IMG/VR virus record: IMGVR_UViG_3300034198_007412
Span: 1-43,721 of that record
Reading direction: 5' to 3' (one strand)
Length of the DNA stretch: 43,721 nucleotides
DNA from: a virus
Part shown: positions 1 to 43,721 of the stretch, one piece after another
How positions within the stretch are numbered: the stretch's first letter is position 1
How the letters are laid out: every line of letters starts with the position of its first letter
Program-made: the position numbers and the translations under genes
The notes under the pieces: model-generated
Seen by the model: the letters and a program-made list of their open reading frames with translations, nothing else
Told to the model about the DNA's origin: nothing
Databases searched by the model: none

Positions 1-24
1 TACGGTTTTATACGTCATAAAGCC

Positions 25-53
25 ATTGTAACAAATTCAGTACCTTATCGCAA
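25..53 (-). promoter_or_regulatory. Leftward promoter for the terminase/late operon
   Basis: On the minus strand a TTGCGA -35 box (53-48) and a TACAAT -10 box (30-25) are separated by exactly 17 bases. The predicted start of transcription, 7 bases after the -10, is position 18. That is also the A of the small-terminase ATG (18-16, the same base as 43652), so the transcript would be leaderless. No Shine-Dalgarno sequence is visible before that ATG. The three phased repeats at 67-99 sit roughly 50-80 bases upstream, where an activator would bind. The boxes are read directly; the activity is inferred. Confidence 0.55.
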
Positions 54-59
54 AGTTAA

Positions 60-72
60 ACTCGAACACTGT
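60..72. promoter_or_regulatory. ACTCGAACACTGT operator-like site 1
   Basis: The 13-mer ACTCGAACACTGT occurs here and at 216-228, and its 11-bp core is found inverted at 265-275. This copy runs into the first 11-bp repeat. Three copies of such a sequence within 220 bases of non-coding DNA suggest a regulator binding site. Confidence 0.5.
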
Positions 73-99
73 CAAAACACTGTCAAAGCACTGTCAAAA
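67..99. repeat. Three tandem 11-bp iteron-like repeats
   Basis: CACTGTCAAAA, CACTGTCAAAG and CACTGTCAAAA lie head to tail at 67-77, 78-88 and 89-99. The 11-bp period puts the three sites on about the same face of the helix. On the minus strand each unit contains a TTGACA. They could be activator or repressor sites for the leftward promoter at 25-53, or iterons of a replication origin; sequence alone does not separate these. Confidence 0.75.
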
Positions 100-103
100 C
101 ACA

Positions 104-162
104 ACTCATCTCTCTAATAAGTTATTGTTATATATAGTTATAATGCATAATTAGAGATGAGT
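104..162. repeat. AT-rich region bounded by 10-bp inverted repeat
   Basis: ACTCATCTCT (104-113) is matched by its exact reverse complement at 153-162. The 39 bases between are almost all A and T. Next to the 11-bp repeats this resembles an origin-type unwinding region with flanking arms. A protein-binding dyad is the alternative. Confidence 0.5.
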
Positions 163-215
163 ATAGGTTTTCCGCGTATAGTAAATTCTAATAAAAGGTT
201 TGTAACTTTACCCCG

Positions 216-275
216 ACTCGAACACTGTTTTACCCTTATCCATTTGTAATCTCTCAACATTTTGCAGTGTTCGAG
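216..275. promoter_or_regulatory. Inverted pair of CTCGAACACTG sites
   Basis: CTCGAACACTG at 217-227 and its reverse complement CAGTGTTCGAG at 265-275 form an inverted pair with 37 bases between. Together with the copy at 60-72 they suggest a regulator that binds several places in the intergenic region, possibly looping it. Confidence 0.5.
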
Positions 276-299
276 CTGTAGATGAGTCTAAACGCCTTT

Positions 300-358
300 A
301 TAATTCAAATGGTTGCACGATTTTTTCTGGAAAGTTACATTTATCATCATAATGTCTA
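300..358. other. Non-coding spacer, nothing clear
   Basis: The rest of the 437-base control region, between the inverted sites (to 275) and the early promoter (from 359), shows no further open frame or repeat that I can support. Confidence 0.4.
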
Positions 359-387
359 TTGACTTATAATAATGCTTTCTATATTAT
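359..387 (+). promoter_or_regulatory. Rightward early promoter
   Basis: TTGACT (359-364) and TATTAT (382-387) are 17 bases apart, a near-consensus sigma70 promoter. The predicted start is about 394, giving a leader of roughly 44 bases before the first early gene at 438. It would drive the small-gene run from 438 to 3203. Confidence 0.65.
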
Positions 388-395
388 GACAATAC

Positions 396-414
396 AAGCG
401 CAATGAAGCGCAAT
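396..414. repeat. Two 9-bp direct repeats just after the early promoter
   Basis: AAGCGCAAT occurs at 396-404 and again at 406-414, a 10-bp period, starting right after the predicted transcription start. The position and helical phasing suggest an operator by which a phage or host regulator could block the early promoter. Confidence 0.45.
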
Positions 415-437
415 TCTTTGAAAGGGGATTAACTGCC

Positions 438-662
438 ATGACAAACAAAGACACATACGCCGCCACATACTCACAAGCATTTATTGATTCTTACCCTTAT
501 TTGCCAGTGGAATCGGCAAAAGGATTAATTGAAAAAGCTTTGAAGGTTGCTTTAGACAATATCAAAGCTGTTAATATTAATAGCCCTGCTTTCCAACTGA
601 CTTCTAAGCGCCTCGGCATCAAGCATACATACAAAGCAATTCAAGAATACTTAAACGCCTAA
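438..662 (+). CDS. Small early protein, unknown function
   Basis: First gene of the rightward early run, 74 residues, soluble, with no signal or membrane segment. It has a strong ribosome binding site (GAAAGGGG) before its ATG and a predicted leader of about 44 bases from the promoter at 359-387. The C-terminal half is lysine-rich and helical (KRLGIKHTYKAIQEYL), like small phage proteins that bind host factors. I do not recognise a family. First position in an early operon fits a host-takeover or anti-defence role, but that is inference. Confidence 0.7.
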   Translation: MTNKDTYAATYSQAFIDSYPYLPVESAKGLIEKALKVALDNIKAVNINSPAFQLTSKRLGIKHTYKAIQEYLNA

Positions 663-691
663 AACCAAACAACCATGAAAGGGTTAAAGAT

Positions 692-1027
692 ATGAAAGTC
701 ACAAACATTCACACTAATTGTATGGGCACTATCAGCTTCAATGCAAAATTCACTGGTATGCGTAAGGAGCAGGATTTTATTGTTTATCCTAATCCAACAG
801 AAGGCCGGATAATGGTGCAATCTGATAATCGGATAGGCATTATTTGCGGCGATTCTATCCGCATTGCCAAGGCATCTTATATGGTGCAATTCACCATTGC
901 TGCAAAGTTAGATGACACAATCGAAAACATTGATGAATTACGCGCCGCAATCCGTGGGACTGCTGGTGATAAAGTAGGCAATAACGGCATTGTGTTTTGT
1001 GATAACCAAACAGCGGCAGGAGTGTAA
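692..1027 (+). CDS. Hypothetical early protein
   Basis: A 111-residue protein starting 29 bases after the previous gene, behind a clear GAAAGGG site. The N-terminal 70 residues look like alternating beta strands (SFNAKF, DFIVYP, GRIMVQ), followed by a helix and a glycine-rich stretch. No catalytic motif or membrane segment is visible and I recognise no family. It overlaps nothing on its strand and ends three bases before the next gene, so the run is probably one transcript. Confidence 0.65.
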   Translation: MKVTNIHTNCMGTISFNAKFTGMRKEQDFIVYPNPTEGRIMVQSDNRIGIICGDSIRIAKASYMVQFTIAAKLDDTIENIDELRAAIRGTAGDKVGNNGIVFCDNQTAAGV

Positions 1028-1030
1028 ACA

Positions 1031-1282
1031 ATGGATATTTGGGATTTAGACGAAAAACCGCTTTGTACGGATGCCACAAGGCATCTTGCTAAACTGCCCA
1101 AAGACAATGAAACACGGTTTAATACAGGGGATAAAATCATTTTTTACACTGGCTATAATAAAGACATTCTAGCCATCGCAACAATCAAGGCAATCAGCGG
1201 AAAGGATATTTACGTTTACAACGATTGCTATTGGTTCCCAATAAAAGACAACGACACATACAAAATAAAGTTAGTAGCATAA
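1031..1282 (+). CDS. Hypothetical early protein
   Basis: An 83-residue protein starting three bases after the previous stop, so it is probably translationally coupled. It begins with acidic residues (MDIWDLDEKPLC) and the second half is rich in tyrosine and isoleucine with short beta segments (IIFYTGY, DIYVYND). No recognised domain. It resembles the many small soluble proteins of early phage operons. Confidence 0.6.
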   Translation: MDIWDLDEKPLCTDATRHLAKLPKDNETRFNTGDKIIFYTGYNKDILAIATIKAISGKDIYVYNDCYWFPIKDNDTYKIKLVA

Positions 1283-1305
1283 CCCACAAACAGAAAGCCA
1301 AAATT

Positions 1306-1482
1306 ATGTATTCATGCCTAGAAGAATCAATCTTGAACGCCAAGGCACAAGACAAGCTGATTGCTGATAATAAGATGTTGCTGGAGGCTTTGCAGGAATT
1401 TATCGCTTGCGGTGAAAATGCAGGACACAACGAAGCATTAAAAGCGCAAGCATTAGCAGCCATCACCAAAGCCACAAACTAA
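1306..1482 (+). CDS. Small helical protein, unknown function
   Basis: 58 residues from the ATG at 1306. An in-frame extension to 1225 exists but would overlap the previous gene and has no ribosome binding site. The protein is almost all helix with heptad-like leucines (DKLIADNKMLLEALQEFIACGENAGHN). Small coiled-coil proteins of this shape are common in phage early regions; function unknown. Confidence 0.5.
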   Translation: MYSCLEESILNAKAQDKLIADNKMLLEALQEFIACGENAGHNEALKAQALAAITKATN

Positions 1483-1507
1483 CCAACCACTTGAAAGGGA
1501 TATTACA

Positions 1508-2095
1508 ATGATTACCATTAAACCAAATGAACTAGAAGCCGTTGCATTTGCATCATCTTATGAACAAACACGCTATTATCTAAACGGCGTATGCGTTGAA
1601 ACCTATGCAGATGGCACTAGCGGCCTGATTGCCACCGATGGCCATAGGCTACATGCAATAGCAGCTAATAAACAAGAGCAGCCTGTTAGCTCTTTTATTT
1701 TGGGTAATAATGCAATCGAAAAGGCGTTAAAACTAGCTAAGAGCGAGAAAACTAAATGGAATGTAACAATTGAGATAACAGATCAAACATTACAGGCTGT
1801 AATGCGTGATAAACAAGGCGAGTTGATCGAAATTATTGGAAGTTTTGACTTTAAGCCTGTCTATGGCAATTTTCCAGACTGGAGGCGCGTTATACCTTCA
1901 ATGCCAGCCGATAACGTGGAAAACGATATTGCTTTTAACTGCGCGTATATGGCTGATTTTGGCAAGGTTGCCAAACTACTGACTGGTTTAAAAACCTCCC
2001 GCATCAAACTCACCAGCACCGGACGCACTAACCCTATCTTAGTGAATGTCAATTATGATGCCTTTACAGGTGTTTTAATGCCAATGCGATTTTAA
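1508..2095 (+). CDS. Half-size sliding-clamp-like protein (DnaN-related)
   Basis: 195 residues behind a GAAAGGGA site. Several stretches match the bacterial DNA polymerase III beta clamp: GLIATDGHRLHA (about 39-50, the clamp's ATDGHRL motif), FPDWRRVIP (122-130) and a C-terminal VLMPMRF closely matching the VMPMRL ending of DnaN. The usual clamp has about 366 residues and three domains, so this is roughly half size. Known clamps encircle DNA and bind polymerase and other partners through a hydrophobic pocket near the C-terminus. Here it may hold host polymerase on phage DNA or act as a partner decoy. No phage polymerase gene is present. Family assignment is fairly secure; how it assembles is unknown. 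Confidence 0.75.
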   Translation: MITIKPNELEAVAFASSYEQTRYYLNGVCVETYADGTSGLIATDGHRLHAIAANKQEQPVSSFILGNNAIEKALKLAKSEKTKWNVTIEITDQTLQAVMRDKQGELIEIIGSFDFKPVYGNFPDWRRVIPSMPADNVENDIAFNCAYMADFGKVAKLLTGLKTSRIKLTSTGRTNPILVNVNYDAFTGVLMPMRF

Positions 2096-2121
2096 TCAAA
2101 CTCATTTGAAAGGGGAACACC

Positions 2122-2418
2122 ATGCCTAAATCATTCCACATTACCAACCAATCCAAGGCGCAACAGTTAGACGAAGCTAACAACGGTCTATGGCTATTCG
2201 TTAAAACCGTACTATGTCTAATTGTGCTGGTATTCGTCTTTAGAGAGCCTGAAAGCGTTTTGGCTATAGACCTACCAGCGATTAGCTTACCTACGCTAGA
2301 AAGTCATCCTAATGATAATGGTGGTACATATAATAACCGCAACCAGTTTGAAAAATACCCTAATGGCGATCCTGTATGCGGTGGTGAAACACTATGCTTT
2401 CTTGGTTGGAGGTTATAG
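2122..2418 (+). CDS. Small single-pass membrane protein
   Basis: 98 residues behind a GAAAGGGG site. A hydrophobic segment at about 24-43 (LFVKTVLCLIVLVFVF) is preceded by a short charged N-terminus and followed by a polar tail with two cysteines near the end (CGGETLC). Likely an inner-membrane protein with its tail outside the cytoplasm. No family recognised. Its last bases carry the GGAGG ribosome binding site for the next gene. Confidence 0.6.
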   Translation: MPKSFHITNQSKAQQLDEANNGLWLFVKTVLCLIVLVFVFREPESVLAIDLPAISLPTLESHPNDNGGTYNNRNQFEKYPNGDPVCGGETLCFLGWRL

Positions 2419-2420
2419 CC

Positions 2421-2654
2421 ATGTATAAAATCATCATCCCTATCATCACACTAGGCTTGTTTTGTATGCTTGCTGGCTATGCACAAGGTCGAGCCAATGC
2501 ACCAGTTAGGCACGTATCAGAACATTACGGCGAGGAAGTTAAACTACAGCGTAACGAAGGCATTGTATGGAATAGCCAACGAAGGGCGGCAGCAATCAAG
2601 GAAATATTCCATATCGAAGACCTAAACAAAGCCACTAACATTTGGGGGGAATAA
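2421..2654 (+). CDS. Small membrane-anchored protein
   Basis: 77 residues, started at the ATG at 2421 because GGAGG lies nine bases upstream; an in-frame ATG at 2394 has no such site. The N-terminus is a hydrophobic segment (KIIIPIITLGLFCMLAGYA) that could be a membrane anchor or signal. The rest is polar and helical with many charged residues. It could be an inner-membrane spanin-like or host-envelope factor, but sits among early genes, not lysis genes. No family recognised. Confidence 0.55.
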   Translation: MYKIIIPIITLGLFCMLAGYAQGRANAPVRHVSEHYGEEVKLQRNEGIVWNSQRRAAAIKEIFHIEDLNKATNIWGE

Positions 2655-2749
2655 TGCTTAACCAATTAATAGTAGTCATAATTATCTTGGTTTATTTCGG
2701 AATAATCATGTTTGCAGGAAGGGCATTGTATGTATATCTTACGTTATAA
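2654..2749 (+). CDS. 31-residue transmembrane peptide
   Basis: The ATG overlaps the TAA of the previous gene by one base, behind a GGGGGA site. The product is almost entirely a single hydrophobic helix (LIVVIIILVYFGIIMFAG) with a short tail. Tight coupling to the previous membrane protein suggests the two act together. Function unknown. Confidence 0.5.
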   Translation: MLNQLIVVIIILVYFGIIMFAGRALYVYLTL

Positions 2750-2876
2750 AAACCGTACTATGAAAACGGGTTCAATCTTTGATTGCCTCAATGAACTGAA
2801 GCGCATTTTTCCACCGAAAGCAACCATGCCGCAAGTGGTGGCGGCTGGCTGGTCAATTGATACGGTAAACGTATGA
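2730..2876 (+). CDS. Small protein, unknown function
   Basis: 48 residues, starting inside the end of the previous gene behind GGAAGGG. It is basic and ends in a compact segment (MPQVVAAGWSIDTVNV). The start overlaps the preceding gene by 20 bases in another frame, and its TGA overlaps the next ATG (ATGA). The unbroken chain of overlaps supports a real gene. Confidence 0.5.
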   Translation: MYILRYKNRTMKTGSIFDCLNELKRIFPPKATMPQVVAAGWSIDTVNV

Positions 2877-3052
2877 CAGCAAGGCAGGATGGGTTTTGCG
2901 ATGGCTTGTTCAATAGGCAAATGGCATCACCTAAAACATGGCCGGATTGTCAACAGTATTTAAAAGCTTTCTTTGAGGGCAAGCAATACCGCAAAGACTG
3001 GGGATTAACAATTTATTTGGAAGGTAAAGAAAATGACACACAAGGAACTTAA
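2873..3052 (+). CDS. Small protein, unknown function
   Basis: 59 residues, starting with an ATGA overlap with the previous stop. The sequence resembles small phage proteins of the form 'DGFCDG...YLKAFFEGKQYRKDWG', aromatic and helical. No known domain. It overlaps the next gene by 20 bases. Confidence 0.5.
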   Translation: MTARQDGFCDGLFNRQMASPKTWPDCQQYLKAFFEGKQYRKDWGLTIYLEGKENDTQGT

Positions 3053-3203
3053 GTTACTGCGCCACAAACTAGAATTGAACCAAACGCAAATGGCTGAAAA
3101 ACTTGGTATATCGCTTGCAACTTATGGTCTGTATGAGCGCGGAAAAACTATGAGTAAAACCGTTAGATTACTGGCTGAAACTATGAGCGCGGCTCTGGGG
3201 TGA
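3033..3203 (+). CDS. XRE-type HTH regulator, short
   Basis: 56 residues: a classic Cro/CI helix-turn-helix (ELKLLRHKLELNQTQMAEKL, then LGISLATYGLYERG) occupying almost the whole protein. It binds DNA, probably as a dimer, and ends the small-gene run, a common place for an autorepressor of the operon. The last 23 bases overlap, on the opposite strand, the end of the VirE-like gene. Start ATG at 3033 with a weak AAGG site upstream. Confidence 0.7.
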   Translation: MTHKELKLLRHKLELNQTQMAEKLGISLATYGLYERGKTMSKTVRLLAETMSAALG

Positions 3204-4446
3204 AAAACTTTAGCTGTCCGTTGGAGCGTTTTTCTTTGCTAAAGTCGTTAGAGTTTAATTTTCTGACAACTTCAGCTATTTTCCTTGTTTCTTTTTGGCT
3301 GATGTTCTTTAAACCTATATCAGCCGCTATGACTGTGGAGGTTTTCCAGTCGTATGCCATTGCATCACCCCAATTATAAAACGATAAAATCATTTCTTCT
3401 ATTGGGTCAATTTGCATATGCTCCATATTTATTTCGTCTACAAGGCGTTTTTCTTCGCTAGTCAAATGCGGTGTTTCTTGACAGTTTTCAATTAAATTAT
3501 GCACCTCAGCCCATAATTGCTGCATATCAATCTTATGATAACTGTTAATTTCTGTACATTGAACAGTAAAAAATCGCCTGTTACCTGTAGGATCATGCAA
3601 ATAGATAGCCTCATTCACACTTGCCGCCAATACAGTGCGCCTTGGGTAAAGTTGGTCAGTAGTAGCATACGGGCGGCGCAATATGTCGCTGGATGATGTT
3701 ATAAAAGCTTTTAGCGCATCAACGTCTGAACGCCTGAAGGTTGAACCGATTTCGCCTAGTTCGACAATCCAATACCTAATCACTTGACTAACGCTGTCAC
3801 GATTGCGCGGGTCAACGTTAGCGTCTGTTCGGATAAGGTTAGGTTGGTCACATAGCTTTCTAAACCACCACGTTTTGCCTAAGCCTTGCGGCCCTTGAAG
3901 CACTAAACAGCCCGGCGAGTCATAGCCATCGTGCATTGCCATGTACATAGCAGTAATAAGCCAACGCCTTATAAACATGTTCTTAGCTTCTTCGTTCTTA
4001 GCTTTGATAGTGCCGCATAGCTCGTCAATGCGGTTTATACCATCCCACTTTTTAGAAGTCACCCACTGCAATACGGGGTTGTACTGGTTTGCATCACCTA
4101 TATAGCTAATGTATTCCTTATAATGCGCGGTAGGTAATTGAACCTCAGCCATGCGAGAGGCAACACGAGCAAGGCTGGCAATATCTGCGTTATCTTGGCT
4201 GAATTGCTCGTCCGGTATGATGATTTCGTATTGCTTTGATATTACATTATAACGGCAAGTAATGCCGTGAAAGTCTAGCAGATTGCGGAGGTTTTCAATG
4301 CTGGCAATAGGGGTTTTATTACCCATTTGCAGCATAGGGAAAGTTTTTTCCATAGCCGTTTGTGACGTGTCATCGTCTAATTCTGCTGGTACAGACTTGC
4401 TTGCTTTCGTCACTCGACCATCCCCCGATGAATCTGGAGCCGACAC
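3181..4446 (-). CDS. VirE/VapE-type helicase-primase ATPase
   Basis: A virulence-associated E family protein (PF05272 type), the replicative helicase of many phages and satellites. It has the family lead-in (VLQWVTSKKWDGINRI, about 125-140), a P-loop GPQGLGKT (185-192), a Walker B-like WIVELGE (226-232) and the conserved NEAIYLHDPTGNRRF (278-292). As annotated it starts with GTG at 4446, without a ribosome binding site and inside a 16-bp RNA stem. A properly initiated ATG lies at 4532 but stops after 10 codons. A 9-bp repeat (AATTAGACG) at 4519-4511 and 4382-4374 brackets a 128-bp insertion; joining the repeats would restore a start running MNNSQLDDDTSQT into this protein. The true N-terminus is therefore uncertain. 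Confidence 0.8.
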   Translation of the reverse strand: MSAPDSSGDGRVTKASKSVPAELDDDTSQTAMEKTFPMLQMGNKTPIASIENLRNLLDFHGITCRYNVISKQYEIIIPDEQFSQDNADIASLARVASRMAEVQLPTAHYKEYISYIGDANQYNPVLQWVTSKKWDGINRIDELCGTIKAKNEEAKNMFIRRWLITAMYMAMHDGYDSPGCLVLQGPQGLGKTWWFRKLCDQPNLIRTDANVDPRNRDSVSQVIRYWIVELGEIGSTFRRSDVDALKAFITSSSDILRRPYATTDQLYPRRTVLAASVNEAIYLHDPTGNRRFFTVQCTEINSYHKIDMQQLWAEVHNLIENCQETPHLTSEEKRLVDEINMEHMQIDPIEEMILSFYNWGDAMAYDWKTSTVIAADIGLKNISQKETRKIAEVVRKLNSNDFSKEKRSNGQLKFFTPEPRS

Positions 4447-4519
4447 TAGACGCGCTGAAAGGGAGAATCGGGAGATTGCTCGCCGCGCCTAGTGCCGACC
4501 TAAATAAAAACGTCTAATT
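4374..4519 (-). other. 128-bp structured insertion flanked by 9-bp direct repeats
   Basis: AATTAGACG (minus strand) occurs exactly at 4519-4511 and 4382-4374; the 128 bases between (4510-4383) look inserted into the helicase 5' end. The insert carries a stop codon directly before a 16-bp stem (4499-4484 with 4454-4439). Three of its pairs are G-U in minus-strand RNA, so the structure fits the transcript better than the DNA. The ends have no terminal inverted repeats. It could be a small insertion element, an intervening sequence removed or bypassed during expression, or a leader control hairpin. Confidence 0.6.
4439..4499 (-). promoter_or_regulatory. RNA hairpin covering the GTG start of the VirE gene
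   Basis: In minus-strand RNA, 4499-4484 pairs with 4454-4439 over 16 bp (13 Watson-Crick, 3 G-U), with a 29-base loop. The stem begins on the base after the stop codon of the 10-codon leader and contains the GTG start at 4446. It may hide the start codon, act with the leader peptide, or be part of an intervening sequence. Confidence 0.6.
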
Positions 4520-4532
4520 GGGAGTTGTTCAT
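4500..4532 (-). CDS. 10-codon leader or detached N-terminus of the VirE gene
   Basis: ATG at 4532 preceded by GAAAGGAAC, the phage's usual strong ribosome binding site. It encodes MNNSQLDVFI and stops at TAG (4502-4500), immediately before the hairpin. Its seventh codon falls at the 9-bp repeat shared with codons 22-24 of the helicase frame, in the same codon phase, so it looks like the original gene start separated by the insertion. Confidence 0.5.
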   Translation of the reverse strand: MNNSQLDVFI

Positions 4533-4565
4533 AAATACAAGTTCCTTTCAACAACCGTATCACCC

Positions 4566-4585
4566 ATTTACGCATAATTTACGCA
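4566..4585. promoter_or_regulatory. ATTTACGCA direct repeats upstream of the VirE leader
   Basis: ATTTACGCA occurs at 4566-4574 and 4577-4585, an 11-bp period, in the short space between the tandem-HTH gene and the VirE leader. One helical turn of spacing suggests an operator for one of the neighbouring HTH proteins. Confidence 0.4.
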
Positions 4586-4610
4586 ATCATGCAAATATTA
4601 TATTGCTAAT

Positions 4611-4961
4611 TTATTTTAACTCATTCCACCATGTTAACAATTCTTTTTTGTCGTAAAGGTGGCGATAACCCTTGCTTTTGCAAATTGGTGCGTTTGGTTT
4701 TTTCAATCGGCGCACAATTTTATTCATAGGCACGTTTAATATTTTTTCTGCTTGTCGTATGCTGATTAGCTCTTTGTCGAATATCGCCGGATTGGCTTTG
4801 TTGCAATAATCTAATACCGCTTCTTGATTATAATATTTTACCCAACTAACTTTCTTACGCTTTATGTCAACAGGTTTTGGCGCGTCTTTCATGCTAACCC
4901 AATAATGCAATCGTTGCTCTGTTATGCCAATGCCTTTTGATATTTGGCGCAATGTTTTCAT
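4611..4961 (-). CDS. Tandem HTH DNA-binding protein
   Basis: 116 residues with two excisionase/MerR-like winged helix-turn-helix units: TLRQISKGIGITEQRLHYW (about 3-21) and ISIRQAEKILNVPMNKIVRRL (about 66-86), each followed by a basic segment. Small proteins of this kind bind DNA as regulators or origin-binding factors. It sits directly upstream of the VirE-like helicase and overlaps the previous HTH gene by 4 bases, so it may help load the helicase or control the island. Confidence 0.65.
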   Translation of the reverse strand: MKTLRQISKGIGITEQRLHYWVSMKDAPKPVDIKRKKVSWVKYYNQEAVLDYCNKANPAIFDKELISIRQAEKILNVPMNKIVRRLKKPNAPICKSKGYRHLYDKKELLTWWNELK

Positions 4962-5191
4962 ACGCGCACATCCATATTGCTAAAATCCCAGTTTATCTTG
5001 CCACCTCTGGCTTTAATTGGTTTTTCAAAGATGCGATAGGTGACATCTGTATCTCGCATCAATCCCATGCGCTTTCTAGCATCCATAAAGCGATGTTTTT
5101 TGATGCCATAATGTGCTGCAATTTCCTCATCAGACATTTTTTTCATCATGCGCTTGATTTCCTTCACGCGATTTTTCCATTGCACTTTCAT
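4958..5191 (-). CDS. Small HTH-like DNA-binding protein
   Basis: 77 residues behind an excellent AGGAGG site. The N-terminal half is basic with a helix-turn-helix-like segment (SDEEIAAHYGIKKHRFMDARKR); the C-terminus is polar. Likely DNA-binding. It overlaps the upstream gene by 62 bases in another frame and the downstream gene by 4, forming a compact operon. Confidence 0.6.
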   Translation of the reverse strand: MKVQWKNRVKEIKRMMKKMSDEEIAAHYGIKKHRFMDARKRMGLMRDTDVTYRIFEKPIKARGGKINWDFSNMDVRV

Positions 5192-5360
5192 TTTTAATCC
5201 TCCTGTCTAGTTCGTCCAGCTTCATTTGGCTGATTGTCCTTAACATTGCATTGCATTTACGCTGCCTGTAATGCCAGCTATCGGCGAGCCATTGTTCCAT
5301 CCGGTAGCGATCATGCAAAGATTGGTAATCGTCTTTGTCATCAGGATAGGTGAAATCCAT
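5130..5360 (-). CDS. Small charged protein, unknown
   Basis: 76 residues behind AAGGATT. Strongly charged, with an acidic aromatic N-terminus and a helical arginine/lysine-rich second half. The long same-strand overlap (62 bases) with the next gene is unusual but both have good ribosome binding sites. No family recognised. It lies between the nuclease and HTH genes of the leftward replication island. Confidence 0.5.
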   Translation of the reverse strand: MDFTYPDDKDDYQSLHDRYRMEQWLADSWHYRQRKCNAMLRTISQMKLDELDRRIKNESAMEKSREGNQAHDEKNV

Positions 5361-5362
5361 GG

Positions 5363-5890
5363 CTAATCCTTTTTCATCGGTGCAAATGCGTCAATCGAAT
5401 CTCTAACTTTTTGCCTTTGTGTACGCAGGTCAACTTCAGCACCGCAATCATGCAAGGGAACTAGCCCCCATGAGCATAACGCCTTGTGCGCCTCTCTCTT
5501 GCTATAGCACAAAGCATAGTTACCGCCGTACTGGGTAAACACTGACTCGAAGCTATCTTGACCGTCTGACATGCTACCTTTGGATGCTTTAAACTCGATG
5601 CCGCCAGAGTGAATCAGGTTAATACGAAAACCCAGCAACGAATACAGCTTCTGCAATATGCTAGGCTCGACCTTCCACCACATGATTAAATCCGGTGTTC
5701 CAGCTTTGTATCCCATGCGCTTCTTAAACATGCCATCAGCTTTGCCTTTGCCTTTGCCAGAATGGGTAAACAGCACTTGCGGAAAGGCCGTTCGCATATG
5801 GGTTACAAAATCAACGTGGATTTTATATTCTTCTTGATTCGGCTTTCTCTTAGGCTTGCCGATTAATTTCTTGTAATCGTCTATATTCAT
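5363..5890 (-). CDS. VRR-NUC domain nuclease
   Basis: 175 residues matching the VRR-NUC (PF08774) PD-(D/E)XK nuclease fold: GTPDLIMW (64-71, catalytic D67), then IEFKASKG (98-105, E99 and K101) and Q111. Such small nucleases accompany helicases in phage and plasmid replication or repair modules and cut branched or single-stranded DNA. Here it shares an operon with the VirE-type helicase. An insertion between the two catalytic strands (about 72-96) makes it a little longer than the minimal domain. Confidence 0.75.
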   Translation of the reverse strand: MNIDDYKKLIGKPKRKPNQEEYKIHVDFVTHMRTAFPQVLFTHSGKGKGKADGMFKKRMGYKAGTPDLIMWWKVEPSILQKLYSLLGFRINLIHSGGIEFKASKGSMSDGQDSFESVFTQYGGNYALCYSKREAHKALCSWGLVPLHDCGAEVDLRTQRQKVRDSIDAFAPMKKD

Positions 5891-5991
5891 AATGAACGCC
5901 CTCTTGTCGGTTTATATGCCGCCGATGCAAACAGCAGTGCTATGATAACCCAGCACACTGCGTTCATCCTGTCTTTATCTGTATCGTTCAT
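5887..5991 (-). CDS. 34-residue membrane peptide
   Basis: A short gene linked to both neighbours by ATGA overlaps. The product has a charged N-terminus (MNDTDKDRMNA), one hydrophobic helix (VCWVIIALLFASAAY) and a basic tail. The overlaps on both sides support translation. Function unknown. Confidence 0.5.
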   Translation of the reverse strand: MNDTDKDRMNAVCWVIIALLFASAAYKPTRGRSL

Positions 5992-6215
5992 GCTGGACGA
6001 CCCTTTTTGTTTTTACCGTTTCGTGGCCTTCCAACTCGCATTGTATCGGGAATCCAATCAGCAATTTCATTCTTGTCAAAGTATGTAGAGCCTCTTATAA
6101 TGATTGGCTCTGGCGACCTGTCGTTGCGTACATAATATCTAAACAACTGAGGCGACATCTTGGCTTTTTTCGCGGCTTCTGATGGCGTAAGTAAATCATC
6201 AATTTCTATCATCAT
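5988..6215 (-). CDS. AlpA/excisionase-like HTH regulator
   Basis: 75 residues: LLTPSEAAKKAKMSPQLFRYY is a MerR/excisionase-type helix-turn-helix, followed by a beta wing (PIIIRGSTYFDKNEIADWI) and a basic tail. It is the first gene of the leftward island, right beside an interleaved divergent promoter pair (6247-6287), so it likely regulates that switch. AlpA-like proteins occupy the same place in P4-like satellites. Confidence 0.65.
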   Translation of the reverse strand: MMIEIDDLLTPSEAAKKAKMSPQLFRYYVRNDRSPEPIIIRGSTYFDKNEIADWIPDTMRVGRPRNGKNKKGRPA

Positions 6216-6246
6216 AAATATTTTTCCAAATTAAATCATTTTGTGC

Positions 6247-6275
6247 TTGACCCTGCCGATTTTATCAGCTAAAAA
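6247..6275 (+). promoter_or_regulatory. Rightward promoter of the second early operon
   Basis: TTGACC (6247-6252) and TAAAAA (6270-6275) with a 17-base spacer; predicted start about 6282, upstream of the gene at 6308. Its boxes alternate with those of the leftward promoter on the same 41 bases, so polymerase could not occupy both at once. Confidence 0.45.
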
Positions 6276-6287
6276 CGTTTATAGCAA
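6259..6287 (-). promoter_or_regulatory. Leftward promoter of the VirE island
   Basis: On the minus strand TTGCTA (6287-6282) and TAAAAT (6264-6259) are separated by 17 bases; predicted start about 6252, giving a 36-base leader to the HTH gene at 6215. It interleaves with the rightward promoter at 6247-6275. Confidence 0.5.
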
Positions 6288-6307
6288 GTTAAATGAAAGG
6301 TGACATT

Positions 6308-6535
6308 ATGAAAATTAAAATGAACCAGCGTGTACGCATATCAGAAGACTCATGGACAACCAGAGTTTTAGAATCTGGTGAAACATACGAATTCCCAGAT
6401 TGTTCATCGGCAGCTCGTCAAGTGCTTTGCCGCAATCAGGGCGTTGAGGTCATCGAGCCAGTGAATGAGTTGCTTGATTGTTTCAAGTCAAATGACATTA
6501 ACGAGCAGTTAGCCGCATTGGAGAAGTTGGTATGA
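6308..6535 (+). CDS. Small early protein, unknown
   Basis: 75 residues. I chose the ATG at 6308 because GAAAGGTGA lies just upstream; the in-frame ATG at 6293 is part of that site. Beta-rich N-terminus (KMNQRVRISEDSWTTRVLESGETYEF) followed by a helical acidic tail. First gene of the second rightward operon. Function unknown. Confidence 0.6.
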   Translation: MKIKMNQRVRISEDSWTTRVLESGETYEFPDCSSAARQVLCRNQGVEVIEPVNELLDCFKSNDINEQLAALEKLV

Positions 6536-6768
6536 ACCTATTTCACGGTGATTACGTTTCTGTATATACCCCACAAGGCAAGTTTATGTGCCATGGTACA
6601 ATTTGCAGTAGGTACGGTGTAAACCCTGAAGTGTACGACATACAGCCTGTAGATCATCCTAGCCTAAAGATGCGTTTGATTGGCATTAAGGCTGCACATA
6701 TCCGCAAGCCGTATGTCGCTCCGCATATGGTTGATATTAAACCAAAGCATATATTGGATTTTGTATGA
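6532..6768 (+). CDS. Hypothetical protein
   Basis: 78 residues, linked to the previous gene by an ATGA overlap. Beta-rich with a small-barrel look (FHGDYVSVYTPQGKFMCHGTI), no catalytic motif recognised. The next gene again starts with an ATGA overlap, so the three are a coupled set. Confidence 0.55.
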   Translation: MNLFHGDYVSVYTPQGKFMCHGTICSRYGVNPEVYDIQPVDHPSLKMRLIGIKAAHIRKPYVAPHMVDIKPKHILDFV

Positions 6769-7043
6769 AATACGAACTAAAACCAGACCCATATTATCCT
6801 ATTAATATTAACAGCGATATTCATGGCTCATTGGAGAGATATTTAAACCACGGTATCCCATGCGGCTCATTTTTGATGGCCGTTTTGGAAAATAATCTAA
6901 TGGAAGCGTTTGGACGCGCTGATATTGGTAATAGTGCTAACTTAAAAAACATTGTTGGTTATGTATATATGCATGTGCCATCTAATGCTTGGGGCAGCAA
7001 AGAAAAGGTTAATGAATTTTTAAAACAATTTGAAAGGGAATAG
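6765..7043 (+). CDS. Conserved-looking phage protein, unknown function
   Basis: 92 residues. The central part (SLERYLNHGIPCGSFLMAVLENNLMEAFGRAD) has the look of a small protein I have seen widely in proteobacterial phages: a 'bulk of helices with HGIPxGSFL' followed by 'YVYMHVPSNAWGS'. No function is established that I can name. ATGA overlap with the previous gene. Confidence 0.6.
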   Translation: MKYELKPDPYYPININSDIHGSLERYLNHGIPCGSFLMAVLENNLMEAFGRADIGNSANLKNIVGYVYMHVPSNAWGSKEKVNEFLKQFERE

Positions 7044-7047
7044 TACA

Positions 7048-7509
7048 ATGAATTACTCAACAGCAATTCTAATCATGAATCCAGATGCACGTTGCGTTAA
7101 GGTTATTTACGAGCCAGATACCGCGCATACCAAAGCACCAAGGGAACTATTTAAAACCTTTGATAAGACACTCAAGGTGGATGACTATGTAATCGTGCCA
7201 TCAAATACACGCCACAACATCACGACATGCAAGGTTGTCGAGGTTGACGTTGATGACTGGATGGACACAACAAAAACTATTAATTGGATTATTGGCACTG
7301 TTAATATGGCCGATGCTGAAAAAGTAAAAGCATGGGAAAATTCAGCTATTGAAGCATTGAAAGATGCAGAGAAGCGTAAACGCCGCCGTGAGCTACAGGC
7401 CAGCATGACAGAAGCCATGAGCGAAAAAGAGAAAGAGGGTCTTGCCTTGATGTTGGCATCACCCCTAACAGAAACAGTTGTGGAAGCCGAAGCAGAGAAA
7501 GTGGCTTAG
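7048..7509 (+). CDS. Hypothetical protein with charged helical tail
   Basis: 153 residues from the ATG at 7048, behind GAAAGGGA. A TTG start at 7030 is in frame but lies in that site. The first 90 residues are mixed alpha/beta (AILIMNPDARCVKVIYEPD, DDYVIVPSNTRHNITTCKVVEVD); the last 60 form a charged helix rich in E, K and A. Fits a small regulatory or scaffold-like protein; no family recognised. Confidence 0.6.
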   Translation: MNYSTAILIMNPDARCVKVIYEPDTAHTKAPRELFKTFDKTLKVDDYVIVPSNTRHNITTCKVVEVDVDDWMDTTKTINWIIGTVNMADAEKVKAWENSAIEALKDAEKRKRRRELQASMTEAMSEKEKEGLALMLASPLTETVVEAEAEKVA

Positions 7510-7511
7510 CA

Positions 7512-7625
7512 ATGAAGAATAGCAAGCAGGGTGGCACTGGTGTCCATGTTCTCACAGACCTGCTTGTCCTATCTGTTCGCATGCGCGAACAGACGCTTAC
7601 TAGCGTAAGCGAAGAAGCATATTAA
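7512..7625 (+). CDS. Possible 37-residue peptide overlapping two hairpins
   Basis: A short open frame starting just after the previous stop, with weak initiation signals. Its second half is made of two perfect hairpins (7573-7592 and 7594-7611), so the sequence may be constrained by RNA structure rather than protein. Low confidence as a gene. Confidence 0.3.
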   Translation: MKNSKQGGTGVHVLTDLLVLSVRMREQTLTSVSEEAY

Positions 7626-7665
7626 GGGGAGTGGTAGTGAGATTTACGGACGTATATCACTCCCC
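7573..7665 (+). ncRNA. Three consecutive hairpins between early genes
   Basis: CTGTTCGC/GCGAACAG (7573-7580 with 7585-7592, 4-base loop), CGCTTAC/GTAAGCG (7594-7600 with 7605-7611, 4-base loop) and GGGGAGTG/CACTCCCC (7626-7633 with 7658-7665, 24-base loop) follow one another within 93 bases. None is followed by a T-run, so they are not classical terminators. They may be processing or stability elements, a small RNA, or an attenuator ahead of the recombination genes. Confidence 0.4.
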
Positions 7666-7688
7666 CGAACTGCCAACGGAGATTTAAT

Positions 7689-7814
7689 ATGGCTAGTTGT
7701 CCAAAATGCGGCAAAGGCGGAATACGAAAACGGAAGAACGTTCGCAAGTGTAAGCGGTGCGGCATTTTACCGTGGAATGGAATAGGCGTTAAACCTGAGG
7801 AAGCAAAGAAATGA
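7689..7814 (+). CDS. Zinc-ribbon mini-protein
   Basis: 41 residues with two CxxCG knuckles: SCPKCGKGG near the N-terminus and KCKRCGI after a basic stretch (RKRKNVRK). This four-cysteine arrangement binds one zinc ion and is typical of nucleic-acid-binding ribbons. ATG at 7689 behind CGGAG, and an ATGA overlap with the exonuclease gene. Its place suggests a small cofactor or regulator for the recombination pair. Confidence 0.6.
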   Translation: MASCPKCGKGGIRKRKNVRKCKRCGILPWNGIGVKPEEAKK

Positions 7815-8482
7815 CCATCACATACCATAACGAGGTTTACCAAGGTTCGGCTGAGTGGTTGGCCTTGCGTTGCGGATTGCTGACGGCATCCGAAATGAAG
7901 TTAATCATCACCGCTAAGAAACTGGAATACGCGCAGAATGAAAAAGAGAAAGCGCATTTATACGAATTGGCAGCACAGCGTATTAACAATTATGTTGAGC
8001 CTACCTATATTGGTGACGATATGTTGCGCGGTTCCGATGATGAGTCATATGCGCGTGGTACATATGATGAAAACTATGAGCCAGTTACGACATGCGGCTT
8101 CATTACAAACGACAAGTGGGGATTTACGCTAGGGTACTCGCCAGATGGGTTATGCGGTGACGTTGGAGCAATTGAGGCCAAATCACGCAAGCAGAAATTC
8201 CAGATGGAAGTTATCATGACTGGTCTAATTCCTGACGAGCATGTTATTCAGGTGCAGACAGGATTGCTTGTATCCGAGCGTGAATGGCTGGACTACATTA
8301 GTTATTGCGGTGGTATGCCGATGAAGGTTATCCGCGCCTTGCCAGATGAGAAAGTGCAAGCTGCAATTATTAAAGCAGCAACTATTTTCCATGAGAAGCT
8401 GGATAAGATTATTGTTGAATATGGTGAAAAAATCGTTGGCTTGATACCAACAGAACGAGTTGATAGGGAGATAAGCGTATGA
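7811..8482 (+). CDS. YqaJ/lambda-type exonuclease
   Basis: 223 residues of the YqaJ viral recombinase family (PF09588), the PD-(D/E)XK fold of lambda exonuclease. Visible motifs: SAEWLALRCGLLTASEM (13-29), the catalytic SPDG (D112), IEAK (E122, K124) and QVQTGL (147-152). These enzymes chew the 5' strand of double-stranded DNA ends to load an annealing protein. It overlaps the upstream ribbon gene and the downstream OB-like gene by 4 bases, so the three are likely made together. Confidence 0.85.
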   Translation: MTITYHNEVYQGSAEWLALRCGLLTASEMKLIITAKKLEYAQNEKEKAHLYELAAQRINNYVEPTYIGDDMLRGSDDESYARGTYDENYEPVTTCGFITNDKWGFTLGYSPDGLCGDVGAIEAKSRKQKFQMEVIMTGLIPDEHVIQVQTGLLVSEREWLDYISYCGGMPMKVIRALPDEKVQAAIIKAATIFHEKLDKIIVEYGEKIVGLIPTERVDREISV

Positions 8483-9093
8483 CCGATATGACATCAGTAA
8501 TACAACCAAAGTCAGACCAATTGAATTTTGATGATTTTTGTGGCGGTAAAACTCTCACAATTAAAATTACCAAAGTTTCAAAAGTTTCTGGTGAGCAACC
8601 AATTTTGATTAACTATGAAAATGATGGCGGCAAACCGTGGAAGCCATGCAAATCAATGTGCCGTGTTCTGGTGAATTGTTGGGGCGGTCAAGGACAATCG
8701 TATGTTGGTAAGTCATTAACGCTGTATGGCGACCCTACAGTTAAGTGGGCTGGCATGGAAGTGGGTGGCATTCGTATTAGCCATTTAAGCGATATACCAG
8801 CCGAGCGCGTGATGGCTTTGACTACATCTAAAAGCAATCGCAAGCCCTTCACTGTTAAGCCACTGGTAATGACTATAGACACCGATCTTGAAGCACTCAA
8901 ACAAGAATGTCGTGACGTTGCTGGACAAGGCGGGGCTGCATTAGACGCTTGGTTAAAGGCGGTTCCTAAAGAGAAGAAAAAGCACCTTGCTGCATTTGGC
9001 GCTGAGATGCGTAAGATTGCCGACGATGTAGATGTGCTTGAAGCAAAACGGATAGCAGAGGCACAAACAGAGCAAGTGAATCTGCCAGAGTAA
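8479..9093 (+). CDS. Recombination partner, probably ssDNA-binding
   Basis: 204 residues. The first 110 look like a beta barrel of OB type (LTIKITKVSKVSGEQPILIN, then SYVGKSLTLYGDPTVKWAGM and GGIRISHLSDI) and the rest is helical. This kind of protein is found beside YqaJ exonucleases in other phages, where annealing or ssDNA-binding proteins normally sit. I do not see RecT, Erf or Rad52 signatures. A role in protecting or annealing the single strand made by the exonuclease is inferred from position and fold. Confidence 0.55.
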   Translation: MTDMTSVIQPKSDQLNFDDFCGGKTLTIKITKVSKVSGEQPILINYENDGGKPWKPCKSMCRVLVNCWGGQGQSYVGKSLTLYGDPTVKWAGMEVGGIRISHLSDIPAERVMALTTSKSNRKPFTVKPLVMTIDTDLEALKQECRDVAGQGGAALDAWLKAVPKEKKKHLAAFGAEMRKIADDVDVLEAKRIAEAQTEQVNLPE

Positions 9094-9146
9094 ACGAATA
9101 ACGGTATGGGTAGTTAAGTAACAAGAGTAAATGTCGAGGAGTGAGT

Positions 9147-9311
9147 ATGGAACCAGATACAGCAAGTTATTACGAAACTCGGATTGCCGCCTTGGAGCAA
9201 GACATAGAAATGTTTGGTACTGCTGGCGATGATCTGCACCGTCTGCACAATTATCGTAAACAGTTGGAGCAAGTCAGAACGAGGGATCCAGGAGCTAAGG
9301 TTAATGAATAA
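9147..9311 (+). CDS. Small coiled-coil protein
   Basis: 54 residues behind GAGGAGTGA. Heptad-like (YYETRIAALEQDIEMFG, then DLHRLHNYRKQLEQV), probably a two-helix hairpin. It overlaps the start of the methyltransferase gene by 8 bases in another frame, which supports co-translation. Function unknown. Confidence 0.5.
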   Translation: MEPDTASYYETRIAALEQDIEMFGTAGDDLHRLHNYRKQLEQVRTRDPGAKVNE

Positions 9312-10320
9312 ATGCTTCTTCGGGGATTGCCGTGAAACCATGCGCCAGTTAATTGCTGATGGCGTAAAGGTACAGACATGCGTTACATCGCCTCCGTATT
9401 GGGGATTGCGTGACTATGGGCATGAAGGGCAGTTAGGGCTTGAGGAGTCGCCAGAAGCATACGTTGCCAATATGGTTGAGGTATTTGGTCTGGTGCGTGA
9501 TCTATTGCAAGATGATGGTACTCTCTGGTTAAACTTGGGGGATTCGTATTATAACTATCGTCCGGGATTAGGGCAAGCACTAGCAAAGCAGACGGTTAGC
9601 AATAACAAACAGGATTTACCAGACACATGTGCGCGGCGCGGCAATAAACTTAATGGACTTAAAGAGAAAGACCTAATCGGTATTCCGTGGAGAGTAGCTT
9701 TTGCCTTGCAAGCAAATGGGTGGTATCTTCGCAGTGATATTATCTGGTACAAGCCTAACCCGATGCCAGAAAGCGTGACTGATAGGCCGACAAAAACGCA
9801 TGAGTATATATTCCTGTTAACTAAAAATAAGGATTATTATTACGACTGCGATGCAATAAAAGAGCAGGCCATATATGCCCTTGAAAGCGGAGACAATAGG
9901 CCGCCCGGTATAGTACGCGATAGGCTCTATGGATACGACAGCAAAGAGGCAAAACTACGCGGCAGGGAAATTACCGAAACAAAAAATGGTATTACCATAC
10001 GGCACCCGAACGGTAAACACGGAGAAGGCCAACAGTCCCCAAAATCTATAGTAAACATGCGGAACAAGCGAACAGTGTGGGAGGTTGCAACAATGCCATA
10101 TGTAGGCGCTCATTTTGCTACTTTCCCTGAAAAATTAATTGAGCCATGTATATTAGCTGGCGCTCCAACAGGCGGCATTGTGTTCGACCCATTTTTCGGC
10201 AGCGGGACAACTGGAGAAGTATCGCAACGGCTAGGCAGGAAATGGATAGGGTGCGAACTGAATAATGATTATGCACCACTTCAAGACAAAAGAACGGCGC
10301 AAGAGGGGCTACCATTATGA
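9304..10320 (+). CDS. DNA methyltransferase, N4-cytosine type
   Basis: 338 residues from the ATG at 9304, behind AGGAG. The catalytic motif TSPPYWGLRDYG (28-39) and the SAM-binding motif FDPFFGSGTTGE near residue 300 come in the order catalytic-then-SAM of beta-class amino methyltransferases; TSPPY is typical of N4-cytosine enzymes. No restriction gene is nearby, so it is an orphan enzyme, most likely protecting phage DNA from host restriction or altering methyl-sensitive regulation. Confidence 0.8.
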   Translation: MNKCFFGDCRETMRQLIADGVKVQTCVTSPPYWGLRDYGHEGQLGLEESPEAYVANMVEVFGLVRDLLQDDGTLWLNLGDSYYNYRPGLGQALAKQTVSNNKQDLPDTCARRGNKLNGLKEKDLIGIPWRVAFALQANGWYLRSDIIWYKPNPMPESVTDRPTKTHEYIFLLTKNKDYYYDCDAIKEQAIYALESGDNRPPGIVRDRLYGYDSKEAKLRGREITETKNGITIRHPNGKHGEGQQSPKSIVNMRNKRTVWEVATMPYVGAHFATFPEKLIEPCILAGAPTGGIVFDPFFGSGTTGEVSQRLGRKWIGCELNNDYAPLQDKRTAQEGLPL

Positions 10321-10348
10321 AACAAGACAGAACAAAGGGTTCAGGAGT

Positions 10349-10489
10349 ATGAGCAACCACAATGAACTGATAGTACGTTGGTGGCGTGAAGATGCTAAAT
10401 GGTGGCAGTTTTGGATGCCGCAAAGCGGAGTTATTGGCGGCTCAATAACTGGGGTAATAATTGTATTAATGATATGGGCAGCGTTATGA
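10349..10489 (+). CDS. 46-residue membrane protein
   Basis: Start at the ATG at 10349 behind CAGGAG. A tryptophan-rich amphipathic N-terminus (VRWWREDAKWWQFWM) precedes one hydrophobic helix (GGSITGVIIVLMIWAAL). Such Trp-rich plus TM layout suits membrane-associated proteins. ATGA overlap with the next gene. Function unknown. Confidence 0.5.
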   Translation: MSNHNELIVRWWREDAKWWQFWMPQSGVIGGSITGVIIVLMIWAAL

Positions 10490-10758
10490 CATCTGACCCA
10501 ACCAGCTCGCTGATTGAGAAGTTGGAAGCATTACGCCCTAACGCAGATGCGCCAGAGTATTCAGAACGGGTTTACAGGACTGCGGTTGATGATTGCATAG
10601 ATATTGTGCGCCAACGCAAGCCTGTGTCGATTGGTGTATGCGCTTCAGCAGTTGGATGTGTAAATCTGGACGGCATATATTTAGATTACAAACATCATCA
10701 AAGAGCTATAGCAAAAGCCGTCTTAGACGCAGCAGGAGTAAAATACCATGAAGATTGA
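10486..10758 (+). CDS. Hypothetical protein
   Basis: 90 residues. The start at 10486 gives an ATGA overlap with the membrane peptide and starts MTSDPTSS; longer in-frame starts lie inside the upstream gene. Helical, with a possible small alpha/beta core (ERVYRTAVDDCIDIVRQRK). No family recognised. Confidence 0.55.
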   Translation: MTSDPTSSLIEKLEALRPNADAPEYSERVYRTAVDDCIDIVRQRKPVSIGVCASAVGCVNLDGIYLDYKHHQRAIAKAVLDAAGVKYHED

Positions 10759-11338
10759 TGAAAAAGCGTTTGAACACGTTCAGATAAAATTGGGCAATTC
10801 TTTGCATGATAATGTTTCCATCGGGGAGGCTAGGGTAATTTGCTCATGGTACGAAGCCGCTAAAACCAATCAGCCGGATCAAACGCCGCAGCCCTACATC
10901 GTGTTGACACTTGCGGAATTTGATCAACTAACAGCAATCAAGCGGGAATCGGGTAGTTTTCAACAGCGTGTTGAACCGTGGATGCGAGAGTGTTTCGGCG
11001 ATGTAATTCCTTTCGACAAGACAGAGCGTAATCACCGCTTTATTGAGGAAGCACTTGAATTGGTGCAGGCTTGCGGCGCAACGGCAAGCGAATGTCACCA
11101 GTTGGTTGATTACGTCTTTAATCGTCCGGTTGGATATCCGTATCAGGAAAGCGGTGGAGTGATGGTAACACATGCCGCTTTATGCTTGGCAAATGGCCTT
11201 GACATGCACCAGAACGGCGAAACCGAGTTAGCGCGTATTTGGACTAAGATTGAAGCTATCAGAGCCAAGCAAGCAGCGAAGCCAAAACATTCACCGTTAC
11301 CAACCACCGATATAGAAGATGGAGAGTCCAATGTTTAG
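10748..11338 (+). CDS. MazG-like nucleotide pyrophosphohydrolase domain protein
   Basis: 196 residues. Residues about 70-180 resemble a phage all-alpha NTP-PPase (MazG-like): FQQRVEPWMRECFG, then HRFIEEALELVQA with the metal-binding EExxE (E100, E101, E104), and GGVMVTHAALCLANG. MazG-type enzymes hydrolyse (d)NTPs or ppGpp-like nucleotides; phage versions are thought to blunt stress signalling or clean nucleotide pools. The N-terminal 65 residues are a separate helical region and the tail is low complexity (KPKHSPLPTTD). Confidence 0.65.
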   Translation: MKIDEKAFEHVQIKLGNSLHDNVSIGEARVICSWYEAAKTNQPDQTPQPYIVLTLAEFDQLTAIKRESGSFQQRVEPWMRECFGDVIPFDKTERNHRFIEEALELVQACGATASECHQLVDYVFNRPVGYPYQESGGVMVTHAALCLANGLDMHQNGETELARIWTKIEAIRAKQAAKPKHSPLPTTDIEDGESNV

Positions 11339-11561
11339 CTACCCAGTTCACGCGAGTGATTATCTTGATAAGAGTGGTTGGAATGGACATGGAAGTGTTG
11401 CTGGAATTATCTCAGATGATAACAAAATAATCATGGGCTACCAATGGGGCTTTACCTACAGACAAGCGCAAAAGGTTGCTAACTTCTTAAATGCTAAACG
11501 ACCATCGCCGGAATTATTATTAACCATCCAGCCAGAATCCAAGGGCGAGGAGGGCAAATGA
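11331..11561 (+). CDS. Small early protein, unknown
   Basis: 76 residues. Start chosen at the ATG at 11331, preceded by GGAGAGTCC; an ATG at 11319 in the same frame is part of that site. N-terminus aromatic and polar, C-terminal half helical. Overlaps the previous gene by 8 bases. No recognised domain. Confidence 0.5.
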   Translation: MFSYPVHASDYLDKSGWNGHGSVAGIISDDNKIIMGYQWGFTYRQAQKVANFLNAKRPSPELLLTIQPESKGEEGK

Positions 11562-11806
11562 TAAAGCGCAAGCAGACTATTGACCAATTGCCAAATAAAA
11601 TACCGCCTATATCAATCAATCTGTCTGTAGGTAATAGGTGTGATTTAGAAGCAATATTTCGTACTTTAACCACACCATACACCGGATGTTGGCATGTGAG
11701 GGCGTATCACAATAATAACCTAATATTGGAAAATTCCGGTGGGCAGCGATTAGTGAGTTTTTATTTAGATGATAAACCCAAGACCGATCAAGGAGATGCG
11801 GAGTGA
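11558..11806 (+). CDS. Small early protein, unknown
   Basis: 82 residues, ATGA-coupled to the previous gene (GGAGG just upstream). Basic N-terminus, then a beta-like region (CWHVRAYHNNNLILE, QRLVSFYLDDK) with a single CW. No recognised domain. Confidence 0.5.
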   Translation: MIKRKQTIDQLPNKIPPISINLSVGNRCDLEAIFRTLTTPYTGCWHVRAYHNNNLILENSGGQRLVSFYLDDKPKTDQGDAE

Positions 11807-12009
11807 GCAACATATTCGATAACGCTATTGATAAGGGACGGATGGCGCAAGAGTGGTGTAACTGGAACCATCATCTGTGCCGTGGCGAATCTTATTGCTA
11901 TATAGCTGGTAATGATATTAGGAGAATATCCAACCACATAGATAGGCTTGAGTCAATTATAGACGAGCTTCTTTTGCAATTAGACCAAGAAAGGGATCGC
12001 AGGTCATGA
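11803..12009 (+). CDS. Small early protein, GTG start
   Basis: 68 residues from the GTG at 11803, which overlaps the previous TGA (GTGA) behind GGAG. Three cysteines and several histidines in the first half (WCNWNHHLCRGESYCY) could bind metal; the second half is a leucine-rich helix (HIDRLESIIDELLLQLDQE). Function unknown. Confidence 0.5.
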   Translation: MSNIFDNAIDKGRMAQEWCNWNHHLCRGESYCYIAGNDIRRISNHIDRLESIIDELLLQLDQERDRRS

Positions 12010-12239
12010 CCAACACAACCAGCCTGACGATAGGGTGTGAATATAAACACGATGAAATAGACTTCCTCACCAAGAAAGTTGTTTCATCTGACCGCCTCAA
12101 ATACTTAGGCCGTCACCCATACGACAATAGGCATATGTTCGCGCTTTATCCTGCTGGCAGTTTATACACGCCAGATAGCAGCAAGTTTTTGGATGAATTG
12201 TACCCTAGCGAGTATTCTAACGGGATGGTTAAGGAATGA
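12006..12239 (+). CDS. Small early protein, unknown
   Basis: 77 residues, ATGA-coupled. Beta-rich with many tyrosines (LTIGCEYKHDEIDFL, YLGRHPYDNRHMFALYPAG). No recognised family. It ends with an ATGA overlap to the stop-interrupted frame that follows. Confidence 0.5.
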   Translation: MTNTTSLTIGCEYKHDEIDFLTKKVVSSDRLKYLGRHPYDNRHMFALYPAGSLYTPDSSKFLDELYPSEYSNGMVKE

Positions 12240-12397
12240 CACAAGGGCAGAAAATAGCAGAGTGGCTTGTGGCTCATATCCTTGAAAATAACGGCGCGTG
12301 GGATTTTTAACAGCTAGCAGCAGAGATAGACCAGACAATCGAAATAGAAAGAAATAAAATGGAAATACCGATTGACTCTGCTTGTGAAACTTTCTAA
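12236..12397 (+). pseudogene. Short gene with an in-frame TAA
   Basis: ATG at 12236, ATGA-coupled to the previous gene. The frame reads 24 codons ending GAWDF, meets TAA at 12308, then stays open for 28 more codons (QLAAEIDQTIEIERNK and on) to TAA at 12395. The composition across the stop is continuous, so this looks like one 52-residue helical protein with a recent nonsense change, or a readthrough product. The 3' part overlaps the promoter of the next gene, so its sequence may be kept for that reason. Confidence 0.4.
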
Positions 12398-12400
12398 TAT
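12372..12400 (+). promoter_or_regulatory. Promoter with predicted leaderless start at the HTH gene
   Basis: TTGACT (12372-12377), 17-base spacer, TAATAT (12395-12400). The predicted transcription start, 7 bases later, is 12407, the A of the next ATG. There is no Shine-Dalgarno sequence upstream of that ATG. The arrangement is like the leaderless lambda cI transcript from its maintenance promoter. Confidence 0.5.
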
Positions 12401-12406
12401 ACTTAC

Positions 12407-12607
12407 ATGAAGATTACAGACACGCACAAAAAGATGTTAAAGTACATCAAGAAAAACCCACAAGCTACCCTAAAGGAATTGGGCGAAGCTTCTGGGATTA
12501 GTTCCACGTCAACGGTTGATTATCACCGGAAGGCGTTACTAGCGGCGGGGATGTTGCGTGTGACGTATGCGTGGGAAGTTATTGATACAAACCAAACTAG
12601 AACTTGA
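12407..12607 (+). CDS. LexA-like winged-helix regulator
   Basis: 66 residues resembling the N-terminal DNA-binding domain of LexA: HKKMLKYIKKNPQATLKELG, then ISSTSTVDYHRKALLAAGML, with the recognition helix at about 30-44. It lacks the peptidase domain, so it should not self-cleave. With the promoter at 12372-12400 it may be made from a leaderless transcript independently of the long operon, as phage regulators often are. Confidence 0.65.
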   Translation: MKITDTHKKMLKYIKKNPQATLKELGEASGISSTSTVDYHRKALLAAGMLRVTYAWEVIDTNQTRT

Positions 12608-13347
12608 GTTTTACGATGGACTTTGACCCACTATTGGACATGAATGCGATAGACGGCTGTACATCTGATCTAGCAGCACGTACCGACAGGCCGCAGGGCT
12701 ACCCCTTCAGCAAGGTCACGATATACTCTGTACGGCCAGAAATAGCTAAATTCATGCCGTATTTTGCCCATGCGTCAGCAGATGATGTTCCGTCCATGCG
12801 GAAGTTGGATTTCAAAAAAGCAGGGAAAATGTTTCCTGAAAAAGTGAAAGAATGGAAAAACGACTTAAGCCGAGCGCCAGAAGAATTTATCGTAACGGCT
12901 TCACGATTTGATGCCACTGACGAGCCGCGCCGAAAAACCACTGGATGCCGGAAATATTTAATCGAAGTTGAATGCGAAAATCAGGAAGATCGCTGGCTGA
13001 CCGTGCAATTCAGAAAGGCTGTAAAATACCATATCACTGAAGTTATGAAACTGAATATCGTTCCAGCAATATTTCGTGATACGTTTACTTCTGATGAAGT
13101 ATTTTCAGCTACAGGAAAAATGTATAAAGACGAAACACCAGTAATCCCTCGTGTGATTGTTACATTAGGTAACTGCAAGGAATCGCTTTATCAATCTCTA
13201 GAGAAGTACGGGAAAGAAGAATTTGTTGATTTGCCGATACATTTACGCATTCCAGCAAGGAATGATATTAAAGAATGGCCGCATTTTGTGATAACCGATG
13301 GCGGTACTGGCTGGGGCGGCGTGGTCACTTTTAACGTAGAATACTGA
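12604..13347 (+). CDS. Hypothetical protein, unknown function
   Basis: 247 residues from the TTG at 12604, which overlaps the previous TGA; an ATG at 12616 is the alternative start, neither having a good ribosome binding site. Soluble, mixed alpha/beta, with no motif I recognise. The basic segment EWKNDLSRAPEEFIVTASRF and the conserved-looking end (GGTGWGGVVTFNVEY) do not suggest a known enzyme. Long for this operon, so it probably has a specific role. Confidence 0.6.
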   Translation: MSFTMDFDPLLDMNAIDGCTSDLAARTDRPQGYPFSKVTIYSVRPEIAKFMPYFAHASADDVPSMRKLDFKKAGKMFPEKVKEWKNDLSRAPEEFIVTASRFDATDEPRRKTTGCRKYLIEVECENQEDRWLTVQFRKAVKYHITEVMKLNIVPAIFRDTFTSDEVFSATGKMYKDETPVIPRVIVTLGNCKESLYQSLEKYGKEEFVDLPIHLRIPARNDIKEWPHFVITDGGTGWGGVVTFNVEY

Positions 13348-13364
13348 AGCAACTATAGGGTTTT

Positions 13365-13643
13365 ATGGAAATTAAAGGAAATACAGTCACATTTTTAAGC
13401 GGCAGGACTCGATCTGCTAATCGCGGCATTATCGGTTTATCCCCAGATTTAACTGTTTCTGAGGGGTATGATGGCGGATTTCAAATAGAGCCATGCGAAT
13501 GGGACGAGCCGGATGAAGACGATTTGACAAAAGAAGACCGTATTGAATTGGCGGATTATATGATTGCTCAATGGCAGAAGTTCAAGGACAAGCAAACCGA
13601 TGTGGAGGGTGGGGCAGTCGCCCCCGTCAGAACAGAAAGATGA
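13365..13643 (+). CDS. Small acidic protein
   Basis: 92 residues behind AGGG. Beta-like N-terminus (NTVTFLSGRTRSANRGIIG) and a strongly acidic middle (CEWDEPDEDDLTKEDRIEL). Acidic small phage proteins often mimic DNA and inhibit host nucleases or bind regulators; that is only a possibility here. No recognised family. Confidence 0.5.
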   Translation: MEIKGNTVTFLSGRTRSANRGIIGLSPDLTVSEGYDGGFQIEPCEWDEPDEDDLTKEDRIELADYMIAQWQKFKDKQTDVEGGAVAPVRTER

Positions 13644-13646
13644 GAA

Positions 13647-13748
13647 ATGAAAGAATTTAGCAAGGAGTGTACATTACTGCTAAATAGTGGGTGGAGCTTA
13701 GTCCATCCCCGTTGCGCTGTACGGGTTATTACAGCGCACAACGATTAA
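13647..13748 (+). CDS. Possible 33-residue peptide
   Basis: ATG at 13647 with GAAAGATGAGA upstream and starting four bases after the previous stop. Contains two cysteines and ends in AHND. Lies in an otherwise empty 120-base space. Low confidence, supported mainly by its ribosome binding site and spacing. Confidence 0.35.
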   Translation: MKEFSKECTLLLNSGWSLVHPRCAVRVITAHND

Positions 13749-13763
13749 GTGATAGGAACTGAT

Positions 13764-13910
13764 ATGGGAAAAATAATTATACTTATTACAGCAAGCTGTT
13801 TGATTGGCGTTACGTCAACATCGCGCTTTAATAGAATAGCTGGCTGCACGTTAGCACTAGCCTTATCAGTGTTGCTTTGCGCCCATGTCTTTATTATTTT
13901 GCAGCAATGA
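13764..13910 (+). CDS. Small two-helix membrane protein
   Basis: 48 residues behind TAGGAACTG. Two hydrophobic helices (KIIILITASCLIGV and CTLALALSVLLCAHVFIIL) joined by a short basic loop. Layout like a small holin or pore former, but it is far from the lysis genes and in the early operon; host membrane modification is equally possible. Confidence 0.5.
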   Translation: MGKIIILITASCLIGVTSTSRFNRIAGCTLALALSVLLCAHVFIILQQ

Positions 13911-13923
13911 TGAAAGTGATGAT

Positions 13924-14079
13924 ATGACTGATTCACCAAAAAGAAAACAGTTTATTAAACAACAGCACGAAGCATTGATTGAGGCTTATCCAGAAATGAC
14001 TCGTAAAGAACGCCGTGAGTTTATTAAGGAAAATGTGATTAAAGCAAAACTATCGAACAAATCGGACGTGTCAAAATAA
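13924..14079 (+). CDS. Small basic helical protein
   Basis: 51 residues. Start placed at the ATG at 13924 behind GAAAGTGAT; an ATG at 13885 is in frame but inside the membrane gene with no ribosome binding site. Almost all helix with KRK and RKERREF clusters. Probably nucleic-acid or protein binding. Unknown. Confidence 0.45.
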   Translation: MTDSPKRKQFIKQQHEALIEAYPEMTRKERREFIKENVIKAKLSNKSDVSK

Positions 14080-14129
14080 GCTAATAGCACTTACCTTAAA
14101 CGAACATTTGAAATATGTGGTTATAATAT

Positions 14130-14288
14130 ATGAAAGAAAACAGTATCAATAAATCAGTGGATGAAATATATGATGACCGTAATCGAGTCATTGGTTGGCG
14201 TTGCACAAAATGCAAGCAAGTTTCACCATTTTTAAGCACCCTACAACATCTGGTCGGCTGTGGCGTTGAAAGAAAAACCAATGGATAA
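14130..14288 (+). CDS. Small protein with C2HC zinc-finger-like motif
   Basis: 52 residues: RCTKCKQVSP, then LSTLQHLVGCG gives C-x2-C ... H-x4-C, a plausible zinc finger. No good ribosome binding site is visible. The stop overlaps the start of the next short frame. Unknown function. Confidence 0.4.
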   Translation: MKENSINKSVDEIYDDRNRVIGWRCTKCKQVSPFLSTLQHLVGCGVERKTNG

Positions 14289-14355
14289 GCTGTTCAGCCT
14301 TGAGGAGTTGCAGCAGATATGCGCCCAACGAAATAAAGATCGGAGGATTAAATGA
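14281..14355 (+). CDS. Possible 24-residue peptide
   Basis: Starts inside the end of the previous gene and overlaps the next by 4 bases (ATGA), and it contains the GGAGG site of the next gene. Helical, charged (FSLEELQQICAQRNKDRR). Coupling is the only support. Confidence 0.3.
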   Translation: MDKLFSLEELQQICAQRNKDRRIK

Positions 14356-14603
14356 AAGTAGTTCTTACTAAAAATCATTTTGCTACAGCCCACGAAGCTT
14401 TGACAGAAGCAAATAAAGTTTTAGCAGCCAATGGCCTTCCGTTATTTACATATGGAACTTGCGGGGGTGGCGGTGTAGCAGCAATTAGTTATGGAGGCGG
14501 TGGTGGCACTGGGGTTTATGGTTCAAATAAACCAGCAGGAGCCGGTGGCGTATTTACCCCAAATAAGGAATCTATTGCCTCTCGGCCGCATTTGGAAACA
14601 TGA
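14352..14603 (+). CDS. Glycine-rich small protein
   Basis: 83 residues behind GGAGG. Two short glycine clusters (CGGGGVAAISYGGGGG) in the middle and a prolonged polar tail. It overlaps the start of the TrpRS gene by 4 bases, so the two are co-translated, and it may affect that enzyme. No family recognised. Confidence 0.5.
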   Translation: MKVVLTKNHFATAHEALTEANKVLAANGLPLFTYGTCGGGGVAAISYGGGGGTGVYGSNKPAGAGGVFTPNKESIASRPHLET

Positions 14604-15346
14604 AATACGTCACAGGCATAAGGCCAACAGGAAATATTCATTTAGGAAATTACCTTGGCGCGATCAAGCAAGCAAGAAAACTTGGTTGCATGGTATTTGT
14701 TGCTGACCTCCACGGAATTCACAGCCGCGAAGAAGTTATGAAGACTGCCAAAATCCTTATTGATATTGGGTTAGATGTTGACATCCAAAGCCATTTCCCT
14801 AAAGAACATTTAATCTTGTATGCGAATTTATTGCAATATGCCAAGATAGGTCATCTTTCGCGGATGACGCAGTACAAGGAAAAATCGGAGAAAGAGGCGC
14901 AGGTAGCTTCATTGCTTACCTATCCTGTGCTGATGGCTGCCGACATATTCTATCTCCAAGGCACACATATCCCCGTAGGTAACGACCAAGTACAACACAT
15001 AGAGTTTATCAGAGATTTACATGATAAGCTTCCAGAGAAGTCTTTCCCTAAGCCGGAAGCTGTTGTAAGCGAATATCCCCGCATTATGTCGCTTACGGAC
15101 GGAACAAAGAAAATGAGCAAATCTGAACCGGATGATATGAGCAGGATTAATATTATTGATAATGCAGAAACAATCAGGCGCAAGATAATGGTAGCAAAAA
15201 CAGCTATGTCGATAGATGATGATACGCCGGAAATGGTAAACTTACGCACTATCTATAAGGCAGTTGGGGGCAAAGAAAAGCATACAAGGTTTAAGGATTT
15301 CAAAACCGAACTTGCCGATCTAATCATTGCCGAGGTGCACTCGTAG
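14600..15346 (+). CDS. trpS: Shortened tryptophanyl-tRNA synthetase
   Basis: 248 residues, clearly TrpRS: GIRPTGNIHLGNYLGA (6-21, HIGH-type HLGN), MAADI (112-116, the Asp that recognises the indole), GNDQ (127-130) and KMSKS (171-175). Bacterial TrpRS is about 330 residues. This one ends in the helix matching 'ELADAI...EL', so about 60-70 C-terminal residues, including part of the anticodon-reading region, are missing, and no frame continues after the stop. The class I core is complete, so tryptophanyl-adenylate formation is plausible; tRNA charging is uncertain. No tRNA gene accompanies it. The last 23 bases overlap a lipoprotein gene on the other strand. Confidence 0.9.
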   Translation: MKYVTGIRPTGNIHLGNYLGAIKQARKLGCMVFVADLHGIHSREEVMKTAKILIDIGLDVDIQSHFPKEHLILYANLLQYAKIGHLSRMTQYKEKSEKEAQVASLLTYPVLMAADIFYLQGTHIPVGNDQVQHIEFIRDLHDKLPEKSFPKPEAVVSEYPRIMSLTDGTKKMSKSEPDDMSRINIIDNAETIRRKIMVAKTAMSIDDDTPEMVNLRTIYKAVGGKEKHTRFKDFKTELADLIIAEVHS

Positions 15347-15422
15347 GAAACACCGGACACTCTCCCTTAGCGCATACGGTGCAGCCAGATAGTAGTAGGG
15401 AAATGAGGATTATTTTTGCCAT
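15324..15422 (-). CDS. Short lipoprotein, probable o-spanin
   Basis: 32 residues: a hydrophobic signal (KIILISLLL) ending in the lipobox LLSGC, leaving a mature part of 19 residues beginning at the lipidated Cys. Small outer-membrane lipoproteins of this kind (Rz1/gp18.7 type) join an inner-membrane partner to fuse the membranes at lysis of Gram-negative hosts. It starts 12 bases inside the end of the holin gene and its end overlaps trpS antisense. Shorter than usual o-spanins, and no clear i-spanin is seen nearby, so the call is moderate. Confidence 0.55.
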   Translation of the reverse strand: MAKIILISLLLSGCTVCAKGECPVFPTSAPRQ

Positions 15423-15820
15423 GGTAGCTTCGTTTTCATGTCTTGGACTTTCTCAACAGTGCGTAAGCTTCCCAAACCAAGCATACCCATCAATACGGTC
15501 ATAAGTTGGTTCATGTCAAATACTGGTGGCTCGACCTTGTAGCCAGCGGCTTGTGCTACGGTTTCCAGCAGGGGTAATGCAATGAAGTGGTAGGCAAACG
15601 CAAAACCACAAACCCAGCCTATAAATGGCCTCCATCCGCTTACAAATAGATTCTCGTGCTTGGCTTCTTCTTGGTTGACTGTAATCTGCGCCAAGTCGCC
15701 TGACTGTTGCAACTCAACCAGCTTGATCTGTGCGGCTGCTCTATCCTCTGGATTGGGGAATAGCTTGTCTAATATCTTACCGCCAAGTTCAAAACCTGCT
15801 GTTAGTGGGTCTAATGCCAT
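15410..15820 (-). CDS. Holin, three-transmembrane (GTA/3TMs) type
   Basis: 136 residues matching the 3TM phage holin family (PF11351 type): a soluble N-terminal helix region (KILDKLFPNPEDRAAAQIKL), the signature NLFVSGWRPFIGWVCGFAFAY (57-77) and further hydrophobic stretches (FIALPLLETV, LMTVLMGMLGLGSL), ending in a basic tail. It forms lesions in the inner membrane to release the endolysin. Start preceded by GAAAGGAAG. Overlaps the spanin gene at its end. Confidence 0.8.
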   Translation of the reverse strand: MALDPLTAGFELGGKILDKLFPNPEDRAAAQIKLVELQQSGDLAQITVNQEEAKHENLFVSGWRPFIGWVCGFAFAYHFIALPLLETVAQAAGYKVEPPVFDMNQLMTVLMGMLGLGSLRTVEKVQDMKTKLPWQK

Positions 15821-15949
15821 TTAATGCTTCCTTTCAATCTTTGCCAGAATCTGCGTAATAAGCACCTCAATGTCGATGCCTTGGAATCTGGCTTCACGTT
15901 CCAGCAATAGTGCGAGGCGGCTAAGATAGGCACATTTATCATTCTGCAT
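15821..15949 (-). CDS. Small helical protein next to the holin
   Basis: 42 residues with a very strong GGGGGAGAT site. Entirely helical (YLSRLALLLEREARFQG, IEVLITQILAKIERK) with no membrane segment. It directly precedes the holin and overlaps the upstream gene by 11 bases. It may be a lysis-timing partner; unknown. Confidence 0.5.
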   Translation of the reverse strand: MQNDKCAYLSRLALLLEREARFQGIDIEVLITQILAKIERKH

Positions 15950-16193
15950 GATCTCCCCCTAGTCGGGCATAGCCTTCAATATCGTGCCATGAGTCCTTGT
16001 GGAGGGGGTCGCCGTGGCAAAGGCGGCTAATCTTGGTTGAGATTAGTTGCAATGCCTCGCGCTGTGCTGCTGTCATCCTATGCCAGTTTGGCGATAAGGA
16101 TATGGCCTCTTTAATGACCTGTGCTGTGCAAGCTTGGCTTTTGAAATCGCCGTGTGTTTTGCTACGCTCTTGTAGGGTTTGCTCAATGGTCAT
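15939..16193 (-). CDS. Phage protein, DUF6378-like
   Basis: 84 residues: MTIEQTLQERSKTHGDF at the start, then MTAAQREALQLISTKISRL and CHGDPLHKDSWHDIEGYARL, the pattern of the phage DUF6378 family. Histidine/aspartate positions in the second half are conserved-looking. Function of the family is not known to me. ATGA overlap with the preceding exonuclease gene. Confidence 0.7.
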   Translation of the reverse strand: MTIEQTLQERSKTHGDFKSQACTAQVIKEAISLSPNWHRMTAAQREALQLISTKISRLCHGDPLHKDSWHDIEGYARLGGDHAE

Positions 16194-17086
16194 GACTTTT
16201 TCCTCGGATAAGTAGACCAGCTACCGCAATCATTACATTGATAACGGTGACGCATGGTGTTGGCTACATACTCAAAACCCTTATGCTCGATATGGCTACT
16301 GCCGCATTGCTTGCACTTCTGCAATGGGTCATCTGTTAATAAATTGTAATTGAGTTTGCTTTTGACATACGGTAACATTGCGTTAAAGACCTTAGCCAAT
16401 AACTCCACATCCTGAACATTATACTCAGCCATTTTAGCCAATGACTCTTTATCACCTGAAGCGCAGCCAACCCACAAGTCAGCCGATGTCTTTATCTTGT
16501 TCCCAACCCCTAGAATGGAACCAAGATGATCTAGCTTATTGCCATTTAGTGACCGTCCAAAGTGATGTTTTGCCAACTTGTATGTACATATGTCATTCAC
16601 AGGCGGAAGTGAAGGTAGTCCGTTTGCCATCAGTCGTGCGGCGATAAACGGCTTATCAAAACGAGAGTAATGCGCTACGACATAGTTAGCTTTGCTCCAT
16701 TCAGGCAGAAACGCCTCTAGGACAGGCTTATCGTTATAAGGCGTGTCTATCACCAAAACATACGTTTCAGGCTCACCAAGCCATTTGTATGCGATTGTGC
16801 ATATAGATTTAGGTTTAATGATGAAATCAAGAGGTATTGACCTATCGGATATGGTGTCCCAGAAGTACCCAAGATTAGGCAATGTTTCGATGTCGTAGAT
16901 AAGGATTCTTGACGATTTCTCGGTGGGATTTGATACGTTTCCCACCTTAGATTTGGCAACCCACCGTCTTACAGTACTTTCAGATATGCCCATCTCATGA
17001 GCTACTTTGTATTTATCCTCGCCTTTTGCCATTCGGGCAAATAAGGCTTCTTTCTTTGCTTGGTGGTGTGGCGCTGTCCATGTCAT
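16190..17086 (-). CDS. DnaQ/RNase H-like exonuclease with HTH and zinc ribbon
   Basis: 298 residues in three parts: an N-terminal helix-turn-helix (YKVAHEMGISESTVRRW, about 26-42), a ribonuclease H-like 3'-5' exonuclease core (YDIETLPN with D65 and E67; VAHYSRFDKPF; YNVQDVELL), and a C-terminal zinc ribbon (KCKQCGSS and YQCNDCGSW). The DEDD acidic residues are present, so it should be a metal-dependent nuclease directed to DNA or RNA by the flanking binding domains. It is odd to find it in a lysis-gene neighbourhood; it may act late, on host or phage nucleic acid. Confidence 0.75.
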   Translation of the reverse strand: MTWTAPHHQAKKEALFARMAKGEDKYKVAHEMGISESTVRRWVAKSKVGNVSNPTEKSSRILIYDIETLPNLGYFWDTISDRSIPLDFIIKPKSICTIAYKWLGEPETYVLVIDTPYNDKPVLEAFLPEWSKANYVVAHYSRFDKPFIAARLMANGLPSLPPVNDICTYKLAKHHFGRSLNGNKLDHLGSILGVGNKIKTSADLWVGCASGDKESLAKMAEYNVQDVELLAKVFNAMLPYVKSKLNYNLLTDDPLQKCKQCGSSHIEHKGFEYVANTMRHRYQCNDCGSWSTYPRKKS

Positions 17087-17244
17087 TTGCCGTCCTCCAG
17101 AAGTTGCTTCCGAGCTTCACGCAACAATGCAAATATTAATTTTCGTGATGGTTTCTTTCCGTCAGGGGTATAGACGTTGACAATACCGTTCTTATCGCTG
17201 TAGGTGTGACCCTTCAAACTGATAAAATTGAGTATGTCGGCCAT
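17083..17244 (-). CDS. Small protein before the exonuclease
   Basis: 53 residues behind AAGGATT, ATGA-coupled to the exonuclease. Beta-turn N-terminus (FISLKGHTYSDKNGIVNVY) and helical, basic C-terminus (KLIFALLREARKQLLEDG). Possibly a partner of the nuclease; no family recognised. Confidence 0.55.
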   Translation of the reverse strand: MADILNFISLKGHTYSDKNGIVNVYTPDGKKPSRKLIFALLREARKQLLEDGK

Positions 17245-17256
17245 GCGGCAATCCTT

Positions 17257-17655
17257 TTATGAATATGTCCACTCTGCTCTGCGCTTCCAACCTGAATCTG
17301 GATAGTCAGTTCGTCTGTCAATATGGATAAATGAATTAGCCACACCAACCGACCAGCCGCCATCTCTTGCTAGTTTTAAAAACTTTTCCCGTTTAGAATT
17401 TGGCCACATGAATGTTGAAACATCTACCGCACAACATCCTGCCAATCCTGTCACCCCTTGCTCGTTAATCAAGTGGAAGCTTTTGCCCTTCCCACCTACA
17501 GCAAGGTTATGCTTCATACACCTGCAAGCGCTGTTAATAACCATTGCGCTGCCTAATGCTTGGCGTATCTCGTTTAGCTTATCCAGAAACCCGCCCATTA
17601 AAAGGCACTCTCCACAACAGGGGCATTTAAGCTCATCTGTTGAGAAGTAGCTCAT
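17257..17655 (-). CDS. Endolysin, peptidase M15A-like
   Basis: 132 residues of the M15A/VanY-like zinc peptidase family (PF08291 type). Visible: CPCCGECLL (11-19), SACRCMKHN (42-50), the zinc residues H61 (KSFH) and D78 (AVDVS), and FIHID (H111, D113). It should cut the peptide cross-links of peptidoglycan. About 16 residues lie between the H and D, longer than the usual SxHxxGxAxD spacing, so the substrate pocket may differ. No signal peptide, so it needs the holin. Confidence 0.8.
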   Translation of the reverse strand: MSYFSTDELKCPCCGECLLMGGFLDKLNEIRQALGSAMVINSACRCMKHNLAVGGKGKSFHLINEQGVTGLAGCCAVDVSTFMWPNSKREKFLKLARDGGWSVGVANSFIHIDRRTDYPDSGWKRRAEWTYS

Positions 17656-17882
17656 TTATGCCCCAAAACGTAATTAGCAACAAACGCAATGCTTGCGCCA
17701 ATCAAAGAAAAAGCGCAACTTATGCCAGCGATGAAAGATTTGCTTTTAGCAAGCTGAATAGCAATCTGATGTAGCTGTTCTGAAATCTCCTCAACGGCAC
17801 TTGTGAGCTTTTCAATCTGCTCTGCATGTGCCAATGTTTCAACTTCTACCACTGCAATTCGTTCACCCTCTGGTTTTGGCAT
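17652..17882 (-). CDS. Coiled-coil protein with C-terminal membrane anchor
   Basis: 76 residues: an N-terminal coiled coil (about 15-50, EIEKLTSAVEEISEQLHQIAIQLAK) and a C-terminal transmembrane helix (FIAGISCAFSLIGASIAFVANYVLG). Layout as in XhlA-type holin partners. ATGA-coupled to the endolysin, so probably a lysis factor such as a second holin or anti-holin. Confidence 0.6.
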   Translation of the reverse strand: MPKPEGERIAVVEVETLAHAEQIEKLTSAVEEISEQLHQIAIQLAKSKSFIAGISCAFSLIGASIAFVANYVLGHK

Positions 17883-17891
17883 AATGCCCTC

Positions 17892-19127
17892 CTACCGCGT
17901 TAATTCAATCATTCTGCCGTCATCAATGGCGTAAGGAAAATACGTTATTCTCCGCACATATCCATTGATAGGCTGAAGCCCTGCACCGTTATTACCCACG
18001 CCCTGATGTGTTTCAACGCCTATTGCGCGAAAATCCACAGTGTAATTACCATAAGCAATAGCGCCGCCGTTTAAGCATACCGAATTACTAGAGCCAGTGA
18101 TTCTTGCGGTCACTTTGTTGATATTTCCACGTCCATATGTCCCGCTATTTGCAGTTACCGCTGAAACTGTACCAACCGTGGCATTTGAACTATGGGTAAC
18201 AGTGCCTCCATCAAGGCCACCGTACAATTGATTGGTGCCTGTATTGCCCCCACCAAACATAAAACAACCTGCTTTACCGTTGCCAGATGCCTCATAGTAC
18301 ACGCTTATCTCACGCCTGAAGTGGTAATCATTTATGATTCGGTTGCCGTCATTGTAAGACGCACCAACCGTCCCAAACATTTGTAAGTTGATACTTACGT
18401 TCCCTCTGGTTTGTGTTGTTGCAGCAGTAACAATGCGCGTAGTTGCCGCCGTGATGCCGTCTATAACGTTTTCAAGTTGGGTAAAGTCCACAGCAATTGC
18501 ATCGCCGGATGTGGTAATCCTGAATCCTATAGATGGATTAAGTAGAGTTTGATTAGGTAGCTCAATAAAAGAAAAGGTAGAAGTATTAATCTGGCTGGTT
18601 ATATTAGTGTACGATAGGCCACCATCAATAGTCATTTCTATAGTTCCGCTACCCGTCACGCGTTTTACATATGCCGAACCAATAACCTGAGTGGAAGCAA
18701 GCGTGATAAGCTGTAAACACGTCCCACTAGGCGCAGTTGCGGTTAAAAGCGTTGCGCCGTTTGCCGATAAATCAGCGCCTATTTGGTTTCTATTTGCTGT
18801 TATACCAACGCTAGTCCACACAGCATTGCTTAAATCACGGCATTGCAAAGCGTAGTTGGTAGCATTATTTTCAGCCCACAATCCTATCCCTCTGGTTATC
18901 ATCATCTGATTGCCTGCAAAGGTTTGTAATATTCCGTCTATATTAGGCGCAGCAAGCGTAAGGCCGGATGATCTGTTTACAGCAAATAAATTACCATCAC
19001 GATTATTTGCGCTAGAATTGGAGGCGTAACTAACAAATCCGCCCCAATAACGCGCATTCACAAAATCAAGGTCTAGCCCCGCGCCGCGATGCACCCACGC
19101 TGGCGGAGCATTATTCGGCCTAAACAT
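17892..19127 (-). CDS. Tail fibre or receptor-binding protein
   Basis: 411 residues, low-complexity beta-rich and Asn/Thr/Gly-rich, as in tail fibres. N-terminus starts MFRPNNAPPAWVHRGAGL, a virion-attachment-like leader; the body (LWAENNATNYALQCRDLSNAVW, SYNDGNRIINDYHFRREISVYY) resembles phage lectin/jelly-roll proteins with a closing 'GYVRRITYFPYAIDDGRMIELTR'. Probably trimeric. It is the last gene of the tail module before lysis. No enzyme domain is visible. Confidence 0.7.
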   Translation of the reverse strand: MFRPNNAPPAWVHRGAGLDLDFVNARYWGGFVSYASNSSANNRDGNLFAVNRSSGLTLAAPNIDGILQTFAGNQMMITRGIGLWAENNATNYALQCRDLSNAVWTSVGITANRNQIGADLSANGATLLTATAPSGTCLQLITLASTQVIGSAYVKRVTGSGTIEMTIDGGLSYTNITSQINTSTFSFIELPNQTLLNPSIGFRITTSGDAIAVDFTQLENVIDGITAATTRIVTAATTQTRGNVSINLQMFGTVGASYNDGNRIINDYHFRREISVYYEASGNGKAGCFMFGGGNTGTNQLYGGLDGGTVTHSSNATVGTVSAVTANSGTYGRGNINKVTARITGSSNSVCLNGGAIAYGNYTVDFRAIGVETHQGVGNNGAGLQPINGYVRRITYFPYAIDDGRMIELTR

Positions 19128-19765
19128 TAGTTTACCTCAATAATTGGAGTAAATACCTCGCCAGAAATAGGTGTGTATGCCGTTCCCCTTACTTCAATTA
19201 CATAAAAAAGATAATTCTGTCCCGAAACAGGTGTAGTAACGATAGTTGCGCCATCCGTTGAAGAACCAAGGCCAATAGCGCCATCGGACATTGCCCTGCT
19301 CATAGTCACGTCAAATGAGCCAACATAATTCGCTACAGCAGTTGTCAACCATACACCGTTGTCAGCGTTGGTAAGCACTGGTTGCGACCTGTAAAGATGT
19401 ACGCGGAAAATGCCACTTGTTAACGTTGTTCCTGTCTTTGTAAGGCGCATTCTTAACAAGGAGGTTGGCTGGTCTGCATAACGGGCAATTTGGATTGTTT
19501 GCGATGCAATGGCTGCGTTTGCAGTTGCTAATGTCGTGCTTGTTGCAAGCACATCACCTGCTGCATATACTGCGGTATCGGCTGGGCGAGTTATTGTTGC
19601 GCCCGTGAAAATGCGTGGGCTTGGGTCAAATTGAAACCCCAGCCCGTCCACAATACCATGCGCAGGGGATGTGCTGCTATCGCCAGAATCATTGACGGTT
19701 TTAACGGTAACGCTTGCGCCTACCGAGTCTAATACCGTTTTGGTTCCTAATGTCGTAATAGCCAT
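19127..19765 (-). CDS. Structural protein, tail-associated
   Basis: 212 residues behind AGGGG, with a one-base TAATG overlap to the fibre. Beta-rich, Thr/Ser-rich. The region LLRMRLTKTGTTLTSGIFRVHLYRSQPV, then MSRAMSDGAIGLGS, matches a protein type seen next to fibres in podoviruses. Possibly a minor tail or capsid decoration protein. Confidence 0.6.
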   Translation of the reverse strand: MAITTLGTKTVLDSVGASVTVKTVNDSGDSSTSPAHGIVDGLGFQFDPSPRIFTGATITRPADTAVYAAGDVLATSTTLATANAAIASQTIQIARYADQPTSLLRMRLTKTGTTLTSGIFRVHLYRSQPVLTNADNGVWLTTAVANYVGSFDVTMSRAMSDGAIGLGSSTDGATIVTTPVSGQNYLFYVIEVRGTAYTPISGEVFTPIIEVN

Positions 19766-19774
19766 ATTTTACCC

Positions 19775-19942
19775 CTAAATAAAAAACATCCAATATTGTG
19801 AATTGCGTGCATCGTTAAATCTTAATGACGCTGTAAAAGATGGTGGCGGAGATGGTGGTGATCCACTTTGCGACAAACCGCCCGGATTGGTCAATCCACC
19901 TGTTTTTGTTAATCCGCCTGACTCTGTTAAACTTGATGCCAT
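19775..19942 (-). CDS. Short low-complexity tail protein
   Basis: 55 residues from the ATG at 19942 (an in-frame ATG at 19957 overlaps the fibre gene end). N-terminal GG-containing repeats (SLTESGGLTKTGGLTNPGGL) followed by a proline cluster (SPPSPPPS). Probably a linker or adhesion peptide of the tail; function unknown. Confidence 0.45.
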   Translation of the reverse strand: MASSLTESGGLTKTGGLTNPGGLSQSGSPPSPPPSFTASLRFNDARNSQYWMFFI

Positions 19943-19944
19943 AC

Positions 19945-21033
19945 CTATACCGTACAATATTCAGTGATTACGCAATAGCCGCTACCGCCTGTGCCGCCAA
20001 CATTAGCAGAACCATTTGCCGCTGCACCAGAGCCACCTGAGCCTGAATTTGCCGCAGCATTTGCACCAGCAGCATTTGCTGTATACGGCTTACCACGACC
20101 ACCGCCGCCTAAAGAGCTATTACCACCACCACCAGATTGCTGAGTACTAGCATTGAAATCGCTGTTAAACCCATATGCGCCAGTAGCATTGATGTTGCCG
20201 CTGCTACCAACGCCGCCATCGCCGCCAAGTGCGCAAGTACCGCCACCAGTAGTATCGCCCGCGCCACCCGTTCCACCTGTAGCTTGCAAGATAGAGCCAA
20301 CACCTGTTGTCCCACCTGTCCCGCCTGTCCCGCCAGTATTGGCGCCAGCAGTCCCGCCAGCACCAATAGTAACGCTTTGTGATAAACCTACAGTTGCAGC
20401 AGAAACTATCTTTTTTGAATACCCGCCAGCACCGCCACCACCAGCCGAGTTACCAGCCGTGGACGTTACACCGCCACCACCGCCACCACCGCCCCACACT
20501 TCCATCACGCAATAAGACATGCCAGCAGATGGCGTATAAGTGCCAGAGCCAGTAAAGGTTTGTACGGCTACAGTTCTAATCCCAGCGGTTGCGCTATTAG
20601 AGCTAGCCCCTGTTACGCGCCCTTTTGCATCAACCGTAACCGTTGCCAATGCGTAAGTTCCGGCAGAAACAGCAGTATTTGCAAGAGTAAAAGCACCAGT
20701 TGTAGCAAGCGTTGCATCACCGCTTACAGTAAAGCCGCCAAAGCCACCAGAGTTATTGTATTGAATTTGGCCATTTGAACCACCAGCAATAGCACCACCA
20801 GCCGATACAATAGCGTCAACATAGCTCTTGGTTACGGCTTCCAATGCCGAAACAGGCACGCCACGCAATTGTAATGAACCCGTCATTGCTCCACCAGCAA
20901 TAGGCAGGTATTGTCCAGATACGTCAGCAGAAACTAACGCAAAGCTGTCAATAAGGTCGCCGTACTGAGTTTGCGTTGGGCGCAAACCAGATAAAAAGTA
21001 GCTTTTAAGTACTGTACGGCTTTTAGCTGTCAT
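19945..21033 (-). CDS. Tail fibre with glycine-rich adhesin domain
   Basis: 362 residues. The first 70 look like a virion-binding N-terminus (LKSYFLSGLRPTQTQYGDLIDS), then tail-fibre repeats (AMTGSLQLRGVPV, SYVDAIVSAGG), and residues about 175-355 are an extreme glycine-rich domain with runs of GGGGGG and TGGTGG. Such domains form polyglycine-II helix bundles in some phage adhesins (S16 gp38 type) and determine receptor choice. The host range determinant is probably here. Confidence 0.75.
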   Translation of the reverse strand: MTAKSRTVLKSYFLSGLRPTQTQYGDLIDSFALVSADVSGQYLPIAGGAMTGSLQLRGVPVSALEAVTKSYVDAIVSAGGAIAGGSNGQIQYNNSGGFGGFTVSGDATLATTGAFTLANTAVSAGTYALATVTVDAKGRVTGASSNSATAGIRTVAVQTFTGSGTYTPSAGMSYCVMEVWGGGGGGGGVTSTAGNSAGGGGAGGYSKKIVSAATVGLSQSVTIGAGGTAGANTGGTGGTGGTTGVGSILQATGGTGGAGDTTGGGTCALGGDGGVGSSGNINATGAYGFNSDFNASTQQSGGGGNSSLGGGGRGKPYTANAAGANAAANSGSGGSGAAANGSANVGGTGGSGYCVITEYCTV

Positions 21034-21039
21034 TGACGC

Positions 21040-21204
21040 TTATTTCTTTGTGTTTGGTGTTTCTGGGCAAGTACGGCATTTAAATGGCGTTTTGCACCCA
21101 TTTTCAGATTGCTTGGCAATAGTTGGCTTTACGGTATAGTTCGTTACCGCACCGCTTTTATTAGTTGATCCGTCATTTTGAGCCATGTCATAAATTGAGG
21201 GCAT
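21040..21204 (-). CDS. Small cysteine-containing protein
   Basis: 54 residues behind AAGGA. Soluble, with CKTPFKCRTC near the C-terminus (four-residue and two-residue cysteine spacing) that could bind zinc. It lies between the ejection and fibre genes; possibly a minor virion component. Confidence 0.5.
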   Translation of the reverse strand: MPSIYDMAQNDGSTNKSGAVTNYTVKPTIAKQSENGCKTPFKCRTCPETPNTKK

Positions 21205-21276
21205 ATCGCGTTTCCTTTATTGTGGTTAGTATATGTTCTATATTAAACGCTGTTGACGGTTTTGCCAAATCAGCGG

Positions 21277-22935
21277 TTAGGGTAATTTCTTTTGCGGATT
21301 AGACGCTATTCTTTTAGCGGTGCGGTTAGCAGCTCCTTTAATTAACGATTGATTACGGTTTATTACAGATTGCGCAGCACGATTTGCCCCTAGCACACCT
21401 ATCATAGATGGGATTGTGGCGGGGTTAGCAAGAGCGCCCGTTGCCCCAACTAAATAAGCTCCTTTTTGAAGCGTATCTGACCCTCCTAGTTCTGGTAACA
21501 ACTCAAACCCAATTCTTGCCAATTCACCTATGTCACCCGCTTTACCGCGAGTGAATTGTCTGCCATAAATTTTACTAACTCGGCTCTGAAGGGCTGATGG
21601 GCTAATATTTCCGCTTTTAGCCTTTGCTGCCAATGGTTCTAATACAAGCAAATTCTTGTATTGCTGTTTTGCTTTGGAAAGTGCGCCTGATGCAACATCA
21701 TCGCCTGCTGTCATTACGTCTACAATATTGTTTTCTAAATCATGCAAAAGGTTTCTAGCCTCATCATTATTAGACTTACGCGCCAGCCTATTTGCTTCTT
21801 TGCGAAATATCGCTAGTGTTTCTCCTTTGATCTTACCATCTTTAGCATTGTCAAAAATGCGGTTAAGCACTTTCTCAAACCCTGCAATAGTTTCTTTAGG
21901 AATACCAGTACTCGCGGCATCATCAAGGATAGATGCGGCACCATCTAAAAATTCATTATTTAAATTAAATGTTTTTCCTGCCCCAAGTTTGTCAAATTCT
22001 TTTCCTACACGAGTAAATAAATTATCCATTAACTCTGGGGTAAATTTATCAGCACGCCCACCTGTAGTTTCTATTAACCCACGATTAAACGCTTTAAGTT
22101 GGGTATCACGGAATTTAGATTCTCCAGAAAAAGGGAGTTCTTTGCTAACCTTTTGAAAATTCTTAATTGCATTACCTTCTGCTACTTGATTTAATGCAAC
22201 GGGGATTTTAAATTTTTGCGCTAATTGCACAACAGGCAATAATCCCTCCTGAATAGTTGGGGTAACAGCATTGGCTCCGGCTTTTACTGCTGCACCACCC
22301 GCGCCAATTGCAACAGGAAGGGCGGCACCAATAGCAGCGCCAGTAGCAGCGCCTTCGAGCCTATTTCCTTCGTCTGCTGTCCCAGCCCCATAAATCCCAC
22401 CGGACGCTGCACCCGCAAGAGAAGCTTTACCAATACGCGCCGCCGTGTTGCCAGTGCGAATGCTATTAGCAGCAGCGGTTCCTGCTTTAGTCGTTGCTCC
22501 TGCTCCACCTGTTAAAAGCCCCCCAGCCAAATTAGAAACGATTGAAGTAACTGGATTCTGGTCAAATTCCGCCGCCATACGGTCTTTTGACATACCCCTA
22601 GCATTTTTTAACATTGAATCATAAGATTCACCTGTATAAAGAGATGCAATGCCAGCGCCAATTCTATCTGTAAGTTCGTCAGCAAAACCAAATGTAGCGC
22701 CTTGCAAACCTTGATCTAATGCAGTTCTACCTATGCCAACTTCATCTGCCTGCTGTTTGTTTGGTTTATTTTGAGAATAATACGCATCTAGCTCTGCCAT
22801 GCGCTCAGGTGTCATTGCTTTTAATTGCTGAGGTTGCGTTAATTGCGTTAAATAGTCAGAATCACCCCCGTTTTGCGTTGAAGCAGCAGCATAAAACTGG
22901 TCTAGTTCAGCCATTCTTTCAGGAGTAAGCGCCAT
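21277..22935 (-). CDS. Probable internal ejection protein, large
   Basis: 552 residues, Ala/Gly-rich and helical, with an N-terminal duplicated motif: ALTPERMAELDQFY and AMTPERMAELDAYY, about 40 residues apart. Long Ala/Gly-rich stretches (about 100-225) and charged helices afterwards are typical of internal virion proteins that are ejected into the host during infection (P22 gp16/gp20-like position). No peptidoglycan-hydrolase motif seen. Adjacent to two further likely internal proteins. Confidence 0.6.
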   Translation of the reverse strand: MALTPERMAELDQFYAAASTQNGGDSDYLTQLTQPQQLKAMTPERMAELDAYYSQNKPNKQQADEVGIGRTALDQGLQGATFGFADELTDRIGAGIASLYTGESYDSMLKNARGMSKDRMAAEFDQNPVTSIVSNLAGGLLTGGAGATTKAGTAAANSIRTGNTAARIGKASLAGAASGGIYGAGTADEGNRLEGAATGAAIGAALPVAIGAGGAAVKAGANAVTPTIQEGLLPVVQLAQKFKIPVALNQVAEGNAIKNFQKVSKELPFSGESKFRDTQLKAFNRGLIETTGGRADKFTPELMDNLFTRVGKEFDKLGAGKTFNLNNEFLDGAASILDDAASTGIPKETIAGFEKVLNRIFDNAKDGKIKGETLAIFRKEANRLARKSNNDEARNLLHDLENNIVDVMTAGDDVASGALSKAKQQYKNLLVLEPLAAKAKSGNISPSALQSRVSKIYGRQFTRGKAGDIGELARIGFELLPELGGSDTLQKGAYLVGATGALANPATIPSMIGVLGANRAAQSVINRNQSLIKGAANRTAKRIASNPQKKLP

Positions 22936-24074
22936 TATAGCCCCTTCAAGCGGCGATATTCCGCCTCTTCTTCTGGAGTGGGGGGTGCAATATTTTTACC
23001 CGTCATAATTGCAGGTTTTACGTTATAACCAGATGTATCTAGCGGTTCGCGTCCGTAATTTGCACGCAGTTCATTAATGTTCATTTTGTGCAACTCGGCA
23101 GCGCGGCGGTTAATTTGCTGCACCTCATCAAGCCTTTGTTTTACAAGTTCTTCATCGTTTAAATTAGTAAGAATTTCATTCCATGCTCTTTGTGAATCAC
23201 CTTCAGTTTGAACGCCCTTGTTCAACCTTAAAGAATCATTACGGAGTTTTTCAAGCGTGTTTTTAAATGTGGCAAAGTTACGGCTTTCTTCATTACTAAT
23301 ACCCGCGTAATTCATTGCAGCATTAATAGGATTAGCTAACGGGCCTAATACAAGCTTACCATTTTTAACTTGTGCAATAACCTGCCCTAAATCAGCATCT
23401 ATAGAATTGGCAGTACCAATAGCATCAAGACCTTCTTGTTGAAGCTTCACAGCACCAACAGGCATAGGCTTGTCAGCACCAACAGCACTAGATCCGGCGC
23501 CAGCACCTGCATTTCTTTTTGCAACTAAAGAATTATTAGCATTAATCATTGAACGCTTATAATCGTTGTCTAATTGCTGCTTCTCGTTAGCCATTTTCAA
23601 ATCAGGGCTTTCATAGCCCATCTTTTTCTTAATACCAGCAAGTTTTGTCATTAACTGGTAAGAATTAGACGGGTCAATTGGGTCAGGGTCAGCATGTAGC
23701 GCCTCTAAGAACATTGCCTTGCCATCAGGGTCATTTCCAGTAAACAACGTCAGTTTATCATCCAGCGCCTTTGCTTGCGCATCACCCATTTTTAGCTTGG
23801 CATCGTAGGCTTGCAGTAGCATCTTCTGCTGGTTTAGCTCTTGGTTTTGTTGGTTGGCTTGATATTCTTGCGCTTTACTAGCAAAGTCACCACCCCTACC
23901 GTTACCGGGGTCGTAAGAAGAATAGGCTAGTGCATTGAGCAGGTTTACAGGCAATTGTGAAGCCTGTGACACAATCGGGGAGGACACAACGGGCGTAGAT
24001 TGACGGCGCAATATATCAGTAATGCGGTCAACGCCCTGAGTCATGTCCTGATAGTTTGTGTTATCTTCAATCAT
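22935..24074 (-). CDS. Probable internal/ejection protein
   Basis: 379 residues, helical, Gln/Asn/Lys-rich, with a central coiled coil (about 75-185) and a proline-containing tail (IAPPTPEEEAEYRRL). No enzyme motif. TAATG overlap with the large ejection protein and position after the nozzle gene fit internal virion proteins of podoviruses. Confidence 0.55.
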   Translation of the reverse strand: MIEDNTNYQDMTQGVDRITDILRRQSTPVVSSPIVSQASQLPVNLLNALAYSSYDPGNGRGGDFASKAQEYQANQQNQELNQQKMLLQAYDAKLKMGDAQAKALDDKLTLFTGNDPDGKAMFLEALHADPDPIDPSNSYQLMTKLAGIKKKMGYESPDLKMANEKQQLDNDYKRSMINANNSLVAKRNAGAGAGSSAVGADKPMPVGAVKLQQEGLDAIGTANSIDADLGQVIAQVKNGKLVLGPLANPINAAMNYAGISNEESRNFATFKNTLEKLRNDSLRLNKGVQTEGDSQRAWNEILTNLNDEELVKQRLDEVQQINRRAAELHKMNINELRANYGREPLDTSGYNVKPAIMTGKNIAPPTPEEEAEYRRLKGL

Positions 24075-24075
24075 T

Positions 24076-24711
24076 TTAACTTAACCAAGGTAATTGGGAT
24101 GGGCCATATTGCGCAGAATTATAAGCCATTGGGCTAGTTGCCTGTGAAGGTGAAAGCATTTGCAAAAGTTGTTGCAAACCACCCCCTAATTGAGCGTAAC
24201 CACCTTTTGTCTGGAAGTTTGCCGCATCTGTCATTTTGTTTGTATTTTGCGCAGTAATACGCGCTTGCTCCATAGGTGCAAATCCCTTTAGCGCGTTCGC
24301 GGTATTGTAAATATCACTTCTAGCTTGAGTTCGGGCGTTATCGGCAATTGCAGTTTGCCCGCGAGTCAATAAGTAATTTACTGTTTCATCAGCGCGTTCT
24401 GGGCTAAAGAATGGGTTATTTAGCCCCCTTGCTTGGCCGCGTGCGCCTAACATTTGCATTTTCTTCAATTGCATCAGCATGTCTTGCATACCCTTTTGCA
24501 TATTGATGTCAGCATTTTGTTTAACAAGGGAATTATTAGGATCTAGCAAGGCTTGGAACAATGAATTAGCCTGCGCCTCGGATGGCGTAGGGCCGTAATT
24601 TAATTTAGGTTTTCCCACGCCCAAAGCATTTAAAAGGCTGCCAATGCCAGATATGCCACCAGCAATACCGCTTGCTCCACCCATGCTACTTAAAAAATCT
24701 AACGCCATCAC
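24076..24711 (-). CDS. Probable internal/ejection protein
   Basis: 211 residues. Glycine-rich hydrophobic N-terminus (GGASGIAGGISGIGSLLNALG, a possible membrane-penetrating segment), then a methionine- and glutamine-rich helix (MQKGMQDMLMQLKKMQML). Such N-termini occur in ejected proteins that insert into host membranes. Overlaps the nozzle gene by 4 bases. Confidence 0.55.
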   Translation of the reverse strand: MMALDFLSSMGGASGIAGGISGIGSLLNALGVGKPKLNYGPTPSEAQANSLFQALLDPNNSLVKQNADINMQKGMQDMLMQLKKMQMLGARGQARGLNNPFFSPERADETVNYLLTRGQTAIADNARTQARSDIYNTANALKGFAPMEQARITAQNTNKMTDAANFQTKGGYAQLGGGLQQLLQMLSPSQATSPMAYNSAQYGPSQLPWLS

Positions 24712-26729
24712 ACTTTCCCCAAGATATTTCCATAAACATAAAAACCTGTAATAATATCTGGGCCAATCGTAGTGTCTGTATCAATGCGTATTTTGAACTG
24801 TTCGCCCTTCCATCTAAGCGGGTATTTCTCATAGAAAATACTTTGTCCACCTAACGAAGTAGCGGTAATAGTATCTGTAGTAGAATTATTATAACTTCCT
24901 GTTGCAGTTATAGTATAATTGATAATTTGATTAGTTTCAAATACGGGCTTGATATAGGTGCCGGACTTGGTTTGCGTGCCCTCCTGAGCCTCACTAAGCT
25001 TCAAAAAGCCCGTTTCTAGGCTAGTTGGGATGCTATCACCATCATCATCATACCCACCGTGGTCAAACTCATATACCTTACCACCCGCACCACCGCACAG
25101 CAAATCACCATTACGCCGCAGATAATAGACCTTTTGCTGAACAAATTTACCAGTGAATTTACTAAACGAGCCATACGGAGTTTGTGTAATCTGCCCCTTA
25201 TCGTAATACGGCGTATAGTTGTAATTGTACATTACATCACCAACTTTGAACAAAAGCCAATTACGGCGCGGATAATGAATAGTTTGAATTTCATCCGGCG
25301 TTCCAGCGTCAATCTCGTCAACAATAAGCCTTGCTAACTCGCTTTTAATAACTTCAGAAATGTTGGTAGTTTGGAATGTATTGGCGTTAAAGTTTGCGTT
25401 AAAATTACGCAGCCCGTCATTGGCGCTAAACACACAAGCGCCACCAATAGATTCAACACCAAAGCGGCTTACGCTACCTTGTGGAAACAAGCCAATAGGA
25501 GCAAAATCAAGCCCTGAGTTAATAGCAGCACCAGATGTCCTTACCGTTTGCGTGCCAATATCTGCATAAACGTTACGCTGGCCTGCGGCAATAAGGTATT
25601 GTTGAAAGGTCTTTAAGCACAAAAGAATCTCGGATTGCGGCTGCTTGGAATCATAATACAGCGTAGCTGATTCCAACGTGTTCTGGTTTGTTGTAAAATC
25701 TTGTGGGTCTGCTGGCCCTGATATGCGTACTTGCCCTTGGTTACGAGCATCAATGAGATAAAGGCTACCGTAATGCACATGCGGCCATGTAGAGATTGGC
25801 ATGGCAGATTTATGGAATGTAACCGAATCATTTGCAGCTTGCGCAGTAATGGCAGTAACATTAAGATTTGCAGATACAGCCGTGATAGTTGTCAGCGCGT
25901 TTCTGGTTGTGTTATAGATCATATCGCCAACTTTGACTTCTGTAGTAGAGAAATCAACGCCAGATACCCTAACTTGTGTCGTTGAGCTTCCAGATGTCAG
26001 CGTAGCAAAGTTATCCGCGCCGGACGGTGTAGGAATGATGTTTAGCGCAACATAATCCAAAACCTCATATTGGTCGCCGGATTGTTGGTTCCCAGTTGCA
26101 AACCCAATTCCAGTAGCAGCAGAACCAATAGTAGACATTGACAAGTTTGTTGCGCCAACAGAGGTCACAATACCGTATGCGTTTCGAGTATTATTATAAA
26201 CAATGTCGTTATTGGTAACAAAAGTAGCTAACCAAGAAGTGACTTGCGCATCTGTTAGTGAAGTTGAATTGGTCTGCGTGCTTGATGCTGTGCCTGATTC
26301 AACAATAGCCTTTAGCTCTTTGAAGGTATTGCCGCCATCATCGGTATAAAAATTTCTGTCAACACCATTAACAAATATAAGTTTACCTGCCATTTGTACT
26401 GACAAAAGCCGCGCTGACGAATCTTTACCCGACAAAACTGAAGTCCATGCTTCCGTATTAGTATCGTATTTATAAATAACGCCAGCAGCGCTGCAAAATA
26501 GGGTTATATTACCGACTCTATCAACAAATTCGTGGATTCCTGTGATGGTTGGATTACCCGGTATATTAGAGCCAAGCTGTCGCATCCCTTGCCGCTTTTC
26601 AGCATCACCACGGATATTAATGGTACGATTAACAAGCGTTCTGGAATACTCAATAGGCGTTTGGGCAAGAGAAAATTCTGTTGCAAGGCCAAATTTACCG
26701 GGTAAGTATTTTGTTTGGATAATTGTCAT
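24708..26729 (-). CDS. Tail nozzle/stabilisation protein (P22 gp10-like)
   Basis: 673 residues. Starts with KYLPGKFGLATEFSLAQTPI, a conserved type of opening of this podoviral family; body is beta-rich with repeated Val/Thr blocks and aromatic end (YEKYPLRWKGEQFKIRI). The position after the adaptor and before the ejection proteins matches the short-tail nozzle (P22 gp10; T7 gp12 counterpart). It closes the tail tube. Confidence 0.65.
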   Translation of the reverse strand: MTIIQTKYLPGKFGLATEFSLAQTPIEYSRTLVNRTINIRGDAEKRQGMRQLGSNIPGNPTITGIHEFVDRVGNITLFCSAAGVIYKYDTNTEAWTSVLSGKDSSARLLSVQMAGKLIFVNGVDRNFYTDDGGNTFKELKAIVESGTASSTQTNSTSLTDAQVTSWLATFVTNNDIVYNNTRNAYGIVTSVGATNLSMSTIGSAATGIGFATGNQQSGDQYEVLDYVALNIIPTPSGADNFATLTSGSSTTQVRVSGVDFSTTEVKVGDMIYNTTRNALTTITAVSANLNVTAITAQAANDSVTFHKSAMPISTWPHVHYGSLYLIDARNQGQVRISGPADPQDFTTNQNTLESATLYYDSKQPQSEILLCLKTFQQYLIAAGQRNVYADIGTQTVRTSGAAINSGLDFAPIGLFPQGSVSRFGVESIGGACVFSANDGLRNFNANFNANTFQTTNISEVIKSELARLIVDEIDAGTPDEIQTIHYPRRNWLLFKVGDVMYNYNYTPYYDKGQITQTPYGSFSKFTGKFVQQKVYYLRRNGDLLCGGAGGKVYEFDHGGYDDDGDSIPTSLETGFLKLSEAQEGTQTKSGTYIKPVFETNQIINYTITATGSYNNSTTDTITATSLGGQSIFYEKYPLRWKGEQFKIRIDTDTTIGPDIITGFYVYGNILGKV

Positions 26730-27424
26730 CTACGACCACGACCCGGACGAAAAAATACCGTAGAGCCGCTATCGCCGTTATAGCGGTTAAACGACTCATA
26801 TAACATATCATCATATACTTTTTTAACAGACTGATACCTTGCAGAAGGCTCTCCATCGGATTCATCAAGTACAGTTTTTACCACAAGCCCTTGCACAAGC
26901 AATTTTCCGGGGAATGGAGGAACTAATGTAGATTGAGCCGTAGTAATAAACGGCGGTTTTGAATATGCAAGAACGTTGAATGTTAGCCCGTCTTGCGCAG
27001 AAATAGGAACAGGCGATACGCTAATGTATGGGTTGCCATTTGAGTCAACACCTTTTACAGCCCATTGTGACGGCCTGCCCCATTGACCGCTACGTTGCAA
27101 CCTGCGGATAGTATCTAATGTTACCATGCGCATTTCACCTGCTTGGTTATCAAATACTACTTCATGAATGTTTTGAATAACAGGATATGCAGAAACGTTA
27201 ATGGAATAATCAGCAACAGACGATTGCGCGGTAACGGTAATTGAAACTAGCGACTCTTGCCAGTTGCCGTAATCAGATACCTCGGATACAACGTCATTAA
27301 GATACGCAAGCTTTGTAAGGGCATCCTTATCTTCATCAAGCGCAGTCACAGGGTTAATTTTTGATTTCCTGCGAACTTCATTGATAATATCGATAGCCAT
27401 CATGCGCTGGTCAGATAATGACAT
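26726..27424 (-). CDS. Tail adaptor protein (P22 gp4/T7 gp11-like)
   Basis: 232 residues: an N-terminal helical bundle (RMMAIDIINEVRRKSKINP, LTKLAYLNDVVSEVSDYG) and a beta-rich rest (VFDNQAGEMRMVTLDTIRRL, ISVSPVPISAQDGLTFNVLAYS), as in head-completion adaptors of short-tailed phages. It would connect the portal ring to the nozzle. Overlaps the nozzle gene by 4 bases. Confidence 0.65.
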   Translation of the reverse strand: MSLSDQRMMAIDIINEVRRKSKINPVTALDEDKDALTKLAYLNDVVSEVSDYGNWQESLVSITVTAQSSVADYSINVSAYPVIQNIHEVVFDNQAGEMRMVTLDTIRRLQRSGQWGRPSQWAVKGVDSNGNPYISVSPVPISAQDGLTFNVLAYSKPPFITTAQSTLVPPFPGKLLVQGLVVKTVLDESDGEPSARYQSVKKVYDDMLYESFNRYNGDSGSTVFFRPGRGRR

Positions 27425-27430
27425 AAAACC

Positions 27431-27772
27431 TCAAAACACAAATAAATCATATTCGATTGTAGCATCGCCAACACCGGGGCGGTAAATATGCAAAGCAGGG
27501 CCATCAGCGGTAGGGACATCGGTTTCACCAACGGTAAATCCAACAACGGACTCCGTGAGGTCGTAACTGCGGAATGGTTGCGATGTGGGATATACTGGGT
27601 ATGGGTCTTCTAATGCTTTTACAAAATCCTGAGGATGCGCTTTATCACATTGCGACTTGAGTTTAAGTACGCCGTAATAGTCGTAAGCGACTTTGCTACC
27701 ATAGGTAGTAAAACCGCTTTCCTCGTCTTTTACGAGCCAATCACCACTTTTCCAGCCTTTGCGACGAGCCAT
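27431..27772 (-). CDS. Small structural protein, neck region
   Basis: 113 residues, mixed charge, with an N-terminal KRK-rich segment (MARRKGWKSGDWLVK). Position between capsid proteins and adaptor suggests a neck component. No family recognised. Confidence 0.5.
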   Translation of the reverse strand: MARRKGWKSGDWLVKDEESGFTTYGSKVAYDYYGVLKLKSQCDKAHPQDFVKALEDPYPVYPTSQPFRSYDLTESVVGFTVGETDVPTADGPALHIYRPGVGDATIEYDLFVF

Positions 27773-27793
27773 TTAACATCCATTAGCCCCTTA

Positions 27794-28144
27794 TTATGGT
27801 GGGCCAGCTTGAATTACAGTCATTGTAGCTTGTGCAGATGCAGCCGCGTATAGTTTTAATCGAATTGCCGTAGGTGGGAAAGCATAGTTAGTATCACCTG
27901 CTACCATAGCCGAAGTAAGAACAGAGTTATCACGCCATGTTCCTATAGCTGGATTGCTAAGGTTAATGGTAAATGGATCATCAAAAGTATGCTGCACTGA
28001 ATAAATTGCCGAAGTTGCGCCAAAATCAAGACTTACACCAATAGCAATATCACACGGGTTACTGTAAGTATCTACAACGAAAGCCCTGCTATATGTGAAC
28101 CCACCAGCAGACGCCACAACTGGAAATGTAAACCTACGAGCCAT
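27794..28144 (-). CDS. Small virion protein
   Basis: 116 residues, beta-rich (VVASAGGFTYSRAFVVDTYS), Ala/Thr-rich end, in the capsid neighbourhood. Could be a decoration or neck protein. The next protein (28145-28573) has the same overall character, suggesting a paired set. Confidence 0.5.
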   Translation of the reverse strand: MARRFTFPVVASAGGFTYSRAFVVDTYSNPCDIAIGVSLDFGATSAIYSVQHTFDDPFTINLSNPAIGTWRDNSVLTSAMVAGDTNYAFPPTAIRLKLYAAASAQATMTVIQAGPP

Positions 28145-28573
28145 TTACGCTACCGTGATGTATTCGATAAATGCACGAACACCGCCTTGAGTAAAGGTAG
28201 TGGTAGATACAGCCGATACAACAACTACAATTGTGCCGCCTGCGTCAAAATCCACGCCAGCAGAAACCGAAGCAGTACGAAGTGCACCCAATGCCGATAC
28301 GGCAATGACGCCATAACGGGTTACATCGGCAGAATTTCCCCAGCTCACCAAAGCAGCCGATACGTCAGCGGCAAAAGCAGAAGTTGGCAATGCGCGAAGA
28401 CCAGTCAAAGTAGAAAATGGCGGCAACGTTACAATGGCGCGGCGAGAGTTACCACCAGTAGCACCAAGAGAAAGCACTTTGCTTGAATGTACAAAGCCGC
28501 TGGTTTCTGTTTGGCTGTTGCCAGTATCACCATTTGCGCCTTGCGTTTTAAGAGGTACTTGGAAAGTTGTCAT
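28145..28573 (-). CDS. Small virion protein, capsid-adjacent
   Basis: 142 residues, beta-rich and Ala/Thr/Val-rich (SGVDFDAGGTIVVVVSAVS and the like), with a glycine-rich N-terminus. First gene after the capsid gene, separated from it by a strong hairpin (28594-28616). Likely a minor structural or decoration protein. Confidence 0.5.
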   Translation of the reverse strand: MTTFQVPLKTQGANGDTGNSQTETSGFVHSSKVLSLGATGGNSRRAIVTLPPFSTLTGLRALPTSAFAADVSAALVSWGNSADVTRYGVIAVSALGALRTASVSAGVDFDAGGTIVVVVSAVSTTTFTQGGVRAFIEYITVA

Positions 28574-28593
28574 AGTATATTCCTTAAAGAAGT

Positions 28594-28616
28594 GGGAGGG
28601 GTATTTATCCCCTCCC
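28594..28616 (-). terminator. Hairpin after the major capsid gene
   Basis: GGGAGGGG (28616-28609 in the transcript) pairs perfectly with CCCCTCCC (28601-28594) around a 7-base loop, followed by ACTTCTTT. It begins 9 bases after the capsid stop codon. A partial terminator or 3' stabiliser here would raise capsid relative to downstream genes, as in T7 after gene 10. Confidence 0.6.
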
Positions 28617-28624
28617 TATTTAAC

Positions 28625-29536
28625 TTATGCGCCCGGTGAGCCGTAGCAACCGCGCCAGTCAGTAAATCCAGTATCAAAACGCATACTGGTTACGATGGCA
28701 AGGTTCTGCGTGCTAATATCATTATCACGTTGAATGTCAGCTTCACGGCGAGTGTAGAAAGTCAGGCCATTCTGCGCGTTTGTTTTGAGGAACCACGCAT
28801 CTTGGTCAGTAAGGTAGTTAGTGACAACCAAATCAAGGTTAAGATTTGCAATCACGTTGATGTCGTTATCGGCAGCGCCAACCTTGTATTTTGTTTCCAA
28901 AATCTTGGTTGCGTTGAAGTAGTCCGAACGGCTTACAATCAGCGTTTTTGCAGCAAAATTCATGCGCTGGTTATTCTCGTCACGAAAATCCATGATCTGA
29001 ATAATTGCAGCCTCAAGAGAGGTTTGCGTTAAATCCGCTGCGGTTGCAGGGGTGTTTGACTGAGTGCCACCACCGTTACCCGCATTAGGGTGAACGGTAG
29101 AGAACAAAGGCTGACCATCTGCGCCTACAACAGCGGCATCAAAACCATTGTTAAGAACGGCAGTTGCCTGTGTTTCCTGAGTGCGAACCATTGCTTCTGC
29201 AAGCAACTGCGGAATTTTGTTGATGATGTTATATTGGTCATCTTCAATCATTTCGCGGGTTACGATAGCACCAAGACCATAGGTTGTATGGTTGTACTCT
29301 TTTTGATAGCCCTGAGTCATACGAGCAAAATCAACCGAATCGCCTTCATCCTTAACAGATGCAAGAGCAAAACCAGACATGCCCTGTTCTTTCTCAAAGC
29401 GTTTATCCGATTTTTTCATTTCCATGAATTTCGGATACATTTTTTCGTAATTTTCGTAACTTAAACCCCAGATTGCAGCAAGCCCCGGATAGAGTAACTC
29501 AGGAGCAAACCCTGTAGTATGAACAAAACCTTGCAT
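28625..29536 (-). CDS. Major capsid protein, HK97-like fold
   Basis: 303 residues. The pattern (N-terminal helices then a long beta region with SFDTGFTDWRG-like end and LIVSRSDYFNATKIL) is that of phage major head proteins. FAAKTLIVSRSDYFNATKIL resembles the E-loop and P-domain of such proteins. It follows scaffold and decoration genes, the usual head order, and is followed by a terminator-like hairpin. It should form the icosahedral shell with the phage GroES helping folding. Confidence 0.75.
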   Translation of the reverse strand: MQGFVHTTGFAPELLYPGLAAIWGLSYENYEKMYPKFMEMKKSDKRFEKEQGMSGFALASVKDEGDSVDFARMTQGYQKEYNHTTYGLGAIVTREMIEDDQYNIINKIPQLLAEAMVRTQETQATAVLNNGFDAAVVGADGQPLFSTVHPNAGNGGGTQSNTPATAADLTQTSLEAAIIQIMDFRDENNQRMNFAAKTLIVSRSDYFNATKILETKYKVGAADNDINVIANLNLDLVVTNYLTDQDAWFLKTNAQNGLTFYTRREADIQRDNDISTQNLAIVTSMRFDTGFTDWRGCYGSPGA

Positions 29537-29548
29537 ATAATTAGCTCC

Positions 29549-30124
29549 TTAGATTGGGTTGCCAGCAAACGTGCTGCGCAATAGTTTAACTTCAATGAGC
29601 GATATAGATGCACTCGAAGTGCGAGTACCAAGCAACTCAAGAGGTGCAAAACCAATAATCTGGAATTGCGCATCAGCAGAAGTAGTAAGCGTACCAGAAA
29701 TGCTCTGACCGGAAAGACCGTTTGCGGTATTACCAGCACCAGCAGAAACCTTAGCGCCAGAACCAAAGGATGTTTCGGTTACGTTTGCATCAATCTGAGC
29801 TACATAAGTCTGATTGAGGTCAACGTTTACCATTGCAAACCCAGCAGTGCCGGAAGTCAGGTAAGGGCCGTTTGTAGGCTGAGAAAAACGCAAAGGAATT
29901 GGTTTGCCACCGCTAGAACCCATCAGCGAAGTAATTACGCCGAGTGGTGCAGCAGTAGTAGCGTTTTTAAGCAGTTTTACTTTGCCAGAGGTTCCAAGCG
30001 TTACTGCGTCACCAAGGAAATAAGCGTCATTGGTCGTTGCAGAAACAGCAAAGGTTTTCTGGATTGCCTGCCCACCGCCTAGCTTACGGCAAGCAACAAA
30101 GCCTCGTTGTGTATATTGCGACAT
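29549..30124 (-). CDS. Capsid decoration or head structural protein
   Basis: 191 residues, Ala/Ser/Thr/Gly-rich, all beta (FAVSATTNDAYFLGDAVTLG, APLGVITSLMGSSGG). Placed between the scaffold group and the capsid gene, separated from the capsid by only 12 bases. Likely a decoration protein in roughly equal number to the capsid protein. Confidence 0.6.
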   Translation of the reverse strand: MSQYTQRGFVACRKLGGGQAIQKTFAVSATTNDAYFLGDAVTLGTSGKVKLLKNATTAAPLGVITSLMGSSGGKPIPLRFSQPTNGPYLTSGTAGFAMVNVDLNQTYVAQIDANVTETSFGSGAKVSAGAGNTANGLSGQSISGTLTTSADAQFQIIGFAPLELLGTRTSSASISLIEVKLLRSTFAGNPI

Positions 30125-30137
30125 TTGTCACTCCTTA

Positions 30138-30602
30138 TTATTCGATTACAATTCGTCCAGATTGGCCTTTTGCAGCGTATGTCTGAACACCAGCGCGCCT
30201 GAATTCTTCATCGGTTTGCCGCAAAATCTGCTGGGTGGCCGCTTTGTTTTCAGACTTAATATATTCTGTACGGGCTTCCTTATCTTCATTTGCTATCATC
30301 ATCGCAATTGCATCTCTATATCGAATCTCACTCGCCAAAGTATTGGCATCAGGCGTATCATATGCCTTAATAGGGATGCCCACGTTATCCGATGGCTTCA
30401 TAAGAATCCAGCCCTCAGCCAGTTTCTTAGAAATGTTACCGGATTCGTTTCTTACCCATCTGGCGGTAAATCCTGATCTAGCTTTCAATTGCGGAAGCAC
30501 AGAAGATGGTTTCCATCCCGGCTTTGTACCCTTTTTAGGCTCCGCTTGCTTTTCATCTTGTGCGCCATTAGCGGGGCGTCCGCGCTTAACTATCGTTTCC
30601 AT
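30138..30602 (-). CDS. Head-associated structural protein
   Basis: 154 residues with a basic low-complexity N-terminus (KRGRPANGAQDEKQAEPKKG) and a helical body (TLASEIRYRDAIAMMIANE). Overlaps the scaffold gene by 13 bases. Small conserved helpers in this spot are common; function unknown. Confidence 0.5.
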   Translation of the reverse strand: METIVKRGRPANGAQDEKQAEPKKGTKPGWKPSSVLPQLKARSGFTARWVRNESGNISKKLAEGWILMKPSDNVGIPIKAYDTPDANTLASEIRYRDAIAMMIANEDKEARTEYIKSENKAATQQILRQTDEEFRRAGVQTYAAKGQSGRIVIE

Positions 30603-31420
30603 TTCAAGTAATCCTCTGGTTTAACTCCGAGCTTTTGAGCAATAGCTAATTCCTGAGAACTTAGTTTTAGCTTACCTTTGGCTGGATTGTTTGTCAAATT
30701 GCCCCTCATTGGGTCTGGTGCGCGACTATTTCCTTGCGGTGTCGCTTTTGGCTTCATTGCATCATCCATACGTTTCATTACCTCCCCAACATCTACATAA
30801 CCAAATTCCGCATTGACCTCTATAGCTAACGCGCCTGCTAGTTTCATGGCATTTTTGTGCGCAGGGTGTTTATCAGAAATCCATGGACGCAGTAAATTGC
30901 CCCTTACATCGGTTTCTTCAGCAAGAGAAATAACGGTTTGCACATCAGCATCATCAATAACTGGCTGTTGAACAACAGGAGCTTTTGGCTCAACTTTTTT
31001 AAGTTTGCTGTCAACGCGGAAATCAATAATCTCCTGCAAGATTTTGTCAGCGCGATCCTCATCCCCAGACTCACGCGCTTCTTTTAATCGTGATGTAAGT
31101 ATGCGCTCTGCTTCAGCGTGGTCTGTTTGCTCAAATCGAGAAGCAAGCTCTTTATTTTGTTTATCAAGCTTTTCGACTATATCGGTAAGCATTTTGTTAC
31201 GCGCATCAGACATTTTCATTTGTTTGTAAATGTCGTTAAATTTGCGCTGTACTTTAGGGTCGGTAATATCAACCCGTTCTTTAGGGTCAAAATCATCTTG
31301 CTGAGTAGGTGCTACCTGCTCTTGCCCTTCTTCTTGCTGTTCTGTTACGGCTTCAGTAGCATCCTGAGCCTCAACCTCTACAGCTTCAATTTCAGTATTA
31401 TTCTCTTGATTCTGAGTCAT
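30590..31420 (-). CDS. Capsid scaffolding protein
   Basis: 276 residues: a very acidic N-terminus (Glu/Gln-rich for 45 residues), a long helical middle (about 75-135), and a basic C-terminus (PDPMRGNLTNNPAKGKLKL, YLKWKR). This acidic-helix-basic layout is typical of scaffolding proteins, whose basic tail binds the capsid protein. It lies just before the head genes. Confidence 0.7.
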   Translation of the reverse strand: MTQNQENNTEIEAVEVEAQDATEAVTEQQEEGQEQVAPTQQDDFDPKERVDITDPKVQRKFNDIYKQMKMSDARNKMLTDIVEKLDKQNKELASRFEQTDHAEAERILTSRLKEARESGDEDRADKILQEIIDFRVDSKLKKVEPKAPVVQQPVIDDADVQTVISLAEETDVRGNLLRPWISDKHPAHKNAMKLAGALAIEVNAEFGYVDVGEVMKRMDDAMKPKATPQGNSRAPDPMRGNLTNNPAKGKLKLSSQELAIAQKLGVKPEDYLKWKR

Positions 31421-31703
31421 CTATCCCTCCAAAAATATCACGGTCTGTTGCAAGCAAAAATTCTTCGTCATTTAGTTTGATTTCGTCACCCGAATAACGG
31501 GCAAACAAAACAGACTTTCCAAGAAGATTCTGCACATCGTCATGGCAATCAGCACCACATTGGACGAGCGTACCTATAGATGACTTATATTTATCACTAA
31601 CTGTTTCAGGTAATATTAAACCCGCTTTTCCTGTCTTTTTCTGTAATGCCGAATCGTGCCTCTTAATCAAAACTCTATCAAATATCGGTGTAAAACTTAT
31701 CAT
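31398..31703 (-). CDS. groS: GroES-like co-chaperonin
   Basis: 101 residues matching GroES along its full length: FTPIFDRVLIKRHD (4-17), a mobile-loop region (18-34) with the hydrophobic triad of LIL, GTLVQCG (44-50), KSVLFARYSGDEIKLNDEEFLLATDRDIFG (63-92). GroES caps GroEL; phage versions (T4 gp31, RB49 CocO) give room to fold the capsid protein. It sits in the head module just before the scaffold and should work with host GroEL. Confidence 0.85.
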   Translation of the reverse strand: MISFTPIFDRVLIKRHDSALQKKTGKAGLILPETVSDKYKSSIGTLVQCGADCHDDVQNLLGKSVLFARYSGDEIKLNDEEFLLATDRDIFGGIDDSESRE

Positions 31704-32125
31704 TGCGTTCCCTGTAGTTGTTTAAGAAAATCCATAATTCCAGACGTATTCATGCCCTGCTGAGAGAAATACTGGCTCTCCACAGGAAGTAAGCTGTTCG
31801 TATCTGCCGCTGGTTTGTTATCATCACCAATCAAACTTCTCTGAACCAAATTCTTGTAATAAGCGCTTTCGTCTTTGCCTAAACCCTGATTTATACCTTT
31901 AGTAGCTAATGCAGAGCGTTCCTGATTCTGGTCAAAATTCGCATATTCACCAAGACCTTCTGGACGTGCTAAAGCCATGGGCTTAACTGGATTAAATGCA
32001 GGAGCTTGTGCAGGTGCAATTGAGGCGACCTTAGGGGCTTTTGGCTTATCTAGGAAACCTTGCGCAGCCTTAACAGTTGACATAACAGCAGCAGCAGTAG
32101 TTAATGCGCTAGTAGCCCCTGTCAT
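31700..32125 (-). CDS. Head/internal structural protein, unknown
   Basis: 141 residues with an Ala/Thr/Pro-rich N-terminus (TSALTTAAAVMSTVKAAQGFL) and a Gln/Asn-rich end (QYFSQQGMNTSGIMDFLKQL). ATGA overlap with the GroES gene. Looks like an internal or minor head protein. Confidence 0.5.
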   Translation of the reverse strand: MTGATSALTTAAAVMSTVKAAQGFLDKPKAPKVASIAPAQAPAFNPVKPMALARPEGLGEYANFDQNQERSALATKGINQGLGKDESAYYKNLVQRSLIGDDNKPAADTNSLLPVESQYFSQQGMNTSGIMDFLKQLQGTQ

Positions 32126-32126
32126 A

Positions 32127-32576
32127 TTATTCCCCTGTAATCACTATTTTATTGCTTGAATCGCTTTTTCTTGAAATTAGCAAATCTACCTCATCGGTAA
32201 ATTTACTCTCTGCTTCTTCAACACTATTTGCTGATGTCGCAAATACCATTGTCATATAAGTATCCTCTTTTGTCAAAAAGGCTTGTTTTCGGTATGCGCT
32301 GGCTGGCAAAACATGATACCCAATTAGCTCTATTGCTTCGTTTCCAATGGTTACAACAACATTGCCGTTAATTATTAATATTGTTGCAATTTTAATAAGC
32401 GCACCTGTAATTATTGTGTCTTTCTTGACCAATATAGTCCGAGCATACATTCCAGCGTGTATTAAATGTTGTGTTGTAATCTCGGCTTGCTCCTGTTGCA
32501 GAGCAAGGCTTTCAAACCGTCTTACCGCGTCAATACTAGCATTATCCATCTTTGGTATGGTGGGCAAATTACTCAT
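32127..32576 (-). CDS. Cupin-like structural protein
   Basis: 149 residues: a helical N-terminus followed by a double-stranded beta-helix-like cupin stretch (HAGMYARTILVKKDTIITGAL, IIINGNVVVTIGNEAIEL, TYMTMVFATSANSVEEAE). Similar proteins occur near portals in podoviruses. It may bind a ligand or simply be a structural barrel. Function unknown. Confidence 0.55.
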   Translation of the reverse strand: MSNLPTIPKMDNASIDAVRRFESLALQQEQAEITTQHLIHAGMYARTILVKKDTIITGALIKIATILIINGNVVVTIGNEAIELIGYHVLPASAYRKQAFLTKEDTYMTMVFATSANSVEEAESKFTDEVDLLISRKSDSSNKIVITGE

Positions 32577-33036
32577 CTTTAAGCCTTTTGAAAAACACCC
32601 TATTAGATTCTGTATAGCCGATATGCGGCAAAACGTTGCATAGCACGCCGTTTACAGGTGCGCTTACTAACAATCCGGGGGAGCCTTTGCTTTTTGCAAA
32701 ATCCTCAGCATAGTGCAACAATTTTATGCCTGCACCAGTATTTCTTTTATTTTTTGTAACAAAAAAGCTTTCAACCACACAAACAAGCGCACTGTAATGC
32801 GCCATTACAGGAGATAGAATGAGTATAAAGCCAATTAGTTCGTTATCAATAAACGCACCAATCGCCTGTAATGCGCCAGTGCTTTCCAGTCCTTTGTACA
32901 ATTCTGATTTGGCATTGGGGGAAGGCAAACCTTTTACTGCTGATTCTTCTGCGTATTCATGCAGTAAATCATGGATATTAGCGCAAGCTTCAAGCTCGTC
33001 TATTGTGACAAACTTATAGCTAACTTTAGTAGTCAC
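32569..33036 (-). CDS. GNAT-family acetyltransferase
   Basis: 155 residues with a GNAT core: VVESFFVTKNKRNTGAGIKLL (acetyl-CoA-binding motif A) and LLVSAPVNGVLCNVLPHIGYTE. GTG start, overlapping the preceding stop by one base (TAGTG). These enzymes transfer acetyl groups to amines on proteins or small molecules. In a head-gene context the target is unknown; a common accessory gene of podoviral genomes. Confidence 0.7.
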   Translation of the reverse strand: MTTKVSYKFVTIDELEACANIHDLLHEYAEESAVKGLPSPNAKSELYKGLESTGALQAIGAFIDNELIGFILILSPVMAHYSALVCVVESFFVTKNKRNTGAGIKLLHYAEDFAKSKGSPGLLVSAPVNGVLCNVLPHIGYTESNRVFFKRLKDE

Positions 33037-33161
33037 TATTTACCTTTTTTCATCATCTTTTTATCTACTGCTTTATCTTTTTTAGAATTTTCTTTGTAGC
33101 CGCCCTTTTTATCAGATTTTTTATCTGCTGCGGATTTTTCAAAAGGTTTCTTTTTAGCCAT
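33036..33161 (-). CDS. 41-residue lysine-rich protein
   Basis: Nearly half of the 41 residues are lysine (KKKPFEKSAADKKSDKKGGYKE and so on), a disordered, strongly cationic peptide. Overlaps the GNAT start by one base. It may neutralise packaged DNA or bind the scaffold, since it sits between portal and head genes. Confidence 0.6.
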   Translation of the reverse strand: MAKKKPFEKSAADKKSDKKGGYKENSKKDKAVDKKMMKKGK

Positions 33162-33188
33162 AACTACTCCTTTGGTTGAAAATAAGTT

Positions 33189-35453
33189 TTAAGCACTTCC
33201 ATCATTTCCGCCTGCCCCTGATACCTGCCCAGTTCCTCCGGCTTGCATACTAGAAGCGCCGAGTAGGGATTGTAATCCTGACATAATTTGCGCCAAATCA
33301 GGGTTGTCACTCGGTGTCGTTGCCACCCCTCCAGCAGATCCTGCTCCACCGTTGTTAGGTGTGATTGGTTGTCCTTGCTCATCCATAACCCCATTAAGTT
33401 GACCATACATAAACGCCATATGCAGCGACCTATGACGCAGCAGATTGGCAACAAGTTCTTTCTTTTGTTCGCCGCTTAATGTGGCAATTAACTGTGAAAT
33501 ACCGGGGTCGCCACCTGGTAAATTAGGCACTTCAAGCGGTGATGAGGCGTCAATAAACGCAATAAACTCATCAACTTTCCTAATGTGCTGTAAATGGTCT
33601 TGATCTGGGTATACATCAAACAATGGCCTTTTATCAGGCGGCATGAGGAAGTATGCGTTCTCAAGATTCTGGTCATCAATGCGTGCTGGTGCAGGAGGAG
33701 GCGCGGGTTTTTTAAGTTTTGCGTCAATATCCTCTGCATCCAACGATTCAAGCACGTTTTTAGAAACAAGATAGATAGATTCTTGATCTTGCTGCATTAG
33801 TGGATTGCCAATAGCAAATTCATACTCGGCTTTAGCTTTTGCAAGCTTCTGCGAACGGGTAGAATACTTAGGATCAAAAATTGGCATAACGCGGAAGTCG
33901 TCTTTGTAATCTTCGCGTGTCACTGTAATTTGGTCATCGCCAAACACAAAGTTAGCATCTTCTTGCAGGTATTTTGCATTTAGGCGGTAGACTTTTTGCA
34001 ATTCATCTTCCATTGCAACGCCCAAAAACTCCTGAACAGAGCTAAAAAGCTGCAAACCCTGTTCAATCATGGCAAGCATGGCTTCAGGCTGATAAACCTT
34101 GTCAGGCTGCCCAGAAAGAATGTCAGTTGCCGAACTAAGTCGGGAGGCAGCAGTACGCAACTGCTCAATCATCTGCATTGTCTGCTGGCTAGGCGGTGCA
34201 AAGTTTAATTGCTTAAAGTGCGCGTTAATATCTTGCACAGAGCGCGGGATTTTGATGCCTTTGCCAAGCGACATTTCAAAACTATCACCCGGTAACCCAA
34301 GCTGGTCGCTAATCAGGTAAGTAAGATTTCCAACAACCGAAAGCTCGTTGGCATCAATAAACATGCGGGAAAGTTTATTAACAGCAAGGTTAATTTTTGC
34401 CAGCAAGAAGCCAAAACCAAGGCCATAAAACCCATTTGGGTTAGGTAAAAACTGATAATGCGTAAAATATTCAACAGGTTCTTTATTATTCAGCGGTAAA
34501 CCTGTTTTATCTACTTCATAGCGAATCTGGATGCGCAGGATTTTCTTGCTTTGACGGTCAATCCACACAATATAAGGTTCTGCAATGCCATCATCATCTA
34601 AATCCAGCAAGGTATGCTGTTCAAGGATGCAGCATTGACCTGCTGATTGGTCGTAAGTACTGCTTTTTTGTACCCCTTCAGCCTCATCTGCGGCTTGCTG
34701 CATTGATGTTTGGTCGCCAAGCTGCGTATATGGCGTACCTTCGTCAATATACCATCCAGCGGCTTTTAAAATGCGTGTTTCGTTGACGCTGCACCATTTA
34801 ATTTGCGTTTTACGTTCAATTTCTTCTAAACGGCGTGGCCCAACGCCGTAAGGAACGACCAAATCTTCCGCACGCACACGCTCAATAACCACTTGTCTGC
34901 GTACAGGCGACCAATAAGTTTTGGTAAAATCACTGCCATCAAGGGCTGCGGCCATAAACATCTGGTTTTTATTTGCTTTATACGTCCGGTCAAGCACACC
35001 AAGTTGATAGGACATATGGCGGGAGATGCGTTCGGCACGTTCGCGAGCATTTGTGGAACTTTTTCCTACAGGGATGCAATCAATAAAATAACGATTTGGG
35101 AAAAACGCTTTATAAGAACGGCTTTGGAACTGGCCTACAGCTTCAGAAAGAATTGGCAGGCTTTCTTCGCTAGAACCCGTCCAAGGCGGGGTTTCCGGCA
35201 TATCGCGCTGGTAGTAAATCTCGCGGTAGGTGGTGTGCATTTCCTCCCAATCGCTACGAGATTCAAGGTCATCTTCAAATGCTTTGACGCACTCATTGGC
35301 AATCTTTGTTAATTCCTTAGCTCCTTCAGCATCTTGCGAAAGTTCTTCGGCAAGGTTTACATCTTCTGGAGCTTTTGGTTCTAGCGGTGGTGGCGCTTCT
35401 TCAGCATCCATTTGTTCAATTTCAGGATATGACTCATTTTGCTCTAATTCCAT
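33189..35453 (-). CDS. Portal protein, P22-like
   Basis: 754 residues. Acidic N-terminus, then portal-type body: WTGSSEESLPILSEAVGQFQSR, PNRYFIDCIPVGKSS, MAAALDGSDFTKTYW, and a long helical C-terminal barrel-like region with Gln-rich coils. This is the P22-type portal family (long C-terminal barrel). It forms the dodecameric DNA entry/exit ring that binds terminase and the adaptor. The start overlaps the previous gene by 20 bases. Confidence 0.8.
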   Translation of the reverse strand: MELEQNESYPEIEQMDAEEAPPPLEPKAPEDVNLAEELSQDAEGAKELTKIANECVKAFEDDLESRSDWEEMHTTYREIYYQRDMPETPPWTGSSEESLPILSEAVGQFQSRSYKAFFPNRYFIDCIPVGKSSTNARERAERISRHMSYQLGVLDRTYKANKNQMFMAAALDGSDFTKTYWSPVRRQVVIERVRAEDLVVPYGVGPRRLEEIERKTQIKWCSVNETRILKAAGWYIDEGTPYTQLGDQTSMQQAADEAEGVQKSSTYDQSAGQCCILEQHTLLDLDDDGIAEPYIVWIDRQSKKILRIQIRYEVDKTGLPLNNKEPVEYFTHYQFLPNPNGFYGLGFGFLLAKINLAVNKLSRMFIDANELSVVGNLTYLISDQLGLPGDSFEMSLGKGIKIPRSVQDINAHFKQLNFAPPSQQTMQMIEQLRTAASRLSSATDILSGQPDKVYQPEAMLAMIEQGLQLFSSVQEFLGVAMEDELQKVYRLNAKYLQEDANFVFGDDQITVTREDYKDDFRVMPIFDPKYSTRSQKLAKAKAEYEFAIGNPLMQQDQESIYLVSKNVLESLDAEDIDAKLKKPAPPPAPARIDDQNLENAYFLMPPDKRPLFDVYPDQDHLQHIRKVDEFIAFIDASSPLEVPNLPGGDPGISQLIATLSGEQKKELVANLLRHRSLHMAFMYGQLNGVMDEQGQPITPNNGGAGSAGGVATTPSDNPDLAQIMSGLQSLLGASSMQAGGTGQVSGAGGNDGSA

Positions 35454-37089
35454 TTTCCCACTCTTGTAGCGTTACGCTGTTTTGTTTGATTTGGTCTATT
35501 TTAGAATTAAACTGATCTACCCATGCCTTATACTGCTCAAAGCAAGCTCTTTGCCACGATGGAATACCGTTCCCATGAAGTACCATATTAAACCCTTGTT
35601 CGGTTTTATACAAATCATGCAGTTCTTTCGCCTGTGCCAAGAACTGCCCTTCTGTCCAAAACGTGCGCTGCTGTAGCTTTCCGCCCCATGTTTTCGCAGC
35701 CAAAGTAATTTCCATATACTTGAGATTTCCAGCATCATCGCGCTTATTCATGTCAGGCTTGGTGAAGTAGCAAAGGTCGTAACCATAACAATGGATGTCG
35801 CTAAACCCAAGGCACTCATGCAGAACGCCAAGGCAGCGAGTGGCTGTAGCGCTGCCGCCAGAAACAAGCATAGTGCCTTTGTCTAGTATTTTTTCTTCGC
35901 CTGCGCCAACCATTGCGTGATAGCCAATAACAATACAATTGTTATCTAACAACGTCTTAACAACAGACGGATCAACCATAGAAGCAACAAAATAGATAAC
36001 ATCCTTGTCTGGTGTGTTAATAAATTTCTCAACATGCTGTCTTGGGTCTAGCAATACACACGCCCAAGGCTTAATTCCCCATGCTTTCAAGCGATCAATG
36101 GCATGTTTTACCGTAACAATCTTTGTACCTTTATCCGCCCATTTCTTAACATCACAATAGGACAAGCTTTCGCCCGCGCTGCAAATAACCACGGTTTCAT
36201 CGTGCGGTTTAACGTATTCTACCCATTTTTTAATTTGTTTAAGGTTTTCTTTAATATTTGCAATGATCTGTTCATGCGGAATGCAGTTCATGGTTTTAAT
36301 AGTCATGGTATCCGCTACAATAGGGCGCTGTATTTCGTTTGGCTGCATGATATTTTGTGTTTTAGCCACATGCTTTCGGTTCCCTTTGCGGTGCTCCATG
36401 TATTTGCCTAGTTTTGATTCTGGGAACACATGCCATCCCTTTATGCCTTCTGACAAATTCAAAACGCAATAATTTTTTGCTACATGGTCGAACACATCGC
36501 AATCTGTCCAGCCAGCAAGCATAAGCACTTCATCAGTGACATAGCAATTGTGCATTTTGTCAATAATTTCTCCGCCCTTACCTTCAAGGCTAAATTGAAT
36601 AAATGAGCATTCGCTATGTGGAGCGTCAATGCGTTGTAATGTTGCGGCGTCATATATTTCTAATTTTGTAACATTTGCCCCCATATCTTCCGGCACATAA
36701 TCAGCCTTCGTAATAACATCAGCATCCAACCAAATAATGTCCGTATAATCTAATTGGCGGCAATGGTCAGCAACGCCCTTTAGCGCAAATACCTTGTGCG
36801 CAAACTTGCATACATGGAAACGGTAGCTAACATCAGGTGAGTCCTGATTGCGCTTATAAAACGCCTCTTTTTCATCCGTCCATTGATTTGATATAAAGAA
36901 CTCGCGCCCAGATTTGAGAATATCACCAATATCCTGATGTAAAAATGCCAATTCTTCTTTGCTTACCTTGTCCAATGCAATGAATAAATCCACATCTTTA
37001 GGCCAATGCTTATCAAATGTGACAATCATTTCGCGTGCGCAGACATTGTAATAATCTAACGGAAAAGTTGTGCAAACTGCTGTTTTCAT
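35434..37089 (-). CDS. Glycosyltransferase fused to DUF115 (Maf-like) domain
   Basis: 551 residues in two parts. The N-terminal 260 form a GT-A-like transferase with YTDIIWLDADV (DAD at 122-124) and WVFPESKLGKYM-type end. The C-terminal 250 match the DUF115/MptE-like fold (PF01973): TVVICSAGESLSYCDVKKW (about 300-318), WACVLLDPRQH, LVSGGSATATRCLGVLHECLG and IHCYGYDLCY. DUF115 proteins include the flagellin nonulosonic-acid transferases. The fusion is unusual, and probably links sugar transfer and acceptor handling. Confidence 0.7.
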   Translation of the reverse strand: MKTAVCTTFPLDYYNVCAREMIVTFDKHWPKDVDLFIALDKVSKEELAFLHQDIGDILKSGREFFISNQWTDEKEAFYKRNQDSPDVSYRFHVCKFAHKVFALKGVADHCRQLDYTDIIWLDADVITKADYVPEDMGANVTKLEIYDAATLQRIDAPHSECSFIQFSLEGKGGEIIDKMHNCYVTDEVLMLAGWTDCDVFDHVAKNYCVLNLSEGIKGWHVFPESKLGKYMEHRKGNRKHVAKTQNIMQPNEIQRPIVADTMTIKTMNCIPHEQIIANIKENLKQIKKWVEYVKPHDETVVICSAGESLSYCDVKKWADKGTKIVTVKHAIDRLKAWGIKPWACVLLDPRQHVEKFINTPDKDVIYFVASMVDPSVVKTLLDNNCIVIGYHAMVGAGEEKILDKGTMLVSGGSATATRCLGVLHECLGFSDIHCYGYDLCYFTKPDMNKRDDAGNLKYMEITLAAKTWGGKLQQRTFWTEGQFLAQAKELHDLYKTEQGFNMVLHGNGIPSWQRACFEQYKAWVDQFNSKIDQIKQNSVTLQEWENGIRAK

Positions 37090-38063
37090 GATGTAACCAT
37101 TTCTCCTACAAGCTGTTCAATCGTAATTGTTGGTGTCCAATCAAGGCGTTGCTGCGCTTTTTTAGCGCTACCTCTTAAGTATTTCAGATCATTAGGGCGG
37201 TAGAACTCTGGCGATACTTCAACTACTTTCACGCCGTTGACGTACCCACATTCATTAACGCCTTCGCCTTCAAACATGATGCCTTTGCCAATAACCTCAA
37301 ACGCCATACGCACAAAGTTACGAACCGTTGTTGAGTGACCTGTTGCAATAACATAATCATCTGGCATAGGTGCTTGCAGCATTTTGTGCATGGCAATCAC
37401 ATAGTCCTGCGCATGGCCCCAATCACGCGAGGCATCCAGATTGCCTAGTTTTAAACATTCTGTACCGCTAAAATTCTTTACAAAGTTGGTTATCTTCTTT
37501 GTTACAAAATCGTTGCCCCTAAGTGGACTTTCGTGATTGAACAAAATACCGTTGCATACAAATTGTTCTGCTTCATATCGAGCATTGACCCCTGCCCAAT
37601 GCGCGGCGACTTTCGAAATTGCATACGGGGACATAGGGGAAAACGGAGTTTGTTCATTGCATATTCCTTCCGCTGAATAACCAAACATCTCGCTTGTTCC
37701 GGCTTGATATATTTTGCACGCTGGTACAAACTTACGAGCAGCAAGCAGTATGTTCAGGTAGCCGCCGTAGTTTACCTGACACGTTTGCATTGCATTGTTG
37801 AACGACAGCCCTACATGCGATTGTGCAGCAAGGTTATATAATTCCTGTGGCTGCGTTTTATATATCTCGTCTGCAACGTGGTGCGGATCACAAATATCAA
37901 TATCAACAACCTTTACAAGATACTCAACGCCAAGATATTTTAGCCCCGCAAGTGAGGCATTGCGTCTTGCCCAGCCAATAACGTTATAGCCTTGGGATAG
38001 TAGGTGCTTTGCTAAGTACGCACCGTCCTGACCACACACGCCTGTTACAATTGCGGTTTTCAT
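37086..38063 (-). CDS. gmd: GDP-mannose 4,6-dehydratase
   Basis: 325 residues, an NAD(P)-binding SDR enzyme: TGVCGQDGAYLAKHLL (nucleotide-binding glycines), YNLAAQSHVGLSF, YQAGTSEMFG, SPYAISK (YxxxK), RGNDFVTKKI, RDWGHAQDYV and PEFYRPNDLKYL are all Gmd signatures. It makes GDP-4-keto-6-deoxymannose, the precursor of GDP-fucose, GDP-rhamnose and related sugars. I chose the ATG at 38063 (ATGA overlap with the glycosyltransferase stop) over the TTG at 38069. Confidence 0.85.
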   Translation of the reverse strand: MKTAIVTGVCGQDGAYLAKHLLSQGYNVIGWARRNASLAGLKYLGVEYLVKVVDIDICDPHHVADEIYKTQPQELYNLAAQSHVGLSFNNAMQTCQVNYGGYLNILLAARKFVPACKIYQAGTSEMFGYSAEGICNEQTPFSPMSPYAISKVAAHWAGVNARYEAEQFVCNGILFNHESPLRGNDFVTKKITNFVKNFSGTECLKLGNLDASRDWGHAQDYVIAMHKMLQAPMPDDYVIATGHSTTVRNFVRMAFEVIGKGIMFEGEGVNECGYVNGVKVVEVSPEFYRPNDLKYLRGSAKKAQQRLDWTPTITIEQLVGEMVTS

Positions 38064-38833
38064 AACCAAACCCCATAATCTACATCAATCGTTTCTTTAA
38101 TAGGCTCATAGTTACCATCTTCAAGCCAGCGTTTGTAATACTTCCACCATGTATCGGCGTGCATAACGTCCTTGTAATTGTCAAACCATGGCCCGCCCTC
38201 AGTATAATGCACAACCTTTGGCTTGACGTTGCTTGGTGATATGCCTTGAATCCAGTTGTAGGTAGTAGGCAATGCGCCAATCTGGAAGTCTTGCAGCCAC
38301 GCAAAACTATGCAGCCAGCTACCGGGGCGCGTTGATACCATCTCAGGCGTAATATCTTTGTTAGCTGGATGCCCACAATTGATAAGCATAAAGCTAGACC
38401 AGTTCTTGCGGTAATAGTTTGTCTGCGGCACACCATCCATTTTATCGCCCATTGGTGGCTTATGGTTATGTTTTACGCACATTATGGCGTATTTGTCATC
38501 ACAGAGCGCAAACAGGTCTTTGATATTGTCATCCCATACCATGTCGCAATCCATAAACAGCGCCCACCCCTTATAGCCCATCAACGAAGGGATAAGGAAT
38601 CTAGTATGCGAAAACTCGGTGCTAAATGGCCTGCCATCAACAAGATCCGTCCAGTTACCATCATAGGCGTTTGTCAACCAAGGGCGGGTAAACCATCCTT
38701 GCCTGCGAAGCTGTTTGTGGCATAATGGGATAATCTCTGCTTTTGAGTGCGTATTGTGTTCAATGGATTTTCGGCAAATGTCATAACAAATTTTCTCCCT
38801 AGAATCCCATCCGATATAAACCGTGTATGTCAT
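38060..38833 (-). CDS. Glycosyltransferase, GT-A fold (GT8-like)
   Basis: 257 residues from the ATG at 38833 (a longer frame reaches 38887 but overlaps the HNH end). VYIGWDSREKICYDICRKS at the start and FMDCDMVW (DxD, about 94-101) are typical of GT8-like retaining transferases; KPKVVHYTEGGPWFDNY ends the acceptor side. A metal-dependent transferase using a nucleotide sugar, probably working with Gmd next door. Confidence 0.75.
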   Translation of the reverse strand: MTYTVYIGWDSREKICYDICRKSIEHNTHSKAEIIPLCHKQLRRQGWFTRPWLTNAYDGNWTDLVDGRPFSTEFSHTRFLIPSLMGYKGWALFMDCDMVWDDNIKDLFALCDDKYAIMCVKHNHKPPMGDKMDGVPQTNYYRKNWSSFMLINCGHPANKDITPEMVSTRPGSWLHSFAWLQDFQIGALPTTYNWIQGISPSNVKPKVVHYTEGGPWFDNYKDVMHADTWWKYYKRWLEDGNYEPIKETIDVDYGVWL

Positions 38834-39308
38834 ACTACGTGCCCCCACACCACTTTGTTTAAAACGGCGCTTATTGTTGTTGGGCACACATTAAAAATCT
38901 TAGCAGCCTCTGCCCTTGTTAATTGATTTGCTGTTTCCCTAATACGCCTAACTGAATCAGCATTTAGCTTTGATTTGCCGTTATTGCTGCCGTTCCTATT
39001 TGGGTATCTACCCTTTTTCACCATATCACTCATATTATCTTTATGAGTACCAAGAAATAAATGCTTTGGGTTTACGCATTTGCGATTATCACATTTATGC
39101 AAAACACACGTTCCATGAAAATCATTATTTTCTGCTTTAGGTATATCCCATTATAAAGCATCCAAGCTACACGGTGTGCTTTCATATTCTTCTTGTTAAC
39201 CTGTATATTGCCATAGCCAAGCCTGCTTAATGAGCCAGTCCATTCCCAGCACCCGCTTTCCGAAATGATAAATTTACGCTCAAATCTTTCCTTTAATTTC
39301 ATATCCAT
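38830..39308 (-). pseudogene. HNH homing endonuclease broken by a frameshift
   Basis: The two halves of one HNH_3-type endonuclease lie in different frames. The N-terminal frame (39308-39072) has SGCWEWTG, GYGNIQV, AHRVAWMLYNG; the C-terminal frame continues VLHKCDNRKCVNPKHLFLG (the HNH motif) and an HTH-like tail (RAEAAKIFNVCPTTISAVL). Adding one base near the GGG at 39149-39147 would restore a protein of about 160 residues. Either inactivated or a sequencing error in a short homopolymer. Such genes are mobile in phages. Confidence 0.75.
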
Positions 39309-39967
39309 TCCCCCTCACGAAGCTGCGCTATAGTAAACTGCCGTTTCTCATAATACGCTTTCATATCTTCAATGTTATATGTCGAAAAATAATCATTGCG
39401 TAGCACGCCATGCGTATCGCATACAACTTTTCCTGCTTCAATTGCACGCATAATAACCATTGAATTAAATGATATGACGCTGTCACACCATGCCAATTCA
39501 TCTTCAAGCGGTATCTCGGTATCTTTTTTTCTGACGCGAATTTCAACGCCATGATCTACCAAAGGTTGGCCAACAAGCCTGCCCCAATCCTCAGGGGTTG
39601 TGAGATTGTGCATTGCTGTATATTCTGTAGGAGGGATAATAATGGTACGCTTTACATCAAAATTATAACTACCCTCAAATCCACAAGGCTCAATCATATC
39701 ATTCTTCACAACACGGAATTTACCTCCCATGCCCTTAAATCCGCTTCTATTGACGTACAAAGCGTCAAAATAGCCGTTGTCGATATAGTAATAATCTATG
39801 CCAAAATATTTAAGCAGATGAATCGCACGCGATGCGCCACGGTGGATACCATAAAAAACATGAACATCTTGCATAGGAGCAAAGTCTTTTATGTGCATTA
39901 GCTCAATGTCGGGTATAGCAGATAGCACTTGAAGCGATAGAGCGTTATCCGTGTACCAGCCGATCAT
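39299..39967 (-). CDS. Putative capsule/glycan glycosyltransferase-like protein
   Basis: 222 residues, ATGA overlap with the cupin gene and 10-base overlap with the HNH gene. Features reminiscent of GT-B or capsular polysaccharide synthesis proteins (DYYYIDNGYFDALY, VKRTIIIPPTEYTAMHN, CDSVISFNSMVIMRAIEAGKVV). No DxD. Acceptor and sugar unknown; the assignment relies on the neighbours. Confidence 0.45.
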   Translation of the reverse strand: MIGWYTDNALSLQVLSAIPDIELMHIKDFAPMQDVHVFYGIHRGASRAIHLLKYFGIDYYYIDNGYFDALYVNRSGFKGMGGKFRVVKNDMIEPCGFEGSYNFDVKRTIIIPPTEYTAMHNLTTPEDWGRLVGQPLVDHGVEIRVRKKDTEIPLEDELAWCDSVISFNSMVIMRAIEAGKVVCDTHGVLRNDYFSTYNIEDMKAYYEKRQFTIAQLREGEWI

Positions 39968-40251
39968 GGAATCCTCACAATGTCAGATTCATTACACTTT
40001 TCGCCGTACTGGATTTCTAGCACCAACGGGCGCTCTCCATTAGCGTAATAGGTATGCACCTCGCCCTTGTTAATCAGCCAAAAGTTACCCTTATGCACTC
40101 CAGTTAGGAATAGCCATAACTCGCTTCTATGATTGTGGTATTGAACTGATAACTGACCGCCAAGTTTAAAACGCAGCAGCTTTACCTTGAACTGCCGAAA
40201 ATTAAGCAGAACTAGATACCAGCCCCATGCGCGTTTTTTAAATCTTGCCAT
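39964..40251 (-). CDS. Cupin, mannose-6-phosphate isomerase type II-like
   Basis: 95 residues from the ATG at 40251 (behind AGAGGG; a longer start at 40284 lacks this). RAWGWYLVLL, LGGQLSVQYHNHRSELWLFL, then GEVHTYYANG and VLEIQYGEKCNESDIVRI match the C-terminal cupin domain of bifunctional mannose-6-phosphate isomerase/GDP-mannose pyrophosphorylases (PF01050). Metal-binding H/E residues (HNHRSE) are present. It may supply mannose phosphates for the Gmd step; overlaps the next gene by 14 bases. Confidence 0.7.
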   Translation of the reverse strand: MARFKKRAWGWYLVLLNFRQFKVKLLRFKLGGQLSVQYHNHRSELWLFLTGVHKGNFWLINKGEVHTYYANGERPLVLEIQYGEKCNESDIVRIP

Positions 40252-40648
40252 TTGCCCTCTTAACCAATTCACTACTGCTTGCAATCTTTTTGCCGCCCAT
40301 ACCCCAAAGCATTGTGATGCCTAATTCTTTACAAAGTTTCTTTTCTGGTGTATTCTTAGTAGTTCTATCGCCGCCATTAGCAAAGTAATCCGGCTTTAGG
40401 TACTTGAGCGTTTCGCATACGGTATCGTCATCGTCACGCGCAATAATAACATTATGCACGCTGCGCAATGCCAGCAATATTTCCCTACGCTGCTCCCACG
40501 GCATTACGAAGAACCCTTTCTTACGCAAAAGCCATTCATCGGTGTTAAGGATTACAACCACGTTGCCAAGGTCGGCTGCTTTTTCTATCATGCGTACATG
40601 GCCAATGTGGATAGGATCAAAACCGCCAGACACGCAGATGGTTTTCAT
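40238..40648 (-). CDS. Cytidylyl/nucleotidyl-transferase (RfaE/TagD-like)
   Basis: 136 residues of the nucleotidyltransferase fold: GGFDPIHIGHVRMI (8-21) with the HIGH-type HIGH at 14-17, NTDEWLLRKKG, and a C-terminal ISSSELVKR-like (SSSELVKRANG) motif. Related enzymes activate glycerol phosphate or heptose phosphates as CDP/ADP sugars. Which substrate is used cannot be told. Clustered with other sugar genes. Confidence 0.75.
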   Translation of the reverse strand: MKTICVSGGFDPIHIGHVRMIEKAADLGNVVVILNTDEWLLRKKGFFVMPWEQRREILLALRSVHNVIIARDDDDTVCETLKYLKPDYFANGGDRTTKNTPEKKLCKELGITMLWGMGGKKIASSSELVKRANGKI

Positions 40649-40893
40649 TGCTGAACCAACATATGATAAAGTTTAAACCCAACAAAAAACACACCGCCAC
40701 TAGCTATTGCTTTTATTAACAAAACATTTGATAAAACGTTTGCTTTACGTTCTTGTATTAATTTTTTGCGTTCTTCAGGAGAAAAATTAAAATAACCATC
40801 AGATAAAATTTTAGTTACTACGCCTTTAATCCATATCCCGCAAGGCAACCCAATAAACAAACCAAGAAAAACTGCAAGGATTGATATAATCAT
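40645..40893 (-). CDS. Two-helix membrane protein
   Basis: 82 residues with two hydrophobic helices (IISILAVFLGLFIGLPCGIWI and LLIKAIASGGVFFVGFKLYHML) joined by a charged loop. ATGA overlaps with both neighbours. Possibly anchors the glycan enzymes at the inner membrane. Unknown. Confidence 0.5.
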   Translation of the reverse strand: MIISILAVFLGLFIGLPCGIWIKGVVTKILSDGYFNFSPEERKKLIQERKANVLSNVLLIKAIASGGVFFVGFKLYHMLVQQ

Positions 40894-41429
40894 GCCACCA
40901 CCACTAGCTGAGTAAACCCACCGCCCTTAACAGGATCTTTGGTGGGCATGATGGTTATGTTTTTAAGATTGGCGACTACCTTGTTACATCCGTATTTTTC
41001 TGTATTTGGGCCATTGGTGTAGTAATCATCCAGCACAACAACTTTGCTCAAGCCCACCTTGCTGTAATCATTGGTAATAGTTTCAATGCTATGCCCACCA
41101 TCCAGAAACACAAAGTCGGCAATAGTCTTAGTCGGCAACGTTACATTAGTATCACCCTTAACAAGTACAGGAGTCACACCCGTTTCAGAACGGATATAAG
41201 CCGCGACTGCATTCATATGGTTATGGGATTTAACGTTAAACTCTTTGGAGTCTGTATCGGCGCTGGCTTCTTCAAACAGATCATAACCTGTATAGGTTAC
41301 ATCTGCATGATGCTGCTTTGCCCTATTAATCATGCGGATAGCATTGGCGCCATTCCACACGCCGATCTCGACAAGAGATTGCGGCTTGTATTTGTCTATT
41401 AGCTCTAAAAGCTCTAAGTACCTGCTCAT
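40890..41429 (-). CDS. Class I SAM-dependent methyltransferase
   Basis: 179 residues, started at the ATG at 41429 behind GTGGAG (an ATG at 41465 is in frame, weaker site). SLVEIGVWNGANAIRMI (SAM-binding, motif I), VTYTGYDLFEE, and FVFLDGGHSIETI match Methyltransf_24-type enzymes often found in sugar or O-antigen clusters. It probably methylates a sugar or glycan. Follows TerL in transcription. Confidence 0.65.
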   Translation of the reverse strand: MSRYLELLELIDKYKPQSLVEIGVWNGANAIRMINRAKQHHADVTYTGYDLFEEASADTDSKEFNVKSHNHMNAVAAYIRSETGVTPVLVKGDTNVTLPTKTIADFVFLDGGHSIETITNDYSKVGLSKVVVLDDYYTNGPNTEKYGCNKVVANLKNITIMPTKDPVKGGGFTQLVVVA

Positions 41430-41500
41430 CTCAACTCCACTTATCGTTCCTTTACATAAAAACAATAAATCTGGTATGAGTCAAGCATTATTTACTACAT

Positions 41501-42979
41501 CTAGTATCTGCCCACGTTAGCAGACCCCAAATGAGCAGCCCTAGCCTTGTCCTGCGCATCATCATATTGCTGACGGTTATAGGTGCGTTTATCCATAATC
41601 GTAGGCCGCGACACCAGCGCATACCCTACCATATCGGCTATATGGTCTTCTTGCGATGTATCCCATCCCTTCTCCGGTTGGCGTTCATCTAGCTGCAAGT
41701 CTGGCATGGTGCGCCAGAAATGCGTGCAGGTATCAAAAATATAAAACCCTGCCTTCTCGCCATCCGAATTAGAAAATCGATTGCGAATCTCAAGATAGTT
41801 AGCCGCCCTGTCTTTGCGTGACTGTTCCATGCTCGGCGTATCTGTACCCTCACGAACAAGTGCATCCATAAACCTCTCGGCAATACTAGGCCCATCATGC
41901 TTTGCCCACATTGCCGAATCCCCGATACGGTACGCTATCTTTTCATCACCCCCCTCCATAGCCGCAACTTTCTTGGCAACCTCCCACGACTCCTCACGCG
42001 CACCCTCATCCGGTTTACCATTCCAGCCATACAGTTCACGGTACATGATGATACTACCCTTACCGATATTCACCGCAGGCCAACGCTCAGTCTTAGCTAG
42101 GTGTACCGCGTCATCAGCCACCGCAAACCACCCCATCGCATACGGCTTACTTGAACCCCAGTCTAAACTTGTAAACCGCGTCCACCAATGCGGAATCTCA
42201 AACGGCCTGATACAATGTTTATCCCTGTTTAACTGCTCAAACGCAGCCCCCGCTACGATGTTCCAATCTCCATCGCGCATCGCCCTCACCAAGTCATCGC
42301 TACCCAAACCGCATAACCTATCTGCATAGCCGGGGTCATTCTTCAACAACGTAGGGTTATCCGTCAACCGCGCAGGGATAAATTGCCGCATCATCCCGCC
42401 CTCTGAAGCAGATTGGGGAACCACATCATACGCCGCCGCACTATCAAGAAAACTCCGCTTTACCCACGCATGACCAATACCTCCGGGGTTACTCCCAGCC
42501 ACAATTAATGGAACTTTTGACTTCCACGCATCCGGCACAGGCAACCCGCCAAGGCGCAAACGGTTACGCAAAAACCGATAGATATACTCGCTAAACGAAG
42601 TAAGCTCATCCATCAGCAACACATGAATTTCCGCACCTAGATACTTGGTTACGTCCTTCTCGTGCTGGCAATGACACAAATGGATCTTGCTACCATTGCT
42701 AAAGATAATCTCGGCCTCACGGATCTTAACCTGCCCCTTCTCAATCATAGGGCCAAGCATTTCAGGAAAACTCATGTACCCGTTCATGTGGTTGCTCATC
42801 AAGTCAGGGAACGTCCTACGGAACAAATACACCTGCAAGCCAGCAATGTCATAACACAACGCTATGGCTAACGACCTGATTAAATACGATTTTCCACCAC
42901 CAGCAGCTCCGCCATACAGGATCTCGGTCGCCTTGCTAGACAACACCTCCATTTGACGCGGGTTTAAGAGAATTTCCAT
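41501..42979 (-). CDS. Large terminase subunit
   Basis: 492 residues, the DNA-packaging motor and nuclease. The ATPase has Walker A GGAAGGGKS (23-31), LFRRTFPDL (52-60), and Walker B LLMDE (121-125) followed by LTSFSEY. The C-terminal nuclease part has SLDWGSSKPYAMGWFAV and YRIGDSAMW, then DWDTSQEDHIAD-type acidic residues. It moves DNA into the prohead with the small subunit and portal. It is followed in the operon by the sugar cassette, not the portal. Confidence 0.9.
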   Translation of the reverse strand: MEILLNPRQMEVLSSKATEILYGGAAGGGKSYLIRSLAIALCYDIAGLQVYLFRRTFPDLMSNHMNGYMSFPEMLGPMIEKGQVKIREAEIIFSNGSKIHLCHCQHEKDVTKYLGAEIHVLLMDELTSFSEYIYRFLRNRLRLGGLPVPDAWKSKVPLIVAGSNPGGIGHAWVKRSFLDSAAAYDVVPQSASEGGMMRQFIPARLTDNPTLLKNDPGYADRLCGLGSDDLVRAMRDGDWNIVAGAAFEQLNRDKHCIRPFEIPHWWTRFTSLDWGSSKPYAMGWFAVADDAVHLAKTERWPAVNIGKGSIIMYRELYGWNGKPDEGAREESWEVAKKVAAMEGGDEKIAYRIGDSAMWAKHDGPSIAERFMDALVREGTDTPSMEQSRKDRAANYLEIRNRFSNSDGEKAGFYIFDTCTHFWRTMPDLQLDERQPEKGWDTSQEDHIADMVGYALVSRPTIMDKRTYNRQQYDDAQDKARAAHLGSANVGRY

Positions 42980-43027
42980 ATTTATCAGTTAGTTAGCAGA
43001 AAATCGGTTTTTTGTAAAAAATTGGGA

Positions 43028-43073
43028 GAGGGGGTATATACCAGACTCAACACCCCCGTCATACCCCCCCCTC
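43028..43073. repeat. G/C-tract inverted repeat between terminase genes
   Basis: GAGGGGGTAT (43028-43037) and ATACCCCCCCCTC (43061-43073) form an inverted pair with 23 bases between, surrounded by further C-runs and an A/T tract. It lies between the small membrane peptide and TerL. Such unusual tracts in terminase regions can be packaging sites or regulatory hairpins; this is unproven. Confidence 0.35.
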
Positions 43074-43105
43074 CGTTTCAGCGCCCCTACCATAATGCCT
43101 ATACA

Positions 43106-43213
43106 TTACAGCGCCATAGCTAGCAGCCATACGCTACACACTGCTAACCATACCAAGTCTGGAACCTGTACAGCCAGCAGCACTATCGTCATCAAGAGGA
43201 AAATTTGAAGCAT
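43106..43213 (-). CDS. 35-residue membrane peptide
   Basis: Behind an AAGG site, almost entirely two hydrophobic helices (LQIFLLMTIVLLAVQV, VWLAVCSVWLLAMAL). It is the only plausible gene in the 328-base gap between the terminase subunits. Function unknown. Confidence 0.45.
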   Translation of the reverse strand: MLQIFLLMTIVLLAVQVPDLVWLAVCSVWLLAMAL

Positions 43214-43307
43214 ATCAATACCTTACTGTATAATTATCGTATATCGTTTATTATGGAAGAAATAGTGGCAAATTATCCTTATAATCCAATACTACCATAT
43301 CTTGTGT

Positions 43308-43652
43308 TTATGGCTCTTGTGTTTCGTTATCTATTACTAGTGGTTCTGGGTTAGCTAGTCGTATAACTAACGGCTCATAACGCAGCTTAACTTGTGCGTT
43401 CATATCAATTGACTGGTGAGGCCTGCCGTCAATCCTGTCTAATAGCTCTTTGATTGCAGTCACGGCCTTTATATCACTAGCATTTGCCTGAATGATAGCC
43501 ACAAGCTCTTTCATTGCCAGCTCACGCAATGCAGCCTTGTCTGTAATATCGATTGGCGGTGGTGCCTTTGCAGGGGATTGCGGCAATGTTTCGCCATCTC
43601 GAACCTTTTTCAGCTCGCCAGTGGTTTTGTCTAATACGGTTTTATACGTCAT
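43308..43652 (-). CDS. Probable small terminase subunit
   Basis: 114 residues. The region AIKELLDRIDGRPHQSIDM has the look of small terminase-associated proteins, which recognise packaging DNA; the N-terminal 20 residues (TYKTVLDKTTGELKKV) are polar and could form a DNA-binding helix. It is immediately upstream of TerL on the same strand. The ATG (43652, equal to position 18) has no ribosome binding site and coincides with the predicted start of transcription. Confidence 0.55.
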   Translation of the reverse strand: MTYKTVLDKTTGELKKVRDGETLPQSPAKAPPPIDITDKAALRELAMKELVAIIQANASDIKAVTAIKELLDRIDGRPHQSIDMNAQVKLRYEPLVIRLANPEPLVIDNETQEP

Positions 43653-43721
43653 AAAGCCATTGTAACAAATTCAGTACCTTATCGCAAAGTTAAACTCGAA
43701 CACTGTCAAAACACTGTCAAA
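43635..43721. repeat. Terminal redundancy, second copy
   Basis: Identical to positions 1-87; it repeats the small-terminase start, the leftward promoter and the first part of the 11-bp repeat block. One copy should be removed to obtain the circular unit. Confidence 0.9.

Follow-up and report, generated by a model that had tools for sequence, protein, structure and literature searches.

A short reading frame and a long hairpin precede the VapE-type helicase gene of an uncultivated phage and several relatives and probably control helicase synthesis

The region upstream of a VapE-type helicase gene was analysed in a stretch of viral DNA of 43,721 nucleotides, which is termed the window. A segment of this region, read in a preliminary description as a small insertion, most likely belongs to a leader, that is, a short upstream reading frame (uORF) followed by a long hairpin, and this leader is kept in several uncultivated phages of a small group. 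The leader was kept with little conservation of the stem sequence, even where the following protein starts with another domain. Judged from these comparisons, the hairpin leader is probably a control on the making of the helicase. The more specific reading, that of a native 5' leader in which translation of the uORF opens the hairpin and thereby couples helicase synthesis to itself, is given about an even chance. If the leader controls helicase synthesis, it would constitute a compact translation switch on phage replication. No description of this phage leader was found in the titles or abstract openings of the literature searched.

The features of the region are given in Table 1. The well-initiated ATG at 4532 of the preliminary description was borne out by its upstream AAAGGAA and its 10-codon frame. 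The last G of the TAG that closes this frame is the first base of the stem. The stem that had been described after the TAG was also present, but its size was different: 17 pairs with four G-U pairs were found, the terminal one counted, versus the claimed 16 pairs with three. The helicase open reading frame (421 aa; Pfam PF05272, E 9.9e-48) opens at GTG 4446, within the stem, and the helicase had been thought to start necessarily at this buried codon without a ribosome site. That was wrong, because GTG 4413-4411 lies outside the stem and GGGGGA precedes it with 7 bases between them. Translation from GTG 4413 gives MTKASKSVPAELDD, which aligns with the relatives. This start yields MTKASKSVPAELDDDTSQT, and the aligned sequences were ...LKKSVPANGADRPSET in L002, MARKQGTKSVPALINDKAAET in L005 and, less closely, MAKKPGKSMAALESDTPAET in L003; L063, L004 and L066 differ from the window at these positions.

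Table 1. Positions of the leader, helicase and repeat features in the window.
Feature	Position	Strand	Basis and remarks
AAAGGAA, SD-like site of the uORF	4542..4548	-	Read directly; SD-like motif and ATG similarly placed in L002, L004, L063 and L066
uORF MNNSQLDVFI-stop, 10 codons, ATG 4532, TAG 4502-4500	4500..4532	-	Read directly
RNA hairpin, 17-pair stem, 5' arm 4500-4484, 3' arm 4454-4438, 29-base loop	4438..4500	-	Hairpin finder; comparable ones in L002, L004, L063 and L066
GGGGGA, SD-like site of the helicase gene	4421..4426	-	Read directly; 7 bases before GTG 4413
VapE-like superfamily helicase, 410 aa from the preferred GTG	3181..4413	-	Pfam PF05272, PHROG helicase families, alignment with six relatives
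AATTAGACG, upstream copy	4511..4519	-	Read directly; within the uORF
AATTAGACG, downstream copy	4374..4382	-	Within the helicase coding sequence, encodes part of ELD; aligned protein columns

With a score of 40, the stem was the highest-scoring hairpin on either strand of the window, and the best score in six shuffled windows, one strand each, was 37. When the 120-base leader was shuffled, none of 2000 sequences reached 40 and the shuffle maximum was 39. The folding energy of the whole 146-base stretch was only moderately unusual (z -1.75), with 11 of 200 shuffles as good. The second-best hairpin of the window (6635-6719, minus strand; 20-position stem, score 38) lies antisense within the open reading frame 6532-6768 of the plus strand. 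The Rfam search of 3900-5000 returned nothing above the gathering score, the sub-threshold snoR2 match at 4502-4593 having 26.5 against a cut-off of 44. A transcription terminator was rejected because neither strand has a run of T after the stem; the terminator scan covers loops of 3-8 only and is blind to a hairpin with a 29-base loop. A reading in which ribosomes shift by -1 from the uORF to the frame of the helicase was also rejected, since a TAG at 4491-4489 lies in that frame inside the 5' arm. Just before the uORF, two copies of TGCGTAAAT stand 11 bases apart (4566..4585, minus strand) and may form an operator.

The close relatives were the six loci with at least 50% identity to the helicase (L002, L003, L004, L005, L063 and L066). 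The final scan of viral contigs gave no further close relatives, nor did a scan with the neighbouring gene as the query. Genome contigs provided five loci with 30-43% identity, and 385 genomes of the class of G001 provided two matches at E up to 1e-40, both at 35% and one of them G001 itself. The uORF and hairpin layout was observed before the helicase or primase-helicase gene in four of the six close relatives (L002, L004, L063 and L066). Its order is a ribosome site, an ATG, a short frame of 10-32 codons (window included), a long hairpin and then the gene start, 13-25 bases on (window 24, L002 14, L004 19, L063 13 and L066 25 bases). The uORFs of the relatives are MINHFYSQFFMGFAQQ in L002, MKLPHFNQFMGATAV in L004, MNHQINVYLMGSHKPLCLQAHVCGCPPRYQHG in L063 and MIFPYISLDLSIITGGATV in L066, each with an SD-like motif before it, and the uORF ATG stands 91-119 bases upstream of the main start in the window and these four. 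Relative to the main start, the uORF stop ends at -86 in the window, at the stem foot; at -48, -66 and -59 in L002, L004 and L066, just past the 5' arm; and at +8 in L063, beyond the hairpin and overlapping the main start. A co-oriented frame whose ribosome would reach the hairpin near the downstream start was thus present in five of the seven sequences (the window and its six close relatives). The proteins of L004 and L066 are longer and have the helicase as their C-terminal part, the N-terminal part being primase-like in L004, and the leader lies before the start of the whole gene. The protein domain after the leader differs in two of the four relatives with the layout, and the sequences differ too. 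In the four relatives an in-frame MG or TG coincides with the stem foot or adjoins it, which is suggestive only. A palindrome, TAGCAATCTAATTGCTA, that may be a repressor operator is common to L004 (3868-3884) and L066 (256-272), where it lies upstream of the leader.

The strength of the hairpins was evaluated in the 140 bases before each start. The best score was 40 for the window, 33 for L002, 24 for L003, 35 for L004, 21 for L005, 33 for L063 and 26 for L066. These main starts were picked by hand, unlike the 97 control gene starts from the same seven sources, which were taken mechanically as the first start codon of open reading frames of at least 90 aa, with upstream windows that are possibly coding, and which gave a maximum of 29, a mean of 19.0 and a standard deviation of 3.5. 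Four of the seven starts, all four belonging to the five leader hairpins, were above every control, and L066 was exceeded by 4 of the 97 controls. Shuffled leaders reached the observed score in 0/1000 cases for L002, 1/1000 for L004, 0/1000 for L063 and 26/1000 for L066. The folding z values of the whole stretches were -1.83 for the window, -4.19 for L002, -2.73 for L004, -3.85 for L063, -1.89 for L066, -0.80 for L003 and -2.18 for L005. A short frame with an SD-like site and an ATG at -125 to -85 was found in five of the seven sequences (window and six close relatives) versus 6 of the 97 control starts, a criterion framed after the five cases were known. L005 has neither such a hairpin nor a qualifying uORF; in L003 the hairpin folds at another place and a qualifying uORF was likewise not found.

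A strict scan for the full unit in 126 kb (window and close relatives) retrieved the window, L101 (the same as L063) and L103 (the same as L004), each at this gene only; the scan misses L002, in which the main SD-like site is too close by rule, and L066, with a stem below 30. In 615 kb of more distant loci, partly overlapping one another, one match was retrieved, in L037. There, 1844-1907 of the plus strand has the same layout of SD-like site, uORF, hairpin and start before a 348-codon frame, with a score of 31, and may be a chance occurrence.

Whether the stem is better formed in RNA was judged from the two strands. The stem score for the coding and opposite strands was 40/27 in the window, 33/30 in L002, 35/26 in L004, 33/18 in L063 and 26/22 in L066. 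The coding strand was the better one in five of five, as is expected for RNA. On the coding strand the five stems had 11 G-U pairs and 0 A-C mismatches, a count biased by the finder, which scores G-U as a pair; the strand comparison is fairer, and the L003 row, in which arms of unequal length produced mismatches, was left out. When the five leaders were aligned jointly with MAFFT, their arms did not come into register. The gapless alignment of the L004 and L066 arms contained two compensated pairs and two changes on one side only, and in L066 two pairs were broken. In these arms 93% of the cells were paired versus 39-61% when the arms were slid, with a weak shuffle control (124/500).

A leader hairpin that controls the gene, the third suggestion of the preliminary description, fits this comparative evidence; the mechanism proposed for it is drawn from sequence comparison. 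By its nearness to the helicase start the hairpin would hinder the loading of ribosomes, and a ribosome translating or terminating on the uORF would cover or melt the 5' arm. The translation of the helicase would thereby be coupled to that of the leader in an RNA-unfolding manner, and helicase output would be kept low or tied to leader translation. According to the stop positions, at the foot, past the 5' arm or beyond the hairpin, the ribosomes on all five uORFs would come as far as the stem. Lying outside the stem, the main SD-like site was only partly paired in the predicted folds, with uncontrolled mean values of 0.63, 0.64, 0.38, 0.53 and 0.51 in the five leaders. Its pairing with the 5' leader was strong in L063 only, and sequestration of this site by the uORF, clear in L063 only, was rejected. 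The partial pairing of the main site counts against coupling. L003 and L005 also do without the layout, and in a random library coupling was lowered by structure that immediately followed the upstream stop, according to a review (PMC12548453).

A fair rival, although a rather improbable one, is that the stem serves for processing by RNase III or for stabilisation of the 5' end and would thereby mature or protect the helicase mRNA, the short frame being incidental or minor. Phages use such stems as processing sites. Literature searches on this use gave no paper whose title or abstract opening describes the present leader. The position of a long stem just upstream of a replication gene is consistent with processing or stabilisation, as are the polarity towards the coding strand in five of five and the arms that vary in sequence yet stay paired. 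However, this explanation does not account for the frames with an SD-like site and an ATG that accompany the hairpin, whose excess over the controls was measured with the post hoc criterion given above.

The hairpin may also act in the DNA, for example as a replication origin or a single-strand priming hairpin beside a replication gene, which is considered distinctly unlikely. The adjoining helicase gene and the AT-rich sequence with the repeated TGCGTAAAT just upstream would suit such an element. The pairing does not: the G-U pairs are on the coding strand, A-C mismatches are absent there, and that strand is the better one throughout the five leaders. Moreover, short frames with SD-like sites accompany the hairpin.

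That ribosomes pass the hairpin without normal initiation, either by bypassing as in gene 60, with the uORF peptide joined to the helicase, or by a shunt with reinitiation, is very doubtful. The TAG of the window stands at the stem foot, like the uORF and stem of the plant pararetrovirus shunt in the portion of the source drawn on (PMC5902531). In L002 and L063, the main start repeats the ATG codon that adjoins the stem foot. However, no uORF codon recurs in the helicase frame of the window within 30 bases of its start, so that no matching take-off and landing codons are available there, and in the other four leaders they were inconsistent. The gap of 86 bases in the window is also larger than in gene 60, for which a gap of about 50 nt and a drop in sliding processivity beyond 56 nt are given in the part of the account cited (PMC11194080). 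Furthermore, the uORFs of the four relatives terminate downstream of the 5' arm or of the whole hairpin, and the main start of the window has an ordinary SD-like site before it. The bypassing of the preliminary description is hence unsupported, failing on both codon match and gap length. A bacterial counterpart of the viral ribosome shunt, in which a ribosome that terminated at the stem foot would be passed across the hairpin to the helicase start, has only a very slight chance of being correct. If it were true, a phage replication gene would be made by a programmed jump and not by fresh initiation.

The original reading, in which the 128 bases are a mobile insertion or an intervening sequence and the 9-base repeats a target duplication at its borders, is close to negligible in probability, and both insertion and splicing are rejected as already contradicted. 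Its basis was real: exact copies of AATTAGACG stand on both sides of the segment, and their coordinates, minus strand and 137-base offset were reproduced. A third copy is far off, at 23663 on the plus strand. Such repeats turned out to be common in this DNA. The window has 85 pairs of exact direct repeats of at least 9 bases with a start spacing of 10-200 (67 pairs when 18-24 kb is left aside), versus a mean of 33.9 (range 26-44) expected from shuffled sequences, and a second 9-base pair (4566/4577) lies in the same 700 bases. Hence, a 9-base pair flanking a segment is unremarkable here. The alignment with relatives showed that the segment between the repeats encodes KSVPA, a helicase sequence common to the window, L002 and L005; L003 has KSMAA at this position, and L063, L004 and L066 differ there. 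As KSVPA lies between the repeats and the second repeat falls in aligned columns, no insert can have its borders at the repeats. A mobile insertion would leave the gene continuous in relatives, with borders at the repeats; instead, the residues common to L002 and L005 are inside the segment. Joining the repeats, once taken to restore a natural N-terminus (MNNSQLD-DDTSQT), would remove native protein, KSVPA included. The segment is present in single copy in its own record, and a search of the phage collection gave two weak matches only, covering 12% and 6% of the 401-base query. Four relatives also have comparable hairpins at the same place in dissimilar sequences.

The distribution of the leader was further compared with six named phages (Mano, Arya, KA2-1, Mica, FoX3 and Alexa), 6 of 648 matching records, with near 40% identity. 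The gene in these phages is a 2.3-kb primase/helicase. It overlaps the preceding gene in Mano, Mica, FoX3 and Alexa, and in Arya and KA2-1 the two genes are about 10 bases apart, which leaves no space for a separate leader. The best hairpins before the annotated starts scored 27 in Mano, 17 in Arya, 21 in KA2-1, 31 in Mica, 23 in FoX3 and 18 in Alexa. In Burkholderia phage Mica (L093), with its helicase start at 1376, the overlapping upstream gene contains a 16-pair hairpin about 60 to 5 bases ahead of that start. Its score exceeds those of the 97 controls, and a strong hairpin alone is therefore no proof of this leader. The other distant loci had no hairpin score above 26, with starts assigned by a crude rule, which failed to find the annotated start in three of the six named phages; those six were scored at the annotated starts. 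The full layout appears so far to be confined to a small group of uncultivated phages. The portal protein of the window had matches of 24-31% to Caulobacter, Pelagibacter, Roseobacter and Alcaligenes phages among 18 records, in which cyanobacterial phages were also named; these matches weakly hint at a proteobacterial host. Two other parts of the window were recorded. A class I tRNA synthetase of the Trp/Tyr family (14600-15346, plus strand; 248 aa, Pfam PF00579, E 1.7e-41) is presumably short for a complete enzyme. A block of sugar and small-molecule genes (35434-41465, minus strand) lies between the portal and terminase genes and comprises MptE-like, GDP-mannose 4,6-dehydratase, possible glycosyltransferase 8 (below cut-off), cytidylyltransferase-like and methyltransferase genes.

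The putative leader was compared with three known systems, each as described in the excerpts available from the cited sources. T4 gene 60 is likewise a phage gene with a stop codon and a stem near the end of the upstream frame (PMC11194080). It differs in that its upstream part has 46 codons with a KKYK signal at 14-17, whereas the frame in the window has 10 codons; here, matching take-off and landing codons are absent near the window start, the gap is longer, and an SD-like site and a start codon of its own follow the stem. The shunt leader of CaMV and RTBV resembles the present one in that a short uORF ends before the foot of a strong stem, the main start lies beyond the stem, and the sequence of the stem arms is unconserved in both (PMC5902531). 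Eukaryotic scanning 40S subunits operate in that system, whereas an SD-like site precedes the main start here, and in the four relatives the uORF stops only after the 5' arm or after the hairpin. In phage f1, the upstream frame is a phage gene with a spacing of -4 nt, unlike the leader frame of 10-32 codons and the putative coupling described here. The likeness to f1 is that a hairpin, long in both cases, ends shortly before the downstream gene: gene IX is coupled to the translation of gene VII, and in the RNA-unfolding model upstream translation reaching part of the hairpin is thought to permit downstream initiation (PMC12548453).
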